Positions 1 through 64,000 of a DNA stretch of 64,000 bases are shown here, in pieces. Below the pieces are notes generated by a model that searched no databases, was not told the origin of the DNA, and saw only the letters and a list, made by a program, of their open reading frames with translations. The number at the start of each line of letters is the position of its first letter. Within the stretch, counting starts at the first letter, position 1. The translations under genes were made by a program, and so were the position numbers. Source of the DNA: Archangium sp. (GTDB lineage Bacteria; Myxococcota; Myxococcia; Myxococcales; Myxococcaceae); assembly GCA_030695565.1 (NCBI GenBank), contig JAUYRZ010000074.1, forward strand, positions 124,001 to 188,000. Reading direction: 5' to 3'.

Positions 1-786
1 CGGCAGTTCGGCGCGAACACGGATCGCCGTGATGGCCGCTTCGTGGCGCCGCCTTCGAAGGCCGCCTCGCACGCGAACATTCCTCCGATGCCGGAGAACC
101 TGCCGCTCGCTCCGCCTCGGGCCGCCGTGGTCATTCCGCCGATTCCCGACAACCTGCCCCTGGCGCCGCCTCCGCGAGAGCCCATCGTCACCGGCAGACG
201 AGGTCCCCTCATTCGTGCGGGACGGGCTGCGATGCTGCCGGCCGGGGGTGACCTCCCGACGGCTCCCGGGGGAAACGGTGTGGCCGGGCCCTACCCCTCG
301 GTGCCGGCCGAAGAACGCACCGGGCTTCCCCCGGCGCGCGCGGTGTCGACCCGCCCGCCCGCACCGCCGCTCCCGAAACCCGAGCGCACCGACCCGCGCA
401 TCGCATACTCCGGCAACGTCAACCGCAAGGTGCTCGACGCGCTGGCGAAGGTGAAGCGGGTCGAAGCGCCTGCATCAGCGAACCCGCAGAAGGAGCTGCC
501 GGTCGCCGACGTGCTCGCCCGCGACACCTTGCAGGTCGCCCTGCGCATGGAACAGGGAGGCCGGCTCGACGAAGCCATCCGCTTCCTGGAAAAATCCATC
601 GCGCAGAGCCCCGAAGCCGCTTCGCTCTACAACCGCCTGGGCATCATCCTCATGCGCGAGCGCGCCGACTTTCGCAGGGCCGAGACGCTCATCCGCAAGG
701 CCATCGAGCTGGCGCCCGACAACACGGTCTATTCGACCAACCTGCAGCAGGTGCTCTCGAACCAGGCGCTGCGCTCCCACCGTTGA
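1..786 (+). CDS. TPR-repeat protein, 5' end outside window
   Basis: The frame is open to the left edge of the window, so the gene is probably truncated here; the first candidate start inside is GTG at 43. The N-terminal half is Pro-rich and contains two copies of a 12-residue unit of the form IPPxPxNLPLAPP. The C-terminal third (about residues 165-245 counted from 43) reads as tetratricopeptide helices, with motifs such as GRLDEAIRFLEKSI and ADFRRAETLIRKAIELAPDN. This suggests a protein-protein interaction module on a disordered tail. The domain call rests on the helix pattern only, and no specific function is visible. It ends 66 bp before the sigma-factor gene and may or may not be cotranscribed with it. 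Confidence 0.75.
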   Translation, partial: RQFGANTDRRDGRFVAPPSKAASHANIPPMPENLPLAPPRAAVVIPPIPDNLPLAPPPREPIVTGRRGPLIRAGRAAMLPAGGDLPTAPGGNGVAGPYPSVPAEERTGLPPARAVSTRPPAPPLPKPERTDPRIAYSGNVNRKVLDALAKVKRVEAPASANPQKELPVADVLARDTLQVALRMEQGGRLDEAIRFLEKSIAQSPEAASLYNRLGIILMRERADFRRAETLIRKAIELAPDNTVYSTNLQQVLSNQALRSHR

Positions 787-852
787 CCCTCATGTAGGCG
801 AAGGTTTCGCGAGCCGTTCAGTGGGGCTGAAGGCTCTACTCAAAGTACGCCC

Positions 853-1440
853 ATGGAGCTCCGCAACCCCCGGCCAGCACTGCGAATCGTCGACGGCGCC
901 ACCGCCGAAGCGGCGCTCGTGCGGGCGGCGGCCCAGGGCGACAACAGCGCCAGCGAGCGGCTCTACCTCGCCTGCGCTCCCGACCTGACCCGCTGGGTGT
1001 CGCGGGTGGTGCTCGGCTCGGCCGACGCGCAGGACATCGTGCAGGACACGTTCGTCGCGGCCTTCACGCAGCTCAAGTCACTCAAGCAGCCCGAAGCGTT
1101 TCGAGGCTGGCTGCGCACCATCGCGCTGACGCACATTCGCCGGCGCTTCCGCACGCAGCGGCTGTTGCGCCGGCTGGGGTTCAGCGCGGCCGAACCGTTC
1201 GAGGTCGAAGCCATCATCAGCGACGACGCGCCGGCCGAGGTGGTCACCGAGGTGCGCCAGGTGGCGAGCCTGCTGCGCCAGCTGCCCGCCGATGAAGCGC
1301 TCGCGCTCGTCTTGCGGCGCGTCGAAGGCTACCGGCTCGAAGAGATCGCCGAACACTTGAACTTGTCGTTGGCCACCGTGAAGCGGCGGCTCGCAGCGGC
1401 TGAAGCCCACTTTCAGGCCCTGCAGGAGGTGCAGTCATGA
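853..1440 (+). CDS. ECF-type RNA polymerase sigma factor
   Basis: 195 aa, the usual length for an ECF sigma factor. Sigma region 2 spans about residues 35-100 and includes DIVQDTFVAAF and the FRGWLRTIALTHIRRRFR helix that would contact the -10 element. Region 4 spans about 135-190, with the helix-turn-helix GYRLEEIAEHLNLSLATVKRRL for -35 recognition. The stop overlaps the start of the FecR-like gene by 4 bp (ATGA), indicating translational coupling, as is common when a sigma factor is paired with its regulator. It probably directs a regulon that includes the surface proteins downstream. The target promoter is not identifiable from one window. Confidence 0.9.
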   Translation: MELRNPRPALRIVDGATAEAALVRAAAQGDNSASERLYLACAPDLTRWVSRVVLGSADAQDIVQDTFVAAFTQLKSLKQPEAFRGWLRTIALTHIRRRFRTQRLLRRLGFSAAEPFEVEAIISDDAPAEVVTEVRQVASLLRQLPADEALALVLRRVEGYRLEEIAEHLNLSLATVKRRLAAAEAHFQALQEVQS

Positions 1441-2570
1441 TTCCACGACGTCCACTCTCGGAGTTCGTGAACCCGCCCGAGGTGAACTCGGCGGAGCTGC
1501 ACGTCGAATGGCACGAGGTGCGCCGCCGGGTGCGCCGTCATCGTCAGGTCCGTGTTGCGGCAGTGGCCGCCGCGGGGTTGCTGCTCGTCGGCGCCGTCGC
1601 CGGCGTGGTGCTCCGCTCGAACGAAGTCACCCTCTTCGCAGGTCAACAGGCCCTCGCCCTCGACGCGCCCCGCTCACTGACCCTCATCGATGGTTCCGAA
1701 GTTCAGCTCGCCGTCGGCGCGCAGATCGATCTCACGCTCGCCGATGATCGGGAAGTGGTGGTGGTGCTCCAGCGGGGGCGCGCTTCGTTCGACGTGACCA
1801 AACGGCCCTCGCGCCGGTTCGTGGTGAAGGCCGACTCCATCGAAGTGCGCGTGGTGGGCACCAGGTTCGCGGTGCGCCGTGACGGCCGCGCGGTCGAAGT
1901 GGAGGTCGAACGCGGCATCGTCGAGGTGCGTGAAGGTGACGTGGTGAAGCGGCTGGTGAAGGGTGAACGCTGGGCCCGCGTGCTCCCGCTGGCCGAAGCC
2001 ACGCCGGTGCTCGAGCCCGATGAAGAGATGGTCGAGGTCGAAGAAGAGGTGGAACAACCCCGCACCACCCAGAGGCGCAAGGTGGTTCGCCGCGTGCGCA
2101 AGCAGCCTGCCGAGGTGCCGGTGCCCGCAGCCCCCACCGCGCCCGTCGCAGCAGAAGAAGCGCCCCTCGCGCCGGTGGTGCAGACGCCCGCAGCGCCAGA
2201 GCCCAGCCCCGCCGATGCCTTCGCCGCCGCCATGCGCGCTCGCGCGGCCGGTCACGCCAGAGAAGCCATCGTGGGCTTCCAGCAGGTCTGTGAACGCTGG
2301 CCCTCGAGCGCGTTCGCGCCCATGAGCGCCTTCGAGTGGGGCCGCCTCGCCCTCGATTCGCAAGACGATCCCCGCCAGGCCGCGCGCGCCTTCGAGCGCA
2401 CGTTGGAGCTGGCCACCTCGGCGTCGCTGGTGGAAGACGCATTGGCTCGATTGACCGAGGCGTATGCGAGGTACGATGCCGTCTCCTGTCGCCGGGTGCA
2501 GGGCGATTATCTGCGGCGTTTCCCCGGCGGCCCGCATGTGCGAGGCGTGACGAAGGCGTGTCCCCCCTGA
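1437..2570 (+). CDS. FecR-domain membrane protein, likely partner of the sigma factor
   Basis: 377 aa. A cytoplasmic N-terminal segment of about 40 residues precedes a single membrane helix (about residues 41-60, VAAVAAAGLLLVGAVAGVVL). A FecR domain follows (about 70-180; VVGTRFAVRRDGRAVEVEVERGIVEVREG is characteristic). Then comes an acidic and Pro/Ala-rich linker (190-255) and a C-terminal helical region resembling TPR/tol-pal repeats (about 260-377). The topology fits an anti-sigma or sigma-modulating membrane protein, but the classical zinc anti-sigma motif is not evident. It overlaps the sigma gene by 4 bp and the next gene by 1 bp (TGATG). Confidence 0.8.
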   Translation: MIPRRPLSEFVNPPEVNSAELHVEWHEVRRRVRRHRQVRVAAVAAAGLLLVGAVAGVVLRSNEVTLFAGQQALALDAPRSLTLIDGSEVQLAVGAQIDLTLADDREVVVVLQRGRASFDVTKRPSRRFVVKADSIEVRVVGTRFAVRRDGRAVEVEVERGIVEVREGDVVKRLVKGERWARVLPLAEATPVLEPDEEMVEVEEEVEQPRTTQRRKVVRRVRKQPAEVPVPAAPTAPVAAEEAPLAPVVQTPAAPEPSPADAFAAAMRARAAGHAREAIVGFQQVCERWPSSAFAPMSAFEWGRLALDSQDDPRQAARAFERTLELATSASLVEDALARLTEAYARYDAVSCRRVQGDYLRRFPGGPHVRGVTKACPP

Positions 2571-3421
2571 TGTTGGTCGCATCGTTGTCGATGACCGCCG
2601 CCACCTGTTCGGGTGCGGAAGGCGAGGTGCCCGCCCGCTTCGTCGCGTTCAACGCGGACGACGCCGCCTGGCTGGAAAAAGAAGTCAGCGAGTGGGTCAG
2701 TGAACGCGGCCGAAGTCTGTGTGCTGCCCGCAGCGAAGACGAAGCACTCACGCTCGACGGCAGCGCGCAGCTCGAGGCGGTCATCGAGTTCGACTTCAAT
2801 GGCGCGCACCGCACCCGCACCGTCTTGCGAGGCACCGAGTCGGCCGAGCTCTTCCGGTACCAGGTCGCCGCCACCGCTGAAGAGCTGGTGCGCTCCACCT
2901 GGGAAGCCCCTCCGCCGCCGCGGTTCAGCGTGTTGGTGCGGGGCGAGTTCACTCCGTTCGGCACCGGCACGCTGGGCGCGGGTGGTTCGCTCGGCGTGGG
3001 CCTCTTCGTCTTGCCGATGTGGTGTCTCGAGCTGATGCTGGGCGGTGGCGCGCTGCTGGCGCAGACGCTCCCCACCGGTGGCACCGTCTCCGGTGCGCTC
3101 GCGCGCGGCACGCTCAGCGCTTCATGGCTTCCGGTGCAGCTGGGCATCTTCCGCGCCGGCCCCCGCGCTTCGGTGCAGGCGGGTGTGTTGTCGACCCGCG
3201 TGAACGAAGAGGCGTTGCCTGCCACCACCGGCCTCACGCCGTGGCTGGGCGCCGGCGGCGGTCTCACGCTGGGCATCGCCACCCGGCACGTGATGGTGCA
3301 GCTGTTCGGCGAAGTGGGCGCGGTGCTGCTGGGCACCACCGTGTTGTCCGAAGGGCTGCCCGTGCACCAGGTGCGCGGCGTGTTCGGCACAGCCGGTCTG
3401 CAAGCGGGGTGGCTCTGGTGA
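2570..3421 (+). CDS. Predicted secreted/outer-membrane protein of unknown function
   Basis: The ATG at 2570 is chosen because it overlaps the FecR stop (TGATG), giving 283 aa. The first residues (MLVASLSMTAATCSGAEG) are compatible with a signal peptide. The middle shows no recognisable domain. The C-terminal half is rich in Gly and alternating hydrophobic strands (for example LGAGGSLGVGLFVLP and TPWLGAGGGLTLGIATRHVMVQLFGEVGAVLLGTTV), typical of a beta-barrel. It sits in a tight run of overlapping genes starting with the ECF sigma factor, so coexpression is likely. The beta-barrel assignment is inferred from residue pattern only. Confidence 0.65.
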   Translation: MLVASLSMTAATCSGAEGEVPARFVAFNADDAAWLEKEVSEWVSERGRSLCAARSEDEALTLDGSAQLEAVIEFDFNGAHRTRTVLRGTESAELFRYQVAATAEELVRSTWEAPPPPRFSVLVRGEFTPFGTGTLGAGGSLGVGLFVLPMWCLELMLGGGALLAQTLPTGGTVSGALARGTLSASWLPVQLGIFRAGPRASVQAGVLSTRVNEEALPATTGLTPWLGAGGGLTLGIATRHVMVQLFGEVGAVLLGTTVLSEGLPVHQVRGVFGTAGLQAGWLW

Positions 3422-4527
3422 TGCTCCGACTCGCGGCGGTGCTGCTGCTGGCGCAACACTTCGAGGTCGTCTCCGACTGTGGAGGTGCGAAGGCGCCTCC
3501 GGTGAATGACGCTCCACTCACCCAGGTGGTGGCGGGTGCTTTCTACGGCTGCGAGGTCGAAGCAGGCGCGGTGCGCTGCTGGGGCGCGAACGAACGGGGC
3601 CAGCTCGGCCGCGGCACCACCAGCACCACGGAGCGCTCGGGCGCAGTGAGCCTGCCAGAGCCGGTGGCCCAGCTCGCGCTCGCGGCCACCTCGGCCTGCG
3701 CGCGCACCGTCACGGGCAAGGTGTGGTGCTGGGGCGACAATGGCGCCTGGCAGCTGGGCATCGTCGAGCCTGCGTTCATCGCGACGCCGCGTGAAGTGGT
3801 GCTGCCGGTGCCGGTGGCGAAGCTCGCGACCCACTCCGATTTCGTGCTCGCGCTGGGCAGTGATGGCCGGCTCTTCGGGTGGGGCAACAATCACGAAGGC
3901 ACCCTCGCGCGCGGCGACGTGGACCCGATGATGGTCTCGCCTCAGCCGGTGCTGCGTGCGGCGGTCGAGCTGCGTTTCACCGACATCACCGCGGGCCAGG
4001 GCAATGCGTGTGGACTCACGAAAGAAGGCGCGTTGTGGTGCTGGGGCCGCAATCTGGTGACCGGTGACGGAGTCCGCACTCCGGAGAAGATGCTCGAGGG
4101 TGTGAGCTCCGTGGTGTCGGGCGCGTTCGTGGCCTGCGCCATCCGCACCGGCGGCGAGGTGTGGTGCTGGGGCTCGAGCCCCACCAACGACGGCCTCACC
4201 ATGGCGTGGGCCACCCCCACGAAGCTCGAGCTCGGAGGCGCGAGTGTGCGGCAGGTGGACTCCCAGTGGTTTCATGTGTGCGCCGTGACCACCGCTGACG
4301 CGCTCTGGTGCTGGGGGCGCGGCATCGAAGGGCAGCTGGGCCTGGGGTCCGGCGAGCCGTTCTCCGTGCCGCAGCTCGTCACGACCGAGGTGGAGTCGGT
4401 GGCGACCGGCTTCTTTTTCACCTGCGTTCGGAGAAAGAATGGGGCCGTGGCCTGCACGGGAGCCAACGAAGCTGGGCAGCTGGGCCTGGGCGACACCGGG
4501 CGCCGCAACGTGCTGACCAATCAGTGA
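3421..4527 (+). CDS. RCC1-repeat (beta-propeller) secreted protein
   Basis: The ATG at 3421 overlaps the previous stop by 1 bp and gives 368 aa with a short hydrophobic N-terminus (MLRLAAVLLLAQHF). At least seven repeats carry the RCC1-like signature, seen as RCWGANERGQLG, VWCWGDNGAWQLG, LFGWGNNHEG, LWCWGRN, VWCWGSS, LWCWGRGIEGQLG and ACTGANEAGQLG. These are blades of a beta-propeller, and the recurring Cys in the WCWG motif is typical of bacterial surface RCC1 proteins. The likely role is an extracellular binding scaffold; the ligand is unknown. It belongs to the overlapping gene run headed by the sigma factor. Confidence 0.85.
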   Translation: MLRLAAVLLLAQHFEVVSDCGGAKAPPVNDAPLTQVVAGAFYGCEVEAGAVRCWGANERGQLGRGTTSTTERSGAVSLPEPVAQLALAATSACARTVTGKVWCWGDNGAWQLGIVEPAFIATPREVVLPVPVAKLATHSDFVLALGSDGRLFGWGNNHEGTLARGDVDPMMVSPQPVLRAAVELRFTDITAGQGNACGLTKEGALWCWGRNLVTGDGVRTPEKMLEGVSSVVSGAFVACAIRTGGEVWCWGSSPTNDGLTMAWATPTKLELGGASVRQVDSQWFHVCAVTTADALWCWGRGIEGQLGLGSGEPFSVPQLVTTEVESVATGFFFTCVRRKNGAVACTGANEAGQLGLGDTGRRNVLTNQ

Positions 4528-4609
4528 ACTTCAGGTGAAGCCGGAAAGCCGGCTTCATGGTGGCAATACAGGTGAGCCGAAGTGGGAGCCTGGGGGCTCT
4601 CTTCTCCGC

Positions 4610-5932
4610 ATGCATGCTCGCTTCGCAATCATCGCCGCGATGGGATTCCTGGCTTCGGGCTGCACCGGTCTGGCCGGGCCGATGCCGGATGACGAAGACG
4701 CGGGCTCCGAGACTGACGCAGGGGCCGTGGGTGGCGGCAGTGCAACCGGTGGTGGAGGCGCTGCGACGGGTGGTGGTGGCGGCGGCATTTCGACCGGCGG
4801 TGGAACGGCAACCGGTGGTGCTGCTGGTGGAGGCGGCGGCAGCGTGATGGAAGTCGACGCGGGCCCCACGCGTGTTCCGGTCTTCGTGGCGGTGGGCAAG
4901 CAAGTGCGCCGCGCCATCTCGTGCGACGACGGGCTGACCTGGAAGAACGACGTCTCGGTCGACGACGCGTGGCCGATGGACGAGCGGTATCGCTGCTTCT
5001 CCGGCAACTTCGCGCTGCCCGATGGCGGCTCGCAGAGCACTGACTGCGATCACAACGCGCACTCCTCGACGAGCGTCGCGTACGCCGACGGTGCGTTCCT
5101 CCAGAGCACCGGCTGGGGCGCGCCGGGCACCTTCTATCGCTCGACCGATGGCGTGAGCTGGTCGCAGGTCTTCACCGGCGCGAACGTGACGGACCTGATG
5201 GTCGGCGGTGGCCGCATCATCGCGGCGACGCGCTACTCCCGGGTGAGCGACGATCTCGGCCTGACCTGGACCAGCGGGGCGGAGATCGAAGTCGCCAACG
5301 GCGCCAACACCATCTGGAACGTACGCGGCGGCGTGTTCGGTGGCGGCGTGTTCCTGGTGACCGCGCAAGACGGCGCGAACCTCGACTTCGCGTACAGCAA
5401 CAACGCCGGCATGACCTGGCAGCGCCCCACCATGGTGGGCGGCGGCCGCGTCGACGCGTGTGGTGCAGGTCACCCGGCCTTTGGCAACGGCATCTTCGTG
5501 ACCGTCTCGCAGAACATGAGCACCATCACCGTCTGCCGCAGCAATGACGGCGCGCAGACGTGGTCCTCGAGCACCCTCAGCAACGAGTACTTCGAGTCGC
5601 GCCCGGTGTGGACGGGCTCGGAGTTCATGTTCTGGGGCAACGGGAAGGTGTTCCGCTCGGTCGACGGCCTCATCTGGACGGTCGCCAACACCCAGACCCG
5701 CCGCGCGGGCGTGCTCACTTCGGGGCCGAACATCGGGCCGGTCGCGGTCAACGCCAACGGCACCCTGGTGGCGGTCAAAGGCGGTTGGCAGACCTGGTAC
5801 GAGCAGCAACGTTTCTACCGCAGCACCGACGGCGTCCTCTGGGATGAGCTCGCGAGCGGCTCGTACGAGCAGGGTCACCCGATGACCGCGGTGGTGGCCG
5901 GCTTTGCAGATCGGAGCACCGTGTGTCCTTGA
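4610..5932 (+). CDS. Lipoprotein with Gly-rich linker and BNR/sialidase-like propeller
   Basis: The ATG at 4610 is preferred over the upstream 4535 codon because it opens a clean lipoprotein signal (MHARFAIIAAMGFLASGC, lipobox LASGC); this gives 440 aa. After the lipidated Cys come an acidic stretch and a Gly/Thr/Ser linker (about residues 45-80). The globular part carries repeated Asp-box-like motifs (FYRSTDGVSW, SDDLGLTW, SNNAGMTW, CRSNDGAQTW, FRSVDGLIW, FYRSTDGVLW), indicating a six-bladed BNR/exo-alpha-sialidase-type propeller. Catalytic sialidase residues are not evident, so it may only bind. The 3' end overlaps the DUF1592 gene by 10 bp. Confidence 0.85.
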   Translation: MHARFAIIAAMGFLASGCTGLAGPMPDDEDAGSETDAGAVGGGSATGGGGAATGGGGGGISTGGGTATGGAAGGGGGSVMEVDAGPTRVPVFVAVGKQVRRAISCDDGLTWKNDVSVDDAWPMDERYRCFSGNFALPDGGSQSTDCDHNAHSSTSVAYADGAFLQSTGWGAPGTFYRSTDGVSWSQVFTGANVTDLMVGGGRIIAATRYSRVSDDLGLTWTSGAEIEVANGANTIWNVRGGVFGGGVFLVTAQDGANLDFAYSNNAGMTWQRPTMVGGGRVDACGAGHPAFGNGIFVTVSQNMSTITVCRSNDGAQTWSSSTLSNEYFESRPVWTGSEFMFWGNGKVFRSVDGLIWTVANTQTRRAGVLTSGPNIGPVAVNANGTLVAVKGGWQTWYEQQRFYRSTDGVLWDELASGSYEQGHPMTAVVAGFADRSTVCP

Positions 5933-7719
5933 AAGGGCTGTCGCTGATGGGCTGCGCGTTCCTGGCCGCGTGCAGCGGAGAGATCGTCGGTCCACGCTCC
6001 GATGAAACGCGCGTGCCCCCCGAGGTCATCGAGCCTGAGGTGGTGCGCCCGGAGTGGTTCACCTGCGAGCCCGAGGCGGATCCATCGCCTGAAGTGGTGC
6101 TGCGACTGACGCCCACCCAGTACCGCAACACGCTCGAGGACTTGCTCAGCCGCGCGTTCACGCCTTCGCAGGTGCAGTCGTTGTTCACGTCGGCTTCGGT
6201 CGCGGCGAACCTGACGGCGCTCCCGGTCGATGGCAGCACGCATCGCACCGAGGTGACCTACGACTCGATGGATCAACGCATCAGCCCGCTGCTGACCGAG
6301 CCGCAGTTCGAGCTCGCCACCGCGGTCGGCTCGTGGATCGAAGGCGATGCCGCGCGGCTGCTCGCCTTCACCAACACCTTTGGAAACTGCGCCACGCCTG
6401 CGCAGAGCAGCTGTGTCGACGCGGTCATCGACGGCTTCGGTGCACGCGCGCTGCGACGGCCGCTCGACGATGAAGACCGCACCAGCTACCGCGGCGCGTA
6501 CGACGACGTGGACTACGGCGGCTACAAGGCGCTCATCGGCGCGATGCTGCTCTCGCCCGACTTCCTCTTCCGCGCCGAGTTTCGCGGCGAGGCGATCGAC
6601 TCGCGCACCGACTTCACCCGCCTCTCGCCGTACGAGCTGGCCAACCGCGTCTCCTACGCCCTGCTCAACTCGATGCCCGATGACGCGTTGTTCACCGCGG
6701 CCACCGCGGGCTTCACCGGAGAGCACCAGACCCTGGAGGCGCAGGTCGCGCGGCTGCTCGCCACACCGCGCGCGAAGGCGCAGAACGAACATTTCTACCG
6801 GCAGTGGCTGCGGCTCGACCGGGTGCCCGGCTTCAACCCTTCGGCGGTGAGCGCGCTCGAGCTGCAGTACCCCGACAGCTCTGCCCCGCCGCTGCCCGCC
6901 GACACCAACCTCTCGCAGCTGCGCCTCGACGCCTTCGAAGAGTCGGTGGAGCTGATGACGTATTACGCCGAGCACGGCTCGCTCAAAGAGGCCCTCTCGA
7001 GTGACGTCTCTTTCGCCAGAACGCCGGCGCTCGCGCAGCTCTACGGCGTGCAGCCGTGGGATGGCAGCGACACGCTGGTGCACTTCCCCCCGGGCCAGCG
7101 CGCAGGTCTGTTCACCCGCGCGGCGTATCTGCTCTCGGGCTACCCCGACACGAACCCGGTGATGCGCGGCGCTCGCCTGCGCGTCGAGTACCTCTGCGAT
7201 GCGATGGAGCCGCCGGCCAACACCAGCCCGCCCTCGAACTACCTGCCGCCTTCGGTGCCTACCGTGCGCAACGTGGTGACCGCCAAGACGGAGATCGCCG
7301 GCAGCGCGTGCCAGGGCTGTCACCAGCACTCCATCAACCCGCTCGGCTTTCCCCTGGAGAGCTACGACGCGTTCGGCCGCTACCGGAAGCAGGAGCCGCT
7401 GCACGACCTGAGCGGCGCGGTGAGCAGCTGGGTGCCGGTCGATGCTTCGACCGTCCCCAACATCGATCGCAACGGCACGTCGGCCCGGGTGACCGATGGG
7501 GTCGGGCTCTCCGCGTTGCTGGCCGATTCGCAGCGCCTGCACGCCTGCTACGCGAAGCACACCTTCCGCTACGTGCTGGGCCGTCATGAAGAGCGCGCAG
7601 ACAACTGCGCGCTGGCCCGCATGGAGCGCGCGGCCGGTACGGGCTCGTTGCGCGACGTGGCGCGCGGGCTCACCCAGTCGAAAGCCTTCACGCTGCGGCG
7701 CATGCCGGCGGGGAACTGA
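5923..7719 (+). CDS. DUF1592-family lipoprotein with CxxCH haem-like motif
   Basis: 598 aa from GTG at 5923, whose N-terminus carries a lipobox (CAFLAAC). Domain order follows the planctomycete/myxobacterial DUF1587-1595-1592-1588-1585 family. The N-terminal motif is LRLTPTQYRNTLEDLL. DUF1592 includes SPDFLFRAEFRGEA and LSPYELANRVSYAL. DUF1588 includes PGQRAGLFTRAAYLL. The C-terminal DUF1585 includes HACYAKHTFRYVLGR. A single CQGCH lies just before the conserved INPLGFPLESYDAFGRYR segment and resembles a cytochrome c haem site. Such proteins are nearly always encoded next to a DUF1552 partner, as here. Biochemical role is not established. Confidence 0.9.
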   Translation: MSLKGLSLMGCAFLAACSGEIVGPRSDETRVPPEVIEPEVVRPEWFTCEPEADPSPEVVLRLTPTQYRNTLEDLLSRAFTPSQVQSLFTSASVAANLTALPVDGSTHRTEVTYDSMDQRISPLLTEPQFELATAVGSWIEGDAARLLAFTNTFGNCATPAQSSCVDAVIDGFGARALRRPLDDEDRTSYRGAYDDVDYGGYKALIGAMLLSPDFLFRAEFRGEAIDSRTDFTRLSPYELANRVSYALLNSMPDDALFTAATAGFTGEHQTLEAQVARLLATPRAKAQNEHFYRQWLRLDRVPGFNPSAVSALELQYPDSSAPPLPADTNLSQLRLDAFEESVELMTYYAEHGSLKEALSSDVSFARTPALAQLYGVQPWDGSDTLVHFPPGQRAGLFTRAAYLLSGYPDTNPVMRGARLRVEYLCDAMEPPANTSPPSNYLPPSVPTVRNVVTAKTEIAGSACQGCHQHSINPLGFPLESYDAFGRYRKQEPLHDLSGAVSSWVPVDASTVPNIDRNGTSARVTDGVGLSALLADSQRLHACYAKHTFRYVLGRHEERADNCALARMERAAGTGSLRDVARGLTQSKAFTLRRMPAGN

Positions 7720-7722
7720 CCC

Positions 7723-9429
7723 ATGAAATTCCATCGACTCAGCCGCCGGCACTTCCTGCAAGGCATCGGCGGCGCATCACTCGCGTTGCCGCTGCTCCCT
7801 TCGTTGATGAACCGCGCCGAAGCGCAGTCGATGACCGCGCCCCGCTTCTTCGTCAGCACCTGGGTGGGCCACGGCGGCATCAGCGCAGAGAACGCGTACC
7901 CCATCGACTCCACCGTGAGCCTCACCGACCACACGCTCACCCCCGCGGCAGGCAGCGAGCTGGCGCACCTCGCCAAGGCGGGGCGGCTGGTCGACCTGAA
8001 GCGCACGCACGCGGCGACGACCTCGGCGCGCAGCCAGGGCCTCACCGACTTCGATGCGGGTGCGGCGCGGTTCTCTCCGTTGCTCGGCTCGTTCGTCGAA
8101 GACTCGCTGCTGGCGAAGATGAACGTGCTGCGCGGCATCGACTTCCTCACCTTCGGCGGCCACACCCGCGGCTACCTGGGCAACTTCGCCAACCGCGACG
8201 GCGGCGTGGACAACGGGCTGGCCGACTCGCCGGTGCCCACCATCGACGCGGTCATCGCGGCGAGCTCGAAGTTCTATTCGACGGGCGACCGCGCGCTGCT
8301 CAAGGCGCCGGTGCTGAACGGGGCCGGCCCGCACCTCAGCTCGTTCCGCAGCGGCACCGGCGTGGCGAACAACCCGTACCGGGTGTCGCGCCTGGGTGAG
8401 TTCTACGACCTGTTGTTCGGTGGGGTGAACACCACGCCCGGCATGCAGGTCGACCCGCGCGTCTCGTTGCTGGATCGGGTGAACCAGGACTACCGGCGTC
8501 TGAGCCGCGGCGCGTTCGGGCCCGGCCGGCGCATCAGCACGGAAGATCGCCAGCGCCTCGAGGAGTACGTCTCGGGTGTGGAGACCATCAGCGCCCGCAT
8601 GCGCGCGATGGTGTCGGCGGGCTGTTCGTTGCCCACCGTGGCCACCGGTCAGCGCACGCTCTACCTGCGTGAAGGCGAAGCCGATTGGGATTGGGACCAG
8701 GCGTCTCCGATGCCGCAGCAGCGGGTGGCGGATCAGAAGACCGTGCTCGAGCTGCGCAACCAGATGCTGGTGAACTCGTTCCTCTGTGGCACCTCGCGCA
8801 TGGCGGTGATGTCCTTCAGCTCGATCCGAGATCAGTGGGATCCGTTGATCTTCAACACGGCCAGCCAGACCGAAGCGCAGCGCACCGACGCGCACGGCAT
8901 GCTCTTTCACAACCACACGCTCGCCGATCGCCAGCAGCACCTGGTCGCCAGCCAGCGGTTCTTCATGCAGTACGGCTTCATCGATCTCGTGCGCCGGATG
9001 CAGGCGACCCAGGTGTTGCCCGGCGTGACGATGCTCGATCAAGCGGTGGTGTACTGGAGCTCGGAGAGTGGCCCCAGCACGCACGACGCGAAGTCGGTGC
9101 CCACGATCCTCGCGGGTGGTGGCGGTGGGTTCTTCCAGACGGGCAACTACGTCGACTACACCAACCGCACGCGGGCCATTCGGGGGCGCTGGGGCAATCC
9201 GTGGGTGGCGGGCATTCCGCAGAACCGGGTGCTGGCGAACATCGCGCAGGCCATGGGGTTGGCGCCGGCCGACTACGAGCTGAACGACACGGCGTATTCC
9301 ACCAAGTTCGCTTCGCGCGGCGGCAAGGTGCCGGGCTACGGAGATCCCTTCGTCGAGCCGGGTGACGACAAGGTGCCCTACCCGCCCGCGATGGTGGCGG
9401 CGATGAGCGACAAGCTGCCGCTGCTGTAG
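7723..9429 (+). CDS. DUF1552-family Tat-exported protein
   Basis: 568 aa, starting 3 bp after the DUF1592 gene. The N-terminus is a clear twin-arginine signal (SRRHFLQGIGGASLALPLLP) ending near AEAQ, so it is exported folded, possibly with a cofactor. The body matches the DUF1552 family (GHGGIS, MNVLRGIDFLTFGGHTRGY, YRRLSRGAFGPGRRIS, VVYWSSESGPSTHDAKSVPTILAGG), which appears related to the alkaline phosphatase/DUF1501 fold. It probably works with the adjacent DUF1592 protein at the cell surface. Function and substrate are unknown in the family. The gene ends the rightward block and is followed by a palindromic repeat. Confidence 0.9.
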   Translation: MKFHRLSRRHFLQGIGGASLALPLLPSLMNRAEAQSMTAPRFFVSTWVGHGGISAENAYPIDSTVSLTDHTLTPAAGSELAHLAKAGRLVDLKRTHAATTSARSQGLTDFDAGAARFSPLLGSFVEDSLLAKMNVLRGIDFLTFGGHTRGYLGNFANRDGGVDNGLADSPVPTIDAVIAASSKFYSTGDRALLKAPVLNGAGPHLSSFRSGTGVANNPYRVSRLGEFYDLLFGGVNTTPGMQVDPRVSLLDRVNQDYRRLSRGAFGPGRRISTEDRQRLEEYVSGVETISARMRAMVSAGCSLPTVATGQRTLYLREGEADWDWDQASPMPQQRVADQKTVLELRNQMLVNSFLCGTSRMAVMSFSSIRDQWDPLIFNTASQTEAQRTDAHGMLFHNHTLADRQQHLVASQRFFMQYGFIDLVRRMQATQVLPGVTMLDQAVVYWSSESGPSTHDAKSVPTILAGGGGGFFQTGNYVDYTNRTRAIRGRWGNPWVAGIPQNRVLANIAQAMGLAPADYELNDTAYSTKFASRGGKVPGYGDPFVEPGDDKVPYPPAMVAAMSDKLPLL

Positions 9430-9450
9430 AAGCCAACAACAACGATAACT

Positions 9451-9490
9451 GTCTCCCTCTCCCCGAGGGGAGAGGGTCGGGGAGAGGGCA
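9451..9490. repeat. Dispersed palindromic repeat A, copy 1
   Basis: Contains CCCTCTCCCCGAGGGGAGAGGG followed by TCGGGGAGAGGG, one of 11 copies in the window. It lies between the DUF1552 and DTW genes. The core can fold as a stem of about 8 bp. Confidence 0.85.
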
Positions 9491-9506
9491 GACGCAGTAG
9501 TCTGCC
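9487..9506 (+). promoter_or_regulatory. Perfect hairpin just upstream of the DTW start codon
   Basis: GGCAGAC (9487-9493) and GTCTGCC (9500-9506) are exact reverse complements with a 6-nt loop, ending 5 nt before the ATG at 9512. No Shine-Dalgarno sequence is visible between hairpin and start, so the structure could block or shape ribosome access. The left arm overlaps the tail of repeat A copy 1. Confidence 0.45.
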
Positions 9507-9511
9507 ACCCG

Positions 9512-10000
9512 ATGATCATCACCCGTACACGCATCGTGCTCATCCAGCACGTGCTCGAACTGAGCGAACGCAGCAACACCGGCCGTCACGCGGCCGCTGC
9601 GCTCGACAAGGTCGACGTTCGTGTCTTCGGCGCGAAAGACGCACCGCTCCAAGTCGACGATCTCGAGGGCGCCTGGTTGTTGTGGCCGGGAGAGAAGGAA
9701 CCCACGGCTCCGCTGCCTTCGACGCTCGTCGTGCTCGACGGCTCGTGGAGTCAGTCTCGCAAGATGATGCAGCGGGTTCCTGAGCTGAGATCGCTGCAGC
9801 GATGGTCACTGCCTGCGGCACCGGGCCGGAGAAGCTTGCGGGCTTCGCCTCTCGGCGGCATGTCCTCTCTCGAGGCCATCGCCGAGGCGTTGGCAGTGAT
9901 TGAAGGGGAAACGATCGGCGCTCGTGTTCGCGCGGTTCATGAGGCGCTGTTGATGAAGCAGATGTCTGAGCGCGGGTACGTGGGGCCACACAAGAGCTAG
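9512..10000 (+). CDS. DTW-domain protein, predicted tRNA-uridine aminocarboxypropyltransferase
   Basis: 162 aa. The motifs TRTRIVLIQHVLELSERSNTGRHAA, LLWPGEKEP and VLDGSWSQSRKMMQRVPELRSL are the SAM-binding and DxxW signatures of the DTW/TapT family, which adds the acp group from S-adenosylmethionine to uridine in tRNA (acp3U). The N-terminal zinc-binding Cys motifs of E. coli TapT are absent. An in-frame TAG lies shortly upstream, so they are not hidden there. It is flanked by two copies of repeat A. The family call is firm; the tRNA position is inferred from the family. Confidence 0.8.
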   Translation: MIITRTRIVLIQHVLELSERSNTGRHAAAALDKVDVRVFGAKDAPLQVDDLEGAWLLWPGEKEPTAPLPSTLVVLDGSWSQSRKMMQRVPELRSLQRWSLPAAPGRRSLRASPLGGMSSLEAIAEALAVIEGETIGARVRAVHEALLMKQMSERGYVGPHKS

Positions 10001-10046
10001 GCCCTCACCCTGCCCACTCCCGGAGAGGCTGGGGGAAAGGGGCAGA
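10001..10046. repeat. Dispersed palindromic repeat A, copy 2 (degenerate)
   Basis: Starts right after the DTW stop codon with GCCCTCACCCTGCCCACTCC and ends GGGGCAGACGC, the same tail as copy 1. The stem is degraded. The DTW gene is thus bracketed by two like-oriented copies. Confidence 0.6.
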
Positions 10047-10049
10047 CGC

Positions 10050-10104
10050 CGGTCCCCTCGAGAGAGGTCGAGCGGTCACTTGCAGCGCGCTGTGCGTCGA
10101 TCTC
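10050..10104. repeat. Dispersed repeat B, degenerate copy
   Basis: GGTCCCCTCGAGAGAGGTCG followed by AGCGGTCACTTG resembles the reverse complement of the 35612 and 56930 copies (GTTCCCCTCGAGCAGAGTCG, then ACGGGTCAGGTG). Similarity fades toward the far end. Confidence 0.45.
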
Positions 10105-10179
10105 GAACTTGAGCGGGCCAGCACGGGCTCCAAGAGACGAGCAGACGCGAAACGCGTCCGGATCAACTACTGTCCCTCA

Positions 10180-11040
10180 ATGCCCGACGAACGCGATCCG
10201 CCCCAATACTCCCTCTTCAAGGTCGAAGAGCAGGCGGCGGTTGAGCCACCGCGGGCGACGGCGTCGAGCAAATTCAGCGACTTCATCGTCTACGTCGACG
10301 AGAGCGGCGACCACAGCATGGAGAGACCTGATCCCAGCTATCCGATGTTCGTCCTCGCGTTCTGCGTCTTCTACAAGCGCAACTATGCCGAACAGGTGGT
10401 GCCCGCCCTCGAGAAGTTCAAGTTCAATCATTTCGGGCACGACTTGGTCGTCTTGCATGAGCATGAAATCCGAAAGGAGACCGGTGCGTTCCGCTTCGAG
10501 AGCCGCAAAGCGAAGGATGACTTTCTTGGCGAGCTGACCAGCATCATCGGGAGGAGCAACTTCATTCTGATCAGCTGCGTCATCAACAAAGAGGCACTCA
10601 AACGGGCGGGAGGGGTGCCTCCGAATCCGTACAATCTTGCGCTCAGCTTTTGTCTCGAGTCGCTCCAAGAGTTGATGGACGAGAAGAAGCAGGGCGCAAG
10701 GAAGACCCACGTAGTTTTCGAACGGCGTGGCGAGAAGGAAGACAAGGAGTTGGAGCTTGAGTTCCGCCGCATCTGCGACGGCGCGAATCGGAGGGGCGGT
10801 GCGTTGCCCTTCACCATCATCTTCGGCGACAAGCGCGTGCACTCCGGCGGGCTGCAACTCGCCGATCTGGTGGCGCGCCCCATAGGGCTGAGCGTGTTGC
10901 GCCCGGGTCAGCCCAATCGCGCCTTTGAGATTTTGAAGGCGAAGTTCTTCTGCGACGGCGGGCGCAGCAACGTTGGCAACGACTACGAGGGGAGGGGGTT
11001 GAAGGTGCTCCCTGCTCCAGAAAGCGAAAAGCCCCGGTGA
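10180..11040 (+). CDS. DUF3800 domain protein
   Basis: 286 aa. The family motif YVDESGDHSM appears at about residues 38-47. Further typical elements are FVLAFCVFYKR, the LHEHEIRKETGAF segment, ARKTHVVFERRGEKEDKELE, and the C-terminal GGLQLADLVARPIG. DUF3800 proteins are predicted to have an RNase H-like fold and are scattered in accessory regions, often near defence or mobile loci. Here the gene stands alone between a repeat-rich gap and a convergent gene. Codon and base composition look slightly less GC-biased (more Lys/Phe/Asn codons) than neighbours, hinting at acquisition. The nuclease role is only predicted for the family. Confidence 0.85.
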   Translation: MPDERDPPQYSLFKVEEQAAVEPPRATASSKFSDFIVYVDESGDHSMERPDPSYPMFVLAFCVFYKRNYAEQVVPALEKFKFNHFGHDLVVLHEHEIRKETGAFRFESRKAKDDFLGELTSIIGRSNFILISCVINKEALKRAGGVPPNPYNLALSFCLESLQELMDEKKQGARKTHVVFERRGEKEDKELELEFRRICDGANRRGGALPFTIIFGDKRVHSGGLQLADLVARPIGLSVLRPGQPNRAFEILKAKFFCDGGRSNVGNDYEGRGLKVLPAPESEKPR

Positions 11041-11054
11041 GTCTCACCGAGGCT
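11030..11054 (-). terminator. Intrinsic terminator between convergent genes
   Basis: AGCC-C-CGGTGA and TCACCG-A-GGCT form a 10-bp stem with one mismatch and a 3-nt GTC loop. Read on the minus strand it is followed by TTTTCGCTTTC, a fair T-tract, so it should terminate the leftward peptidoglycan-binding gene. Its left arm overlaps the end of the DUF3800 gene, for which it may also act. Confidence 0.7.
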
Positions 11055-11350
11055 AGGCGCCGACCGGGAACCCCCAGTCCACTTTCGTCATTATCTACAT
11101 CAGGCGATCCGGACCGCAAGACATCTTCCGCGGCTCAGCGAACGCCCCCAGGCACAACGTGGAGCAACGCTTCCGACATCGAGGCGGGGCTCGCGCGGCC
11201 CGCTGGTGTGACGGCGTCGAGCGTGGCTTCGATGGAGAGCGACTGTACGAAGGCCGGGTTCTTCGAGGGTCGCAACCACCTGCGCCCGATACACATCGAC
11301 CGCCGACGAAAACGCGAGGTCCTCCCAGAGGCACCGGCAGAGCGGGCAGC
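11055..11350. other. Gap without a supported gene
   Basis: About 300 bp between convergent genes. Open frames are short, Arg/Pro-rich and without recognisable motifs. I see no RNA gene or repeat. It is probably the 3' untranslated tail of the leftward transcript up to the terminator at 11030-11054, or a decayed sequence. Confidence 0.5.
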
Positions 11351-12838
11351 TTACGGCTGGGCCCAACGACCGACGGAAATGGTGCCACCCGGCCGCATCT
11401 CCATCAACAACGTGCGCGCGGAATACCGCGAGCTGGTGAGCCACGCAGGCTCGGAGCTCCAGGTCACCTTCGAGCTGGTCACCTTGCCGGCCGCGTCGAC
11501 CTGCACCGTCACTTCTTCGGCGTAGTTGTTCACCTCGCCCAGGCTGTTCGGCGCCGTCGCGCCGTCCGCGTCTTTCATGTCGTCGAAGCTACCGGTCGCG
11601 AGCACCAGCTGGGTGACCACGCCCTCCGCGTTGCGCTCGACTTTGATGACGTTGGCCATGTGATCCACCCGGCGATCACCGGTGTGGTCGATGAAGAGCA
11701 CGTCACCGGGCGTCAGCTGCGCCACCGGAATCTCCGGAATGCTGCTGTCACCCGCGTTGTCGCGCGGCGCGGCCCATGGAATGGTCACCTTCACCGCACG
11801 CGAAGCCATGTTCGCGTCGACGCCGCCGTAACGCACGTTCACGCCGGTCATCATGCTGGCCTTCGGATCCAGCCGCTGAATCGCCTGCGCGTTCTCGTAG
11901 CCCGGCCGCGCGGCCGGCAGCGTCTCGAAGCGGCTGAAGAAACCCTTCGTGTTCGAAGCCGTGGCCGCCACCCAGTTCACGTTGGGCAACCCCGCGGGCC
12001 GGGGCAGCTGCACGCCCAGGTCGTTCTTCACCTTGGTCCTGAACTGGTCCATCACGAACAGCGAGAGCGTCTTGCAGTCGGCCTCGACGCGGTTGGTCTT
12101 CAGGTGCTCCCAGTAGTTCGCGGCGAACTCGCCGTAGGCCTTCTGGATCTCAGGGTGGTTCCAATCGGCAGGCGTGCTGCGATCGACCAGCGGCCTCAGC
12201 GTCGCCATGCCCAGCGCGGCGTGATTCGAGAGGAACGCGAGCGGATCCCCGCTCACCTCGGCCGGCGTCCGCAGCTCGGTGTTGGCCAGCTTCAGATCGA
12301 GCGCGCTGAGCGTCTGCTGGTCGACCACCCCCGAAGCGGGCAGCCGCATGGAGGTCTGGAACGCCTTCACCGCGCGCTCGGTGCCAGGACCAAACTGTCC
12401 ATCGACCGTGCCCACGGCGAAACCCAACCGGGCCAGCCCGTACTGCACGGCGACCGCACGATCATCCTTTGCCCCGCGCGCGAGCGGAACCGAACCCGCC
12501 GCAGCGAAGGCGGTCTTCAGCGCGGAGTCCGCCAGCGGATCGCGCACTTCGTACATCGCCCGGCTCTGCAGCGCGGTGGCCAGCACCGCCGCCTTGGTCG
12601 AAGCCCCCGCGGCCGTGGTCAGCGCGATCGACGCCGAGTCGCCGTTCTTGTCGAAGCGATCCACCTCGCGAAACAGCGCAGCCGCCTCGGTCGCACCGGC
12701 GATCTTCCCGTCGCCATTGAGGTCGGCCTTGCTGACGTCGAGGCCGGCCAGCTTCGGATCAGCGGAGGCCTCCGCGACGTCGATCTTCTTGTCCTGCAGG
12801 GACTGCGTGAACTCGGAGCGGGTCAGCCGGGAAACCAT
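11351..12838 (-). CDS. Peptidoglycan-binding protein with EF-hand-like loops
   Basis: 495 aa, no evident signal peptide. Two EF-hand-like calcium loops occur near the N-terminus (DLNGDGKIAG at about 39-48 and DRFDKNGDSASI at about 60-71). A peptidoglycan-binding 1 domain lies around residues 125-180 (VQYGLARLGFAVGTVDGQFGPGTERAVKAFQ). The large C-terminal part (about 190-495) is unrecognised; it contains a Cys (VEADCKTLS), and a GDVLFIDHTGDRRVDHMANVIKVE segment that resembles NlpC/P60-like or amidase folds. This suggests a cell-wall enzyme whose catalytic family I cannot fix. It stands alone, divergent from nothing and 15 bp before the ABC gene's stop. Confidence 0.75.
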   Translation of the reverse strand: MVSRLTRSEFTQSLQDKKIDVAEASADPKLAGLDVSKADLNGDGKIAGATEAAALFREVDRFDKNGDSASIALTTAAGASTKAAVLATALQSRAMYEVRDPLADSALKTAFAAAGSVPLARGAKDDRAVAVQYGLARLGFAVGTVDGQFGPGTERAVKAFQTSMRLPASGVVDQQTLSALDLKLANTELRTPAEVSGDPLAFLSNHAALGMATLRPLVDRSTPADWNHPEIQKAYGEFAANYWEHLKTNRVEADCKTLSLFVMDQFRTKVKNDLGVQLPRPAGLPNVNWVAATASNTKGFFSRFETLPAARPGYENAQAIQRLDPKASMMTGVNVRYGGVDANMASRAVKVTIPWAAPRDNAGDSSIPEIPVAQLTPGDVLFIDHTGDRRVDHMANVIKVERNAEGVVTQLVLATGSFDDMKDADGATAPNSLGEVNNYAEEVTVQVDAAGKVTSSKVTWSSEPAWLTSSRYSARTLLMEMRPGGTISVGRWAQP

Positions 12839-12853
12839 CGCTCCTCTCTACCA

Positions 12854-13618
12854 TCACGCCCGGGCGTTCGCCTCGCGCTCGAGCCAATCTTTGAGGAAGG
12901 CCAGCACCGCCGGGTGCCGGGAGGCCCGGAAGACCTCGGGCGGCCCCACCTCGATGACCCGCCCCTCGAAGAGCAGCCCGACCTGATCAGCGATGCGGAA
13001 GGCCGTGGGCAGATCGTGGGTGATGATGAACGCGGTCACCCCCAGCTGCTTCTGGGCCACCTCGATCGCCTCGTCCACCGTCTCGGTGGTGAGGGGGTCG
13101 AGCCCCGCGGTCGGCTCGTCGGCGAGGAAGACCCGGGGCCGCAAGGCCATCGCCCGCGCGAACGCCACCCGCTTCTTCATGCCGCCCGACAGGTCAGAGG
13201 GGAAAAGCGCCGCCGCGTCGCTGAGCCCCAGCAGGGCCAGCAGCGCATCGACGCGCGCTTTCACCTCGGGCTCCTTCAAGTGCTGCAGCTCGCGCAGGGG
13301 GAAGGCCACGTTGTCGGCCACGGTGAGCGAGTCGAACAAGGCGTTGGCTTGAAACTGAATGCCGATCTCCCGTCTCACCGCGTCGAGCTGCGCGGGATCT
13401 CCCGCAGACAGCTCGTGCCCATCGACCATCACCGAACCTTCGTCAGGCTGGAGCAACCCCTCCAGGTGTTTGAGCAGCACCGTCTTGCCGCTGCCACTTC
13501 CACCGAGCAGCACGAAGGTCTGCCCTTCGAAGACGTCGAGATCCACCCCGCGCAAGACCGGCTGGCCCTCGAAGGCCTTCTTCACGCCGCGCATCGAGAT
13601 GAGCGGCCGGGCGTTCAC
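12854..13618 (-). CDS. ABC transporter ATP-binding protein, MlaF/MkL type
   Basis: 254 aa. Walker A GGSGSGKT lies near residues 39-46, the Q-loop at IGIQFQANALFDSLTVADNVAFPLRE, the signature LSGGMKKRVAFARAMAL, Walker B RVFLADEPTAGLDP and the switch His in ITHD. The MKKRVAFARA signature and FQ..ALFDSLTV segment are typical of ATPases that energise Mla/Mce lipid transport across the envelope. No permease or MCE protein is present nearby, so the partners must lie elsewhere. The GTG start overlaps the terC stop by 4 bp, implying coupled translation. Confidence 0.88.
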   Translation of the reverse strand: MNARPLISMRGVKKAFEGQPVLRGVDLDVFEGQTFVLLGGSGSGKTVLLKHLEGLLQPDEGSVMVDGHELSAGDPAQLDAVRREIGIQFQANALFDSLTVADNVAFPLRELQHLKEPEVKARVDALLALLGLSDAAALFPSDLSGGMKKRVAFARAMALRPRVFLADEPTAGLDPLTTETVDEAIEVAQKQLGVTAFIITHDLPTAFRIADQVGLLFEGRVIEVGPPEVFRASRHPAVLAFLKDWLEREANARA

Positions 13619-14349
13619 GTCGCGGGCTCGGCTTCCACCTTGTCCTTCGAGCGGAAGCGCAGGTTGAGCAGCTCGACGACCACCGAGAAGGCCATCGCGA
13701 AGTAGATGTACCCCTTCGAGACGTGCTGGCCGAGGCTCTCCGCCACCAGCAACGCGCCGATCAGCAGCAAGAACGAGAGCGCGAGGATCTTCATCGAAGG
13801 GTGTCTCTCCACGAAGCCGCCGATGCGCCCGGCGAACAACATCATCGAGATGACCGCGACCACCATCGCCACCACCATCACGGGCACGTCTTCCACCATT
13901 CCGACCGCGGTGATGACCGAGTCGATCGAGAACACCAGGTCGATGGCGATGATCTGCACGATGGCGCCGAACGAGCTGCCCGACTGCTTCTTCGGGCCGT
14001 CGTGCTCCTCTTTGTGCTCCACCTTCTTGTGGATCTCGGTCGTGGCCTTGAACATCAGGAACAAGCCGCCCAACAACAGAATGAGGTGACGCGCGGTGAA
14101 CGGGTGATCGCCCACGTGCACCAGCACGTACGACAACTTCATGATCCAGCTGATGGTGAAGAGCAGGCCGATGCGCAGCACCAGCGCGCCGCCCACGCCG
14201 ATGCGGGTGACCAGCTTGCGCTGATGAGGCGGCAGCTTCCCGGTGAGGATGCTGATGAAGACCAGGTTGTCGAGGCCGAGCACCACCTCCATCGCGGTGA
14301 GGGAGACGAGAGCGGTCCAGGTGGCGGGCTGCGTGAAGAGTTCGAGCAT
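13615..14349 (-). CDS. TerC-family integral membrane protein
   Basis: 244 aa with about seven hydrophobic segments. Conserved acidic membrane motifs of the TerC family are visible: EVVLGLDNLVFISILTGKLP near the N-terminus and IDLVFSIDSVITAVGMVED in the middle. The tellurite-resistance-associated TerC family is now linked to metal (especially manganese) loading of exported proteins. It forms a two-gene unit with the ABC ATPase (4-bp overlap), an unusual pairing. The gene is divergent from the response regulator. Confidence 0.9.
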   Translation of the reverse strand: MLELFTQPATWTALVSLTAMEVVLGLDNLVFISILTGKLPPHQRKLVTRIGVGGALVLRIGLLFTISWIMKLSYVLVHVGDHPFTARHLILLLGGLFLMFKATTEIHKKVEHKEEHDGPKKQSGSSFGAIVQIIAIDLVFSIDSVITAVGMVEDVPVMVVAMVVAVISMMLFAGRIGGFVERHPSMKILALSFLLLIGALLVAESLGQHVSKGYIYFAMAFSVVVELLNLRFRSKDKVEAEPAT

Positions 14350-14381
14350 CGCGCGTGCTTGTAACCGCTCACGAGACTGCC

Positions 14382-14424
14382 CTCACCGTTTTCGGGGTTT
14401 CGAGGAGCGTCTCACCGTTTTTGG
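14382..14424. repeat. Two 14-bp direct repeats in the divergent terC/response-regulator gap
   Basis: CTCACCGTTTTCGG (14382-14395) and CTCACCGTTTTTGG (14411-14424) differ at one base and are 29 bp apart start to start. Their place between divergent genes suggests a regulator-binding pair, but no regulator is assigned. Confidence 0.35.
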
Positions 14425-14481
14425 CAGTCAGACATGCTTGTCCGCGGCGGGTGAGGCGCCTACCTCTGATCGGGCGCATTC

Positions 14482-14853
14482 ATGAGAGTTCTCGTCGTCG
14501 ATGACAATGCCGATCTCCTCAGCTCGATGGAGCTGATCTTGAGCGCTGCGGGACATCAGACCCGCACCTGCGATGACACCCGCCGGGCGATCGAGCTGAA
14601 CCGGGAGGAGCCGGCCGATGTGCTGATCACCGACATCTTCATGCCCGGCGTCGACGGGCTGGAGACCATCACCGAGTTCCGCTCCATCTGGCCCCACCTC
14701 AAGATCGTGGCCATGTCGGGTGGCGGCCACATCTCGAAGCGCGACTACCTCAGCGTGGCCTTGAAGATCGGCGCCGACGCGATGGTGCGCAAACCGTTCG
14801 AACCGCAGGCCCTGCTGGAGCTGGTGGGGCAGCTGGTTCCCCGGCAACCCTGA
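14482..14853 (+). CDS. Single-domain response regulator (CheY-like)
   Basis: 123 aa, receiver domain only. The acidic pocket (D7, D8), phosphoacceptor D51 in LITDIFMPGVDGL, the conserved Ser79 (AMSGG) and K104 (VRKPFEP) are all present, so phosphorylation should be functional. There is no output domain, so it probably acts by protein contact or phosphorelay. No kinase lies beside it; a hybrid-free histidine kinase is at 46385-47767 but there is no evidence for pairing. Confidence 0.92.
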   Translation: MRVLVVDDNADLLSSMELILSAAGHQTRTCDDTRRAIELNREEPADVLITDIFMPGVDGLETITEFRSIWPHLKIVAMSGGGHISKRDYLSVALKIGADAMVRKPFEPQALLELVGQLVPRQP

Positions 14854-15023
14854 GGCGGTGTGACCGGTTTCGCGGGACGCCCTTCAAAGCCAGGCGAACG
14901 ACGCGTTCGGGGTCGACGAAGACGAGCAACTCCTCGTCAATGCCCAGCGGCGCTTCGACAAAACCGGCCCCGAGCTCGAGTGGTTGGCTCATGCAGACAC
15001 CCTACCCGCCCCATCGCGAAAAT

Positions 15024-15068
15024 CGGTTGTGACGGAACGGACATTGGCCCGGCCGAACGTCACAACCG
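15024..15068 (-). terminator. Long-stem terminator at the 3' end of the acetyltransferase gene
   Basis: CGGTTGTGACG (15024-15034) and CGTCACAACCG (15058-15068) form a perfect 11-bp stem enclosing 23 nt that include a smaller GGCC-C-GGCC hairpin. On the minus strand the stem is followed by ATTTTCGCG. The right arm covers the gene's stop codon (15060-15062). Confidence 0.65.
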
Positions 15069-15608
15069 TTCGAGTTCTTCGCGGCTCATCATCATCAGGT
15101 GAATCGGGTGCCCCAGATCATCGGCCACGTCGCGCACATGGCGGAACCCCGCCTTCTCGTACGCCCGAATGGCGATGAGATTTTCCTTCTCGGGATCGAT
15201 GAAGCAGTCGGTGTGACGGGCATCACGCAGCGGCAGCTCGCGCAGAAAGCGCGTGATCATTGGCCCACCCAGCCCGTGATGCGCAAAACACTCTTCTCCA
15301 ATCAGCACGTCGCACCCGACCGCGTCCTCATCGTCGAGGCCGTACGCCTGCATCAAGCTGGGGAACTGGCCGAAGCGCACCCACTCCATCAGACCGATGG
15401 GCGCGGCGTCGTAGCAGACGATGTACGGGTGAATGGGGATGAGCCCCGCCAGCCGCGGAGTGTATTCGGCGATGACGTCTTCGACCGAACGCTCCCGGCC
15501 CCACCAGCGCTCCGCGTGAGGCGCGTGCATCCACCGGTGAATGAGGGGCAGATCTTCGCTCTCCAGCGAGCGGAACCGAAGCGCAGCGGGTGTCAGGCGT
15601 GCGTTCAT
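15060..15608 (-). CDS. GNAT acetyltransferase, aminoglycoside 6'-N-acetyltransferase-like
   Basis: 182 aa from ATG at 15608; a longer open frame upstream runs antisense into the next gene and is not used. Family features include the HRWMHAPHAERWWG N-terminal segment, the LMEWVRFGQFPSL strand, the acetyl-CoA loop around GEECFAHHGLGGPMITRFL, and the C-terminal CFIDPEKENLIAIRAYEKAGFRHV, which is the A/B motif region of AAC(6')- and siderophore-type GNATs. Substrate cannot be fixed; aminoglycoside or a hydroxamate-siderophore intermediate are both possible. It is divergent from the glycosidase-like lipoprotein 72 bp away. Confidence 0.85.
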   Translation of the reverse strand: MNARLTPAALRFRSLESEDLPLIHRWMHAPHAERWWGRERSVEDVIAEYTPRLAGLIPIHPYIVCYDAAPIGLMEWVRFGQFPSLMQAYGLDDEDAVGCDVLIGEECFAHHGLGGPMITRFLRELPLRDARHTDCFIDPEKENLIAIRAYEKAGFRHVRDVADDLGHPIHLMMMSREELERL

Positions 15609-15680
15609 GGGCCACCAGTAACGTCGCGCCCCGGCGCCGCGCCCCTTCGTCACCGGGGAGAAACGCACTAGGAAGCGCGC

Positions 15681-17720
15681 ATGTCGACTCAGCTCAAGCT
15701 GCTCGCGCTGGCCCTGCTCGTGTGCAGCGCCTGCAAAGTGAAAGAACCCGGCCTCACGGTTCTGGTGACCGCCGAAGATGAAGCCCTCGTGCGTGAAGGG
15801 CTCGCCTTCATCGGTGACCCGCGCATCCACACCACCGTGGTCACCGCGCCCGAAAAAGAGATCACCTCGCGTGAAGGCGTGGTGGTCGCGTTGAGCACCC
15901 AGAGTTCGTGCTCCGAGTGTTACCGCATCGAAGGCAGCGGCACCGTCTTGCACGTCAAAGGCGGCGGCGCGCTCGGCCGGCAATACGGCCTGTGGCATGC
16001 CCTGGAGGCGCTGGGCTACCGCTTCCCTCACCCGCGCTACACCAAGATTCCCACCGACTTCACCACCGCGCACGCGGAGCTGCTCAACGTCGACTACGCG
16101 CCCGACGTGAAGCAGCGGCGTGGCCTGCACCTGCACACCCTGCACCCCATCGAGACGCTGTACGACTTCTGGATTCCCGGGCCCGAGAACCTCGAAGGTG
16201 CGAAGCGGGCCATCGACTTCTTGATCAAGAACCGCGGCAACTACCTGCAGTGGTGCGCCCTGGACGACGTCGTGAAGACGCCTTCATTGCTCCCGGCGTG
16301 GCAGGAGCACACCCGGGCCATCACCGGCTACGCGCACGCGCACGGCGTGAGCACGGGCATCGCGTTGCAGCTGTTCGGCGGCGGCAACCTGCAGAACGCG
16401 TACGACCTCATCGACGATCTCACCGGAGATCCCATACCGGAGATGGAGCGCCGCCTTCACGTGCTGCTCGACGGCAACGGCTTCGACTCGCTCGCCCTGA
16501 GCTTCGGGGAGTTCTTCGCCGAAGAGCCCGCGCGGTTCGTGGCGAACGTGGATGCGACGTATGCGGCCATGCAGCGCGTGCAGCCCGGCGTGGAAGTGAC
16601 CGCGTCGATCCACGTGGGCAACTACGACAACCTGCGCATCGACTTCATGGGCGAGCGGCAGCTCTATTACTTCCTGGTGCGCTACGCGAACCCGGCCATC
16701 GTGCCGTGGGTTCACACCACGATGTTCTTCAATCTCTATGAAGACACCGGGCTGGCGTACCTGCACGAGCAGTTCGACGAACACCGCGCGTACCTCGAGG
16801 GCCGCATCCGCGAGCGCAAGCGGGTGGGCTACTTCCCGGAGTCGGCGTACTGGGTGGCCTTCGACATCAACATTCCCGTGTTCATCCCGCTCTACATCCG
16901 CTCGCGTCACCTCGACCTCGAGCGCATCGCAGCGGTGGGTGAGCTCGATGACCACGTGCTCTTCAGCAGCGGCTGGGAGTGGGGCTACTGGCTCACCGAC
17001 GCCGCCACGCTGCGCATGAGCTACTCGCGGCCCGCGAAGTGGGAAGACGCGGTGAGCGACATCCACGGCGGCTGGGGCGCTCAGGGCGCCACCGCGGCGG
17101 AGCTGATTCGCAAGTTGGGTGAAGCCCAGCACCGCGCGCTGATCATCGAGCGGCTCGCGGCGTACATCGCGGGAAGAGATCAGATCATCGACGCGGGCGA
17201 TCGCCTGGGCATCTTCAGCCAACCGGATCGCCCCGAGTTCTCCGAGCTCCTCGCGGCCACGCCGGCGGAACGCGAAGCCTTCCGCACCCGGGTGGTGGAG
17301 AAGCTCGCGGTGCACGCCGCCGAGCTGGCCGTGCTGGCGGCAGAGGCGGACAGCTTGCCTTCGGATGATCCGGTGCTGGCTGAGTTGAAGCAAGGTGTGC
17401 AGGTCACCGCGGCGCGAGTGGCCTTCATTCATGCGCTCTATGCGGCGACGCTCTCGTACGCGGCGGGTGGCACGGATGGTGGCCTCATCGCGAAAGCAGA
17501 GGCGCAGCTCGCCGTCGCGAAAGAGTTGGTCGCGAAGCGCCGCCGCGCGCTGTGGGATCCGGACCCCAAGACCATCTTGCGCAACACGGTGAACCCGACC
17601 TTCTACCAATACGGCTACCTGCGCGAAGGCGACACGCTGTGCTTCTGGGAACGTGAACGGGCGCAGGCGCGCAATGCGGTGCTGCAGGCCGGGCAGATGG
17701 TTCCTGGCTGCGTGCTTTGA
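15681..17720 (+). CDS. Lipoprotein with alpha-glucuronidase/hexosaminidase-like glycosidase fold
   Basis: 679 aa. The lipobox LLVCSAC (Cys18) places it in the envelope. Residues about 25-130 resemble the carbohydrate-active N-terminal domain found before GH67/GH20 barrels (GGGALGRQYGLWHALEALGYRFPHP). The central part (about 140-460) looks like a TIM barrel, with motifs NRGNYLQWCALDD, LALSFGEFFAEEP, FPESAYWVAFDINIPVF and GWEWGYWL. The C-terminal 200 residues are helical. Acidic residues at strand ends (for example SFGEFF) are candidate catalysts. It is similar in layout to DUF4838-type proteins. Substrate is unknown. Confidence 0.7.
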   Translation: MSTQLKLLALALLVCSACKVKEPGLTVLVTAEDEALVREGLAFIGDPRIHTTVVTAPEKEITSREGVVVALSTQSSCSECYRIEGSGTVLHVKGGGALGRQYGLWHALEALGYRFPHPRYTKIPTDFTTAHAELLNVDYAPDVKQRRGLHLHTLHPIETLYDFWIPGPENLEGAKRAIDFLIKNRGNYLQWCALDDVVKTPSLLPAWQEHTRAITGYAHAHGVSTGIALQLFGGGNLQNAYDLIDDLTGDPIPEMERRLHVLLDGNGFDSLALSFGEFFAEEPARFVANVDATYAAMQRVQPGVEVTASIHVGNYDNLRIDFMGERQLYYFLVRYANPAIVPWVHTTMFFNLYEDTGLAYLHEQFDEHRAYLEGRIRERKRVGYFPESAYWVAFDINIPVFIPLYIRSRHLDLERIAAVGELDDHVLFSSGWEWGYWLTDAATLRMSYSRPAKWEDAVSDIHGGWGAQGATAAELIRKLGEAQHRALIIERLAAYIAGRDQIIDAGDRLGIFSQPDRPEFSELLAATPAEREAFRTRVVEKLAVHAAELAVLAAEADSLPSDDPVLAELKQGVQVTAARVAFIHALYAATLSYAAGGTDGGLIAKAEAQLAVAKELVAKRRRALWDPDPKTILRNTVNPTFYQYGYLREGDTLCFWERERAQARNAVLQAGQMVPGCVL

Positions 17721-18254
17721 CTAGGGGCAGATCGGCAGATCCCACGCGCCGTTGAGCGGCGAAGTACCGCCATCGCTGCTCGAGGTGAGCGTGGTCTGAA
17801 ACGTGCCCGTGATGCGCGTGGGCGTGACCATGTTTATGGTCGCCGTGCCTGACGTGGCGATGCCGTAGCCCACGTTGAACAACGTGCTCACCTGCCCCAC
17901 GCGCGGCTCCACGCCGGTGACGATGCGGTAGGCCCCCGGGTTCAACAGGCCCGCGTCGGCGTTGGTGAGCTCCAGGCTGACCACCCGCGTGCCATGGGGA
18001 AGAGCGCTGTTGCAACCGGCATCCTGAGCGTCGTGCATGACGATGGTGATGGAGTCGAACCGCCGCCCCGCATCCGACGCGAACGACGCCGTCGCGGCCA
18101 TCGGGGTGAACGAGGTCTCCCCCATCAAGCTGAAGCTCGCCCCACCATCGTTGATCGGTCCGCCCGCGCCGGTGCCACTGGCGATGGTGCCGCCATCGAG
18201 GCCCGAAGAAGAACACGCGCTCAACACCACCACCGCCAGAACCCGAAAGTGCAT
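17721..18254 (-). CDS. Small lipoprotein of unknown function
   Basis: 177 aa. The signal MHFRVLAVVVLSACSSSG has a lipobox LSAC. A Gly/Ser/Thr-rich spacer follows, then a beta-rich domain (FSLMGETSFTPMAATASFAS, VVSLELTNADAGLLNPGAYRIV, RITGTFQTTLTSS). Two Cys in the mature part (CNSALPHG and the C-terminal LPICP) may form a disulphide. It is convergent with the glycosidase-like gene, the two stops abutting. No family is recognised. Confidence 0.7.
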   Translation of the reverse strand: MHFRVLAVVVLSACSSSGLDGGTIASGTGAGGPINDGGASFSLMGETSFTPMAATASFASDAGRRFDSITIVMHDAQDAGCNSALPHGTRVVSLELTNADAGLLNPGAYRIVTGVEPRVGQVSTLFNVGYGIATSGTATINMVTPTRITGTFQTTLTSSSDGGTSPLNGAWDLPICP

Positions 18255-18354
18255 CGAAGCACCGTGGCTGGCGCGTCTGGCTCACACAAGGCGGGGCCCA
18301 ATCTCAGCGTGAAGCGCTTCCCGAACAAAGGGGAGCGACGCGTATGCTTTGCGC

Positions 18355-19302
18355 ATGCTCTCGCTCCTCGTGTCGATTCTTGCGGCCACGCCGGTTCACG
18401 TCATCGCCGTGCACGGCGCGCGGAGCACCGGAGCGCTCGAGAAATTGAAGGGTCTTCCCGCCACCACCATCGACGCCACGGCGCTGCACACGTACCTGCT
18501 GCGCACCGAAGGCATGTTCCCCATGCAGGACTTCGAAGGCTTCAGCGCCGCGCCAATCGCCGAGTGGGCGCCCGCTTCGGCCGAGACCTGGAAACAAGGC
18601 GTCGCGCACTGCCAGACCGTGGTGGGGCCTCCACCCTGGAAGGCCGGCATCGGCGGCGCGCTCGCGTGTGCGAACCGGCTGTCGGTCTACCTGTGGCAAC
18701 AGTTCGCCTCGCAGCAAAAGGCCGCGCGCGTCTTCGAGATCGACGTGGTGCTCGACGAGCGCAAAGGCAAGGTGAACGTGCGCGGCTCGGTGTGGGAGCC
18801 CCACTCGCGCGACCAGCTCTTCCTCGACGAGACGGTGCCTGTCGCTGAGCTCGATAAGACAGTAGAGCGCGTGGTGTCCGCCCTCATCGCGAAGAAGGGC
18901 AAACCCCAGGCGCGCAACGTCATCTCCGAGCTCGCGTCGGCCCTGCTGGGCGACCCGTTCGCGGGCCAGGCGAAGGCCACCACGCCCGTCGCCTTCAAGA
19001 AGACCTGCGCGGCGATGCCCAAAAGCCTGACCATCACGCCCAAAGGAATCCTGGCCGACTCGCTCTCCGCGCGTTGGACGCCGGAAGGCGCGGCCGCACC
19101 CGCGATGCCTTGCACGCTCACCTTCAACGAACACACCGAAGCAGGCGTGGGCGAGGTGTTGACCCTCATGACCACGCTGATGACCTGCAGCTCGAACATC
19201 GTCTCGGCGGAGTTCGCCAAGTCAGGTGCGCTCAAGCGCCCGATGGTCGACCTCGTCTCCGAGCGCCTGGTGCAGGGCCTGGCCACCAAGCTCTGCAAGT
19301 AG
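18355..19302 (+). CDS. Secreted protein of unknown function
   Basis: The ATG at 18355 is preferred over TTG at 18349; 315 aa. A signal peptide is likely (MLSLLVSILAATPVHVIA). The region 150-185 (VLDERKGKVNVRGSVWEPHSRDQLFLDETVPVAELDKTVERVVSALI) resembles lipoprotein/TPR-associated beta-alpha modules seen in myxobacterial secreted proteins. Four or more Cys in the mature protein suggest disulphides. The gene is convergent with the OMP at 19303, with no gap. I do not recognise a family. Confidence 0.7.
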   Translation: MLSLLVSILAATPVHVIAVHGARSTGALEKLKGLPATTIDATALHTYLLRTEGMFPMQDFEGFSAAPIAEWAPASAETWKQGVAHCQTVVGPPPWKAGIGGALACANRLSVYLWQQFASQQKAARVFEIDVVLDERKGKVNVRGSVWEPHSRDQLFLDETVPVAELDKTVERVVSALIAKKGKPQARNVISELASALLGDPFAGQAKATTPVAFKKTCAAMPKSLTITPKGILADSLSARWTPEGAAAPAMPCTLTFNEHTEAGVGEVLTLMTTLMTCSSNIVSAEFAKSGALKRPMVDLVSERLVQGLATKLCK

Positions 19303-20061
19303 TCAGTCGGGGCGCTGCTGCGGGCGGTCCGAAGGGTGGCCGAGCCCTTCCCCTTCAGGCGCCGGCGTCGGCACGTAGGTCAGCTCGAGCACGCCGCCGA
19401 AGTTGTTGCCCGAATACGGGCTGGGCAGCTGCGCGCCGGCAGAGAGCTGGAAGTTCTTCCCGATGAACACCACCACGCCGACCACCGCCACGCTCACCGC
19501 GTTGAGGCCGATGACCCAGTCGCCTTGCGCGTGCAGGTAGTGCTCGACGAGGGGCAGCTCGAAACCAAAGAGGCCGCCCGCGGGAGGGCCCCCGCCAATC
19601 GCTCCGCGCGTGCCGGTGTAGGCGCCGAAGACGTAGGAGCCGAAGCGGCCCGGGGCTTCGAAGCGCGCGGTGGCCCAGCCGTAGATGACGGGCTCGAGCG
19701 CGGTGGTGTTCGGCACGAAGCCGACCCCTCCCTGCGTACCGAGCTCGACGGCGAACCACTCCGCCGGTGAGAAGTAGACGTTGGCGTTGAAGGTGGTCGA
19801 CGAGCTGGCGGGCGACTCCGCGTGGAGATCACCTACGTGGTAGAGCGGCATGTGAAACAGGTTCATGCCCAGCTCGAGCCACTTGAAGATGCCGAGCTCG
19901 AGCGTGGTGTTCACCTCGCCGCCTTCTCCCGTGGCGCCCACCTGCACCTGGCCGAAGAGACGCCCCTGAACGGTCTCCTGCGTCGAAGGAACGTTGAAGA
20001 GGCTCTCCTGCGCGAAGGCGGCGGACGGCAACGCGAGGAGAAGGAACAGAAGACGTCGCAT
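19303..20061 (-). CDS. Predicted outer-membrane beta-barrel protein
   Basis: 252 aa. The signal peptide is MRRLLFLLLALPSAAFAQ, cleaved after AFA. The mature part alternates hydrophobic and polar residues with many Gly and aromatic positions (GRLFGQVQVGATGEGGEVNT, TTFNANVYFSPAEWFAVELG, VIYGWATARFEAPGRFGSYVF, FIGKNFQLSAGAQLPSPYSG), a beta-barrel pattern. The C-terminus extends past the last strand with a short acidic/Pro tail, unlike the usual terminal aromatic. Function unknown. Confidence 0.75.
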   Translation of the reverse strand: MRRLLFLLLALPSAAFAQESLFNVPSTQETVQGRLFGQVQVGATGEGGEVNTTLELGIFKWLELGMNLFHMPLYHVGDLHAESPASSSTTFNANVYFSPAEWFAVELGTQGGVGFVPNTTALEPVIYGWATARFEAPGRFGSYVFGAYTGTRGAIGGGPPAGGLFGFELPLVEHYLHAQGDWVIGLNAVSVAVVGVVVFIGKNFQLSAGAQLPSPYSGNNFGGVLELTYVPTPAPEGEGLGHPSDRPQQRPD

Positions 20062-20214
20062 GGCGGCGGAACTGAGTTGATCTCAGGCCACATCGCCACT
20101 GCTTCCGCTTCGCCGACACACGCGCAGAGCGGTTTCGAGCAAGTCGAGGGAGCAGCTCCGCATCGCGCAGGAGTGCCATCTCGAGTGGGCTCCTGCGTCG
20201 AAGTACCCGCGCGT

Positions 20215-21096
20215 TCAGCGCAGCGCGCGTTGGGGCGCCCAGACCTCGAGCAGCCTGCGCGCCATCATCAACAACGCCGCGCCCGGCCGTGGCGGCGAAG
20301 GGGCCGGCAGCGTGGCCGGCGCCTCACTCACGTAGCGATCGGGCATTCGGGGGACGAGGAACTGGCCGATGATCGCCTCGATGGTGCTCCAGCCCACCCA
20401 CAGTTCTTCCGAGCGGTGTTCGACGGCGTAGAGCACCGCGTCGGCGATCACCTCCGACTCGGAGTGAGGCGTCACCGTGCGCGGCGTCTGGGGCCCCGGC
20501 AGCTGCAGCATCGTCACTTTGATCTGGCTGCGCTCGTGCGCGAGCTCACTGCGCAAAGAATCGGTGAAGCCGCGCACCGCTGCTTTCGACGCGCAGTACG
20601 CGCTCTGGAACGGGCTGGAGCGGTACCCCAACGCCGAGCCGATCTGCACGATGGTGCCCGCGTCGCACGTGCGCATGTGGCGCAGCGCGGCCAGCGTTCC
20701 GTGCACGGTGCCCAGGTAGTCGACCTCGATGACGCGCCGGTACTCCTCGGGCGTCATGCGGCTGATGGGCGAGTACACCGTGACGATCGCGTTGTTCACC
20801 CAGACGTCGATGCCGCCCCACTGCGCGACCACTTCTTCGGCCGCCCTGTCGACGGCGCTGGCATCGGCTACGTCGACGGGCAACACCAGGCTCTCCCCGC
20901 TCAACGCTTCGACTTCGTGTGCCACCGCGCAGAGCCCCGCTTCACCCCGGGCCAGCAACGCGACCCGCGCGCCATTTGCGCCGGCCGCGCGGGCGATTGC
21001 GCGCCCGATGCCGCTGGAGGCGCCCGTGATGACCACCACCTTGTCGTGCAGTTTCGAGGTTCTCAGAGTGGTTCTCCGAGAGGTCGATGACTGCAT
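20215..21096 (-). CDS. SDR-family NAD(P)-dependent oxidoreductase
   Basis: 293 aa. The cofactor motif TGASSGIG lies at about residues 24-31 and the active-site YCASK motif (Tyr and Lys four apart) near 165, with the catalytic Ser in IVQIGSALG. The NNAG motif reads NNAI, a small deviation. The C-terminal extension (about 240-293, including PAPSPPRPGAALLMMARRLLEVW) is typical of the larger atypical SDRs that follow YxxxK with a hydrophobic helix. Substrate unknown. It lies 24 bp downstream of the serpin stop region, same strand. Confidence 0.9.
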   Translation of the reverse strand: MQSSTSRRTTLRTSKLHDKVVVITGASSGIGRAIARAAGANGARVALLARGEAGLCAVAHEVEALSGESLVLPVDVADASAVDRAAEEVVAQWGGIDVWVNNAIVTVYSPISRMTPEEYRRVIEVDYLGTVHGTLAALRHMRTCDAGTIVQIGSALGYRSSPFQSAYCASKAAVRGFTDSLRSELAHERSQIKVTMLQLPGPQTPRTVTPHSESEVIADAVLYAVEHRSEELWVGWSTIEAIIGQFLVPRMPDRYVSEAPATLPAPSPPRPGAALLMMARRLLEVWAPQRALR

Positions 21097-21120
21097 TTCT
21101 CGAGCCCGGGTCCCTGATTT

Positions 21121-22392
21121 TTACCGCGGGTCCACCACGTGCCCCATGAAGAGCAGCGCACCCGTGGCGTTGTCGCGAATGAAGAAGACGAACGGGCGAT
21201 CGATGCGCACGGGCCGGGTGACCGGCACGGAGGTCTCGCCAAAGACCACCGCGGTGGCGCCCGCAGCTTCGGTGCCTTCTTCGGTGACCTTGATGACCGC
21301 GTGGTGCACCACGTCGCTGATCGACAACGAACGGTCGCCCGTCATACCGGAGAAGTCAGCCTCACTGCTGAACGCAACGCCCAGGCCCTGCGTCTGGAGC
21401 GGCGCGCTGAGCATCGTCTCGAGGTCGATCTCGAACTTCGGCATCGAGAACTCGAGCTGGCCGGGCGCGAGCGCGGCGAGGTAGCTGTCGAGCTTCGCGA
21501 CGTCGAGGCTGTTCTCGAAGGCGGCCAGCTGACCCGCGGCCGGCGCCATCAGGAGCATGGAGACCTCGTTGCCCTGGTACGGCAGTTCGACCACGTCGAC
21601 GCCAGCGATCGTCGCGGAGCGAGCAGGCAGAGCGCCGTCGCGCATCAGGGGCACCTGCACCTTGCTGCCGCCTTCGAGCGTGAAAGAGCCGGGGCTGGTG
21701 GCGCTCTTCTCGAAAGGGCTCTGCCAGCTGGCGTTGAAGTAGACCGCGTTCGCCAGCACCACCCGGGTGTCGGCGGTGATGATGCCTTCGGCCAGCAGCT
21801 CGGGAATGAGATCGGCCGTGTGGTAGCTCACGAAGGCGTTGATCGACTTCCGCGCCGGTTCGGGCTGGGTCTTGAAGTCGAGCAGCTTGAGGCCGGTGCC
21901 GTACTGGCGCGCGAGGAGATCGAGGTAGCCCTGCTCGAGGCGAAAGCCCTTCTGCGCGAAGGTCTGGTTCACGATCGCCAGCTTGAAGGGGCGGCCGTTG
22001 GTGCCCTGCTGCCCCTGGCCGCGGCTGGCGAGCGCGCGATCGAGCGTGTTCATCGCAGCGTGGAAGTCTTCCTGCGGGAGGCCGATGTTCAGCGTGCTGC
22101 GGAAGGCGTCGAGCGTGGTGCCCGCGGCGCCGGCAGAGGCCATGCTCAGCGCGGTGGTGATGGAGGCCGGTGAGGTGATGACGTTCTTCGCGGCGTTCGT
22201 GGTGTTGCGGTTGAGCGTCAGCGTGAACTCGTTGAGCCCGGCGACGGCCTGCGCGACGTCGCTCGCGGGGGCCTGGGTGGTGAGGCGCTCGACGGTGCTC
22301 TTCGCGTCTTCACCGGCTTGCGGCTCGGGGCGCGTGCAGCCGAGGGTCATCGAGAACAGCACCAACGCGGACAGGAGCTTCGTCTTGAACAT
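21121..22392 (-). CDS. Serpin-family protease inhibitor lipoprotein
   Basis: The ATG at 22392 gives 423 aa with signal MFKTKLLSALVLFSMTLGC (lipobox), so it is membrane-anchored. The serpin fold is clear: NVITSPASITTALSMASAGAAGTT, VVLANAVYFNASWQSPF, the breach/shutter region, and the C-terminal RPFVFFIRDNATGALLFMGHVVDP. The reactive-loop hinge reads EEGTEAAGATAVV, with small residues at P15-P9 as needed for strand insertion, so it should be inhibitory. By spacing from the hinge P1 is near Thr-Ser (GETSV), suggesting an elastase- or subtilisin-like target. It could protect the cell from its own secreted proteases. Confidence 0.92.
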   Translation of the reverse strand: MFKTKLLSALVLFSMTLGCTRPEPQAGEDAKSTVERLTTQAPASDVAQAVAGLNEFTLTLNRNTTNAAKNVITSPASITTALSMASAGAAGTTLDAFRSTLNIGLPQEDFHAAMNTLDRALASRGQGQQGTNGRPFKLAIVNQTFAQKGFRLEQGYLDLLARQYGTGLKLLDFKTQPEPARKSINAFVSYHTADLIPELLAEGIITADTRVVLANAVYFNASWQSPFEKSATSPGSFTLEGGSKVQVPLMRDGALPARSATIAGVDVVELPYQGNEVSMLLMAPAAGQLAAFENSLDVAKLDSYLAALAPGQLEFSMPKFEIDLETMLSAPLQTQGLGVAFSSEADFSGMTGDRSLSISDVVHHAVIKVTEEGTEAAGATAVVFGETSVPVTRPVRIDRPFVFFIRDNATGALLFMGHVVDPR

Positions 22393-22592
22393 GAGTGTTT
22401 TTCCCAGTGGAAAATTCGGCCGGGGAGCGCTTGAGCAAGTCTGGGGCCGAGGGAGAGGCCTCCGAAGGTCGCGAGGTTGGCGCGGCGTGCCCTCACGAAT
22501 TTCTGTGATCAACGGACGGGCACGAGGAAAGCGTGTGTGTCGGTTGGTCGACGATGGGGGTCGCAGCGATCAGGCCCTCGCGCGCAAAAGGA

Positions 22593-22650
22593 TGTTCATG
22601 TGACATGGTGCGCCCCGGTGATGGTCTCCGGGCGGCTCGTCACATGAGCA
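22593..22650 (-). terminator. Nested hairpin downstream of the trehalose operon
   Basis: TGTTCATGTGAC (22593-22604) and GTCACATGAGCA (22639-22650) pair over 12 bp (one G-T type mismatch). The enclosed 34 nt hold an inner CCCGG/CCGGG stem. On the minus strand, downstream of the treZ stop, the structure is followed by TCCTTTTGCGC. It probably ends the treXYZ transcript; it lies in the 294-bp gap upstream of the serpin gene, which holds nothing else I can assign. Confidence 0.55.
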
Positions 22651-22686
22651 TCTTCGTCGCGAAGTTCTTCGGGGCCCTCACCTGAC

Positions 22687-24351
22687 TCAGCTTCGATTCA
22701 CCCAGATGGCGCACCCTTCGCGCGCGAGCAGCGTGACTCCGTTCTCTCTGCGCGGCGGCTCAGGCCAGGAGAGCTCGAGCCGGCCCGGCGGCGTGGGAAT
22801 CCGCACTACCGCATCGCCGATCGTCCCCACCAACGTCAGCCGCCCACGTCGCAAGGTGATCGTCTTCGTGTCGTGATCGACCGCGACCTGCATCGCGTCA
22901 CGCCGCCCATCGGTGAGCTCAGGCAACTGGTGCCGCAGCCCCAGCAGCGAGCGGTACCACACCAACATCTCCCGGTGCGGAGACCGCTCGCGTTCACTCC
23001 AATCGAGCACCGAGCGCTCCATCGTCGCTGCGGCCTGCGGATCCGGCAGCTCACCGACGACCGAAGCATGCTCCGCGCGGCGGCCCTCTTGAACGGCCTT
23101 CGCCAGCTCGGGATTCTCGTGGTCGGTGAAGTACTGAAACGGAGAATACGCGCCCCACTCTTCCCCTTCGAACAACAGCGGCACGAACGGCGAGGTCAGC
23201 ATCAACGCCGCTGCGAAGCGCATCCGCCCTGCTGACGTGAGCTGGCCGAGCCGCTCACCCCGCGCGCGATTGCCGATCTGATCGTGGTTCTGAATGCAGG
23301 CAATACACCGCGTGCCATCAGGCGGACCCATCGGGCGATCGTGAATGGTGCCCTTCCCCACCAACGCCGTCTCGATGTCCGCGAGGGAGCCGTACTTCGC
23401 GTAGTACCCCTGCTGTTCCCCGGTGAACGCCGCGTGGATCGCGTGATGGAGATCGTCGAACCAGAACCCATCGAGCCCGTCGCCGCCCTTGTTCTTCGGC
23501 AGCACCAACCGCGGCTCGTTGTCTTCGTTCTCGGCGATCAACACCGCGGGCCGCTCGAGCGCGCGAACTTCGTCTGCCAGCTCGGAGAGAATGTGCTTCG
23601 GCGAGTCGTCGTAGATCGCGTGCGTCGCGTCGAGGCGCAGGCCGTCGAGATGACAGTCGCGCAGCCAGTAGAGGGCGTTGTCGAGGAAGAAGCGGCGCAC
23701 GCCCGGTGACGAGAAGTCGATCGCCGGACCCCACGGCGTCTTGTGACGCTCCGTGAAGAACGGCGCGAACTCCGAGAGGTAGTTCCCGTCGGGCCCGAGG
23801 TGGTTGTAGACGACGTCGAGGATCACCGAGAGGCCCTTGCTGTGCGCTCCATCGACGAAGCGGCGCAGCGCGTCGATGCCGCCGTAGACGGTGTGCACTG
23901 CGAAGAGATTGACTCCGTCGTAGCCCCAGCCGCGCCGCCCAGGGAACGCGTTGAGCGGCATGAGCTCGACGTGGGTGATGCCCAGCGCGATGAGTTCGTC
24001 GAGGCGTTCGAGCGCGGAGTCGAGCGTGCCTTGCCTCGTGAAGGTGCCGACGTGAAGTTCGTAGATGACGCCGCGGCCCAGCGGCACTGCGCGGAAGCTC
24101 GCGTCGGTCCACGGGTAGACGGGATCGATCCACTGCGATGGGCCGTGCACGCCGGAAGGTTGCAGACGGGAGCGGGGGTCGGGACGTGCGGGACCGCCGT
24201 CGAGCGAGACGGCGTAGTGGGTGCCTACCGGTGGTGCGGGGGCGGACCAGAGGCCGTCTGCGCGCGGCTCGGCGGTGATGCGCCGCTCGGGTTCGTAGAG
24301 GATGAGTTCGACTTGTTTCGCGTTGGGTGCCCAGACCTGGAAGTTCGTCAT
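22687..24351 (-). CDS. treZ: Malto-oligosyltrehalose trehalohydrolase
   Basis: 554 aa from ATG at 24351. The enzyme releases trehalose from the terminal maltooligosyltrehalose made by TreY. An N-terminal beta-sandwich (about 1-85) is followed by a GH13 barrel with YDGVNLFAVHTVYGG, catalytic nucleophile D241 (GLRLDATHAI), acid/base E274 (LIAENEDNE) and QNHDQIGNRARG for the third acidic residue. A C-terminal beta domain ends at VNRS. The start overlaps the treY stop by 4 bp. The Shine-Dalgarno-like GGGGAGAGGG upstream is supplied by repeat A copy 3. Confidence 0.95.
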   Translation of the reverse strand: MTNFQVWAPNAKQVELILYEPERRITAEPRADGLWSAPAPPVGTHYAVSLDGGPARPDPRSRLQPSGVHGPSQWIDPVYPWTDASFRAVPLGRGVIYELHVGTFTRQGTLDSALERLDELIALGITHVELMPLNAFPGRRGWGYDGVNLFAVHTVYGGIDALRRFVDGAHSKGLSVILDVVYNHLGPDGNYLSEFAPFFTERHKTPWGPAIDFSSPGVRRFFLDNALYWLRDCHLDGLRLDATHAIYDDSPKHILSELADEVRALERPAVLIAENEDNEPRLVLPKNKGGDGLDGFWFDDLHHAIHAAFTGEQQGYYAKYGSLADIETALVGKGTIHDRPMGPPDGTRCIACIQNHDQIGNRARGERLGQLTSAGRMRFAAALMLTSPFVPLLFEGEEWGAYSPFQYFTDHENPELAKAVQEGRRAEHASVVGELPDPQAAATMERSVLDWSERERSPHREMLVWYRSLLGLRHQLPELTDGRRDAMQVAVDHDTKTITLRRGRLTLVGTIGDAVVRIPTPPGRLELSWPEPPRRENGVTLLAREGCAIWVNRS

Positions 24352-27008
24352 GGTTTGCCCTCTCCCCGACCCTCTCCCCCTCGGAGAGAGGGAGAGCACT
24401 TGAGGAAGGCGACTGGGAAGCGGGCCCAGGCGCTCTCCACTTTCAGCGCGCCTTCGAACGTCTCTCCCGACAGCACGTCGGTCCACTTCCCCGAGGGGAG
24501 CGTGAGCGCGGTCTCGCCCCATCGCACCTGACTCGCCGTCCATCGCGGCACCAGGGTGATCAACTCTTCTCCACGCGCGAAGGCGATCACCCGCTCGGCC
24601 GCGTCACCCGTCGCCTTCAGCGCGCGATACGGCGCTTCGAACAACTCCGGGTGCTGCTTGCGCTCCTGGAGCACGCGCTGAATCAACCAGAGCTTCGGCA
24701 AGCCCTCGTCACTCGCCGCCATCGCGTTCTCGGGGCTCGCTTCACGCGCCCGCTGCAACAACTCCCGGCGCGTGGCGTAGTCGACCGGCCGGCGGTTGTC
24801 GGGATCGACCAGGCTCGTCTCCCACAGCTCGGAGCCTTGATAGAGGTCGGGCACACCCGGCGCCGTCAGCTTGATGAGCGTGCGGGCGAGTGAAGTGCGG
24901 CGCGCGGCCGGCTCGATCGAGGCGACGAACGCGGCGACCTCTGCGCTCAGCTCAGCGTCATCGAGCACCCCATCGACGAACGCCATCACCGACGACTCGT
25001 ACGCCGCATCGCCCGAGAGCCACGAGGTGTGCTTCTTCGCTTCGCGCGTCGCCTTCTCGAGATACGCGTTCGCCCGTTCTTTCGAGAGCGGCCACGCGCC
25101 CACCAGGGTCTGCCAGATGAAGTACTCGGTGGGCCGATCGAGTGCGCCCGTACGAAAGCGCGCCGCGCGCTCTGACCACCGGTTCACCAGCTGCGCCCAC
25201 TGCTCCGGCAGCTCGGTGAGCACCAGCAACCGCGCGCGCAGATCTTCACCTCGTTTGGTGTCGTGCGTGCTCGAGGCCAGCAGCGTGCGCGGCGGTGAGG
25301 TGGCCAGCGAGGTGTGCAGCTCCTCGAGGGAGACCCCGAACCGATCCAGCGCCCCGCCGACCTCGTTGAGCGCGACCAGCCGCGCGTGCCGGTAGAACAG
25401 CGTGTCTTCCAGGCCCTTGGCCATCACGGCGCCCGAGGTCTGCTGGAAACGCAGCGCCAGCTCGACCTCCACCGGCCCGGTGCGCTCGAGCAACAACGCG
25501 CGGCGCAGCGCCTCCCACACGCGGTGATCCACTTCGGGCCGGCCCACTGCCGCCGCCGCCAACGCCGTCGCCACGTGCGCGCGATCGACCTCGCTGGCCA
25601 CCCGGCCCGGCCGCGCGTACGTGCGGTACACCGGATAGCTCGCCAGCAGCTCGGTGATGGCGTGACGCAGCTCGCGCACCGTCACGTCACGCAAGGTCGG
25701 CTCGCCGGCCACCAATCGTTGGGCCAGCGCCACCAGGCGGTCTCGCTCACTGGCGAGCAGCGCTTCGATCACGTCGAGGCGTGCCCGGCGTGCCTGCGCT
25801 TCGAGCGGAGCGGGATCTCCACCGAACTCGAGCCACACGCGGTCGAGGGTGGCCTGACCCGAGGGATTCACGAAGACGCCATCGAGCAGGCGGATGAACT
25901 CGTAGCCGGTGGTGCCGTCGATCGGCCACTTCTCCGGGAGCGGTTCGTCGGGCGCGAGAATCTTCTCCACCACGATCCACGCCTTCGGCGCGCGACGCCT
26001 CAGCTGCTCCAGATAGCCCGACGGATCTCGCAGACCATCGACATGGTCGATGCGCAGCCCATCGATGGTGCCGTCGGCCAGCCAGCTCAGCACCAAGGCG
26101 TGCACGTCGTCGAACACCCAGGGCTCTTCGATGCGCAACCCCGCCAACGTCGCCACGTCGAAGAAGCGCCGGTACGACAGCTCGCCCAGCGCGTAGCGCC
26201 AGAACCCCAACCGCCAGTTCTGACTCTCCAGGAACGCATCGAGCCGTCCCGCATCGGCGGTCAGCGCGGCCAGCTCCAGGTCGACCGCGGCGGCGAGGTC
26301 TTCGCGCGAGGCGAACAACTTCGAGAGCAACGCTTCGATCACCTGGCGATCACGATGACGTCTGACCGTCGAGGTCTGATCAGTCGCGCCCGGCTTGGGC
26401 AAAGAGCCCAGCGCATCTGCGAAGAAGGCCAGCTCGCTCGACCCCACCTGCGCCGCCGCGCGCCCGAGCGGCTCGACCAGGGCCCGGGGTGCGATCGGCA
26501 GCCGGTGATCGCGGTACGTCACGAAGAAGCGAGCCCCATCACGCGTGACCTCGAGCAGGCCGTTGGTCAGCGCCTCCGCGTACCGCTCTCCCAGAATCGG
26601 CAGGAGAATCCGATTGTCCGCCTCTTCACCGGGATGCCAGTCGACGTCGAAGTACGACGCGTACCGGCTCGACGGCCCGTTCTCGAGCACGTCCCACCAC
26701 CAGGTGTTGTCGGCCGCGGTGCCGATGGCCATGTGGTTGGGCACCAGGTCGACCAACTGGCCCAGGCCCCGCTCCGCCAGGGCGCGGCAAAAATGTCGAT
26801 GCTGTTCTTCGCCTCCGAGCTCCGCGTTCACCCGCCGGTGATCGACCACGTCGTAGCCATGCGGCGAACCGTGCGCGGCCTGCAGGTAGGGCGAGCTGTA
26901 GAGATGACTGACGCCCAGGTCCTCGAGGTAGTCGGCCAGCGCAGCGGCCTCGGCGAAACCAAAGCCGGGCCGGAGCTGCACGCGATACGTCGCGCGCGGC
27001 GCGATCAC
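24348..27008 (-). CDS. treY: Malto-oligosyltrehalose synthase
   Basis: GTG at 27008 is chosen because it overlaps the glgX stop by 4 bp (GTGA), like the other junction in this operon; 886 aa. It converts the reducing-end glucose of maltodextrins to an alpha,alpha-1,1 linkage. Motifs include ATYRVQLRPGFGFAEAA, LVDLVPNHMA, the nucleophile segment GLRIDHVDGLRDP, acid/base in IVVEKIL, and the C-terminal LTAPGVPDLYQGSELWETSLVDPDNRRPVDY. The last residues (SPSLRGGEGRGEGKP) are encoded by repeat A copy 3 and are foreign to the family. Confidence 0.95.
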   Translation of the reverse strand: MIAPRATYRVQLRPGFGFAEAAALADYLEDLGVSHLYSSPYLQAAHGSPHGYDVVDHRRVNAELGGEEQHRHFCRALAERGLGQLVDLVPNHMAIGTAADNTWWWDVLENGPSSRYASYFDVDWHPGEEADNRILLPILGERYAEALTNGLLEVTRDGARFFVTYRDHRLPIAPRALVEPLGRAAAQVGSSELAFFADALGSLPKPGATDQTSTVRRHRDRQVIEALLSKLFASREDLAAAVDLELAALTADAGRLDAFLESQNWRLGFWRYALGELSYRRFFDVATLAGLRIEEPWVFDDVHALVLSWLADGTIDGLRIDHVDGLRDPSGYLEQLRRRAPKAWIVVEKILAPDEPLPEKWPIDGTTGYEFIRLLDGVFVNPSGQATLDRVWLEFGGDPAPLEAQARRARLDVIEALLASERDRLVALAQRLVAGEPTLRDVTVRELRHAITELLASYPVYRTYARPGRVASEVDRAHVATALAAAAVGRPEVDHRVWEALRRALLLERTGPVEVELALRFQQTSGAVMAKGLEDTLFYRHARLVALNEVGGALDRFGVSLEELHTSLATSPPRTLLASSTHDTKRGEDLRARLLVLTELPEQWAQLVNRWSERAARFRTGALDRPTEYFIWQTLVGAWPLSKERANAYLEKATREAKKHTSWLSGDAAYESSVMAFVDGVLDDAELSAEVAAFVASIEPAARRTSLARTLIKLTAPGVPDLYQGSELWETSLVDPDNRRPVDYATRRELLQRAREASPENAMAASDEGLPKLWLIQRVLQERKQHPELFEAPYRALKATGDAAERVIAFARGEELITLVPRWTASQVRWGETALTLPSGKWTDVLSGETFEGALKVESAWARFPVAFLKCSPSLRGGEGRGEGKP
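24357..24399. repeat. Dispersed palindromic repeat A, copy 3, inside the treY 3' end
   Basis: GCCCTCTCCCCGACCCTCTC and CCCCTCGGAGAGAGGGAGAG. On the coding strand it makes the last residues of TreY and the purine-rich tract before the treZ start. Confidence 0.85.
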
Positions 27009-29089
27009 GTGCTGCGCCTCCGGAAGACGGCCAACGAACGAGCCACCAGGTTGCATGGCATCGGCGCGTCTTTCTGCTCGCCTTCGAGGAAACCCACGTC
27101 GGTGTCGAGCACCTTTTCCCAGCGGGCCCCGAGCTTGGTGGGAATGGTGAAGTCGACCGGCTCGTGTGACGCGTTGATCGCCACGAAGAAGCTGTCGTCG
27201 ACGATGCGCTTGCCGCGTTGATCACGCGCCACCAGGCCCTCGCCATCGAGGAAAACGCCGACCGAGCGGCCGCTGTGCCAGTCACTGCTCTCCATGTCCT
27301 TCCCGTCAGCGCGCGCCCACACGATGTCCTTGGGCGACTGGAACCAGCCGCGGCGGCGGAAGGCCGGGTGCTTTCGGTAGAACGCGACCAGCTTGCTGGT
27401 GAACGACAGCAGCCCCTGGTCCGCCTTCTCCCAGTCGAACCAGGAGAGTTCGTTGTCCTGGCAGTAGCCGTTGTTGTTGCCGCGCTGCGTTCGGCCCAGC
27501 TCGTCGCCGCCCTGCAACATCGGCACGCCCTGCGAGAAGAACAAGGTCGCCAGCAGGTTGCGTTGTTGCCGCGCGCGCAGCGCGAGCACGTCTGGCTCGG
27601 TCGTCTCGCCCTCGACGCCGCAGTTCCACGAGCGGTTGTCGTCGGTGCCGTCGTGGTTGTCTTCGCCGTTCGCGTCGTTGTGTTTCGAGTTGTACGAGAC
27701 GAGATCGCGCAGGGTGAAGCCGTCGTGCACCGCGACGAAGTTGATGCTGGCCGAAGGGTGGCGCGCGCCGTCGTGCTGGTAGAGATCAGCCGAGCCCGTG
27801 AAGCGCGCGCCGAAGTCCTGCAACGAGCCTTCATTGCCGCGCCACAGATCACGCACGCCGTCGCGGTACTTGCCGTTCCACTCCGACCAGATGGGCGGGA
27901 AGCTGCCCACCGCGTAACCGCCGGGCCCCAGATCCCACGGCTCGGCGATCAACTTCACCGTGCGCAGAACGGGATCCTGGTGCACCAGCTGGAGGAAGGT
28001 GGCCAGCCGATCGACCTCTTGCAGCTCGCGCGCGAGGCTCGCCGCGAGATCGAAGCGGAAGCCGTCGACGTGCATCTCCTGCACCCAGTACCGCAGCGAA
28101 TCCATGATCAGCTGGAGCACGAACGGCTGCCGCACGTGCATCGAGTTTCCGGTGCCGGTGGTGTCGTAATAGTAGAACGGCTGCTCGGCGCTGAGGCGGT
28201 AGTACTCCTGGTTGTCGAGGCCCTTGAACGAGAGCGTGGGGCCCAGGTGATTGCCTTCAGCGGTGTGGTTGTAGACCACGTCGAGGATCACCTCGATGCC
28301 GGCCTGATGCAGCGTGCGCACCATCTGTTTGAATTCGGAGACCGCGGCGCCGATGGTTCGGCGCGAGGCGTACTCGTCGTGCGGCGCGAAGAAGCCGATG
28401 GTGTTGTAGCCCCAGTAGTTGCGCAGCCCCTTGTCGAGCAGCCGGCCGTCGTGGAGGAACTGGTGAATCGGCAGCAGCTCGACCGCGGTCACGCCGACCT
28501 TGAGCAGGTGTTCGATCGCAGCGGGGTGCGAGAGGCCTAAGTACGTGCCGCGCAGCTCCTCGGGGATGTCCGGGTGGCGCTCGGTGAACCCCTTCACGTG
28601 CACCTCGTAGATGACGGTGTCGTGCCAGGGCGTGCTGAGCTTTCGATCGTTCTGCCAATCGAACCAGCGATCGACCACCACGCCCTTGAGCATGGTGGGC
28701 GCGCTGTCTTCGTTGTTGCTCTGCTCGGGGTCGTCGAGCTGGTGACCGAAGAGCGGCTGGCCCCAGCTCAGTGAACCTGCCGTCGACTTCGCGTACGGGT
28801 CGAGCAGCAGCTTGTTGGGGTTGCAGCGCACCCCGCTTTGAGGTGCCCAGGGCCCGTGCACCCGGAAGCCGTAGTACTGACCGGGCCCGACTCCGGGCAG
28901 GTACGCGTTCCAGACGTGGCCTTCGCCTCGCGTGAGCGCGACCCGCTCTTCGTTGCGATCGCGGTCGAACAGACAGAGCTCCACGCGTTCACCCACGCGC
29001 GAGAACACGGCGAAGTTGGTTCCGTAACCGTCGAACGTGGCACCCAGCGGGTAGGTGCTCCCCACCCACGCTTCACGAGCGGACGCCAT
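27005..29089 (-). CDS. glgX: Glycogen debranching enzyme GlgX/TreX
   Basis: 694 aa, the normal length. It hydrolyses alpha-1,6 branches of glycogen or limit dextrins, feeding linear maltodextrins to TreY and TreZ. A CBM48 N-terminal domain (YPLGATFDGYGTNFAVFSRVGERVELCLFD) is followed by the GH13 isoamylase barrel with nucleophile D347 (VDGFRFDLA), acid/base E383 (LIAEPWDLGPGGY) and D456 (FVAVHDGFTLRD). The WDxxGR-like SQGVPMLQGGDELGRTQRGNNNGYCQDNELSWFDW block is typical. First gene of the glgX-treY-treZ operon, with treY overlapping by 4 bp. Confidence 0.95.
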   Translation of the reverse strand: MASAREAWVGSTYPLGATFDGYGTNFAVFSRVGERVELCLFDRDRNEERVALTRGEGHVWNAYLPGVGPGQYYGFRVHGPWAPQSGVRCNPNKLLLDPYAKSTAGSLSWGQPLFGHQLDDPEQSNNEDSAPTMLKGVVVDRWFDWQNDRKLSTPWHDTVIYEVHVKGFTERHPDIPEELRGTYLGLSHPAAIEHLLKVGVTAVELLPIHQFLHDGRLLDKGLRNYWGYNTIGFFAPHDEYASRRTIGAAVSEFKQMVRTLHQAGIEVILDVVYNHTAEGNHLGPTLSFKGLDNQEYYRLSAEQPFYYYDTTGTGNSMHVRQPFVLQLIMDSLRYWVQEMHVDGFRFDLAASLARELQEVDRLATFLQLVHQDPVLRTVKLIAEPWDLGPGGYAVGSFPPIWSEWNGKYRDGVRDLWRGNEGSLQDFGARFTGSADLYQHDGARHPSASINFVAVHDGFTLRDLVSYNSKHNDANGEDNHDGTDDNRSWNCGVEGETTEPDVLALRARQQRNLLATLFFSQGVPMLQGGDELGRTQRGNNNGYCQDNELSWFDWEKADQGLLSFTSKLVAFYRKHPAFRRRGWFQSPKDIVWARADGKDMESSDWHSGRSVGVFLDGEGLVARDQRGKRIVDDSFFVAINASHEPVDFTIPTKLGARWEKVLDTDVGFLEGEQKDAPMPCNLVARSLAVFRRRST

Positions 29090-29224
29090 GAGGCATCCCC
29101 CAGAGGCAGGGGTGCGCGACGAGAGGGGGTTGGCGCAAGACCGGCGCGAATTGGGCGGGTTGAGGGCGCATGCAGCGCGTCAGTGCAACGCGCGCACCGC
29201 TCGCCTCCTCCCCAGAAAAGATGA

Positions 29225-29270
29225 TCTCCCTCTCCTTGCGAAGCGGGGAGAGGGTCGGGGTGAGGGGCCT
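29225..29270. repeat. Dispersed palindromic repeat A, copy 4
   Basis: TCTCCCTCTCCTTGCGAAGC then GGGGAGAGGGTCGGGGTGAG. It lies about 135 bp upstream of glgX, between it and the frameshifted MYXO-CTERM gene. The loop (TTGCGAAGC) is longer than in other copies. Confidence 0.85.
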
Positions 29271-29291
29271 TTCGGAGCGCGGAGCCGAAGC

Positions 29292-29689
29292 TCAAGAACG
29301 ACGGCGACGCAGCCGCAGCGCACCGACCAGCATCACCAGAAGCGCGGGGAGGGCCTGGCCATCAGACGAGCATCCACACCCAGGTCCCGAAGGGACACCA
29401 CCGCCGCCAAAGCCGCCACCGGTAAACCCGGTACCACCACCGAGGGGATCGCCGCCGCCAGTTCCGCCACCCGTTCCACCACCGCTGCTGCCTGCATCGA
29501 TGCCCGCATCCTGAGCTCCCGCATCAGCCGCACCACCACCGCCCCCCGCGCCCGTGCCCGCATCCCACGACACGCTGACCTGCGTGGTGACGATGACGCA
29601 CTGACCAGGCACCACCGGCTCGTCGCTTCGGTTCCGCAGGCGGTTACGACGAAGAGTGCGAGGAGCGCGAGCGGTCGGGTGTTCGTCAT
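29292..29689 (-). pseudogene. Frameshifted secreted protein with MYXO-CTERM-like tail
   Basis: The start at 29689 gives a good lipoprotein signal (MTNTRPLALLALFVVTACG), but that frame then turns into Arg-rich nonsense. The other frame carries DEPVVPGQCVIVTTQVSVSWDAG, a Gly-rich linker and a C-terminus with CGCSSDGQALPALLVMLVGALRLRRRRS, which has the Cys-hydrophobic helix-Arg layout of MYXO-CTERM sorting signals. Adding one base near 29629-29632 would fuse both parts. Either a true one-base deletion or a sequencing error; the intact protein would be about 130 aa. No enzymatic domain. Confidence 0.6.
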
Positions 29690-29710
29690 GGGGGCGGCGA
29701 GTATAGGCCG

Positions 29711-29742
29711 ACCGCCCTCTCCCCCTCGGGGAGAGGGAGATT
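29711..29742. repeat. Dispersed palindromic repeat A, copy 5
   Basis: ACCGCCCTCTCCCCCTCGGG then GAGAGGGAGA, the short form lacking the TCGGGGTGAGG extension. It lies 22 bp upstream of the frameshifted gene and 47 bp beyond the LysM gene's stop. Confidence 0.85.
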
Positions 29743-29788
29743 GTTGGTTTGAGTTTGCGTTCTGAGTTCCGAGCTTGCTTCTGAACGC

Positions 29789-30904
29789 TCAGGCGCCGAG
29801 CACCTGGCGCGCGCGGGCGTAGTACGTGTCACGCGCCGCCTTGCCGTTGTACCCACCGTTCACGCGATAGGTGATGGCATCGAAGTTCCCCGCGTCGGCG
29901 TAGCTGTTCAGGTTGCGGCTGTTCCAGAACCACTGCGCGATGCGGAAGCCGACGGCCGGCGTGGCAGCGAGCTGCGGGTTGTTGACCAGGTCGAGGCCCA
30001 GAGCCCTGCCCGCGGCGGTGTAGTTGCTGCGGCCGGTCAGCTGAATCGGCCCGCGGCCCTTGAAACGAACGCCGTCACCCGGCTGGGTGTTGCCGAGATC
30101 GCGCCGGCCTTCGTACGCGGCGCCCGAGGCGATCTCTTCGAAGTAACGCAGCTGGCCACTCTCGTGCGCGAGCTGCGCGAGGAACGCCGCCTGGCGCTTC
30201 GGCGTGTTGATCTGCCCTTCTGCCATCGCGGCGTTGAGGTACGGCAGGTGCCGGTTCGCGTCGGCCTCGGAGAGGTTCGGCATGATCGCGCGGAGCTGCG
30301 CGGCGCTGATGCCACCCGTGGTGGGGCCCGGCACCGGGCCGGTGGGCGCGACGGGCGCAGGGCCCGAACCACCCGGCAGGCGCAGCTGCTGGCCCACGTA
30401 GATCAGGTTCGGGTTGCTGATGCCGTTGAGCGAAGCGAGCGTGCCGACGGTGGTGTTGTACCGGCCGGCGATGCCCGAGAGCGTGTCACCGGAGCGCACC
30501 GAGTACGTGCCGCCGTTGCCCGACGCGGGAGGCGCGGTCGGCGTGGTGGTCGAAGGAGGAGCGCCCGCTCCGACCACGAGGCGCTGGCCCACGTAGATCA
30601 TGTTCGGGTTGCTGATGCCGTTGCGCGAAGCGAGCGCGCCGACGGTGGTGCCGAAGCGGGAGGCGATGCCCGAGAGCGTGTCACCCGAGCGCACCGTGTA
30701 GTTCTGCGCGCCGCCACCACCCGAGATGTTCACCGGTGACGCGGGCGTCGCGTCGAAACCATCGGGGATCCGCAACGTGCGACCGGCGTAGATGACGTTC
30801 GGGTTCGCGATGTTGTTGGCCCGCGCGAGCGCTGCCACCGTGGTGCGGTAGCGGGAAGCGATGCTGCCGAGGGTGTCACCGGAGCGGATGGTGTAGCTGG
30901 TCAT
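29789..30904 (-). CDS. LysM-containing GH19-type peptidoglycan/chitin hydrolase
   Basis: 371 aa. Three LysM repeats (about residues 3-47, 68-111 and 131-175; YTIRSGDTLGSIASRYRTTV, YTVRSGDTLSGIASRFGTTV, YSVRSGDTLSGIAGRYNTTV) are joined by Pro/Thr/Gly linkers. The C-terminal domain (about 200-371) resembles GH19 chitinase/endolysin: FLAQLAHESGQLRYFEEIASG with the catalytic Glu, GNTQPGDGVRFKGRGPIQLTGRSNY, and AVGFRIAQWFWNSRNLN. It probably cleaves cell wall of self or prey. There is no N-terminal signal peptide, so export would need another route or lysis. Confidence 0.9.
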   Translation of the reverse strand: MTSYTIRSGDTLGSIASRYRTTVAALARANNIANPNVIYAGRTLRIPDGFDATPASPVNISGGGGAQNYTVRSGDTLSGIASRFGTTVGALASRNGISNPNMIYVGQRLVVGAGAPPSTTTPTAPPASGNGGTYSVRSGDTLSGIAGRYNTTVGTLASLNGISNPNLIYVGQQLRLPGGSGPAPVAPTGPVPGPTTGGISAAQLRAIMPNLSEADANRHLPYLNAAMAEGQINTPKRQAAFLAQLAHESGQLRYFEEIASGAAYEGRRDLGNTQPGDGVRFKGRGPIQLTGRSNYTAAGRALGLDLVNNPQLAATPAVGFRIAQWFWNSRNLNSYADAGNFDAITYRVNGGYNGKAARDTYYARARQVLGA

Positions 30905-31095
30905 GCGGAGGTGTCGGCATCACGCTTCGCCCGGTATTTCCGGGTGCTTGCAGTGAGCTTTGACAACTGGAGCGGTGAGGTCGCAGACGCACATGTGGGC
31001 CAACAGGCTCCGCGCCGCTAACCCCCTGATTTCGAGCGCTCCGTTCGCCTCGGGAAGCCGGCTGGGGAGTTGCGGTGGGGCCGTGACCGGCGAGG

Positions 31096-31512
31096 ATGCC
31101 CCCCGTGCGGCACTGGTTTCCCCTGTTCGTGTTCATCATGGTGGCGAGCTGCCAGCAGGTGGCGTGCCCTTCACCGCCAGGCGGCAAGTGCGACCCGCGC
31201 AACTTCAACTGCCCGGGCGGCTACACCTGCAGCCTCGCGGAGATCTGCACGCGCAAGTGCGAGTCGGTCAGCGAGTGCTGGACCAAGGTGGAAGAGGGTT
31301 GCCGCGGCATCTATTACCCCGGGCAGACCCAGCCTGACGGCGGCGCTTTCATGGAGACCAGCGACGAAGGCTTCTGTCCCGAGAGCAGGACGCTGGTGTG
31401 CCTGCAGGGGTATTGCCAGCCAGGCAAGTGCGCGGACGGTGGCTGTGACTACGACCTGTATGGACCCTCTGAGTACAAGGGCAACCGCGACCAGGGGCCC
31501 GACCGACCATGA
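31096..31512 (+). CDS. Small Cys-rich lipoprotein
   Basis: 138 aa from ATG at 31096. The N-terminus has a lipobox in FIMVASC. The mature protein has about 14 Cys, including the segment PGGYTCSLAEICTRKCESVSEC, which is closely echoed by the next protein (RGYCSKAEICTRECSETQTC). This looks like a disulphide-knotted secreted domain of unknown function. The stop overlaps the next start by 4 bp (ATGA), so the two are translationally coupled and probably arose by duplication. Confidence 0.75.
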   Translation: MPPVRHWFPLFVFIMVASCQQVACPSPPGGKCDPRNFNCPGGYTCSLAEICTRKCESVSECWTKVEEGCRGIYYPGQTQPDGGAFMETSDEGFCPESRTLVCLQGYCQPGKCADGGCDYDLYGPSEYKGNRDQGPDRP

Positions 31513-31814
31513 AGCGCTTCGCGTGGTTCACCCTGCTGTTCCTGAACTGCGGTCTCTTCGCGGCACCGGGCCGGCCGTGCACGAAACAAGAAGAGTGCGA
31601 AGGGCTCGAGCGGGGCTACTGCTCCAAGGCCGAGATTTGCACCCGGGAATGCAGCGAGACCCAGACGTGCCCGGAGAACTCGACCTGCAGCCTGCAAGGT
31701 CAACGCAGTGTGTGTCTGCCGACCTGCGACTCCCAGGACGACTGCTTGAAGAACTTCACCTGCTACATGAACGTGTGCCAGCTGACGTTGCCGTTCGAAC
31801 CGCCGCCGAAGTGA
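31509..31814 (+). CDS. Small Cys-rich secreted protein, paralogue of the preceding gene
   Basis: 101 aa. A signal peptide is likely (MKRFAWFTLLFLNCGLFAAPG); the Cys at 14 could be a lipidation site but the lipobox is weak. The mature part is Cys-rich in a repeated C-x(4-6)-C pattern (CTKQEECEG, CSKAEICTREC, CPENSTCSLQG, CLPTCDSQDDC). It shares the AEICTR motif with the upstream protein. Such domains are common in myxobacterial surface proteins. Function unknown; it lies 15 bp before the P-II gene, and may be cotranscribed with it. Confidence 0.75.
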   Translation: MKRFAWFTLLFLNCGLFAAPGRPCTKQEECEGLERGYCSKAEICTRECSETQTCPENSTCSLQGQRSVCLPTCDSQDDCLKNFTCYMNVCQLTLPFEPPPK

Positions 31815-31829
31815 GCCCGAGGTTTTGCA

Positions 31830-32189
31830 ATGAAGATGATCGTCGCCATCATCCGGCCCGAGCGGCTGGAAGCGGTCGAAGAGGCGCTCAAGAAGGTCCT
31901 CGATGAGGGGGATCACTACCGCATCACCGTCGACACGGTGGAAGGCCACGGCCGGCAGGAGGGCGAGGTCGAGTTCTTCCGCGGTCAGAAGGTGCGCAGC
32001 GGCAAGGTGCAGAAGACGCGCGTGACCGTGAGCGTGAACGACGCGTACGTGGAGAAGACCGTCGACGCGATCCTCTCCGGAGCGCGCAGCGAAGGTGGCG
32101 GCGCGGTGGGCGACGGGAAGATCTTCGTGATGCCGCTCGAGCAGGTCATTCGCATCCGCACGGGTGAACGCGGCGGAAGCGCGATCTAA
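31830..32189 (+). CDS. P-II family regulator lacking the uridylylation tyrosine
   Basis: 119 aa. The P-II fold is clear: MKMIVAIIRPERLEAVEEAL, GHGRQEGEVEFFRG, the B-loop GAVGDGKIFV and the C-loop IRIRTGE, so ATP/ADP binding should be preserved. In the T-loop the position of E. coli GlnB Tyr51 is Val55 and Tyr46 is Phe50, so uridylylation at the usual site is impossible. There is a 5-residue insertion (DEGDHYRITV) after helix 1. No amtB or glnA is adjacent; the neighbours are Cys-rich secreted proteins and a hydrolase, so it may act on a target other than nitrogen enzymes. Confidence 0.9.
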   Translation: MKMIVAIIRPERLEAVEEALKKVLDEGDHYRITVDTVEGHGRQEGEVEFFRGQKVRSGKVQKTRVTVSVNDAYVEKTVDAILSGARSEGGGAVGDGKIFVMPLEQVIRIRTGERGGSAI

Positions 32190-32191
32190 CG

Positions 32192-33043
32192 ATGCAGCTG
32201 CACCACGATCTCCTGACCGCGCCTGGCGCCACGCCCACGAAGGCCGTCATCTTCCTGCACGGCATCCTCGGCACCGGAGCGAACCTCCGCAGCCACGCCC
32301 GGCGCTTCATCCAATCGAGCCCGCACTACCTCGCGGCGATGGTCGATCTCCGGGCGCACGGAAACTCGCTGGGCCTCGACGGGCCCGACACGGTGGCCAA
32401 TGCCGCGGCTGACCTCGTCGAAACTGCAAAGTCCTGGAACGTGCCCGTGGGCGCGGTGGTCGGCCATTCCTTCGGAGGCAAGGTCGCGCTCGCCTACGCG
32501 AAGGAGCACCCCGAAGTCGGAGCGGTGATGACGCTCGACTCGGCCCCCGGCCCGCGGCTCGACGCGCGCGGCAGCGAGACGACGATGGAGGTGCTCACCA
32601 TTCTCGAGGCGCTGGGCCAGACCTGGCCTGATCGAGACACCTTCGTCGCGGCGATCGAAGCGAAGGGGCAGAGCAAGATGATCGGCCAGTGGTTGGCGAT
32701 GAACCTCGAGCTCAAGCCGGAAGGCTGGGTGTTCCGGCTCTCGTTGCCCCGCGTGCATGCGTTGCTCGAGGACTACTTCGAGATCGATCTCTGGCCGCTG
32801 GTCGAACAGGCCGCGCACACGAAGAAGGGGCCGCGGTTTCACCTGGTGATCGGCGCGAGGTCGAGCGTGTACGCGCATGAAGATCGGGTGCGAGCGCAGA
32901 TGCTCGAAGCGTCTTCAGAGGGTCACGTGACGGTCGACGTGTTGAACACGGGTCACTGGGTGCACGCGCAGGATCCGCAGGGGGTGTCTGCCATTCTGCA
33001 GAGTCGCTTGTCTCCCTCTCCCTCCGGGAGAGGGTCGGGGTGA
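32192..33043 (+). CDS. Alpha/beta hydrolase (YbfF/ABHD11-like esterase)
   Basis: 283 aa. HGILGTG holds the oxyanion loop, the nucleophile elbow is GHSFGGKV, an acidic residue follows in later strands, and the catalytic His is in NTGHWVHAQDP. The overall pattern (VDLRAHGNS, GPDTVANAAADLVE) resembles the YbfF/ABHD11 esterase group. The start lies 2 bp after the P-II stop. The final residues (LSPSPSGRGSG) and the stop codon come from repeat A copy 6, so the natural C-terminus was probably replaced. Confidence 0.88.
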   Translation: MQLHHDLLTAPGATPTKAVIFLHGILGTGANLRSHARRFIQSSPHYLAAMVDLRAHGNSLGLDGPDTVANAAADLVETAKSWNVPVGAVVGHSFGGKVALAYAKEHPEVGAVMTLDSAPGPRLDARGSETTMEVLTILEALGQTWPDRDTFVAAIEAKGQSKMIGQWLAMNLELKPEGWVFRLSLPRVHALLEDYFEIDLWPLVEQAAHTKKGPRFHLVIGARSSVYAHEDRVRAQMLEASSEGHVTVDVLNTGHWVHAQDPQGVSAILQSRLSPSPSGRGSG

Positions 33044-33048
33044 GGGCC
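33010..33048. repeat. Dispersed palindromic repeat A, copy 6, at the hydrolase 3' end
   Basis: GTCTCCCTCTCCCTCCGGGA then GAGGGTCGGGGTGAGGG. It encodes the last residues and stop of the hydrolase, between convergent genes. Confidence 0.88.
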
Positions 33049-33539
33049 TAACTCATCGGGTCCGGCCGCACCGAAGCGCGGATCAGATCCCGAACGAGCC
33101 ACGCGATCGACGAAGTCGCAAGCGCGATCAATGCCGCGACTGGCGCATCGTTCTGAAACAACACCACCGCCGCGAAGGCCGCAGCTGTGGGCACCGCCAG
33201 CATCCGCGCCCCGCGCAAGTTCACCGCGTGACGCCTTCGCATCGTCTGCAGCACGCCGTACCCGAGCACCACCAACGTCAGCAGGGTCACCGGAAACGCG
33301 ACGATGCTCAGCGCGAGCTCGAGCCCACCACCTCGCGGAAGGACCAGCGCCGCAGCGACGTCGCTCATGCGTGGTTCACCGGGCGGCGCAGCGGCGGTCA
33401 ACAACGAGCGCGCCTCTTCGGACGACAGCTCGAGCTTCTTGCCCGGCGTGAGGGCCTGCGGCGTGCCGCAATGCGGACAGGTCTTCGCCAGGTGGAACAT
33501 CCACTTTCCACAGTTGGCGCAGGCGACGCGATCCGACAT
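33048..33539 (-). CDS. Zinc-ribbon membrane protein of unknown function
   Basis: 163 aa. An N-terminal zinc ribbon (CANCGKWMFHLAKTCPHCG, two CxxC pairs) is followed by a charged linker and two or three hydrophobic helices (LELALSIVAFPVTLLTLVVLGYG; MLAVPTAAAFAAVVLF; APVAALIALATSSIAWLV). Probably an inner-membrane protein with a cytosolic zinc finger. It is bracketed by repeat A copies 6 and 7 in opposite orientation. No family recognised. Confidence 0.75.
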   Translation of the reverse strand: MSDRVACANCGKWMFHLAKTCPHCGTPQALTPGKKLELSSEEARSLLTAAAPPGEPRMSDVAAALVLPRGGGLELALSIVAFPVTLLTLVVLGYGVLQTMRRRHAVNLRGARMLAVPTAAAFAAVVLFQNDAPVAALIALATSSIAWLVRDLIRASVRPDPMS

Positions 33540-33576
33540 GCGCTGGTGCTTGGCAGAGATGGGGCGCCGTTGTCAC

Positions 33577-33613
33577 TGCCCTCACCCTGACCCTCTCCCG
33601 AAGGGAGAGGGGA
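33577..33613. repeat. Dispersed palindromic repeat A, copy 7
   Basis: ACTGCCCTCACCCTGACCCT then CTCCCGAAGGGAGAGGG, inverted relative to copy 6. It lies 22 bp upstream of the RlmN-type gene. Confidence 0.88.
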
Positions 33614-33635
33614 ACAAGTGTGCTAGGCGAAGCCC

Positions 33636-34688
33636 GTGATCAACCTGAAGGACCACGACTTCGAAGGCTTCGCGACCGCCCTCGCGCCCGCCTCACTCAA
33701 CCGCGTCGAGCACCTGAAGCTCTTCGCGGCGGTCTTCAGTCACGGCGCTCAGCACCTCGACGATGTGAAGAAGGCCCCCCAGGTGCGCGCCACCGTGCGT
33801 GACTGGGTGCAAGCGAACGGCGAGCTCCCGAAGCTCACCGTCGTCGAGCGCCGCAAGGCCGACGACGGCTTCGTGAAGTACCTCTTCGAATCTCCGCTCG
33901 GTGGCCGCTTCGAGGCCGTGCGCATTCCGCTCTTCGACACCAAGTACGTGGTCTGCATCTCCAGCCAGGTGGGCTGCGCGCTGGCGTGCGACTTCTGCAT
34001 GACCGGCAAGATGGGTTTCCAGCGCAACCTGGAGACCTGGGAGATCGTCGAGCAGGTCCTGCAGATCCGCGCCGAAGCCGACCGCCCGGTGCGCGGGGTG
34101 GTCTTCATGGGCATGGGCGAGCCGCTGCTCAACTACGCCAACACCACCCGCGCGGCGAGCATCATGTGCCACCCCGCGGGCATGGCCATCGGCAGCAAGA
34201 GCATCACGTTCAGCACCGCCGGCTGGGTGCCGGGCATTCGCAAGTACCGCGCTGATCAGCTCCCCTACCGGCTGGCGTTCTCGGTGACCTCGGCGATCCC
34301 TGGCAAACGCGCGGTGGTGTTGCCCGTCGAGAAGACCTGGCCGCTGGCCACCCTGGTCGAAGAGATCAAGGCCTATGCGCAGGAGAGCGGCACGCGCGCC
34401 ATGGTGGCCTACGTGATGATCAGCGGCTTCAACGTGGGCCGCGAAGACGCCGAGGCGTTGCGCGACACCTTCGCCGACGTGCCGGTGACCATCGATCTCA
34501 TCGACGTGACCGACCCCACCGGCAAGTACCTGCCGCCCACTGAAGAAGAGCTGAAGCACTTCCGCGATCTGTTGCAGATGGTGAAGGCGCCGATCGCGCG
34601 CCGGTACTCCGGCGGCAAGGACATCGGGGCTGCATGCGGCACGCTCGAGGCCTCGCAGCGCGGCGGCCTGGTGCTGGCTACCGGGTGA
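33636..34688 (+). CDS. rlmN: RlmN-type radical SAM methyltransferase
   Basis: 350 aa from GTG at 33636. The radical SAM [4Fe-4S] motif CALACDFC has Cys at 114, 118 and 121, preceded by VVCISSQVG. GVVFMGMGEPLLNY and SITFSTAGWVPGI are family-typical, and YSGGKDIGAACGTL contains the C-terminal Cys (about 334) that is methylated in the RlmN mechanism. It methylates C2 of A2503 in 23S rRNA, and in E. coli RlmN also A37 of some tRNAs. Genomes of this group often have several RlmN/Cfr-like genes, so the exact target is an inference. It overlaps the convergent OmpA gene by 11 bp. Confidence 0.88.
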   Translation: MINLKDHDFEGFATALAPASLNRVEHLKLFAAVFSHGAQHLDDVKKAPQVRATVRDWVQANGELPKLTVVERRKADDGFVKYLFESPLGGRFEAVRIPLFDTKYVVCISSQVGCALACDFCMTGKMGFQRNLETWEIVEQVLQIRAEADRPVRGVVFMGMGEPLLNYANTTRAASIMCHPAGMAIGSKSITFSTAGWVPGIRKYRADQLPYRLAFSVTSAIPGKRAVVLPVEKTWPLATLVEEIKAYAQESGTRAMVAYVMISGFNVGREDAEALRDTFADVPVTIDLIDVTDPTGKYLPPTEEELKHFRDLLQMVKAPIARRYSGGKDIGAACGTLEASQRGGLVLATG

Positions 34689-35142
34689 CCTTGAACTCGA
34701 CGCGGCGGTTCTTCGCGCGCCCTGCTTCGGTGTCGTTGCTGTCGACCGGCTGACTCGAACCAAAACCGCGCGACTCCAAGCGGCTGGGGTCGACGCCTTT
34801 GCTCTCGAGATACTTCTTCACCGCCAGGGCGCGCTCTTCGGACAACGGCTGATTGGCGGCCGGCTCACCGGTGGTGTCGGTGTGACCTTCGACCGTCAGT
34901 TTGGTGATCGACGTGGTGTTCACCAGAATGCGCGCGACGGCGTCGAGCAGATCCTTCGAGCTCTCTTCGATCTCCGACTTGCCATGCGGAAAGCCGATGG
35001 TCTCCTTCACCAGGATCGCGTCGCCCTCGAGCGTCACCAGCGAAGAGACGTCGCGCGGCGGCTCGTGCGTGATCGCGGCCGTGGTGGCGCACCCGCTTCC
35101 CAGCGCGGCCACCAGCAGCATCACCCAACGCGTCATCGGCAT
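34678..35142 (-). CDS. OmpA-family lipoprotein
   Basis: 154 aa. The lipoprotein signal MPMTRWVMLLVAALGSGC has lipobox LGSGC. An OmpA C-like peptidoglycan-binding domain spans about residues 50-154: IGFPHGKSEIEESSKDLLDAVARIL, TVEGHTDTTGEPAANQPLSEERALAVKKYL, and RLESRGFGSSQPV, ending RAKNRRVEFKV. It probably tethers the outer membrane to the wall. Its 3' end overlaps rlmN by 11 bp in convergent orientation. Confidence 0.9.
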   Translation of the reverse strand: MPMTRWVMLLVAALGSGCATTAAITHEPPRDVSSLVTLEGDAILVKETIGFPHGKSEIEESSKDLLDAVARILVNTTSITKLTVEGHTDTTGEPAANQPLSEERALAVKKYLESKGVDPSRLESRGFGSSQPVDSNDTEAGRAKNRRVEFKVTR

Positions 35143-35177
35143 GGGTCCCTGAATACCACTGTGGTAGCAGCGCGCGA

Positions 35178-35579
35178 ATGACTCCTCTCTTTCACGCGCA
35201 CTCGGGCCTCCGGTTCCTGATTCTCCTGCTGGGCGTGGTGAACGTGGTGGTGCTGGGCGCGGGCCTCTTCACCAAGAAGCCGTTCGGCAAGGTGCACCGC
35301 ATTCTGGGAGCGAGCTTCGCGGGCTCCCTGCACCTGCAGGTGCTGCTGGGCCTGGCGCTGGTGGCGATGGGCCGCTGGTACCCCGCACTCATCGGTCACC
35401 TGGCGATGATGCTGCTGGCGGCGGTGGTGGCGCAGGCCGCGATGACGGTGAACCGCCGCAAGGCGACTCCGGGCATGCAGCTGCCGCTCATCGGCGTGGT
35501 GGTGGCGCTGCTGTGCATCTTCGGCGGCGTGATGGCCATCGGGCGCGGTCTGCTCACCATGACGCCCATGGGCGGCTGA
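35178..35579 (+). CDS. Small integral membrane protein of unknown function
   Basis: 133 aa with about four membrane helices (LRFLILLLGVVNVVVLGAGLF, LHLQVLLGLALVAMG, YPALIGHLAMMLLAAVVAQAAM, LIGVVVALLCIFGGVMAIG). Conserved-looking His in HAHSG, KVHRILG, SLHLQ and IGHLAM recall small haem- or cytochrome b-like membrane proteins. Divergent from the OmpA gene 35 bp away. The haem idea is a guess from histidine spacing. Confidence 0.7.
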   Translation: MTPLFHAHSGLRFLILLLGVVNVVVLGAGLFTKKPFGKVHRILGASFAGSLHLQVLLGLALVAMGRWYPALIGHLAMMLLAAVVAQAAMTVNRRKATPGMQLPLIGVVVALLCIFGGVMAIGRGLLTMTPMGG

Positions 35580-35611
35580 CGCCGGTCCTCTCCATCGAAC
35601 GAACAGACGCG

Positions 35612-35696
35612 CACCGTTCGCATCCAGCGCCAGTCGAGCTGCCGCCTCCGCTTCGTGCGGCAAGTGACCCCTCGACGCCGCTCGGGGGAACCGGTG
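35612..35696. repeat. Dispersed repeat B, copy
   Basis: Begins CACCGTTCGCATCCAGCGCC, then AGTCGAGCTGCC, and after a spacer GACCCCTCGAC and CTCGGGGGAACC. It matches 56930-56996 over most of its length, with an extra spacer of about 20 bp. Confidence 0.6.
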
Positions 35697-35711
35697 TCGA
35701 TGCGCGGGGTG

Positions 35712-36941
35712 CTAGGCGCCGGCGAAGTTGAAGAGGAACCGCAGCCCCTCGACCGGCTCGACCACGTCACCGGGCGCCAACGCCGCGCGCGCCGTGACGG
35801 CCCCATTCACACGCAACGCGAACGGCCCCTGCGCGAGACGGAACGGGTCAGCGCTCTCGTCGAACACCACCCACTGCCCTTCGATCGATCGGTACAGCGT
35901 GCACGCAATCTGCGGAGCGGCGCCCACCAGCCGGGCCAACGCGCCCGTGGCCGTGCCCACGTCGGTGCGTTGCGGGTTGAGCACCACGTCAGACATCACG
36001 CTCTCCACGTCAGGGGTTCGCGAGAGCAACGAGAGCGTCGCGCGCCCACCCGACACCACCACGCCGCGGAACTCGGGATCGAGCCGAGGCGCCCGTTCAC
36101 GCAGCCGCGCCCAGGCGGCTTCGGCGCGTGGCCACGCCCGCGGCTCACTGACGAACCCCAGGCACACCGAACGCAACGCAGGCGCACCATCGAGCTGACC
36201 CAGCCGCTCCAGGGTGAGCGCGGCGAGCGTGTCGGGATCCTGCTCGCCGGTCGCGCGCGCGGTGGCAGGCCCGGCGAACAGCGCGAGCGCCAGGCGGGGC
36301 AACAACCGGGCGACCGGGAGATGCGCGAGCTGAGCCAGATGCCACGCGAGCCCCGGCGCGCCGGTGACGGCCTGGCGGCTCAGGGTGAGGCTGGAGAGCA
36401 TGCCCCGGTTGCTCCAGGTGACGTCGGCCAGATGGCCCCGCACCGACTCCGCGAAGCCCAGCAGCTGGCGGCGGCGCGCGTCTTCGTCGGCCCACGGCGC
36501 TTCGCTCAACCAGGTGGCGAGCGGGTCACCGGCTTCTTCGAGCTGGTCCCGGTACACCGCCCAGGTGTCGTCTTCATCTGACGCGCAGAGCATCGACTCG
36601 AGATCGTGGTGCAGCGTCACCTTCTGCGTCGGCCGATCGCGGAACTCGAGCACCAGGCCGGGGTGCACGTAGAGGCTGTCGCCCGCCCGCACCTGCACGC
36701 GCGAGGAACCAAACAGCTCGTGACCACACAACGACGCGCGCAACGAAGGCGCGGTCATGCGCACGAAGGGCGTGTTCGCCTCGGTGCCGATGAGCAGGTC
36801 GCCCGCCCCCAGGGGGCCCAATCGCAACCGCGCTTCGCGCCCGGGGCCCACCCGCAGCGGCGTGCCTTCGCGCAACGTGAAGCGCTCCCCGAGCCGCGCG
36901 GGGGGCGAATCAGGGGGGAGGGCGATGACGATGGCTTCCAT
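35712..36941 (-). CDS. Protein with two possible FHA-like segments, function unknown
   Basis: The ATG at 36941 (MEAIVIALPPDS) is preferred over the longer frame; 409 aa. Residues about 20-110 look FHA-like (TPLRVGPGREARLRLGP, FVRMTAPSLRASLCG, RVQVRAGDSLYVHPGLVLEF). The middle is Leu/Ala/Arg-rich and helical. The C-terminal 90 residues again suggest FHA-like beta strands (APQIACTLYRSIEGQWVVFDES, FALRVNGAVTARAALAPGDVVE). The domain call is weak. No signal peptide, so probably cytoplasmic and possibly a phosphothreonine reader. Confidence 0.6.
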   Translation of the reverse strand: MEAIVIALPPDSPPARLGERFTLREGTPLRVGPGREARLRLGPLGAGDLLIGTEANTPFVRMTAPSLRASLCGHELFGSSRVQVRAGDSLYVHPGLVLEFRDRPTQKVTLHHDLESMLCASDEDDTWAVYRDQLEEAGDPLATWLSEAPWADEDARRRQLLGFAESVRGHLADVTWSNRGMLSSLTLSRQAVTGAPGLAWHLAQLAHLPVARLLPRLALALFAGPATARATGEQDPDTLAALTLERLGQLDGAPALRSVCLGFVSEPRAWPRAEAAWARLRERAPRLDPEFRGVVVSGGRATLSLLSRTPDVESVMSDVVLNPQRTDVGTATGALARLVGAAPQIACTLYRSIEGQWVVFDESADPFRLAQGPFALRVNGAVTARAALAPGDVVEPVEGLRFLFNFAGA

Positions 36942-37022
36942 GTCAGCGGCGCGGACCGTAGCCGAACCAGGGTGGGTTCGGAGCGACTGCACGCCGACTT
37001 TCGTCAGCAGAAATCAGGGAGG

Positions 37023-38351
37023 TCACTGACCGAAACGTCGGTAGGTGTTCACGACGGCCGTGCGGCCTCCGTCGAGCTGCCGCTCGAAACCGGTGAGCAC
37101 GATGCCCTCGGGCGTGCCGTTGACGTTCTCCCACCGGACGTCGCTGCGGAACTCGGTGGTGGGCAAGAGCTGATCGGCCCAGGTGCCTCCGTCGAAGTAG
37201 ACGACGCGATCGTACGCTTCGCCCACCGCCCACACTTCACCCGTGGGCATCACGTCGAGCTTCGCCAGCCGGAAGGGCGCGGTGTAGACCACCGCGAAAC
37301 CACCATCGGCCTGCAGCTGCTGAATCTCGCCGCGCTGAGCCGAGTTCGAACGCGCCAGCACGTAGACCAGGTCGCCTGCGCCATCGATCGAACTGAAAGC
37401 GTCGCGGTACGCGCTGTCCTCCACCGGCGAGAAGGAGAGCGGCGAGCCGTCTTCGCGCACGATGACCCCGACGGCGGAGTTGCCCGAAGCCGAGTCTCCG
37501 CCCACCACGTACAGCGCACCCGACGGCGCCCGGTAGACGTCGTTGTAATAAATTCTCGAGTTGGGGTCGGGCTCGTTGGTCGCCACGAGGCCACCCGCGC
37601 GCGTCCAGTGGCAGATGCTCATGGGGTAGCCGACCAGCCACATCTCGTCGCCCGTCACGGGAGCGACGGCGTAGTGGTACGGGTCGGTCTGGCCGCCATC
37701 GAGCGCAGCGCAGCGGCTGAAGTCGAGCGGGGTATTGGAGCCCTCGAAACGCGTCGCCCACGTGCGGTAGGTCACGTAGAAATCGGTCATCGTGAGGCCG
37801 CGCAGCTGACGCGTCTCGGTGCGGTTGTCGAGCAGCGCGGTGCGGTTCAAGGTCTGCACGCCGCCGTCGACGAAGCGGTATTCGAAGTGGGTGAAGTTGT
37901 CGCTCCCGGCGGCGTTGGCCTCGAAGGAGGCCATCACGTGAAAGCGGTTGAGCGACTCGGTCATCAGGCCCGGAGCCACCTCGAAGTAGATGCTCGAGCG
38001 CGGTGAAGACCAGTTGATCTGCGGGCAGAGGAACTGAGGGCAGCCCGCGTCGAGCGTGCCACCACCACCACCGGTCGCACCGCCACCGCCGCCGATCGCT
38101 CCACCACCACCTCCTGCTCCGCCGCCCATCGAGCCACCACCGCTGCCGCCGCCGACCGCCCCACCACCGCTCCCACCGCCGGTCGAGCCCCCCCCCGCAC
38201 CGCCACCGGTCGCAGTGCCGCCGCCGCCACCGGTCGAAGCGCCTGCGTCGGAGCACCGGCCACCGTCACAGTATTGGGCGTAGGCGCCGTCGAAATCGAA
38301 GCAGCCGCTCGAAACCACGGCCGTCAGGAGGAGCACGATGCGCCGGATCAT
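37023..38351 (-). CDS. Lipoprotein with long Gly/Ser/Thr linker
   Basis: The ATG at 38351 gives MIRRIVLLLTAVVSSGC, a lipobox; 442 aa. Residues about 40-100 are a run of (A/S/T)GGG units, a flexible spacer lifting the globular domain from the membrane. The remainder has Cys pairs and repeats such as YVVGGDSASGNSAV and LVYVLARSNSAQ, perhaps a beta-propeller, but no family is recognised. The spacer resembles those of the lipoproteins at 4610 and 59790. Confidence 0.75.
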   Translation of the reverse strand: MIRRIVLLLTAVVSSGCFDFDGAYAQYCDGGRCSDAGASTGGGGGTATGGGAGGGSTGGGSGGGAVGGGSGGGSMGGGAGGGGGAIGGGGGATGGGGGTLDAGCPQFLCPQINWSSPRSSIYFEVAPGLMTESLNRFHVMASFEANAAGSDNFTHFEYRFVDGGVQTLNRTALLDNRTETRQLRGLTMTDFYVTYRTWATRFEGSNTPLDFSRCAALDGGQTDPYHYAVAPVTGDEMWLVGYPMSICHWTRAGGLVATNEPDPNSRIYYNDVYRAPSGALYVVGGDSASGNSAVGVIVREDGSPLSFSPVEDSAYRDAFSSIDGAGDLVYVLARSNSAQRGEIQQLQADGGFAVVYTAPFRLAKLDVMPTGEVWAVGEAYDRVVYFDGGTWADQLLPTTEFRSDVRWENVNGTPEGIVLTGFERQLDGGRTAVVNTYRRFGQ

Positions 38352-38376
38352 GGACCGACGCTTTAGCAGGCTTCGG

Positions 38377-39093
38377 TCAACGCGACTGCCCGCGCACGCG
38401 CCCATCGCTGCCCACGGTCACCGCGAAAGGCACCAGCGTCACCCCGTACTTCCGGGCGAGATCCTTGCGCTTGGAGACGTCGATGGAGACGACCCGCCGG
38501 CCTTCGGCCTCCAGCTTCGGCTTGACCTCGTGACACTCGCTGCACAGCGGGTGGGTGAAGAGCACCACCAGGTTCTCTTCGGGCAACACGCCGAGCTGCT
38601 CCAGGTCGATGCGCTCGAGCAGGCCGCCCTTGATGCCGCGCAGCTTCGCCAGCAGCTTGTAGACCTCGCAGCCCACGCAGAGCCTGGTGGAGACCGCGAG
38701 GCCGGCCAGGGCCGCCACGATGCTGCCGAGGACCGCGCCCACCAGCGGAAAGCCCGCGGCGGAGAAGCCCGCGGCCGAGAGCAGGAAGACGGCGCCGATC
38801 ATGTTCGCGAACCGCGGGGCGCGGCTGTCTTCGAGCTCACCTTCGCCGAATCGCGGCTGCACCACCTCGAAGTAGAAGACGCACGGCAGGCAGTACTTGC
38901 GGCCGAAGAAAACGCTGACAGCCAACTGCGTGCCGAGCAGGACGAAGAGCGGCCAGAAGCCGGTCAGCACCGCCACGAGGGTGCCGGTGGCGACCACCAG
39001 CTGGTTGAAGCGGGGCGCTCGGGAGTCGATCACCAGCAGGTCCCGGTAGGGGTCTGCCTGGCGGGTGAAGGGCTGCGCGGTCGGGGTCGACAT
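38377..39093 (-). CDS. DUF4395 membrane protein fused to a thioredoxin-like domain
   Basis: The ATG at 39093 (MSTPTAQPF) is preferred; 238 aa. The N-terminal part is DUF4395 (DSRAPRFNQLVVATGTLVAVLTGFWPLFVLLGTQLAVS and FFGRKYCLPCVF), with about four helices. The C-terminal domain is thioredoxin-like (VVLFTHPLCSECHEVKPKLEAEGRRVVSIDVSKRKDLARKYGVTLVPFAVTV); its motif is CSEC. It may form a membrane thiol-redox system. The start is preceded by two palindromes (39107-39150) suggesting repressor control. Confidence 0.82.
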   Translation of the reverse strand: MSTPTAQPFTRQADPYRDLLVIDSRAPRFNQLVVATGTLVAVLTGFWPLFVLLGTQLAVSVFFGRKYCLPCVFYFEVVQPRFGEGELEDSRAPRFANMIGAVFLLSAAGFSAAGFPLVGAVLGSIVAALAGLAVSTRLCVGCEVYKLLAKLRGIKGGLLERIDLEQLGVLPEENLVVLFTHPLCSECHEVKPKLEAEGRRVVSIDVSKRKDLARKYGVTLVPFAVTVGSDGRVRGQSR

Positions 39094-39106
39094 GGCGTCC
39101 ACCGTA

Positions 39107-39150
39107 ACGGACGAATGTCCGTCATGCAAGACAACCTCCGTTATGACGGA
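39107..39150 (-). promoter_or_regulatory. Tandem palindromic operator upstream of the DUF4395 gene
   Basis: ACGGAC-GAAT-GTCCGT (39107-39122) and TCCGT-TATG-ACGGA (39137-39150) share the TCCGT/ACGGA half-site, both with 4-nt centres, 29 bp apart centre to centre. This is a typical layout for a TetR-type or related dimeric repressor. No regulator gene is adjacent. Confidence 0.55.
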
Positions 39151-39157
39151 TGTTGCC

Positions 39158-41791
39158 CTATTCGAGCCGCTGGGCGCCCTGCCGGTCGTAGATGATCTGC
39201 AACACCGCCGCGAGCACGGTGAAGCTGACGATCAACGTGGTGCCCAGGCCCAGGCACGCGACGTACCCGATGCTCCGCAGGCCTTGATGCTGCGCGAAGA
39301 ACAACGAGGCGAAGCCGGCGATCGCCGTCAACGTCGAGCTGGCCACCGCCGCGCCCACGCTGCGCAGCGCCACCATGGGCGAGGTGCCTTCGAGGAAACG
39401 GTGCAGCAGGTACAGGCCGTGACTGACCCCGAACCCCAGCAGGATCGGCAGGATCACCAGGTTCATGAAGTTGAGCCGGTGATTGGTGATGCTCAAAAGC
39501 CCGAGCATCATCCACAACCCGATGCCCAGCGGCAGCACCGACGCGAGCGCCAGCTTCACCGAGCGGAAGTCGAGGTAGTGCATCAGCAAGATCCACAACA
39601 CCGCGAGCAGCACGGTCAGCTTCGCGTCGAAGAGCACGATGCGCGCGAGCTTCGCGTAGAGGATCGCCAGCCCGGCCGACTGGTACTTCTTGCCGCTCTT
39701 GCCTTCGATGAGGTTGGTCTGATCAGCGAAGAGCATCAGGTTCTTGCCGTCCCACAGATCGACCTTCGGGTAGAGGAAGGTGAGGTAGCCGTGGTTCTCC
39801 GGTTTGGTGGTGGGCAGGTGGCGGAAGAGGCTCTGGTAGTTCTCGGGCACCCCGTTCACGTCGAAGGGCTCCTTCTCGAGGATGCGCTTGAAGAAGGCGG
39901 CGTTCTCCTGGAGGTCGGGCGGCAATGACTCGACGGGGATGTCTTTGAGCTGCTCGCGCCACTCGGCCAGCACCTTCGCGTTGAGCGCGGCGGTCTTCGG
40001 TGGAGGCGTGAAGCTGTAGATGCTGACCACTTGATCGACCGACGGGTACTTCGAGGTGTCGACCTTGAAGTTGTAGTCAGGGTCGTCGGTCATCGCGTCC
40101 CAGATGTCTTTCGTCTCCTCCAAAGTCTTCGTGTAGACGGCGATCGGATCAGAGCTGATCTGAAAACGCGCGTTGATCTCGTCTTGCAGCTTGATCGAAG
40201 GCTGATCGACCGGAGCGAGCGCGCGGGTGTTGTAGTTGAAGCGCACCCCTCCTGAAAAACGCTCCCACAAGGTCATCTCGCGATCCTTCGGCAGCGGGGC
40301 GTCGACCCACGGCACCGAGAAGGCGCAGACGACGCCGACCACCAATACCGCCGCCGCGAGCAGCAGCTTGGGCGCCGGAATACGGGTCTTGCCAGAGACC
40401 AGATCAGCCGACGGCGGCGCCATCACGCCGATGAGCTTCGCGGGCAGCTCGGGGTTGCGGTGACCTGCCAACGCCAGAATCGCAGGGCTCCACGAGAAGA
40501 GCGTCAGCCCGATGATCAAGGTGCCGAAGCCCGCGAGGAAACCGAACTGCGAGAAGCCGCGGAACTCCGAGACGAGCAGCACGAAGAAGCTGCCGGCGGT
40601 GACGATGGCCGCGATCAACGCCGGGCGCCCCGCGTTGATGATCGCGTCGGTGATGGCGAGGTCCCACTGCTTGCCCGTGCCCAGCTCGATGCGCGTTCGG
40701 TAGATGAAGTGGATGCCGTAGTCGATGCCGAAGCCCATCAAGATGGCGCCGATGATGCTGGTGACCAGGTTGAGCTCGCCCAGCGTGAGCTTCGCAAAGC
40801 CCATGGTGAGGATGGTGCCCAGCGCCATGCCCGAGAGCACGATGAGCGTGGGCGCCCACTTGCGAAAGAACACCACGGTGATGACCGAGATGAAGAGGAA
40901 CGCGAAGACGAACACGTCGTCGAGCGACTCGGTCATCGCGTAGTTGTCGTCGACGCTGGTCTTGTAGGAACCCGTGAAGCCGAAGGCGAGGCGCTGCTTG
41001 TCACCCATCAGCCGGTAGTCCTCCACCAGCTCGACGCCTGAATTCTTCGCGGCCTCGAAGAGCAACCCCTTCGTCACCGTCGTGCCGATGGGCGCCCCAC
41101 CCGTCATCGCCTCGACGAAGTCCTTCGTCTTCGGCAGCAACGTGGAGTTCCACATCGGCTTGATGAGGATCATCATCATCTTCTTGTCATCCGAGATGTA
41201 ATAGTCGTCGCGGATGCTCTTCTTCCCGATCGAGCTGTACTTGTTGATGAGGTCCTCGAGCTCGAGCTTCACGGGCTCGGTCTTGCGCAGCTCGATGAAG
41301 AACGGGTTGTTCCTCCGCAGCTGATCCTTCACGTAGGGGTCGATGCGCTTCTTGGCCTCGACCAGGTCTTCGTTGCGAATGAACAGCACCATGTTCTCGC
41401 GCACGAACTCGACGGGCACCTTGTAGGTGATGAACCGAACGTACGGCGTGCCGTCGGGCTGCTTCGCCGCCATCAACGTCGCGTGAATGGAGTCGGCGAG
41501 CTTCTTGAGCCCCGCCTCGTCGTCCGCGCGCAGCGCGAGCTGCAGGTAGCCAGCCCCGCCGACCATGTCGATGACGCGTTTGACCTCTTTGACCTCGGGC
41601 AGGTCCTGGCTGATCAACGCGAGCTGATCAGCCTCGATGGTGAGCTTCGAGGTCAGCCAGGTGCCGGCAGCTCCGAGCAACACCAGGGCCAGCAGCACCT
41701 TTCCCGGGTACTTCACGAGGAGGTGCGCGTACGCGGTGATGCCGCGCGTGATGAAGGCCGACTTGTCGCTGCTCATGTCGGCGCGCTGCAT
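39158..41791 (-). CDS. MMPL/RND-family exporter
   Basis: 877 aa; the ATG five codons in (MSSDKSAF) is an alternative start. Two halves each consist of a first helix, a large periplasmic loop and about five helices. Typical motifs are GFGIDYGIHFIYRTRIELG and ILMGFGIDYG in the first half and LGFGVSHGLYLLHRFLEG and LPLGIGLWMMLGLLS in the second (the GxxxD/SYG region of MMPL proteins). Resembles HpnN/MMPL exporters that move hydrophobic lipids such as hopanoids to the outer membrane. Substrate is not identifiable; no hopanoid genes are nearby. It lies upstream of the DUF4395 gene, which has its own operator-like region. Confidence 0.88.
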   Translation of the reverse strand: MQRADMSSDKSAFITRGITAYAHLLVKYPGKVLLALVLLGAAGTWLTSKLTIEADQLALISQDLPEVKEVKRVIDMVGGAGYLQLALRADDEAGLKKLADSIHATLMAAKQPDGTPYVRFITYKVPVEFVRENMVLFIRNEDLVEAKKRIDPYVKDQLRRNNPFFIELRKTEPVKLELEDLINKYSSIGKKSIRDDYYISDDKKMMMILIKPMWNSTLLPKTKDFVEAMTGGAPIGTTVTKGLLFEAAKNSGVELVEDYRLMGDKQRLAFGFTGSYKTSVDDNYAMTESLDDVFVFAFLFISVITVVFFRKWAPTLIVLSGMALGTILTMGFAKLTLGELNLVTSIIGAILMGFGIDYGIHFIYRTRIELGTGKQWDLAITDAIINAGRPALIAAIVTAGSFFVLLVSEFRGFSQFGFLAGFGTLIIGLTLFSWSPAILALAGHRNPELPAKLIGVMAPPSADLVSGKTRIPAPKLLLAAAVLVVGVVCAFSVPWVDAPLPKDREMTLWERFSGGVRFNYNTRALAPVDQPSIKLQDEINARFQISSDPIAVYTKTLEETKDIWDAMTDDPDYNFKVDTSKYPSVDQVVSIYSFTPPPKTAALNAKVLAEWREQLKDIPVESLPPDLQENAAFFKRILEKEPFDVNGVPENYQSLFRHLPTTKPENHGYLTFLYPKVDLWDGKNLMLFADQTNLIEGKSGKKYQSAGLAILYAKLARIVLFDAKLTVLLAVLWILLMHYLDFRSVKLALASVLPLGIGLWMMLGLLSITNHRLNFMNLVILPILLGFGVSHGLYLLHRFLEGTSPMVALRSVGAAVASSTLTAIAGFASLFFAQHQGLRSIGYVACLGLGTTLIVSFTVLAAVLQIIYDRQGAQRLE

Positions 41792-41796
41792 AGCAT

Positions 41797-41829
41797 TGTC
41801 CCCCTCCCCCCGAGGGGGGTGAGGGGCCG
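41797..41829. repeat. Dispersed palindromic repeat A, copy 8
   Basis: TGTCCCCCTCCCCCCGAGGG then GGGTGAGGGGCC, a variant with a shortened stem, in the 74-bp gap between divergent exporter and dehydrogenase genes. Confidence 0.75.
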
Positions 41830-41865
41830 GTTGTTTCCGTTCTCCAACTCAGGCACACCCACTCC

Positions 41866-42867
41866 ATGCCGCGCGTCATCCAACTGCTCAAAGCCCGCGA
41901 AGCGGTGGAAGTCGTCGAGATCCCCTCGAAGAACCCGGGCCCTCACGAAGTGCGCCTGCGCATCGAAGCCTGCGCGTTGGGCCAGCTCGACTGGAACCTG
42001 CTCACCCTCGACGCCCCGCCCCGGCTGCCCCTGGTGCCAGGTCACGAAGCGGTCGGCGTGGTCGAAGCGGTCGGAGCCAACTGCACCCTGCGCATGGGAG
42101 AGCGCGTGCTCGTCACGCCGCTCGCCTCGAGCTGCGGCACCTGCAACGCCTGCCGCGGCCGCGACGCGAGACACTGCGGCGGCGCTTCATGGCGCGGCAT
42201 GCACGTCGACGGCGCCCTGGGCACGCACCTGGTCACGCATGAAAAGACCCTGGTGCCGCTGGAGCTCCCGCTGGGTGTGGAGCCGCTGGCCGAGGTGTTG
42301 GCCCCTCAGCTCGCCGGTGCGCTCGCGTTGTCTGGCGGCTCTCTGTGGACCGCCGTGGGCGCGGTGAATGCGCTGGGCCTGGTGCACCCGTCGCGCGTGG
42401 CCGTGTTCGGCGTCGGCGGCGTCGGTCATCTCGCGGTGCAGGTAGCGAAGGCACTCGGACATGAAGTGTTTGCGGCCGATGCAGACCCAGAGCGCGTCAC
42501 GCTGGCAGGAGCGCTCGGCGCCAAGCCGCTCGATGGTCCGGTGGATGCCGCGGTGGTGTGCACGCCTTCCACTCAGGCGCTGCAGCAGGCCGTGCGGTTG
42601 TTGCGCGCGGGCGGCCGCATCGCGCTCGCGGGCTCCAGCCCCACCGGGCGAATCGATCTCTCGGTGGCTGATCTCGTCTGGCGCGGGCTCACCATTCGCA
42701 GCGGGCTGCTGGGGACTCGGGAAGATCTCGAAGAAGGTGTGGGGCTGCTCTTCTCCGGCAAGGTGAAGCCGAGCATCGAGCTGGTGACCCTCGATGAAGT
42801 GCCCGCCAGGTTGTGGGCCCTGCGCGATCTCGGGTTTCCCGGGCGCATGGTGGTCTTGCCGGGCTGA
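41866..42867 (+). CDS. Zinc-dependent alcohol dehydrogenase-like protein
   Basis: 333 aa. MDR-family features: GHEAVGVVEAVG holds the His of the catalytic zinc, the structural-zinc lobe is CGTCNACRGRDARHC (four Cys), and the nucleotide-binding GVGGVGHLAVQVA. The acidic residue ending strand 2 (FAADADPERV) suggests NAD(H) preference. Substrate unknown. Convergent with the kelch gene, separated by a half copy of repeat A. Confidence 0.9.
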   Translation: MPRVIQLLKAREAVEVVEIPSKNPGPHEVRLRIEACALGQLDWNLLTLDAPPRLPLVPGHEAVGVVEAVGANCTLRMGERVLVTPLASSCGTCNACRGRDARHCGGASWRGMHVDGALGTHLVTHEKTLVPLELPLGVEPLAEVLAPQLAGALALSGGSLWTAVGAVNALGLVHPSRVAVFGVGGVGHLAVQVAKALGHEVFAADADPERVTLAGALGAKPLDGPVDAAVVCTPSTQALQQAVRLLRAGGRIALAGSSPTGRIDLSVADLVWRGLTIRSGLLGTREDLEEGVGLLFSGKVKPSIELVTLDEVPARLWALRDLGFPGRMVVLPG

Positions 42868-42877
42868 CGGGGTGACA

Positions 42878-42896
42878 GGCCCCTCACCCTGACCAC
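42878..42896. repeat. Dispersed palindromic repeat A, copy 9 (half copy)
   Basis: GGCCCCTCACCCTGACC only, between convergent genes, without the palindromic stem. Confidence 0.6.
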
Positions 42897-42897
42897 G

Positions 42898-44088
42898 TCA
42901 CCAGCCCATGGAGATGCCGGGCGGGTCTTCACACTTGCCCGGCGCAGGCGCCCACAGCTCGGCGCTGCGCTCCGGCAACCCACTCGAAGTGCCACCCACC
43001 ACCAACACGCGGCCATCGAGCAACAAGGTCGCCGTGTGCTGCTTGCGGCCGTTGAAAAGCTCACCCGCGAGGCACCACTGCTTGCTGCTGCTGAGCCACC
43101 GCTGCACGCGCGTGGTGTCGACCGAGTTGGGCGGCTCACCGCCGATGACCACCAGGTCTCCGCTGGGCAGCCGGGTACCGCTGTGTGACGAGAGCGACAT
43201 CGAGAGGTGGTTCTCGAAGGCCTTCCACTCCGCGAGGCCCGGGCTCCAGGTCTCGGCGTAGTTGGTGGAAGACGTCGCGGTCTGCCCCCCCACCACGATG
43301 ATGCCGCCGTCGCTCGCTTCGGCGATGACCGCGGTGCGCTGGCGCGGCTCCGACATGGGCGGGAGCACCTGCCAGCTGCCGCTCTTCACGTCGAACCGCT
43401 CCACGTCGGCGATCGACACGCCCGGCCCCTTGCCCTGCTGACCTGCGTTCGAGCGGCCGCCCACCACCACCACGTCGCCTTCGCTGTTGCGCACCGCCGC
43501 GTGCAGCCAGCGCGCGACGTCGAGAGGTTTCTCCGGCTTCCAGGTGTTGGCCACCGGGTCGAAACGCTCCACCGAGGTGAGGTGTTGGCGTTGCTCGCGG
43601 GCACCACCGACCACCAGCACCGTGCCATCGAGCAGCAGCGTCGCGGTGTGCCCGTTGCGCGCGTCGGTCATGGGCGCGACGGTGAGCCAGGTGTTCTTCT
43701 TCGGCTCGTAGACCTCGACGGAGGCGAGCGCGATGAACCGGTTCTGCCCTTCGATGGACTCGTGCGTGGTGCCCCCGATGACCAGCAGCCGGCCGTCCTC
43801 GAGCGCGGTCGCGGCGTGATGACTGCGGGCGACGTTCAACGGCGCGCAGGTCGACCACTTGTTCTTCTTCGGGTCGAACAGCTCGCAGGAAGCGAGCGTG
43901 GAGAGGCCGTCGGTTCCGCGGCCTCCGACCACCAAAACGCGGCCGTCTTTGAGGAGAGAGGCGGTGTGGTGCTGGCGCGCGTCTTTGAGGAGCGGCGCGG
44001 GGGAGACCTTGCCCTGCGCCACGGCCAGCATGGGGAGAAGCAGTACTGCCCCCACCCCGACCCTCTCCCAGAGGGAGAGGGAGTTCAT
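42898..44088 (-). CDS. Secreted kelch-repeat protein
   Basis: 396 aa. Seven kelch repeats with the DGRVLVVGG-type strand (ARQHHTASLLKDGRVLVVGG, ARSHHAATALEDGRLLVIGG, ARNGHTATLLLDGTVLVVGG and others) form a beta-propeller. The ATG overlaps the channel stop by 4 bp (ATGA). Residues 2-14 (NSLSLWERVGVGA) are encoded by repeat A copy 10, and the following VLLLPMLAVAQG completes a signal peptide. A downstream start would lose part of the signal, so the repeat seems to have been recruited. Confidence 0.85.
   Translation of the reverse strand: MNSLSLWERVGVGAVLLLPMLAVAQGKVSPAPLLKDARQHHTASLLKDGRVLVVGGRGTDGLSTLASCELFDPKKNKWSTCAPLNVARSHHAATALEDGRLLVIGGTTHESIEGQNRFIALASVEVYEPKKNTWLTVAPMTDARNGHTATLLLDGTVLVVGGAREQRQHLTSVERFDPVANTWKPEKPLDVARWLHAAVRNSEGDVVVVGGRSNAGQQGKGPGVSIADVERFDVKSGSWQVLPPMSEPRQRTAVIAEASDGGIIVVGGQTATSSTNYAETWSPGLAEWKAFENHLSMSLSSHSGTRLPSGDLVVIGGEPPNSVDTTRVQRWLSSSKQWCLAGELFNGRKQHTATLLLDGRVLVVGGTSSGLPERSAELWAPAPGKCEDPPGISMGW
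44047..44085. repeat. Dispersed palindromic repeat A, copy 10, at the kelch gene 5' end
   Basis: TGCCCCCACCCCGACCCTCT then CCCAGAGGGAGAGGGAGTTC. It lies inside the kelch reading frame directly after its start codon. Confidence 0.85.
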
Positions 44089-46247
44089 GCCTGGCCCTTG
44101 GGCTTGGGGGGCAACGGCGCGCGGGGCATCGTGCTGGGCCCGGTGACGCGAGGGCCTGCCGAGATGGGCTTCACGTCGGACTTCGCGGCTTCGGGCGGCA
44201 ACAGCCCCGAACGCGACGCGGTGGGCGTGAACTCGGGCGCAGGCTGCGGCGCCTTCGGCGCAGGCATCGGCTCGGGCGGGGCGACCAGCTCACCACCGCG
44301 CGCATCACCCATCGCTTCGCTGTCGTCTTCGGAGAGCACGATGATGCGATCTTCGTCGGCGAAGACCAGCGACTCGGTCTGCGACGGGTTGATCAACGGC
44401 GTGTGGCCCAGCTTCATGTAGCCGATGGCGACCTCACGGCGATCTCTGGCCACCTTCTGCACCGACATCCACGAGGTGGTGCGGCCGAGCATCACGTAAC
44501 ACTCGGCGCGCTTGAGATAGACCTCGTTGCCGTCGGAGTCGAAGAGGTCTGCGAACACCGCGTTGAGCTCACGGCGCTCGGAGATCTGCGCCATCAACAT
44601 CGAGGTGATCTCCGAGCTGACCACGAAGTCCGCGCCGTAGTCCTGCTCGAGCAGATCCTTGGTTCTCGGGTCGAGGATCTCACTGATGATGCGGGGCTTC
44701 TTGTCACCCAGGCCCCTGAACATGTCGCGCAGCAGCAGCACGGTGATGACCGTCTTCGCGTCGGACTCTTCGGCGTCGATGTCGGTGTCGGCCACGATCA
44801 ACGCGACCGAGAAGTCGGGCGAGACCACCCGGCGCAGCTCGTTGGGCACCGTGGGGTCACCGTCGACGTGCTTGAGCTTCAGGTTCTTGAGGCCACCGAC
44901 CTCCTGCTTGATGAACTCGGTGAACTCCTCCTTGTCGCGGCCGGGCATCAACCACGCTTCGCTGCCGGGGAGCACGTAGTTGTCGAACTCACGCAGCATG
45001 TCGCCCAGCTTGGGGCTCATGCCGCACACCAGCATGCGCTCGGGCTTGCGAGCACGGGGCTCGGCGCCGCGGAACTCGGCAGGCACGGTGGGCTCGTGGT
45101 TCGCCGTCAGCGAGAAAGAATCGTCGTCTTCGGCGATGCACAGCAGCTCGTCCTTTTCGCCGAGCACGAACTCGTCGGACGGGTTGATGATGCACGACGC
45201 TGTTCCTTTGCCGCTCACGGTCCGCACGCCGCAGACCACCGCGTCTTTCATCTTCCATTGCGCTTCGCCGAAGGGCCGGCCTGCCAGCTCGGGGAAGTTC
45301 TTGAAGTAGAACTCGCTGCCTTCGTACGAGAGCAGGTCGCGGTACACCGCCGCCAAACCGTTCTGCCGCGCGGTCTGCACCATCATGCGCGAGAGGGTGT
45401 TGGCCATCGCGACCACTTCGACGCCGCCGCCACCGAGCTGCTCGATGACCGGCTGGCGCGCGCTGTCAGCCAGCTCGACCACCGCGTGATTCTTGCTGAG
45501 TGCTCCGTTGATGCGGCGAAGGGCGAGCAACGTCTTGATGGCGCCCATGTCGGCCGCGGCCTCGGCGTCCTCCCCATCCTCCTCCTTCACCTCGGAGATG
45601 ATGATGATGCTCTTGGCGCGGCTGGCGCCCACCTTGCGCAAGTCGTGCACGGAGTAGGTGCTGCCCTGGCGCACCACCACCCGGGTGGGGCCCATCTCTC
45701 CCATGCGCTCCTTGACCGTGTTTTCGACTTCTTCTTTATCGGTCTCCGAGAGGATCACGATCGACGCGTGCTTCAAGTTGGAGTTCGCCTCGCGCAGCTC
45801 ACGCAGAATCGCGAAGACCTTCTCGCCGTAGCCGAGGATGAGGGTGTGGCCTTCGTCGATGACCGGGCTCTTGCCCTTGCGCAGGTCTTCGATCTTGTCG
45901 CCGATGGTCGAGCTGACGAGGCCGATGAGCAACGCGACCACGCCGACACCACACAAGGTGGTGAAGATGGCGATGCCGCGTACCAGCGTGCCTTCGTCGC
46001 CGCCCATGGTGCCTGCGTCGGCCACGCGGCCGGTCGCCCACCAGAGCGCTTCGAAGAAGTCGAACGCTTCTTTGCCCTCTTCCGGGGGCGGCATGGCGAG
46101 GCGAACGAAGGTGGCGTTGATGGCCACCAGCAGCAGTGAAAGGCCGAAGAGCCCGACGAACCGGGCGATGGGGCTCCAGGAGAGAAAACGATCGACCTGG
46201 TAACGGACTTTGTCGCCTAACGACGGGACGTCAGTGGGCTCAGACAT
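44085..46247 (-). CDS. CASTOR/POLLUX-like cation channel with RCK domains
   Basis: The ATG at 46247 (MSEPTDVPS) is chosen since upstream residues of the frame look untranslated; 720 aa. Two or three membrane helices (VGLFGLSLLLVAINATFV; IAIFTTLCGVGVVALLIGLV) flank a pore region with ADAGTMGGDEG. Then LVSSTIGDKIEDLRKGKSPVIDEGHTLILGYGEKVF matches the family hallmark. Several RCK/TrkA-N-like Rossmann segments follow (SIIIISEVKE; ALIVADTDIDAEE). The last 90 residues are Pro-rich. Predicted to gate K+ or Ca2+ flux. Coupled by overlap to the kelch gene. Confidence 0.88.
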   Translation of the reverse strand: MSEPTDVPSLGDKVRYQVDRFLSWSPIARFVGLFGLSLLLVAINATFVRLAMPPPEEGKEAFDFFEALWWATGRVADAGTMGGDEGTLVRGIAIFTTLCGVGVVALLIGLVSSTIGDKIEDLRKGKSPVIDEGHTLILGYGEKVFAILRELREANSNLKHASIVILSETDKEEVENTVKERMGEMGPTRVVVRQGSTYSVHDLRKVGASRAKSIIIISEVKEEDGEDAEAAADMGAIKTLLALRRINGALSKNHAVVELADSARQPVIEQLGGGGVEVVAMANTLSRMMVQTARQNGLAAVYRDLLSYEGSEFYFKNFPELAGRPFGEAQWKMKDAVVCGVRTVSGKGTASCIINPSDEFVLGEKDELLCIAEDDDSFSLTANHEPTVPAEFRGAEPRARKPERMLVCGMSPKLGDMLREFDNYVLPGSEAWLMPGRDKEEFTEFIKQEVGGLKNLKLKHVDGDPTVPNELRRVVSPDFSVALIVADTDIDAEESDAKTVITVLLLRDMFRGLGDKKPRIISEILDPRTKDLLEQDYGADFVVSSEITSMLMAQISERRELNAVFADLFDSDGNEVYLKRAECYVMLGRTTSWMSVQKVARDRREVAIGYMKLGHTPLINPSQTESLVFADEDRIIVLSEDDSEAMGDARGGELVAPPEPMPAPKAPQPAPEFTPTASRSGLLPPEAAKSDVKPISAGPRVTGPSTMPRAPLPPKPKGQA

Positions 46248-46384
46248 TGGGGCGGACTCTACGCACGCCCCCTTTGGGACGTTGAGCGTTTTCATCGGCT
46301 GATCAGCGAGGGGGAAGGGCGCCCCAGGCCCGTTCCAACGAGTTGACCTCCCGGAGGGTGGGTCGGCAGGCGGGCCGCTGAAGT

Positions 46385-47767
46385 TCAGGCCGCCAGTCTT
46401 GGCGCCGCGGCGCCGGGCACGCGCAGATCGAACGACGTCGACCAACCCGCTCGATCGACCACGCCGATGGTGCCGCCGTGCGCATCCATGCACAGCCGGC
46501 AGAAGTAGAGCCCCAGCCCCCAACCCGCGCGCCGGTTGTCGCCTTCGCTGCCAGCCTGCACGTACTTGTCGAAGAGCCCCGCGCGTTTGGCCTGGGGAAT
46601 GACGGGGCCGTCGTTGCGTACTGAATACACCACCGACGCTCCATCCCGATGCGCCTCGAGCCGCAGCCGGCCACCCGCGGGCGTGTAGCGCAGGGCGTTG
46701 CTGGCGATGTTCTCCAGCGCGCGCATCAACAGCGCGTGGTCAGCCTCGAGGACGACGTCGTCACACTGAAACTCGACGGTGATGCGGCGGCTGCGCGCCT
46801 GGGCTTGGAGTTGGCGGTGCAAGGCTCCGAGCATCTCACTGCAGGGCTTCGACTCGCGCGCCAGCTGCAGCGCGCCGCGTTCGAGCTGGCTGATGTTGAG
46901 CAGGTCTCCGATCATTCCAGAGAGGCGATCGGTCACCTGCCTCGACTCCGATACGGCATTGATGATCTCAGGATCGCTCCCGACGGGCAGCTCGGACCTG
47001 ATCCAATCGAGGTTGGCTCGCACCGCGCCGAGAGGCGCTCGCAGGTCGTGCACCAGCAGCGAGGTCAACGAATCCTTCTCGGCTTGCAGCGTGACCAGCT
47101 CGGCGTTCTGCGCGCGGGCCTCCACCAGCATCCGCTCGATGGTCGCGCGTGCCTGGGTCAGCTCGGTGACCTGATCATGTTCGCGGCGCCAGGCGATCTC
47201 CGAGGAGGCCAGGGAGCGCACCATTCTGCGCAGCCGCGCGTTGATCCCCGCCTGCGTCGAGAGCACCGCCAGCAGCACGAAGGCGGCGAGCACTTGCGCT
47301 CCTGCCCCGACGCCTGCCACCTGCATCAGGGCGACCTGCGCGGGAATGGCGGCGACCGTCACCAGCACGATGGCCGGCAGCCGCATGGTGGAGCCAGTCA
47401 GCGAAACCAGCAGCGCGAAGAGCCCCAGAGAGAACCCCGCCACCCCCGCGGGAAAGGGGCTGGTGGACAGACTGCGGCGCTGCACCTCGAACACCAAGAG
47501 CACGTCGAGCACGAAGAGAAAGGGCGCGACGCGGAGCACGAAGGCGCTTCGCCGCAGGGCGATGAGCACCGCCGAGAAGAGCCCGAACGCGGCGACTGGT
47601 GTGAGATCTGCGTTCCAACCCGGGCCGCCCCATTGCTGAAGCACCAGCAGCACCGGCACGATGACGGCGAACAGCGCGAAGCGCGCCCTGAGCGCAGCAG
47701 CCGAGGCACGCGCCGATTGCTCGGCGAAGGTGTGTGCTTCAGCGTGCTCGATGTTCCTCGGACTCAT
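46385..47767 (-). CDS. Sensor histidine kinase
   Basis: 460 aa. Five or six N-terminal membrane helices (about 28-172), a coiled-coil (about 195-235) and a HisKA domain with phosphoacceptor H240 (LLVHDLRAPLGAVR). The HATPase domain shows the N box NIASNALRYTP, the G boxes RRAGWGLGLYFCR and a GRLRLEAHR segment. No separate sensor domain, so membrane helices probably sense. No response regulator is beside it; it is orphan in this window. Confidence 0.92.
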   Translation of the reverse strand: MSPRNIEHAEAHTFAEQSARASAAALRARFALFAVIVPVLLVLQQWGGPGWNADLTPVAAFGLFSAVLIALRRSAFVLRVAPFLFVLDVLLVFEVQRRSLSTSPFPAGVAGFSLGLFALLVSLTGSTMRLPAIVLVTVAAIPAQVALMQVAGVGAGAQVLAAFVLLAVLSTQAGINARLRRMVRSLASSEIAWRREHDQVTELTQARATIERMLVEARAQNAELVTLQAEKDSLTSLLVHDLRAPLGAVRANLDWIRSELPVGSDPEIINAVSESRQVTDRLSGMIGDLLNISQLERGALQLARESKPCSEMLGALHRQLQAQARSRRITVEFQCDDVVLEADHALLMRALENIASNALRYTPAGGRLRLEAHRDGASVVYSVRNDGPVIPQAKRAGLFDKYVQAGSEGDNRRAGWGLGLYFCRLCMDAHGGTIGVVDRAGWSTSFDLRVPGAAAPRLAA

Positions 47768-47844
47768 CCTGATCAGCTAACGGCGCGCTGCGCGTACGCA
47801 CGCACAAGTCGCGCGTCAAAACCGTGACGCCTTCGAGCGCACAC

Positions 47845-48462
47845 CTACCGCAGGCGGCAGTAGCAGTAGACGAACTCCTGCTCCTTGCCTGAAGGCGTGG
47901 GGTGGAGCTCGACCAGCTCGTGCACCTTCTGAAACTCGGCGCCGAACTGACCGTGCAGCTGATCAGCGGAATACCGCATCGTGTCGAGCTCGCTGCAGCG
48001 CTCGGGGCCATGCGGGCCGAAGGTCGCCACCACGATGTGTCCGCCCGGCTTGAGCGCGCGGCGCACCGCCGCCACGTAGCGGGCGCGCTCTTCGGGCTCG
48101 CGCAGGAAATGGAACACCGCGCGGTCGTGCCAGAAGTCGAAGGCGTGCGCGGGCAACTCCAGCTGCGTGATGTCGCCCACCAGCCAGTTCACGCCAGCGC
48201 CCCGTTCACCGAGCCGCGCACGCGCGATGTCGAGGGCGGTGGCCGAGAGGTCCATCGCGGTGATGCGGGAATGACCTGCGCCGAGCAGGTCATCCACGAA
48301 GGTCGAAGCGCCCGCCCCCACGTCGATGATGGCGGCGTCCGGGGCCAGCTGCGCACGTGCCACGTAGGAGAGCGACTGTTCCAGGTGAGGGCGGAACCAG
48401 GAGACCTGATCGGTCTTCTTTCGCCCGTAGACGCCTTCCCAGTGCTCGGCAGCGTTGGTCAT
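47845..48462 (-). CDS. Class I SAM-dependent methyltransferase
   Basis: The ATG at 48462 (MTNAAEHWEGVYG) is the natural start; 205 aa. Motif I is IIDVGAGASTFVDDLL, the acidic loop follows in MDLSATAL, VGDITQLELP and FWHDRAVFHFL, and the post-motif is LKPGGHIVVATFGPHGP. FGPHGPERCSELDTMRYSADQL resembles the thiopurine/small-molecule methyltransferase group (related to TehB-like tellurite methyltransferases). Target unknown. Divergent from the thioredoxin-like lipoprotein gene 52 bp away, so it could share regulation with the metal cluster. Confidence 0.88.
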   Translation of the reverse strand: MTNAAEHWEGVYGRKKTDQVSWFRPHLEQSLSYVARAQLAPDAAIIDVGAGASTFVDDLLGAGHSRITAMDLSATALDIARARLGERGAGVNWLVGDITQLELPAHAFDFWHDRAVFHFLREPEERARYVAAVRRALKPGGHIVVATFGPHGPERCSELDTMRYSADQLHGQFGAEFQKVHELVELHPTPSGKEQEFVYCYCRLR

Positions 48463-48514
48463 GGCCTCGCAGACTAACGCGGCGAAGGGAGCGTCGCTGG
48501 AGTAGACCAGACTG

Positions 48515-49126
48515 ATGTACCGCTTCATCCTCCTGTTCGCGCTCGTGGGCTGCGCCGCTCCTCAAGCGCACGGCACGTTGAGCAGCCGAACCCTCGAGGC
48601 CGCGGGTGATCCACTCTGCAGCCACCGCGTGCCTGAGAAGGCGTGCGTCCTGCACCACCCTGAGCTGACCGCCGAGTTCAAGCGCCTGGGCGACTGGTGC
48701 GAGGAACACAGCGTGCCCGAGTCGCAGTGTCTCATCTGCCACCCCGACCTCACCTTCGACGCGCTGCCCACCCTGCCTGAGAGCGCCGACTTGAAGTGGC
48801 TCGCGCGCGAAGGAGAAGCGGTGGGCGACCTGGTGCCGCTCGCGGTGAAGGGCAAGGTGACGGTGTTCGACTTCTACGCCGACTGGTGCGCGCCCTGCCG
48901 CAAGGTCGACCTCTACATGTACGGCGTGTTGTCGCGCCGCACCGACGTGGCCCTGCGCAAGTTGAACGTCATCTCCTGGGAGACGCCGCTGGCCCGCGAG
49001 CAGCTCAAAGACGCCGCGACGCTGCCGCACTTGATCGTGGTCGGCCGCGATGGGCGGGTGATCAAGCGCATGAGCGGTCTCGATCTTCCTGCGCTCGAAG
49101 CGGCCATCGCCGAGGGCGGCTCATGA
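48515..49126 (+). CDS. Thioredoxin-like lipoprotein with Cys-rich metal-binding-like segment
   Basis: 203 aa. Lipobox ALVGC (Cys13). Residues about 35-77 hold C35, C44, C62, C72 and C75 in a pattern (DPLCSHRVPEKAC...GDWCEEHSVPESQCLICHPDL) that resembles the N-terminal segment of adaptor subunits of heavy-metal RND pumps. The thioredoxin fold follows (VTVFDFYADWCAPCRKVDLYMYGVL, active site C125/C128; cis-Pro in ATLPHLIVVG). It is probably a periplasmic thiol reductant. The stop overlaps the start of the TGA-containing OMP gene by 4 bp (ATGA), so the two are coupled. Confidence 0.88.
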   Translation: MYRFILLFALVGCAAPQAHGTLSSRTLEAAGDPLCSHRVPEKACVLHHPELTAEFKRLGDWCEEHSVPESQCLICHPDLTFDALPTLPESADLKWLAREGEAVGDLVPLAVKGKVTVFDFYADWCAPCRKVDLYMYGVLSRRTDVALRKLNVISWETPLAREQLKDAATLPHLIVVGRDGRVIKRMSGLDLPALEAAIAEGGS

Positions 49127-50142
49127 AGCGCTGGCTGCTCCTCTTCGCACTCACCCTCGGCTTCATTCCGCGTCTCGCGGACGCCTGAGCGGGCTGAAGC
49201 AATCCCAACCTCCCGGTCGGGGGGTCTGCCACCACCGAGCTGAAACGCGGCACGCTCCTCATCGGAGCGCGGCTGATGGGCACCACCGTGCGCGTGCAGC
49301 ACGGCATCGCCTGCCCTGACATCGGGCCGGTGTGCGCGCAGCGGGATGAGCCGCCCCAACATCACGATCAACGGTTCTGGATCGCCGAGCTGCGGCTGCA
49401 GGCCGAGTACGCGGTGACGGACTGGCTGGGCGTGGAGCTCCAGTTTCCACTCCGCTCGAGCAGCACCTCGATCACCTACCGCGACCTCGACGGCAACGCC
49501 TTCGTGCCTGATCAACCCGACATCCATCATCGCAACGAGACGTTGTTCGGGGCGGGCGACCCCTGGCTCTCGGCGCGTCTCCGCCAACGTTTCGGCGCCT
49601 TCTCGTTCTCGGGCCGCCTGGGCCTCACGGTGCCGTTGGGCCGCACCGAAGAGAATCCCTTCGCAGCGGGCCGGGCGGGCTTCGAACACCAGCACGTGCA
49701 GTTCGGCACCGGCACCGTCGACCCGCTGCTCGGGCTCGAGGCCGCCCATGCCTGGGAGCGGGTCACGGCGCGTCTCTACGGCCAGGCGCAGCTCTCCCTC
49801 TACCAAAGTGCGAAGTCGTTCCAGGCGGGCTCGCGTTTCGGCGGAGGCGTTGCGGTCGACTTCCAGCTGATCCCCTCGCTGCAGGTGGGCGTGACGGCGG
49901 AGACCCTCACGGAGCTGCCCGAGCGCTGGGACGGCGTGGTGGAGCAGGACGGAAACGTGGGCCGCACCGACGTGTTGTTGGGTCTGGCGGGCGCGTGGAC
50001 CGTCGCCGGATCCACCCTTACGCTCTCGCTGCGTGTGCCGGTGTACCAACACTTCATCGTCACCAGCAGCGACGGCGGCCAACTGAAATACCCCGGCATC
50101 GTTCAGCTCGCCTTCCAGCGGCCCTTCGAGCTGCTCCACTGA
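49123..50142 (+). CDS. Candidate UxxU selenoprotein: outer-membrane beta-barrel protein with two in-frame TGA codons
   Basis: ATG at 49123 opens a perfect signal peptide (MKRWLLLFALTLGFIPRLADA), then in the same frame come TGA (49186-49188), Ala-Gly, TGA (49195-49197), SNPNLPVGGSATTELKRGT and a complete barrel to 50142. Codons 22 and 25 sit where a secreted protein of this kind would have CxxC after the signal cleavage site, and each needs only TGC to TGA. A hairpin with a GGTC loop follows at 49208-49225. Residues after 60 show strand patterns (YAVTDWLGVELQFPLRSSST, FSGRLGLTVPLGRT, LYGQAQLSLYQS). Reading both TGA as selenocysteine gives 339 aa. Otherwise a 21-residue leader and an OMP started at 49276 without a signal would result. 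Inference: selenocysteine; needs sel genes elsewhere. Confidence 0.72.
49208..49225 (+). promoter_or_regulatory. SECIS-like hairpin after the in-frame TGA codons
   Basis: ACCTCCC (49208-49214) pairs with GGGGGGT (49219-49225) over 7 bp (one G-U) around a GGTC tetraloop (49215-49218). The loop starts 17 nt after the second TGA and 26 nt after the first. From memory, the E. coli fdhF SECIS also has a GGUC loop, 18 nt after its UGA, with a bulged U in the stem that is not evident here. Confidence 0.65.
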
Positions 50143-50199
50143 GCCGGTTTCAGGGAGAGCGCTTGAATCCGCCGGGCGTGGCTCGTACGTTGGACGTCA

Positions 50200-50532
50200 G
50201 TGCGCACCCCGTTCACAGCGTTGAAATCAACCGGCCTGCGCTGGCTGGCGGTGCTGCTGTTGTGTGTGGCCGCGCCCTCGGTGCAAGACATCATCGCCGA
50301 CGTCGCCAACTGGACCGACGGCGATTGTTGCTCCGATGAATGTGAAGAGTCGGGCGCTCCTTGTACGCAGCAGTGCATGCATTGCGTCTGCGGCCCGCGG
50401 GTGGTGGCCGCCACATCGCAGTCGTTCATCATGCTTTTGCCCAAGTTCCAGGTGAGCACGGGCACCACCCGCACGCTCGAGTTGCAGTTGAGCGGCCACC
50501 GCGATCCCCCGTTCCGGCCTCCCGTGAGCTGA
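50200..50532 (+). CDS. Small Cys-rich secreted protein of the metal cluster
   Basis: 110 aa from GTG at 50200. The signal is likely TGLRWLAVLLLCVAAPSV. A segment of about 30 residues holds CC, C, C, C and CMHCVCG (GDCCSDECEESGAPCTQQC then MHCVCGPRVV), eight Cys and one His, a likely metal- or metalloid-binding site. The tail is unremarkable. Its position between the candidate selenoprotein and the efflux pump suggests a periplasmic metal chaperone or scavenger. Function unproven. Confidence 0.72.
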   Translation: MRTPFTALKSTGLRWLAVLLLCVAAPSVQDIIADVANWTDGDCCSDECEESGAPCTQQCMHCVCGPRVVAATSQSFIMLLPKFQVSTGTTRTLELQLSGHRDPPFRPPVS

Positions 50533-50577
50533 CGAAGACCCCGTCGCTGTCCGTCTTCGCCCTGTCCGGAGCCAGAG

Positions 50578-51825
50578 ATGATTTCACTCGTCCCGCGGGG
50601 AATGCCCTCGCGCCTGTTGTGCGTCACCCTTCTTTCTCACGTCGCCGCCGCCGAGCTCGACTGCGCCACCATCACGCGCGGAAACCTCGTCGCCTGCGCT
50701 CAGGCAAACAGCCCTCTGCTCGCCGCCGAGCTGGCCTCGTCACGCGCCGCGGAAGGCCGAAAGGAAGCCGCGCGGCCTTTCCTGCCCACGAACCCGGTGG
50801 TCTCCGGCAGCCTCGCTTCTCGCACGGGCGCTGACGCACGCGCGACGAACTGGTCGGTCACCCTCGCGCAGGAGCTGGAGCTCGCAGGTCAGAGCGGCGT
50901 GCGGGTCGCCTCGGCCGACCAGGAGCTCGAGGCCCAGCGTCAGCAGGTCGAAGTGGCGAAGGCGGCGATCGCCGAACAGGTGTGGCTCGCCTGGTTCGAG
51001 GCGCTCGCGGCGAAAGAACGCGCCGAGCTGGCGGTGCGCATCGAGCAGGCGACGCAGTTGGTCGCCACGACCGTGCAGGGCATGACCTCGCATGGACTGG
51101 CTTCCCCCATCGACGCAGCCGTGGCCGACGCCGCTTCTGTCCGCGCGTCCCGGGCCCGGCTCGAAGCGGCGCGTGATGCGAGCTCGGGTGAAGTGCGTCT
51201 CCGCTCGTTGCTCGGTGCACCTTCACGCCTCGAGGTCGCGGGCCCACTGGAGCCGCTGCGTTCGATTGACGACGTGGCCACCGAGCGCCCCGAAGTGCGC
51301 ACGCTGGAATCGCAGAAGCAGGCCTCGGCCGGCCGCCTCGAGGTGCTGCGCCGCAGCCGGGTGCCCAACGCCACCGTCTCACTCTTCGCGCAGAACGATG
51401 GTTTCGACGAACGGGTGTTCGGCGTGGGCCTGGGCATCCCCATTCCCCTGCCGCAGCCGCTGGGCCGCACCCGGGCCGGTGAAGTCGCCGAGGCGATCGG
51501 CGTGCAGGCGCGGCTCGACCACGAGCTGACGCAGCTCAACCGCACGCTCACCAGCGACCGCGAGCTGGCGAAGGCCGCGTGGGAGAGCGCCGCGCAGACC
51601 CGCGCGCTCTATTCAGGGGAGCGGCTGGAGCGCGCCCGTCAGGGGCTCACCGCCATCTCCGAACAACTCGCCGCGGCCCGCGTGCCGGTGCGCGATGCGC
51701 TCCATTACCAGCAGGTGCTGGTCGAGCTGCTGCAGGCCGACGTCGACGCTCGCTACGCGTTGTGTGTGGCCTCGGTGCGCCTGGTGCGCGCCCGGGGTGG
51801 TTCACTCGAAGGAGGTGCCTTGTGA
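50578..51825 (+). CDS. czcC: CzcC/TolC-type outer-membrane efflux protein
   Basis: 415 aa. The signal peptide is around MPSRLLCVTLLSHVAAA. The outer membrane factor (OEP) repeats are visible as long helices (VTLAQELELAGQSGVRVASADQELEAQRQQVEVAKAAIAEQVWLAWF; SDRELAKAAWESAAQTRALYSGERLERARQGLTAISEQLAAARVPV), including the RTRAGEVAEAIGVQARLDHEL turn. It forms the outer-membrane channel of the tripartite metal efflux pump with the next two genes; the adaptor start overlaps its stop by 4 bp. Confidence 0.9.
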   Translation: MISLVPRGMPSRLLCVTLLSHVAAAELDCATITRGNLVACAQANSPLLAAELASSRAAEGRKEAARPFLPTNPVVSGSLASRTGADARATNWSVTLAQELELAGQSGVRVASADQELEAQRQQVEVAKAAIAEQVWLAWFEALAAKERAELAVRIEQATQLVATTVQGMTSHGLASPIDAAVADAASVRASRARLEAARDASSGEVRLRSLLGAPSRLEVAGPLEPLRSIDDVATERPEVRTLESQKQASAGRLEVLRRSRVPNATVSLFAQNDGFDERVFGVGLGIPIPLPQPLGRTRAGEVAEAIGVQARLDHELTQLNRTLTSDRELAKAAWESAAQTRALYSGERLERARQGLTAISEQLAAARVPVRDALHYQQVLVELLQADVDARYALCVASVRLVRARGGSLEGGAL

Positions 51826-52976
51826 GGTGGTTGCCGTTGGTGCTGGCGCTGGGATGTTCGTGCCCGAAGAGCGAGCCCGCGGAACCGCCGAAAGAAGAAG
51901 CGCACGGTCACGATGATGGCCACGAGGCGCTGCCTCAACACCTGAAGCTCTCGGCCGAAGACATCACGCGCGCGGGCATTCGCACGGCTCCAGTGAAGCG
52001 GGTGGCGCTGGCCTCGACGGTGGTGCTCACCGGTGAGGTGGTGGCTCAGCCCGATCGCAGCGCGAAGCTCTCGTCTGCTTCTCCGGGCCGGCTGGAGCAG
52101 GTGAGCTTCAACGAAGGCACCCTGGTGAAGCGGGGTGACGTGATGGCCACGGTGCGCGTGCCCGACGTGGGCCGGTTGCGGGGCGCCTTCGCGGCCGCCA
52201 ACTCCCGGGCGAAGGCGGCGCGTGCGAACGCCGAACGTTTCATCGCGCTCAAGAGCAGCGGGCTGGGTTCAGACCAGGCGCTGCTCGACGCAGAAGCCGA
52301 CGCGCGGGCGCAGGAAGCAGAAGCCCGTGCGCTGGGGGAACAGCTGGCGGCCATCGGCGTGAACGCAGACTCAGGCTCGGGTTTCCTGGTCGCCTTGCGC
52401 GCGCCGCTCACCGGCGTGGTGGTGATGCGCGACGCGGTGGTGGGGCAGCCCATCAACGCCGAGCACGTGCTGGCCGACATCGTCGACCTCTCCGAGGTCT
52501 GGTTCCTCGGGCGGGTGTTCGAGAAGGACCTGGCCAAGCTGCGAGTCGGCGCGAAGGCAGAGCTGCAGCTCAACGCCTTCCCCGGCGAACACCTGCACGG
52601 CACCGTCGACTACGTGAGCCAGCAGATCGACCCCGTGGCGCGCACGCTCACCGCGCGCGTGCGCATCGTCAACGAAGGCCTGCGCCTCCGCCTGGGGTTG
52701 TTCGGCCGCGCACACGTCGAGCTGGCCGACGCGAGCACCGCGGCGCCGCAGCTGGTGGTGCCACGCGACGCGCTGGTGGAGATCGGTGAGAAGACGGTGG
52801 TCTTCATCAAGGCGGCCGACGGTGACTTCGTGATGCACGAGGTGCAGCCCGGCGACGCGGCGATGGATGACGTGCAGATCCTCTCGGGCATCAGCGAAGG
52901 CGAAGAGGTGGTGGTCAGCGGCGTCTTCACGCTCAAGAGCCTGCTCCTCAAGGCCACCCTCGCGGAGGACGAGTAG
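51822..52976 (+). CDS. czcB: HlyD/CzcB-type adaptor lipoprotein of an RND pump
   Basis: GTG at 51822 overlaps the czcC stop by 4 bp (GTGA); 384 aa. It begins VRWLPLVLALGC, a lipobox, followed by a His/Asp/Glu-rich stretch (EEAHGHDDGHEALPQH) that could bind metal. The lipoyl/barrel-sandwich motif is VVAQPDRSAKLSSASPGRLEQV with FNEGTLVKRGDVMATV; the hairpin has long Ala-rich helices. The beta-barrel domain (VLADIVDLSEVWFLGRVFEKDL) and the membrane-proximal domain follow. It bridges the RND subunit and the channel. Confidence 0.92.
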   Translation: MRWLPLVLALGCSCPKSEPAEPPKEEAHGHDDGHEALPQHLKLSAEDITRAGIRTAPVKRVALASTVVLTGEVVAQPDRSAKLSSASPGRLEQVSFNEGTLVKRGDVMATVRVPDVGRLRGAFAAANSRAKAARANAERFIALKSSGLGSDQALLDAEADARAQEAEARALGEQLAAIGVNADSGSGFLVALRAPLTGVVVMRDAVVGQPINAEHVLADIVDLSEVWFLGRVFEKDLAKLRVGAKAELQLNAFPGEHLHGTVDYVSQQIDPVARTLTARVRIVNEGLRLRLGLFGRAHVELADASTAAPQLVVPRDALVEIGEKTVVFIKAADGDFVMHEVQPGDAAMDDVQILSGISEGEEVVVSGVFTLKSLLLKATLAEDE

Positions 52977-55900
52977 GTGCTCGCGCTGCTTGCCTCCATC
53001 GTCCGGTGGTCGCTGCACAACCGGGTGACGGTCTTGATGGCCACCGCGATCTTCGTGGCCTTCGGCGTTCATTCCGCCATCACCCTGCCCGTCGACGCGG
53101 TGCCTGACGTCACCAACGTGCAGGTGCAGATCATCACGGCCGCGCCCGCGCTCTCCCCGCTGGAGATCGAGCAGTACGTCACCGTGCCCGTCGAGCGTTC
53201 GATGGCGGGCCTGCCGAAGTCGACCGAGGTGCGCTCCATCAGCAAGTACGGCGTGTCGGTGGTGACCGTCGCCTTCGCGGATGGCACCGACATCTACTGG
53301 GCGCGTCAGCTGGTGAACGAGCGCATGGGCGAAGCGCAAGAGGCGGTCAGCGCGCAGTACGGCAAACCCGCGATGGGCCCCATCACCTCGGCCATCGGAG
53401 AGGTGTACCAATTCGTGCTCCGCAACGAGCAGCTCAGCCAGATGGAGCTCGCAGAACAGCTCGACTGGTACATCGCGCCGCAGCTGCGCATGGTGCCGGG
53501 CATCGTCGAGGTGAACAGCTTCGGCGGTGAGACGCGGCAGTACCAGGTGGTGCTGGAGCCGGGCCGTTTGCAGGCAACGGGCGTCTCCATCGCGCAGGTC
53601 ATCGGGGCGCTGCAGAAGTCGAACGCGAACGCGGGTGGTGGCTACATCGAGCACAACCGCGAACACTTCGTCATCGGCACCGACGGCCTGGTGAAGAGCC
53701 TCGACGACGTGAGGCGCGTGGTGATCGGCGCGACGCCGCAGGGAGTGCCCATCACCGTCGACACCGTGGGCGAGGTTCGTTTCGGCGCGCGGCTGCGGCG
53801 TGGGGCGGCGACCAAGAACGGAGACGGCGAGGTGGTGGTCGGCGTGGTGTTGATGCTGCTGGGAGAGAACGCGCGCGAAGTCACCGAGGCCGTGAAGGAG
53901 AAGCTGAAGGCGCTCGAGCCCACGCTCCCACCGGGCACGCGCATCGAGCCGTTCTACGACCGCGCCGCGATGGTCGATCGCACCATCACCACGGTGGGCA
54001 TCAACCTGCTCGAGGGCGCACTGCTGGTGATGCTGGTGCTCTTCCTGCTGCTGGGTGACTGGCGCGCCGGCGTGGTGGTGGCCGTGACGATTCCCCTGTC
54101 GCTGCTCTTCGCGGTCACCGTGATGAACGCCTTCGGGCTCTCGGGGAACCTGATGAGCCTGGGGGCGATCGACTTCGGGCTGCTGGTGGATGGCGCGGTG
54201 ATCATCGTGGAGAACGCGGTGCGCCGCTTGAGTGAGCGGCAGCAGGCGAGCCCCACGGTGCTCACCGACGAAGAGCGCGCGAGCGTGGTGGAGAGCGCGA
54301 CGCTCGAGGTGCGGGCCGCCAGCGTGTTCGGTGAGGCGATCATCGCCATCGTGTACCTGCCGGTGCTCGCGCTCATCGGTACCGAGGGGAAGCTGTTCAG
54401 ACCGATGGCCACCACCGTGCTGCTCGCGTTGCTGGGCGCCTTCATTCTGTCGATCACCCTGGTGCCAGTGCTCACCAGTCTGCTGGTGAAGCCGTCTCGT
54501 GAGCACGAGGACACCTGGCTGCTGCGCAAAGCCCACGCGCTGTACCGGCCGATGTTCGCCAAGGCGATGCAGCACCGCGTGCTCACGGTCAGCGCGGGCG
54601 TGCTGTCGCTGGTGCTCGCGGTGGTGTTGTTCACGCGGCTGGGTGCGGAGTTCATTCCTCAGCTCGACGAAGGCGATCTGTTGATCGAGGCCCGCCGCCT
54701 CACCGGCGCCGCCTTGTCGGAGTCGGTGCGCACCGATCTGCTGCTCGAGAAGGAGCTGCTGAAGATCCCCGAGGTGGAGCAGGTCATCGCGCGCACCGGC
54801 TCTCCACAGGTGGCGACGGACCCCATGAGCATCGAGGCGTCCGACATCTACATCGAGCTGCGGCCACCGAAGACCTGGCGCCCCGGCGTCTCGAAGACCG
54901 ACTTGTCCGAGCAGGTGGAGGCGGTGCTCGCCCGTTCGCCGGAAGTCGGAGGCGCCATCTCGCAACCGATTGAGATGCGAACCAACGAGTTGATTGCCGG
55001 CATCCGCTCCGACGTGGGCGTGCTGATCTACGGGGGGGATCTCGAGAAGCTCGCGGCCCTCGGCGAACAGACGGCCGCGGCGTTGCGCAAAGTACCCGGC
55101 GCAGTGGACGTGCGCGTCGAACAGGTCGCGGGCCTCGAGTACCTGCGCGTGACGCCCGATCGAAACCGCCTCGCGCGCTACGGCCTCACCATCGAAGACG
55201 TGAACCAGGTGACCGAGACCATCGCGGTCGGTGCACCGGTGGGCCAGGTGCTGGAGGGAGAACGGCGCTTCGGCATCGTGGTGCGCACGGCCCATCACTT
55301 CACGGGCGATCTCGAGGCGCTGCGCTCGTTGCCGCTCCGGTCGATCAGCGGCCAGGTGGTGCCGCTGGGCGACGTGGCCGACCTGCACTTCGTCACCGGC
55401 CCCGCGCAGATCAGCCGCGAGGCCCAGTCACGCCGGCTGACCGTGGAGTTCAACGTGCGCGGGCGGGATCTCCTCTCGGTGGTGCGAGACGCGCAACGTG
55501 CGACGGCCGGGGTGAAGCTGCCGGTGGGCTACCGCGCCGAGTGGGGCGGCCAGTTCAAGCACTACCTCGATGCCCGCGCGCGGCTGGCGGTGGTGGTGCC
55601 GGTCGCGCTCGCGCTCATCCTCTTTCTCTTGTGGCTCACCTTCGGCTCGCTGCGCACCGGCCTGCTCATCTTCTTGAACGTGCCCTTCGCGGTGGTGGGC
55701 GGCGTGGCGGCGCTCGCCTTGCGCGGCATTCCGTTCTCCATCTCGGCAGGCGTCGGCTTCATCGCGCTCTTCGGCGTGGCGGTGCTCAACGGCCTGGTGC
55801 TCATCGCCTTCGCGCGCGACCTCGAAGCGACCGGGGTGGGTCACGCAGAGGCCATCGCGCGCGCGGCAGATGGGCGACTGCGGCCGGTGTTGATGACCGC

Positions 55901-56072
55901 GTTGGTGGCTTCCTTAGGCTTCGTGCCGATGGCGCTCTCCACCGCGCCGGGCTCAGAGGTGCAGCGCCCGCTGGCCACGGTGGTCATCGGTGGGCTCATC
56001 TCGGCCACGCTGCTGACGCTGTTCGTGCTTCCAGTGCTCTACGCCTGGTTCATGCCGAGCCGAAAAGCGTGA
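52977..56072 (+). CDS. czcA: CzcA-type heavy-metal RND efflux transporter
   Basis: 1031 aa from GTG at 52977, directly after the adaptor stop. Twelve membrane helices in two repeats with large periplasmic loops. The fourth helix carries the HME-RND signature GAIDFGLLVDGAVIIVEN, with D399, D405 and E412, equivalent to the proton-relay residues of CzcA. This indicates proton-driven export of divalent cations (Zn, Co, Cd, Ni type) rather than Cu/Ag, but the metal is not certain. It completes a czcC-czcB-czcA tripartite pump beside the thioredoxin-like and candidate selenoprotein genes. Confidence 0.95.
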   Translation: MLALLASIVRWSLHNRVTVLMATAIFVAFGVHSAITLPVDAVPDVTNVQVQIITAAPALSPLEIEQYVTVPVERSMAGLPKSTEVRSISKYGVSVVTVAFADGTDIYWARQLVNERMGEAQEAVSAQYGKPAMGPITSAIGEVYQFVLRNEQLSQMELAEQLDWYIAPQLRMVPGIVEVNSFGGETRQYQVVLEPGRLQATGVSIAQVIGALQKSNANAGGGYIEHNREHFVIGTDGLVKSLDDVRRVVIGATPQGVPITVDTVGEVRFGARLRRGAATKNGDGEVVVGVVLMLLGENAREVTEAVKEKLKALEPTLPPGTRIEPFYDRAAMVDRTITTVGINLLEGALLVMLVLFLLLGDWRAGVVVAVTIPLSLLFAVTVMNAFGLSGNLMSLGAIDFGLLVDGAVIIVENAVRRLSERQQASPTVLTDEERASVVESATLEVRAASVFGEAIIAIVYLPVLALIGTEGKLFRPMATTVLLALLGAFILSITLVPVLTSLLVKPSREHEDTWLLRKAHALYRPMFAKAMQHRVLTVSAGVLSLVLAVVLFTRLGAEFIPQLDEGDLLIEARRLTGAALSESVRTDLLLEKELLKIPEVEQVIARTGSPQVATDPMSIEASDIYIELRPPKTWRPGVSKTDLSEQVEAVLARSPEVGGAISQPIEMRTNELIAGIRSDVGVLIYGGDLEKLAALGEQTAAALRKVPGAVDVRVEQVAGLEYLRVTPDRNRLARYGLTIEDVNQVTETIAVGAPVGQVLEGERRFGIVVRTAHHFTGDLEALRSLPLRSISGQVVPLGDVADLHFVTGPAQISREAQSRRLTVEFNVRGRDLLSVVRDAQRATAGVKLPVGYRAEWGGQFKHYLDARARLAVVVPVALALILFLLWLTFGSLRTGLLIFLNVPFAVVGGVAALALRGIPFSISAGVGFIALFGVAVLNGLVLIAFARDLEATGVGHAEAIARAADGRLRPVLMTALVASLGFVPMALSTAPGSEVQRPLATVVIGGLISATLLTLFVLPVLYAWFMPSRKA

Positions 56073-56106
56073 CGCAATCGATCGAGGGGCGATACGTACG
56101 CGCCGC

Positions 56107-56403
56107 ATGGAATTCCAACCGATCGACCTGACGGCCACCCTGGGTGTGGTGCTGGGCATGATGGTGGTGTTGATCCCCATCACCGGGCTCACCCTGCGTT
56201 TCGCGGCCAAACCGTTGATCGACGCCCTGCTGCAATCGGGGCTGCTCGGTGGGAGCCGCTCGAGTGACTCCGCTGAGCTGGGCCGCCTTTCCCGGCGGGT
56301 GCTCGAGCTGGAGCAGGCGCTTGCGAAGCAGCAGGGTCTCCCGGCCATCAGCGATGAGCGGCCCGAAGGTCAGCAGGCCGAGATCCGCCGGCTGCGTACC
56401 TGA
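56107..56403 (+). CDS. Small membrane protein with C-terminal coiled coil
   Basis: 98 aa. One or two hydrophobic helices (TLGVVLGMMVVLIPITGLTLRFA) are followed by a Leu/Glu-rich segment with heptad spacing (LGRLSRRVLELEQALAKQQ). No family is recognised. It lies 34 bp after czcA on the same strand and could be cotranscribed. Confidence 0.65.
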   Translation: MEFQPIDLTATLGVVLGMMVVLIPITGLTLRFAAKPLIDALLQSGLLGGSRSSDSAELGRLSRRVLELEQALAKQQGLPAISDERPEGQQAEIRRLRT

Positions 56404-56424
56404 CCGCGCAGTAGAAGCGGAGCT

Positions 56425-56922
56425 GTGCCGAAACGAACCCAGAAGCCGGAGCCTGCCGCCCTCTCGAGGGGCGTGTTCGCGCTCGCCAAGACGAAGCGCA
56501 AACGGTTCCTCTGGTGCGTGTGGTGGACCGGCGAGCCGACCGCGAAACCCTTCCGTCCACCCGATGCGTGGGGTGGCGGTGCGTACACGCGCGAAGAAGC
56601 GCAGGCGCTCGCCGAGCGTGCGGCCGCGCGTCCACTCACGCCCATCGATGATCACTGGGCCGGCGCGTGGAAGCGCGTCGTCGCCGGCATGGAGCCGTTT
56701 CCCAAACGGGTTCCCAGCAGCCGCAGCGAGAACCCCGTCTCGGTCGATCCGTACGTGGTGCTCGGGATGACGAGCGCCGCGACGCTGGCGGAGGTGCGAC
56801 TCGCGTTTCGCAAGAAGGCACTCGAGCACCATCCTGATCAAGGCGGCGACACCGAGTCGTTTCTCTCGGCCCGAAAGGCCTACGAATCCATCATGAAGAA
56901 GCGGGCTCGCAAGGCGAAGTGA
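56425..56922 (+). CDS. J-domain protein
   Basis: 165 aa from GTG at 56425. The N-terminal 95 residues are unassigned, with Trp-rich FLWCVWWTGEPTAKPF. A J domain lies at about residues 105-165 (DPYVVLGMTSAATLAEVRLAFRKKALEHHPDQGGDTESF) with the essential HPD motif intact. It would stimulate an Hsp70 ATPase; the N-terminal part may recruit clients. No dnaK is nearby. Confidence 0.88.
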   Translation: MPKRTQKPEPAALSRGVFALAKTKRKRFLWCVWWTGEPTAKPFRPPDAWGGGAYTREEAQALAERAAARPLTPIDDHWAGAWKRVVAGMEPFPKRVPSSRSENPVSVDPYVVLGMTSAATLAEVRLAFRKKALEHHPDQGGDTESFLSARKAYESIMKKRARKAK

Positions 56923-56929
56923 GCGGCCC

Positions 56930-56996
56930 CACCGTTCGCATCGCGCGCAGTCGAGATGCCACCTGACCCGTCGACTCTGCTCGAGGGGAACGCTGC
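56930..56996. repeat. Dispersed repeat B, copy
   Basis: CACCGTTCGCATCGCGCGCA, then GTCGAGATGCCACCTGACCC, then GTCGACTCTGCTCGAGGGGA. Same family as 35612-35696; reverse-complement resemblance to 10050-10104. Confidence 0.6.
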
Positions 56997-57003
56997 GTGA
57001 AAT

Positions 57004-57501
57004 TCACTCCGGCTCGATCGTCAGGCCATCGGTCGCGAAGCCCGCGTTGAGGACCCGCGCCTGAAGCGAGACGTTCACGACCAAGGTGCCGGCCAGCTCG
57101 GCGCTCGGCTTCAGCCTGACTTGCAGCGTCTGTTCGCAGGCGACGCCAAAGCCGCAGCGCGGGAGCACCTTCATCTCTTTGGTGCCGTCGAGAAAGGCCA
57201 CTTCGACCAGGGGCGTGGTTCCGCCATCGGCCGGGCACGTCCCGCCTGCATCGCTTCCGCGCACGCAGCCACTGGCCCCGAGAATCGAGAGGGTCGCGAC
57301 CTTGGAGAGGCCGCCCTCGTTGCCGCGATTCGAGCTCGCGGTCAGAGAGACCTTGTAGCGTTTCACGACGATCTGGCCCGGCTCGATGGTGACCAGGTCC
57401 GACAGGTTGCGTTCCATCGATCCGTAGAAGGTCGAGGAACCCGAGCAGGACGCCATCATCATCATCGCCAACGCCAACCAACCCGCCATCTTGTGGAACA
57501 T
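57004..57501 (-). CDS. Small lipoprotein of unknown function
   Basis: The ATG at 57501 gives MFHKMAGWLALAMMMMASC, a lipobox; 165 aa. The mature part contains two Cys-bracketed regions (GASGCVRGSDAGGTCPADGG; LPRCGFGVACEQTL) and beta-strand-like segments. No family is recognised. Downstream partner of the next gene on the same strand, 62 bp apart. Confidence 0.7.
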   Translation of the reverse strand: MFHKMAGWLALAMMMMASCSGSSTFYGSMERNLSDLVTIEPGQIVVKRYKVSLTASSNRGNEGGLSKVATLSILGASGCVRGSDAGGTCPADGGTTPLVEVAFLDGTKEMKVLPRCGFGVACEQTLQVRLKPSAELAGTLVVNVSLQARVLNAGFATDGLTIEPE

Positions 57502-57563
57502 GCCGGCAGCTTGGTCGAACTCACCTCGCCTGAAAAGCGGGCCGGGCTCGCTGGCAGTTCGCA

Positions 57564-58184
57564 TCAACTTCGCGCGAGCTTCAGCGCCACCAAACGATCG
57601 TGAATGACCTTCGCCTCTCCGCCCAGGAGCGGGCCGATCGGCCTCGGCAGGTGCTGGTCACCTTGCGGCTTCCGGCTGATGGGCAAGCCGTACGAGAAGC
57701 CCCATTCCTTGTCGTGCTGCGTGAAGACGAGCACCTGCAGCTGCATGTCCGTGGGGCCGAGGCTGCTCGCTTCGATCATCTCGAACGGCGCGCTCAGGTC
57801 GATGCTGGACAGGGTGCCGTCGACTTCGAGCTCGAGGCGGGCGGGCGTGTAGCGGAGCGCGCCCACGCGGCGAAAGGTGCGCGAACTTTTGATCGCGATG
57901 AAGAGCCCCAGCAGGCTGCTCACGAGCGTCAGCGCCATGGCGCCCAGAGGATGTTGCCGGGGCCACGGCGCGATCGACGAGAGATACAGCCCCGCGAAGA
58001 CCGGGCCGATGATCGCACCCGGCAGCAACACCGCCGCCCACCTCAGGCCAGACTCGATGGAGATCTCGATGTCTCGTTGCGCGGCGAGGCGGGCTTCCTT
58101 GCCCCGCTGCGAGAGCACGATGCCCATCACCATGACGGCCATCCCCCCGAGGATCACCGCAACCACCAGCAGCTCGTCGTTCAT
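57564..58184 (-). CDS. Membrane protein of unknown function
   Basis: 206 aa. A first helix (LLVVAVILGGMAVMVMGIVLS), then two more hydrophobic stretches (WAAVLLPGAIIGPVFAGLYLSS; LGAMALTLVSSLLGLFIAI), then a cytosolic beta-rich domain (RYTPARLELEVDGTLSSIDLS, MQLQVLVFTQHDKEWGFSYGLP). Similar to PH-like membrane proteins in layout, but no family is claimed. It ends 19 bp upstream of the radical SAM gene's stop. Confidence 0.65.
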   Translation of the reverse strand: MNDELLVVAVILGGMAVMVMGIVLSQRGKEARLAAQRDIEISIESGLRWAAVLLPGAIIGPVFAGLYLSSIAPWPRQHPLGAMALTLVSSLLGLFIAIKSSRTFRRVGALRYTPARLELEVDGTLSSIDLSAPFEMIEASSLGPTDMQLQVLVFTQHDKEWGFSYGLPISRKPQGDQHLPRPIGPLLGGEAKVIHDRLVALKLARS

Positions 58185-58203
58185 GAAACGTCTCTACACC
58201 GGT

Positions 58204-59703
58204 TCATCCGGCGTGCCGCGCCTGGCGAGCGGGCAGCGACTTCTTCAGCTCGGCGTTCACCGTCTTCACCCAGGGCTGCAGCACCACGGGCACGTGTTGA
58301 CCGGGCCGGCTGAAGTCCTTCGCGAGCTGAAGACCGGTGGCGTCGCGGTCGTGGCCCTGCTCCACGAGGTACTGGAGAAACAGCTCGGCCAGGCGCGCCA
58401 ACGCCACCCCACCGAGTGAAGCGCGCGTGTTGAGCCACTCACTGAAGTGCAGCACCGACGTGAACGGAGAACCCGAACGCGACCAGAGCAACGACACCGA
58501 GTTCGTGAAGTGCCCGCGGTTCGAGATCAGATCCCACACGCGAGCGAAGCGCTTCAGGCGCTGCATCTGGGCGAAGGGGATCAACCGATTCGAGAGGATC
58601 TCGTACGGCGGCTCGTGACTCCAGACCACGGCGTACTCCGCGTCGTGGCGGATGATCGGCGTGCCCTTGAGCCGCTTGAGAATGCCCACCTGCACCTCGG
58701 CCGGTCCGGTCGCGACGAGCCGGTCGAAGCCGCGCCCGAACGACGCTGCGTCTTCACCGGGCAGACCGACGATCAGATCCGCGTGCACGTGTGCGCCGGT
58801 GCTCGACAACCAGCGCAAGTTGGCCTCGATGACCGCGTTGTCCTGCGGGCGGCTGATGCGTTTGGCGGTCTCTGCATCGAAGGTCTGAATGCCCACCTCG
58901 AGCTGCAACGCGCCCGGTGAGAAGCGCTCGATTCGCGAGCGCAGCGCTTCGGGGAAACGATCCGGCACCACCTCGAAGTGAACGAAGAGCCCCAGCGTTT
59001 GCCGCTCGAGGAAGAAGTCGAGCAACGCGTGACTGACCTTCGGCGACAGGTTGAACGTGCGGTCGATGAACTTGAACAGCTTCGCGCCGCGGTCGAGCAA
59101 GCGGGCCAACGCGGCGAGCACCGCCTCGAGGGGAAAGTTGCGAACCTTCTCGTCGAGCGAAGACAGGCAGAACTCGCACGAGAACGGACAGCCGCGAGAG
59201 GCCTCGAAGTAGACGACACGATGCGCGAGGTCCTCCTCGGAGTACTCGCCGTACGGCAGCACCATCGTCTTCACGTCGGGCAAGGCGCCTGGAATGATCT
59301 GCGCCGGCACCTCGACGCCCTCGAGCAATGACTGGGCGAGCTTCGCGAAGGCGACTTCACCTTCTCCGGTGATCACGTGGTCCGCGAGCTCGAGCCACTC
59401 GGAGCCCGCCAACTCGAACGACACCTCGGGGCCTCCGAGCACCAGCTTCACTTCGGGCGCGAGCTGCGAGAGCAGGCGCACCACCTCGAGGCTCTCTCGC
59501 GTGTTCCAGATGTACACGCCGATGCCGATGACCTTCGGCGACTCGGCGAGCAGCGCTTCCACGATGTCGACCGGTCGCTGCGAGATGGTGAACTCGCGGA
59601 TGATCGAGCGCTCGCGCACCACACCAAGATTCGCGCGCAGACACCTCAGCCCCAACGAGGCGTGTGTGTAGCGAGCGTTCAATGTGGTGAGGACGAGATC
59701 CAC
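58204..59703 (-). CDS. B12-binding-type radical SAM protein (DUF4080-like)
   Basis: The GTG at 59703 (VDLVLTTLNARYTHASLGLR) is preferred because family members start at this position and it leaves room for a promoter; a longer frame reaches 59775. It is about 499 aa. The N-terminal Rossmann domain resembles a cobalamin-binding domain (GIGVYIWNTRESLEVVRLLSQLAPEVKLVLGGPEVS). The radical SAM motif SRGCPFSCEFC has three Cys, and FKFIDRTFNLSPK and LEVGIQTFDAET are typical of the MiaB/B12-radical SAM core. The DUF4080 tail follows. Substrate unknown. Confidence 0.85.
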   Translation of the reverse strand: MDLVLTTLNARYTHASLGLRCLRANLGVVRERSIIREFTISQRPVDIVEALLAESPKVIGIGVYIWNTRESLEVVRLLSQLAPEVKLVLGGPEVSFELAGSEWLELADHVITGEGEVAFAKLAQSLLEGVEVPAQIIPGALPDVKTMVLPYGEYSEEDLAHRVVYFEASRGCPFSCEFCLSSLDEKVRNFPLEAVLAALARLLDRGAKLFKFIDRTFNLSPKVSHALLDFFLERQTLGLFVHFEVVPDRFPEALRSRIERFSPGALQLEVGIQTFDAETAKRISRPQDNAVIEANLRWLSSTGAHVHADLIVGLPGEDAASFGRGFDRLVATGPAEVQVGILKRLKGTPIIRHDAEYAVVWSHEPPYEILSNRLIPFAQMQRLKRFARVWDLISNRGHFTNSVSLLWSRSGSPFTSVLHFSEWLNTRASLGGVALARLAELFLQYLVEQGHDRDATGLQLAKDFSRPGQHVPVVLQPWVKTVNAELKKSLPARQARHAG

Positions 59704-59789
59704 CTCAGCTGCCCGTAGCACGGTGTCCAGCCCGGGCGGAAAGGAGACGCGCGCAGGGCGCTCTGGTCGGACCACGGTAGAGTCGCCGG

Positions 59790-60773
59790 GTGAAAACGTT
59801 CCGACTCGCAGCCCTGGTGTTGATCAGCCTTTCGCTCGCTGGCTGCAGCTGCGGCGATCCCAACGTGGGGATCGACGGTGATGGTGGCTCCTCCAAGGAC
59901 GGAGGCGCGGGCAACGGTGGCGGAAACGGTGCGGGCACGGGCGGCGGCAGCGCCACCGGTGCGGGTACCGGCGGCAGCGGAGGCGGTGGATTGTCGGCCG
60001 AGGTCTGTGACGGCGTGGACAACGATCAGAACGGCATCATCGACGATGTCGACGTGGCCGGTGACGGCGTGTGCGACTGCTTGAAGATCGCCACGCTCGG
60101 GTACGCAGGCCAGTGGGGCAACGGCAGCGTGTTCTCGAGTTGGCTCAACGGAAAGAGCCAGGCCGGTGTCGCCGCGCTCGCAGCCCAGACGCTGACGCCC
60201 GCGTTGCTCTCGCAATACGACGTCATCGTGGTTCAAGACGTGCGCGAGTCTGCGTCTTCCGGGGTGGGCAACGGGCTGGGCCGCGCGTACACGACCGCTG
60301 AGGTCGACGCGCTCAAGGCCTGGGTCGGCAGCGGCGGCGGCGTGATGACCCTCATCGGCTACGGCGCCTCAACGGAGATCGTGAACGTGAACCGCCTGCT
60401 CGCGCCGTACGGTCTGCAGTACGGCAACATGCAGGTGCTCGGCGCCATCGGCGGCTCGACGCGGCCCATCACGCAGTGGGCACCGATGCACCCGCTCTCC
60501 GACTCGGTCACGCGGGTGGGCACCGACAACGGCTACGCGGTGCAGGGTGGTGGCACCCGCATCGCGTGGGACATGCAATCAGGCAACGTCGACGTGGCGC
60601 GCGCGCTCGAGTACCAGAGCGGCCGCGTCTACGTGTGGGGCGACGAGTGGATCACCTACGACTCCGAGTGGAGCGCGCACACCGACTACCAGGTCGAGCG
60701 TTTCTGGCTGAACTCGCTCAAGTGGCTCACGGCCGTGGGGCGTTGCCAGGTCGAGCTGCCCGACATCAACTGA
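59790..60773 (+). CDS. Lipoprotein with Gly-rich linker and MopE-like motif
   Basis: 327 aa from GTG at 59790. Signal VKTFRLAALVLISLSLAGCSC with lipobox LAGC, then a GGG-rich linker (about 30-68). The segment EVCDGVDNDQNGIIDDVD is the Ca2+-like metal-binding motif of MopE-type repeats, a signature often seen in myxobacterial surface proteins. The rest (about 95-327; YDVIVVQDV, WVGSGGGVMTLIGYGAS, GRVYVWGDEWITYDSEW) looks like a class I glutamine amidotransferase/ThuA-like fold without an obvious nucleophile Cys. Function unknown. Confidence 0.75.
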   Translation: MKTFRLAALVLISLSLAGCSCGDPNVGIDGDGGSSKDGGAGNGGGNGAGTGGGSATGAGTGGSGGGGLSAEVCDGVDNDQNGIIDDVDVAGDGVCDCLKIATLGYAGQWGNGSVFSSWLNGKSQAGVAALAAQTLTPALLSQYDVIVVQDVRESASSGVGNGLGRAYTTAEVDALKAWVGSGGGVMTLIGYGASTEIVNVNRLLAPYGLQYGNMQVLGAIGGSTRPITQWAPMHPLSDSVTRVGTDNGYAVQGGGTRIAWDMQSGNVDVARALEYQSGRVYVWGDEWITYDSEWSAHTDYQVERFWLNSLKWLTAVGRCQVELPDIN

Positions 60774-60913
60774 AGCGGCCATGCTGCGCTAGCTGCTCCT
60801 CACCCGATTGAGGCTCGACCTCGCGCGGGTGGCCTCCACGGCCCCGAGCCTCAGCGAGTTGAAGCGCGGGGAAATTCCTTCTCGGATGAGGCGGTGGGCG
60901 TGAAGCTCGGCCG

Positions 60914-61702
60914 GTGAAACTCAAACTCTTTCTCGGCGCGGCGGGCCTCTACGTCGTCGCCATGGCCGTGGTCGCGGGGCTGATCTTCAACTTCAACACT
61001 GCCTCGGTGAGCGTGCTTCGCCGCGTGAAGGAGCTGGGCGAGAAGAACGCGCCGCTCCCGACCGCTGAGATGAAGACGCTGACGGAGGCGTGTGCCGGCA
61101 AGGTCACCCCCGGCGGTCCGCGCAGCATCGCTGCGTACGTCGCGAAGCTCCCCGGCATGAAGCCTTCGCTCGAGAAGGACTATTACTTCATCGACGAAGC
61201 GGTCATCGGCGTGCACGAGGTCTTCCGCCTCGACCTCAGCGAGCGGCACCTGGATGAGATTTCGGATGCGCAGCTGCCGCGTTTTCAAGACGTGGCTGAC
61301 TTCACCGGCTGGTCGAGACACCTGGGCTGGGCGCGCTCGGGCAATCCTGAGTTGAGGGAGCTCCAGTACCTCGTCGTCGCTCGTTACGAGTCGTTGACGA
61401 TGCCGGTGGTGGCGGACACCACCTTCGAAGCAGGCACGGGCCGCTTCGGCGCGCGCGTGCTCGCGTTTCCTTCGGGCGACGTCGTGTGTGAAGGGCGGAG
61501 CGAGGTGAGCATGCAGGGCAACGTGAACTCGAGTGGCCGCGGCGCGACCAAGGAGCTGGCGCAGCTCGAGGCCGCTGCCAGCGCGCGCAGCCTGGTGCCC
61601 TTCGTCTTCACCAAGGCGGTGGTCACCACGCCGCTGCACCGGGTGTGTGAAGCGGGAGGCGAGAAGCTGTGCGACCTCACCCACGAGTGGGTGGGGCGCT
61701 GA
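60914..61702 (+). CDS. Membrane-anchored protein of unknown function
   Basis: 262 aa from GTG at 60914. One N-terminal hydrophobic helix (LFLGAAGLYVVAMAVVAGLIF) anchors an extracytoplasmic domain that contains Cys pairs (EACAGKVTPGG; VCEAGGEKLC). Short motifs such as YYFIDEAVIGVHEVFRLDL are conserved-looking but not recognised. The stop overlaps the cupin start by 1 bp (TGATG), so they are coupled. Confidence 0.7.
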   Translation: MKLKLFLGAAGLYVVAMAVVAGLIFNFNTASVSVLRRVKELGEKNAPLPTAEMKTLTEACAGKVTPGGPRSIAAYVAKLPGMKPSLEKDYYFIDEAVIGVHEVFRLDLSERHLDEISDAQLPRFQDVADFTGWSRHLGWARSGNPELRELQYLVVARYESLTMPVVADTTFEAGTGRFGARVLAFPSGDVVCEGRSEVSMQGNVNSSGRGATKELAQLEAAASARSLVPFVFTKAVVTTPLHRVCEAGGEKLCDLTHEWVGR

Positions 61703-62058
61703 TGCCGGTCGTGAATCTGAACGCAGCGCTCGCCACGTTCGAAGAGCGGTGGTCTCCGAGGCGAGTGGCGAAGCTCAACGACTACGACGTGAAGGTGGTC
61801 AAGGTCGAGGGCGAATTCACGTGGCACTCGCATCAGGACACCGACGAGCTGTTCCTGGTCATCGACGGTGAGCTCACGATTCAGATGCGGGACGGGGATG
61901 TGGTGTTGAAGGCGGGCGAGCTCTACGTGGTGCCTCGCGGCGTGGAGCACTGCCCTCGTGCTGAGAAGCTGGCGACCGTGATGTTGCTCGAGCCTGCGGG
62001 TGTGGTGAACACGGGTGATGCGGGCGGGCCTCAGACGGCGAGGCTGAAGGATCTGTAG
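61702..62058 (+). CDS. Cupin-domain protein
   Basis: 118 aa; the ATG at 61702 overlaps the previous stop. Cupin motif 1 is FTWHSHQDTDELFLVIDGELTIQ (HxH...E metal ligands), motif 2 is LKAGELYVVPRGVEHCPRAEK, with the fourth ligand His. One small barrel, so it may be a metal-dependent enzyme or a sugar-binding protein. It is encoded just before a repeat A copy and convergent with the next gene. Confidence 0.88.
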   Translation: MPVVNLNAALATFEERWSPRRVAKLNDYDVKVVKVEGEFTWHSHQDTDELFLVIDGELTIQMRDGDVVLKAGELYVVPRGVEHCPRAEKLATVMLLEPAGVVNTGDAGGPQTARLKDL

Positions 62059-62103
62059 TGGCCCCTCACCCCGACCCTCTCCCCGGTGGGGAGAGGGAGA
62101 TCA
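62059..62103. repeat. Dispersed palindromic repeat A, copy 11
   Basis: TGGCCCCTCACCCCGACCCT then CTCCCCGGTGGGGAGAGGGAGATC, between convergent genes. It is the most complete copy and close to the family consensus. Confidence 0.88.
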
Positions 62104-62117
62104 GTCGCCCGCCCAGG

Positions 62118-63830
62118 TCATCGGCCCAGCCGCTTCGTCAGCATCGCAGGCAGCGAGGCCACCAACTTCGCGTGCGAGGCGTTGATGGCCGCGATGAAAG
62201 CAGCCCCGTCCTTCGTGAACTTCGCCTCTCCGCACGCCCGTCGCGCCGACGCGTACACCACGTCGCTCACGTTGATGCCGCTGCGCGCGTAGACGAGCTG
62301 GTAGCTCTTGCCCCACGCGGGGTCGTTCTTCTCCATGTAGTTGCCGATGCAGTCGGTGAACTGATTCTGCCGTTTCACCCACGCATCGACGCGCGCCTGC
62401 TCGAGCGGCCCGGCATCGGCCCACGCATCATCCGCCGTCTTCGCCGGCTGCGGTGCCTTCAACGCGGGAAGGGTGATGCTCGCGGGAACGGTGGTGCTCA
62501 ACGCGCTGGCGCGCACCTTCACCGTCGCGCCGTTCGCCCGAATCGCCATCGCGTTCTTCCCGTCGTGAGAGAGCAGCAACAGCGGCTCGGTGACGGGCAC
62601 GTCCTGCACTTCTTTGTTGAGGAAGACGAACAGCTCGGGCGGGGCCGTGGCGAAGAGCGGCATCGCAGACGGCGGCGCGTCGCCCGCACGTTGCCAGAAG
62701 GGGTAGTGATAGCTGATGAGCCTGTCCGCCTCCGAGAGCCCTGCCTTCGGAGCCCCCGGCGACCAGAACACCGGCACGCCCTTCCCATCGCTGAAGGCCA
62801 CCAGCGTGTCGGCGTCGTGCTCGGCGTTGATGAACACGAAGCCACGAGTCGCCTTGGTGAAGTGGAGGCTGCTTCGATTGCACTCAGCGATGTCGTCGCC
62901 GATGACGTCGAAGGTGACGTCGGTGAGACCGCCCGCGGCAAAAAGATGGAACTGCGAGAGCGAGCCCGAGTCGAGCGCGAACGACGGCTTGCGACCGCCG
63001 ATCTCGCAGGGCGCGTAGGCGTCACGCTCGGCAGTGCGACGCGCCTTCGCGCGGAAGACCGTGGGCAGCGACGAGAGCTTCACCTCGGCGCCGGTGGGTG
63101 TCTCGAGGGCCATCTTCCGCTCGACGTCGAAGATGCTCACCTCGACGCGCTCCGAAGACGCCTCCATCCACAGCGCGTAGCTGCCGGCCTCGAGGTCGAT
63201 GGCTTCTTCGCCCACCGCCACGCAGCCTGATGGCGAGACGACGAAGACCTCGCGGTCCTCCGCGGTCAGCTCGAAGCGAGAGACGCTCGAGACGACGAGC
63301 TCAGCGACGGGGCTCACGCGCACCGTGGCGCACTTCGCGCTGACGGTGGCCGGGTCGAACGAAGGCGCGTTCGCGTCGAACTGAATCACGACGGGGTTGG
63401 GCCCCCTGCCCGTGAGCAACACCTTCTTCACCGAGCGCGCGACCTGCTTCGACTGCTGGCTCTTCGAGAACAGGCGCAGCTTCGTCGAGAGCCGTCCGGG
63501 GTGGTCGACGCCATCGAGGAGAAACACGGCATACGAGCCGGGCTCATCGATGGTGGTGAGGCCGGGCTTGAGACAGAGGTGGCGCGCTCCGAGCGTCAAC
63601 ACCGCGCCGGCCTTCGTGTCCGACAGCTCGAGCACCAGGTCTCGGGGGCTGCTCGCGTTGACCTCGAACGAGAGCGCGGGCACGTCGGTCGTGTCGCGAT
63701 GGCCGCAGTCGTTCATGCGCTTCTTGCCGAGATCGGAGTCGGTCTTCTGCGTGAAGGTCTGTTCGAAGCCCGGGAAATCGGTCACCACCACCACCGGAGC
63801 GGCGGCCAACAACAGCGTCAGCGTGAGCAT
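62118..63830 (-). CDS. Large secreted protein of unknown function
   Basis: 570 aa with a short signal peptide (MLTLTLLLAAAPVVVVTD). The mature protein shows repeated beta-sandwich-like segments (RDLVLELSDTKAGAVLTLGARHLCLKPG; SYAVFLLDGVDHPGRLSTKL; EVFVVSPSGCVAVGEEAIDLEAGSYALWME) and several Cys. The last 100 residues are helical (QARVDAWVKRQNQFTDCIGNYMEKNDPAWGKSYQL). No domain is recognised. Convergent with the cupin gene. Confidence 0.72.
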   Translation of the reverse strand: MLTLTLLLAAAPVVVVTDFPGFEQTFTQKTDSDLGKKRMNDCGHRDTTDVPALSFEVNASSPRDLVLELSDTKAGAVLTLGARHLCLKPGLTTIDEPGSYAVFLLDGVDHPGRLSTKLRLFSKSQQSKQVARSVKKVLLTGRGPNPVVIQFDANAPSFDPATVSAKCATVRVSPVAELVVSSVSRFELTAEDREVFVVSPSGCVAVGEEAIDLEAGSYALWMEASSERVEVSIFDVERKMALETPTGAEVKLSSLPTVFRAKARRTAERDAYAPCEIGGRKPSFALDSGSLSQFHLFAAGGLTDVTFDVIGDDIAECNRSSLHFTKATRGFVFINAEHDADTLVAFSDGKGVPVFWSPGAPKAGLSEADRLISYHYPFWQRAGDAPPSAMPLFATAPPELFVFLNKEVQDVPVTEPLLLLSHDGKNAMAIRANGATVKVRASALSTTVPASITLPALKAPQPAKTADDAWADAGPLEQARVDAWVKRQNQFTDCIGNYMEKNDPAWGKSYQLVYARSGINVSDVVYASARRACGEAKFTKDGAAFIAAINASHAKLVASLPAMLTKRLGR

Positions 63831-63974
63831 GCGCAGGTTCTACCTCACGTGCCCGGCTCTGCTGTCAGCCCAGATTCCCAAATGCGCGAACCACGGTCTC
63901 GAATTCAGGTCGCTCTGATTGAGACCGCCGGACGCGCTCGCGAAGGTGGGTGTGAAGGCCTGAAGGTTCGGAGG

Positions 63975-64000
63975 TCAGTCGTCGGTGAAGGCGAACGCTC
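63975..64000 (-). CDS. Possible 3' end of a gene continuing past the window
   Basis: On the minus strand one frame ends ...AFAFTDD with a stop at 63975-63977 and is open to the window edge. Too short to judge; recorded only because the 144-bp gap to its left holds no other feature. Confidence 0.25.

Follow-up and report, generated by a model that had tools for sequence, protein, structure and literature searches.

The stretch of Archangium sp. DNA analysed here, 64,000 nt in length (the window), contains a gene for a predicted outer-membrane barrel in which two in-frame TGA codons directly follow the signal peptide. A thioredoxin gene lies immediately upstream, and genes for heavy-metal efflux lie downstream. 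The features are as follows, in window coordinates:

48515-49126, + strand: partner gene, a thioredoxin (WCAPC) lipoprotein with an N-terminal Cys/His-rich domain (Pfam Thioredoxin, 3.8e-6)
49123-50142 (stop included), + strand: predicted double-selenocysteine outer-membrane barrel gene, 339 aa (from translation, homologues and a barrel model)
49123-49185, + strand: signal peptide MKRWLLLFALTLGFIPRLADA, with a putative signal peptidase I site between ADA and U, judged by eye
49186-49188, + strand: TGA codon 22, predicted selenocysteine (TGA or TGC in 24/24 genes)
49195-49197, + strand: TGA codon 25, predicted selenocysteine (TGA or TGC in 24/24 genes)
49209-49224, + strand: SECIS-type hairpin CCTCCC-GGTC-GGGGGG, loop at 49215-49218 (paired in 18/18 close Sec genes)
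50578-56072, + strand: TolC/CusB/CusA-type heavy-metal RND efflux genes (family matches)

Direct translation bore out the original prediction of a start codon, a signal peptide, two TGA codons and a long open frame. The frame opens with ATG at 49123, continues through a 21-residue signal peptide ending in ADA, reaches TGA at codons 22 and 25, and then extends over codons 26-339 (314 sense codons) to a TGA stop at 50140-50142. The predicted start of the mature protein is U22-A-G-U25, a UxxU motif, and an AxA-type ending precedes this motif in many close homologues. As had been anticipated of a standard annotation, in a plain ORF list the gene begins only at 49276 and its product has 288 aa. Homology across genomes begins at the signal peptide and is unbroken through both TGA codons; the frame is thus neither a chance open frame nor the product of a sequencing error.

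Of the 59 genomes sampled from the family, 13 had homologues of the barrel; across the phylum, 25 of 195 genomes did, one of these homologues being a remnant. A profile search returned the same 24 full-length genes at E <1e-95, with a tier of weak relatives starting at about 1e-11. Across these 24 genes from Myxococcota, the window gene included, the two columns read UxxU in 12, CxxU in 9 and CxxC in 3, always as TGA or TGC. With TGA taken as Cys, both columns are invariant, in the context [UC]xx[UC][ST]NPxL, as expected from the earlier proposal that the two TGA codons occupy the place of a CxxC pair behind the signal peptide. Sec is kept more often at the second site (21 genes) than at the first (12 genes). 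Twenty genes from other assemblies, with identities as low as about 28%, carry TGA in one or both columns, between a signal peptide and SNPxLP, which excludes the assembly error that had been raised as a possible source of these codons. The tree calls for at least four changes among the UU, CU and CC states, and UU occurs on either side of the deepest branch (rooted by midpoint only), making it plausibly the ancestral state. A single-sequence scan of a genome contig collection returned one locus, on an Archangiaceae contig that is also the contig of L019; because this sole match comes from an Archangiaceae bacterium, the group is taken as Myxococcota. No relatives were found in the plasmid and viral collections.

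In bacteria, Sec insertion depends on a SECIS, a stem-loop with a G at the start of its loop, located roughly 16-37 nt after the UGA. The GGTC loop of the window gene lies 17 nt past the second UGA and 26 nt past the first, in keeping with the prediction of a hairpin at SECIS distance from both codons. A full 6-bp stem with a GGTC loop arises in about 0.9% of synonymous sequences when the protein and local codon usage are held fixed, so that the hairpin in one copy alone is only moderate evidence. It becomes strong evidence because it is kept, with covariation, in all 18 close Sec genes: in each, the 6-bp stem is fully paired and a GGTC loop starts 17 nt after the second codon of the pair. The outermost stem pair, formed by two third-codon positions, is C-G in 10 of these genes, T-A in 4 and G-C in 4, and the inner third-codon pair is C-G in 16, T-A in 1 and G-C in 1. 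In a 12-row alignment, all cells are paired and 9 of them carry changes on both sides, compared with 2.3 in shuffles; none of 500 shuffles gave an equally high covariation score, and the pairing collapsed when the partner was shifted by one to three bases. In all 18 close Sec genes the Val of the loop is encoded by GTC, and in both close Cys/Cys genes (L021 and L024) by GTG, GTG being locally nearly three times commoner than GTC. The hairpin is lost in the Cys/Cys genes L021, L024 and L040, and in the distant Sec genes L038, L039 and L041 the stem has moved by one base, with a loop of CGGGT or CGGGC. An Rfam search of 49000-49500 gave chance-level matches only. Since one hairpin lies within reach of both UGAs, the decoding of two neighbouring Sec residues would be explained, and we infer that one SECIS-type element serves both.

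The genome from which the window derives was found to contain all four of the sel genes that had been proposed as a check. selA scored 446.6 bits; selB scored above its curated cut-off, with a further piece of that open frame matching the model's C-terminal end; a single tRNA-Sec (selC) scored above the Rfam cut-off and was also called by ARAGORN, with anticodon TCA; and selD is present. Elsewhere in this genome, a SelW-like gene carries TGA in a CxxU motif (YCTAUGYL; G000:C112:172987-173193, L098). The formate dehydrogenase matches in this genome lack TGA. Together, the four sel genes and the SelW-like gene make it likely that UGA decoding as Sec is in use here. Among the 21 genomes bearing a Sec form of the barrel, 20 have selA, the sole exception being an 80%-complete assembly. 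None of the refuting outcomes named in the earlier proposal appeared in the sequence checks made here. From these comparisons, UGA is almost certainly read as Sec at both codons, and the barrels would form a real selenoprotein family.

Weak relatives of the barrel suggest that this trait may reach further. L097 (G066) reads CPAUSLPFLPVG at the equivalent place, a single-Sec CxxU form, and its GGTC loop sits on a different stem, CTTCC-GGTC-GGAAG. L094 and L095 have starts of the CxxCxCGDP type. Given these three starts, a wider barrel family may share a Cys pair following the signal peptide, with Sec substituting in some branches. L097 itself probably represents a second, undescribed Sec-containing branch of the barrel superfamily; no thioredoxin motif was found near it in the stretch examined.

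The upstream partner matches the thioredoxin profile PF00085 with 27.3 bits (cut-off 23.5) and has the site WCAPC. Its stop overlaps the start of the barrel gene in an ATGA, and the two genes are therefore probably translationally coupled. Thioredoxin adjoins or is fused to the barrel gene in 18 of the 20 loci examined; the neighbour search detected none at the distant L061 (on a 3-kb contig) and L062. Four members of one clade (L028, L029, L030 and L036) encode barrel and thioredoxin as a single in-frame fusion, with the thioredoxin at the C-terminal end of the barrel; the structure of the L029 fusion was modelled. No other widely recurring neighbour of the barrel gene was seen among the loci examined. 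A thioredoxin partnership thus appears highly probable, and at the level of gene sequence the barrel family is a conserved two-gene or fused module with thioredoxin.

The N-terminal part of the partner is also distinctive. In close relatives with a separate partner, this part is Cys/His-rich, with the pattern CxHRVPxxxCxxC[HN]P ... WCxxHxVPESQCxxCHP; in the window, the domain (48620-48770) contains the Cys/His-rich repeat CSHRVPEKACVLHHPEL / WCEEHSVPESQCLICHPDL. In the distant relatives L060, L063 and L064, the partner has an HMA-like N-terminal domain with xCxxC instead. Two of these gave Pfam HMA matches of E 0.006-0.007, and NCBIfam matches were to CopZ (1.3e-5) and MerTP (5e-4), all under curated cut-offs, so that the HMA-like assignment rests partly on the visible LxCxxC motif. 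The Cys/His-rich and HMA-like parts are candidates for two different-looking metal-binding modules at the same position of the partner.

The predicted structure of the barrel has 12 strands (pLDDT 84.5), in agreement with the beta-barrel first read from the sequence. No solved relatives were found by sequence. By fold, the best solved match is the COG4313 channel 4rl8 (Z 24.8, rmsd 2.5 A over 246 residues), followed by FapF (5o65; Z 22.6). Like the window protein, the COG4313 or MetA-type channels (Pput2725, 4rl8; PF13557 Phenol_MetA_deg) are 12-strand barrels of similar length with a segment before strand 1, but 4rl8 and the barrel share only 15% identity. The PF13557 profile did not match the window protein and reached E 0.004 in one of the 24 members. 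The amyloid secretion channel FapF is a similar 12-strand barrel, with 12% identity; we know of no UxxU/CxxC start or thioredoxin partner in FapF. For COG4313, the available part of the structural description mentions no UxxU/CxxC start, invariant histidines or thioredoxin partner (PMC4493636).

In 4rl8 itself, the first ~14 residues are folded inside the lumen and leave it almost closed (PMC4493636). Because these N-terminal residues occupy the lumen in 4rl8, U22 and U25 would by analogy lie in a lumen-plugging segment, placing the UxxU segment within the barrel; in the model itself, residues 12-24 have pLDDT <50 and residues 11-40 average <60. The invariant residues of the barrel are H60, H81, H136, R137, H189, H191, N278 and R281. 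Judged by strand order in the model, they seem to lie near the outer strand ends or outer loops, and the histidines may or may not be in reach of the N-terminus.

Taken together, the overall explanation we favour, and regard as very likely, is a double-Sec barrel, for which a selenolate plug maintained by thioredoxin is proposed. After cleavage of the signal peptide, the UxxU segment would enter the lumen of the barrel from the periplasm and fold there, like the N-terminal segment of COG4313, and the anchored or fused periplasmic thioredoxin would keep the selenolate pair reduced. The selenolates, perhaps with H60, H81, H136, R137, H189, H191 and R281, could then bind or gate a soft-metal ion or a thiol/metalloid cargo, and the HMA-like or Cys/His-rich N-terminal domain of the partner might receive or deliver that metal. 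The thioredoxin partner or fusion, often with a metal-binding domain, suggests that soft metals or thiols undergo redox handling at the outer membrane. A role there as a metal/thiol redox-gated channel has, in our estimation, slightly less than an even chance. A more specific version is put forward tentatively: the tethered thioredoxin would switch a lumen plug between diselenide and diselenol and thereby load, release or exclude a soft metal or metalloid at the cell surface, with UxxU as the ancestral and commonest state, replaced stepwise by CxxU and CxxC.

The strongest competing explanation, a serious one although we put it below even, accepts a true double-Sec barrel and gives UxxU no metal role: the pair would act as a diselenide/dithiol redox switch or folding aid, crosslinking the plug or a cargo reversibly, and would be driven by the partner thioredoxin. 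The thioredoxin partnership and fusion, the COG4313-type plug and the CxxC-like spacing of the Cys/Sec pair, a classical redox motif, are all consistent with such a switch. However, it has no need for the HMA-like or Cys/His-rich domains of the partner, nor for the several invariant histidines of the barrel.

The remaining alternatives are far less probable than the double-Sec barrel. That Sec/Cys 22 is a lipidation site, giving an acylated lipoprotein anchor rather than a redox or metal ligand, is suggested by the first Cys/Sec, which in most members immediately follows the signal peptide, yet it is improbable: the preceding residues are of the AxA type and lack the usual Leu at -3, and a lipobox offers no explanation for a second Cys/Sec that is equally conserved and is more often Sec. 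Decoding of UGA outside the Sec system, by general stop read-through or by a suppressor tRNA inserting Cys or Trp, has precedent in other UGA recoding in bacteria, but its likelihood here is negligible, as the sites hold only TGA or TGC, the hairpin occurs only alongside TGA, the full Sec machinery is present, and TGA also serves as the normal stop of the barrel gene. Equally negligible is a pseudogene, an assembly error or a shorter gene from 49276 with accidental upstream similarity, a reading invited by the plain ORF start and the two in-frame stops and ruled out by the TGA codons kept in other assemblies, with the covarying hairpin also arguing against it.

Recoding through a SECIS is of a known kind; the novelty lies in the family, in double Sec being its usual form, and in the fusion of thioredoxin to the barrel. 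The thioredoxin partner with its fusion and metal-binding domains, and the likeness to plug-bearing COG4313 channels, go beyond the earlier proposal. No model in NCBIfam (release 20.0, June 2026) or Pfam covers the barrel. Among the 119 prokaryotic selenoprotein families of a 2026 inventory are two other outer-membrane barrels and a few UxxU families, none of them like this one (PMC13188914). The two barrels, the MtrB/PioB-type GSU2204 family (NF041027) and the FCYXU-type TonB-dependent receptor (NF049945), likewise place Sec in an outer-membrane barrel (PMC13188914); however, they have one Sec each and belong to different families, and the window barrel has no match to them in NCBIfam release 20.0. 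NF041115, a UxxU metal-binding (seleno)protein, has the motif and a metal-binding context in common with the barrel, but it is a 74-position HMA-like model that the barrel does not match; against the HMA-like part of the partner it gave E 0.005 and 0.05, far below the cut-off. Sec also occurs in metal transport, in the SO_0444 family Cu/Zn efflux transporter and in Sec-containing mercuric transport proteins (PMC13188914), yet these are not barrels and lack a sequence match to the window protein. An older survey counted 11 selenoproteins in Anaeromyxobacter dehalogenans, none of them outer-membrane (PMC1794560), and a literature search of openly accessible journal papers returned no myxobacterial selenoprotein of this kind.

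This locus extends the set of selenoprotein families by one that plain ORF calling cuts short, and it does so in bacteria whose selenoproteins have had little study. A double-Sec motif is the usual state in this family, which is rare. With a thioredoxin fused to an outer-membrane channel, redox control of such a pore can be put directly to the test, and the natural series of UxxU, CxxU and CxxC among relatives raises the question of what each selenium atom buys.

Downstream of the barrel gene, the RND efflux genes were considered as a CusCBA-type part of the module, and this was rejected: at the loci examined they were not found beside barrel homologues, being neighbours in the genome of the window only, and they probably fall outside the barrel-thioredoxin module. 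Directly before this TolC/CusB/CusA-type operon, 50200-50532 encodes a small secreted Cys-rich protein (CCSDEC...CTQQCMHCVC), for which no family match was found. Another genome (G143, loci L042 and L092) retains a remnant of the module with an in-frame TAG, in which a deletion seems to have linked the N-terminal portion of the partner with the C-terminal portion of the barrel.

Follow-up and report, generated by a model that had tools for sequence, protein, structure and literature searches.

A putative SECIS hairpin shared by two UGA codons in an apparently unlisted family of outer-membrane channel selenoproteins in the Myxococcota

The window considered here is a stretch of 64,000 nucleotides from Archangium sp. 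On its forward strand it contains a gene (49123–50142) that starts with the ATG at 49123, ends with the stop codon at 50140–50142, and has a reading frame interrupted only by two TGA codons, at 49186–49188 (UGA1) and 49195–49197 (UGA2). Are both codons read as selenocysteine (Sec), and can the one hairpin following them serve both? The initial annotation suggested that it might, while considering such decoding mechanistically unusual. Our analysis indicates, with a probability of about 0.87, that the hairpin is a bacterial SECIS element for both UGAs and that the gene represents an apparently unlisted family of outer-membrane channel selenoproteins with a UxxU motif.

The gene, its product and its homologues

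The translated product has 339 amino acids and reads MKRWLLLFALTLGFIPRLADA-U-AG-U-SNPNLPVGGS..., with Sec predicted at positions 22 and 25. The segment 49123–49185 encodes a signal peptide of the AxA type, as read from the translation, with the predicted end directly before U22; similarly, in most homologues the [U/C]xx[U/C][S/T]NPxL block comes after such a signal peptide. AlphaFold2, supplied with the family alignment, yields a barrel (mean pLDDT 83, pTM 0.81) and a signal helix, the N-terminal segment carrying UAGU being poorly determined. The best match among solved folds is the COG4313 channel (PDB 4rl8, Z 24.6, 2.5 Å over 245 residues), followed by FapF (Z 22.6). The barrel fold is alike in all three, but the identity is only 12–15%; a profile search against the PDB chains gave no sequence match for the channel protein, and Pfam produced only a sub-threshold barrel match. 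The protein is presumably exported, and UAGU is predicted to lie at the mature N-terminus of an outer-membrane channel. Five histidines (H60, H81, H136, H189, H191) are invariant in the alignment; it is a guess that together with UxxU they form a set of metal or metalloid ligands.

The upstream gene (48515–49126, the same strand) encodes a thioredoxin-fold protein with a WCAPC active site (Pfam Thioredoxin PF00085, 3.8e-6, above the cut-off). Its N-terminus resembles a lipoprotein signal (LVGC, the lipobox being read by eye), and its stop codon overlaps the start of the channel gene as ATGA. Thioredoxin homology adjoins the channel gene in 18 of 20 loci, mostly upstream and with the ATGA overlap. 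Moreover, in four homologues (L027, L029, L030, L031) the frame continues past the barrel into a thioredoxin domain with FDFWAxWCxxC, and since the two are fused there, the barrel and the thioredoxin seem to be functionally tied. The motif, be it UxxU, CxxU or CxxC, is probably redox-active or metal-binding at the channel and serviced by the adjacent or fused thioredoxin-fold partner. Downstream of the channel gene there is a small Cys-rich ORF (50200–50532), followed by genes for TolC-like, membrane-fusion and CzcA-like RND efflux proteins (50578–56072). The efflux genes were rejected as functional partners, as their homologues do not adjoin the channel gene in other loci.

A search of 99 relatives and 195 genomes of the phylum Myxococcota produced 24 genes with the N-terminal motif, including the one in the window. 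Twelve of them are of the UxxU form, nine are CxxU and three are CxxC, so that the codon at the UGA1 position is TGA in 12 genes and TGC in 12, while at the UGA2 position TGA occurs in 21 and TGC in 3. No residue other than Cys or Sec is seen at either position; the in-frame UGAs thus align with conserved cysteines of the homologues, which is the mark of a selenoprotein. The scan of genome contigs gave one locus (L032), whose motif region is identical in sequence to that of L018, and a plasmid search with the channel protein gave nothing. The dN/dS values downstream of the UGAs are 0.22–0.43.

The genome of the window (8.5 Mb) contains tRNA-Sec (69 bits, above the gathering score), SelA, SelB and SelD, that is, the set by which Sec-decoding organisms are recognized. 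SelB and tRNA-Sec are present in every genome bearing a homologue except G170, which has the CxxC form and is 69% complete. Two genomes with the barrel gene of the CxxC form (G016, G032) retain SelA, SelB and tRNA-Sec, and also carry a formate dehydrogenase gene whose frame contains a TGA (Sec-FdhA).

The hairpin in the window and in related genes

Re-reading of the letters confirmed the two TGAs and the hairpin ACCUCCC-GGUC-GGGGGGU (49208–49225, forward strand), in which 49208–49214 pairs with 49219–49225 and the GGUC loop occupies 49215–49218. Between UGA2 and the loop there are 17 nt, and between UGA1 and the loop 26 nt. The bSECIS model describes a stem-loop in the coding region with an apical loop 16–37 nt past the UGA, the minimum free energy (MFE) of at most −7.5 kcal/mol, and a G within the first two loop positions (PMC13188914). 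With the energy of −11.1 kcal/mol, the hairpin agrees with this model in energy, spacing and loop, and both distances lie within the range, as the initial annotation had supposed.

By its own features the hairpin stands out only moderately in this GC-rich window and is not decisive. About one in ten (10%) of the 1793 TGAs on both strands of the window is followed by a hairpin that fits the bSECIS model with −7.5 kcal/mol or below, and 4.6% by one with −9.7 or below. If the GGUC loop is required in addition to the latter cut-off, two TGAs are left, and these must be UGA1 and UGA2, since each passes the test. Among 49 TGA-N6-TGA pairs in the window only UGA1 and UGA2 share a hairpin that strong, two other pairs sharing weaker ones (−7.8 and −8.5). 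Folding, which had been proposed as a check, did not help: the 60 nt from UGA1 fold no better than shuffled sequences and the MFE structure takes a different pairing, hence single-sequence folding is no proof of the hairpin. An Rfam scan of 48900–49500 yielded nothing relevant. As the hairpin of the window does not decide the matter by itself, the decision rests on comparison of homologues.

The 18 Sec genes whose hairpin has the GGUC loop align without gaps, and 93.3% of cells in the 7-bp stem are paired. The column pair 24–39 is C-G in nine genes, G-C in four and U-A in four, and is broken in none; the pair 27–36 also occurs in three types (C-G, G-C, U-A); the pair 23–40 is A-U or C-G and is unpaired in eight. 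The covariation score is 0.355 and falls to 0.01–0.07 when one side of the stem is slid by 1–3 columns. The stem is thus conserved in the TGA-containing homologues through compensatory changes. The pair 23–40, the seventh of the stem, is present in most UxxU genes and missing from most CxxU genes; we set it aside as a signal distinguishing these forms, since it tracks the tree and two genes (L031, L026) break the pattern.

A hairpin was found in all Sec forms, although shortened in one. Three deeper UxxU homologues from other families of the Myxococcota (L049–L051) have a slightly shifted hairpin with the loop CGGG(U/C), of 7 bp in two cases and of 5 bp in L050, which fails the strict energy cut. 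In these lineages SelB may recognise a different loop. Equal conservation in Cys-containing homologues would have argued against the element, but the hairpin is missing from all three CxxC forms. The codon choice shows the same: valine is encoded by GTC in 18 of 18 Sec forms of the GGUC type, against the usage of 26%, and the arginine after the loop by AGG or AGA in five of five Sec forms, against 4%, whereas in the nearer Cys forms (L020, L023) the same residues are encoded GTG GGC CGC. On the other side, some of the pairing arises from the coding constraint alone, and single-sequence z-scores are modest in the UxxU forms. Further, the sequences are related, and hence independent events are far fewer than sequences.

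The SECIS element of E. coli fdhF has a GGUC loop. The window hairpin shares this loop and the G at its start, but lacks the bulged U, in agreement with the initial annotation. In fdhF this nucleotide, U17, is required for SelB binding (PMC8659212). The register with U49211 bulged, the 17th nucleotide from UGA2 as in fdhF, has 74.5% of cells paired against 93.3% for the unbulged one, and was rejected on covariation.

The lack of the bulge is explained by the formate dehydrogenases of the same lineages. The FdhA SECIS in seven relatives has a 7-bp stem, the GGUCU loop beginning 18 nt past the UGA, and no bulged U; hence the local SECIS grammar, which is lineage-specific and unlike that of E. 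coli as far as these sequences tell, seems to be GGUC at 17–18 nt without a bulge. The Sec-type formate dehydrogenase loci of these relatives are L099:1708 and L102–L108; the window's own genome gave no match to their FdhA. The window hairpin is like the FdhA elements in the loop and the absent bulge, and its distance from UGA2 differs from theirs by 1 nt (17 vs 18). As its position relative to UGA2 fits the local grammar, the comparison argues that it is a real bacterial SECIS at the canonical distance from UGA2. The difference from FdhA is that it would also serve a UGA situated 9 nt farther upstream, at 26 nt.

A probable single element for two UGA codons

No candidate element other than the shared hairpin lies within 16–37 nt from UGA1, the weaker matches being registers of that hairpin. 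On the tree, the CxxU form requires two changes and the hairpin is retained in both CxxU lineages, while the CxxC genes form two separate lineages, neither of which has the hairpin. Hence the hairpin is present where UGA2 is, and UGA1 appears to make use of the hairpin of UGA2. By exclusion and by this evolutionary pattern, we infer that UGA1 is decoded through the shared hairpin.

Decoding might proceed as follows. SelB carrying Sec-tRNA would bind the GGUC hairpin; the ribosome would halt at UGA1 with the hairpin ahead still folded, and the first Sec would be inserted. Three further translocations would bring UGA2 into the A site, the hairpin being still outside the ribosome or at the mRNA entry. 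SelB would presumably be reloaded between the two codons, so that insertion of the second Sec falls to another SelB ternary complex bound to this hairpin, and only then would the hairpin be melted and translated as NLPVGG. In E. coli, Sec decoding proceeds at 30–40% per UGA (PMC4513850), and at this efficiency two UGAs in a row would cost yield. It is conceivable, although we hold it only tentatively, that a ribosome passing once uses the one hairpin for both UGAs in turn and that the first insertion aids the second, so that Sec decoding in bacteria would be processive.

Three alternatives to decoding of both UGAs through the hairpin were considered. If only UGA2 were decoded, UGA1 would mostly terminate translation, and the UxxU copies would be either decaying or subject to a selenium-dependent off switch. 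The distance of 26 nt, 8 nt beyond the 18 nt seen in FdhA of the lineage, and the replacement of UGA1 by Cys in nine genomes with an intact hairpin are compatible with that. However, 26 nt falls within the bSECIS range, UGA1 is kept in 12 genomes spanning several families and orders with Cys as the sole alternative, and in UxxU pairs purifying selection acts on the barrel downstream (dN/dS 0.25–0.42), and we regard this reading as improbable. To the same low degree we credit the possibility that UGA1 is read not through the shared hairpin but through a nested GGG...CCC helix or by near-cognate read-through. RNAalifold does add a GGG/CCC helix enclosing UGA2, but this helix shows no compensatory change, on which ground it was rejected as a second element; moreover, it is too near UGA1 for the 16–37 nt rule and would sit under the ribosome. 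No other conserved candidate hairpin is in range, and Cys in the homologues favours Sec over Trp. Finally, translation could start after the UGAs, for example at the ATG at 49276, from which a mechanical ORF of 288 aa runs, with neither UGA read. Such a start would lose the signal peptide needed by an outer-membrane barrel, the methionine is not conserved, and the covarying hairpin and the conserved CAGCSNPNLP block would be left unexplained; this is highly improbable.

Relation to known selenoproteins and implications

The channel protein had no match in an NCBIfam search, nor is such a protein entered in the catalogue of 2026 (PMC13188914), which covers 119 families of prokaryotic selenoproteins. 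Hence the channel with two Sec residues apparently forms a new, unlisted selenoprotein family. Two catalogued outer-membrane selenoproteins, GSU2204 of the MtrB/PioB type (NF041027) and the FCYXU TonB receptor (NF049945), are similar in location, but have a single Sec (PMC13188914). Other predicted bacterial UxxU selenoproteins are a Prx-like thiol:disulfide oxidoreductase, the metal-binding protein NF041115 and the FmdB family (PMC13188914). These resemble the channel protein in having two Sec with two residues between them, but judging by their names they are not barrels. Given that spacing, they presumably also use one element, and since the catalogue contains such families, two close Sec under one element are already known in kind, which partly softens the initial view of this arrangement as unusual. 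Our literature searches found no paper testing two close Sec under one element in bacteria, and none on SECIS elements or selenoproteins of the Myxococc- group.

The UxxU, CxxU and CxxC genes can be compared within one phylum with the hairpin position fixed, and form a natural experiment, which is unusually clean as evolutionary evidence for two UGAs being served by one SECIS. With this gene set one can directly test the distance over which a bacterial SECIS acts on a UGA, and also whether a ribosome can make use of one element a second time. If the hairpin is indeed reused sequentially, the myxobacterial SelB would accept distances between UGA and SECIS that differ by about 9 nt, as compared to the single spacing seen in FdhA.
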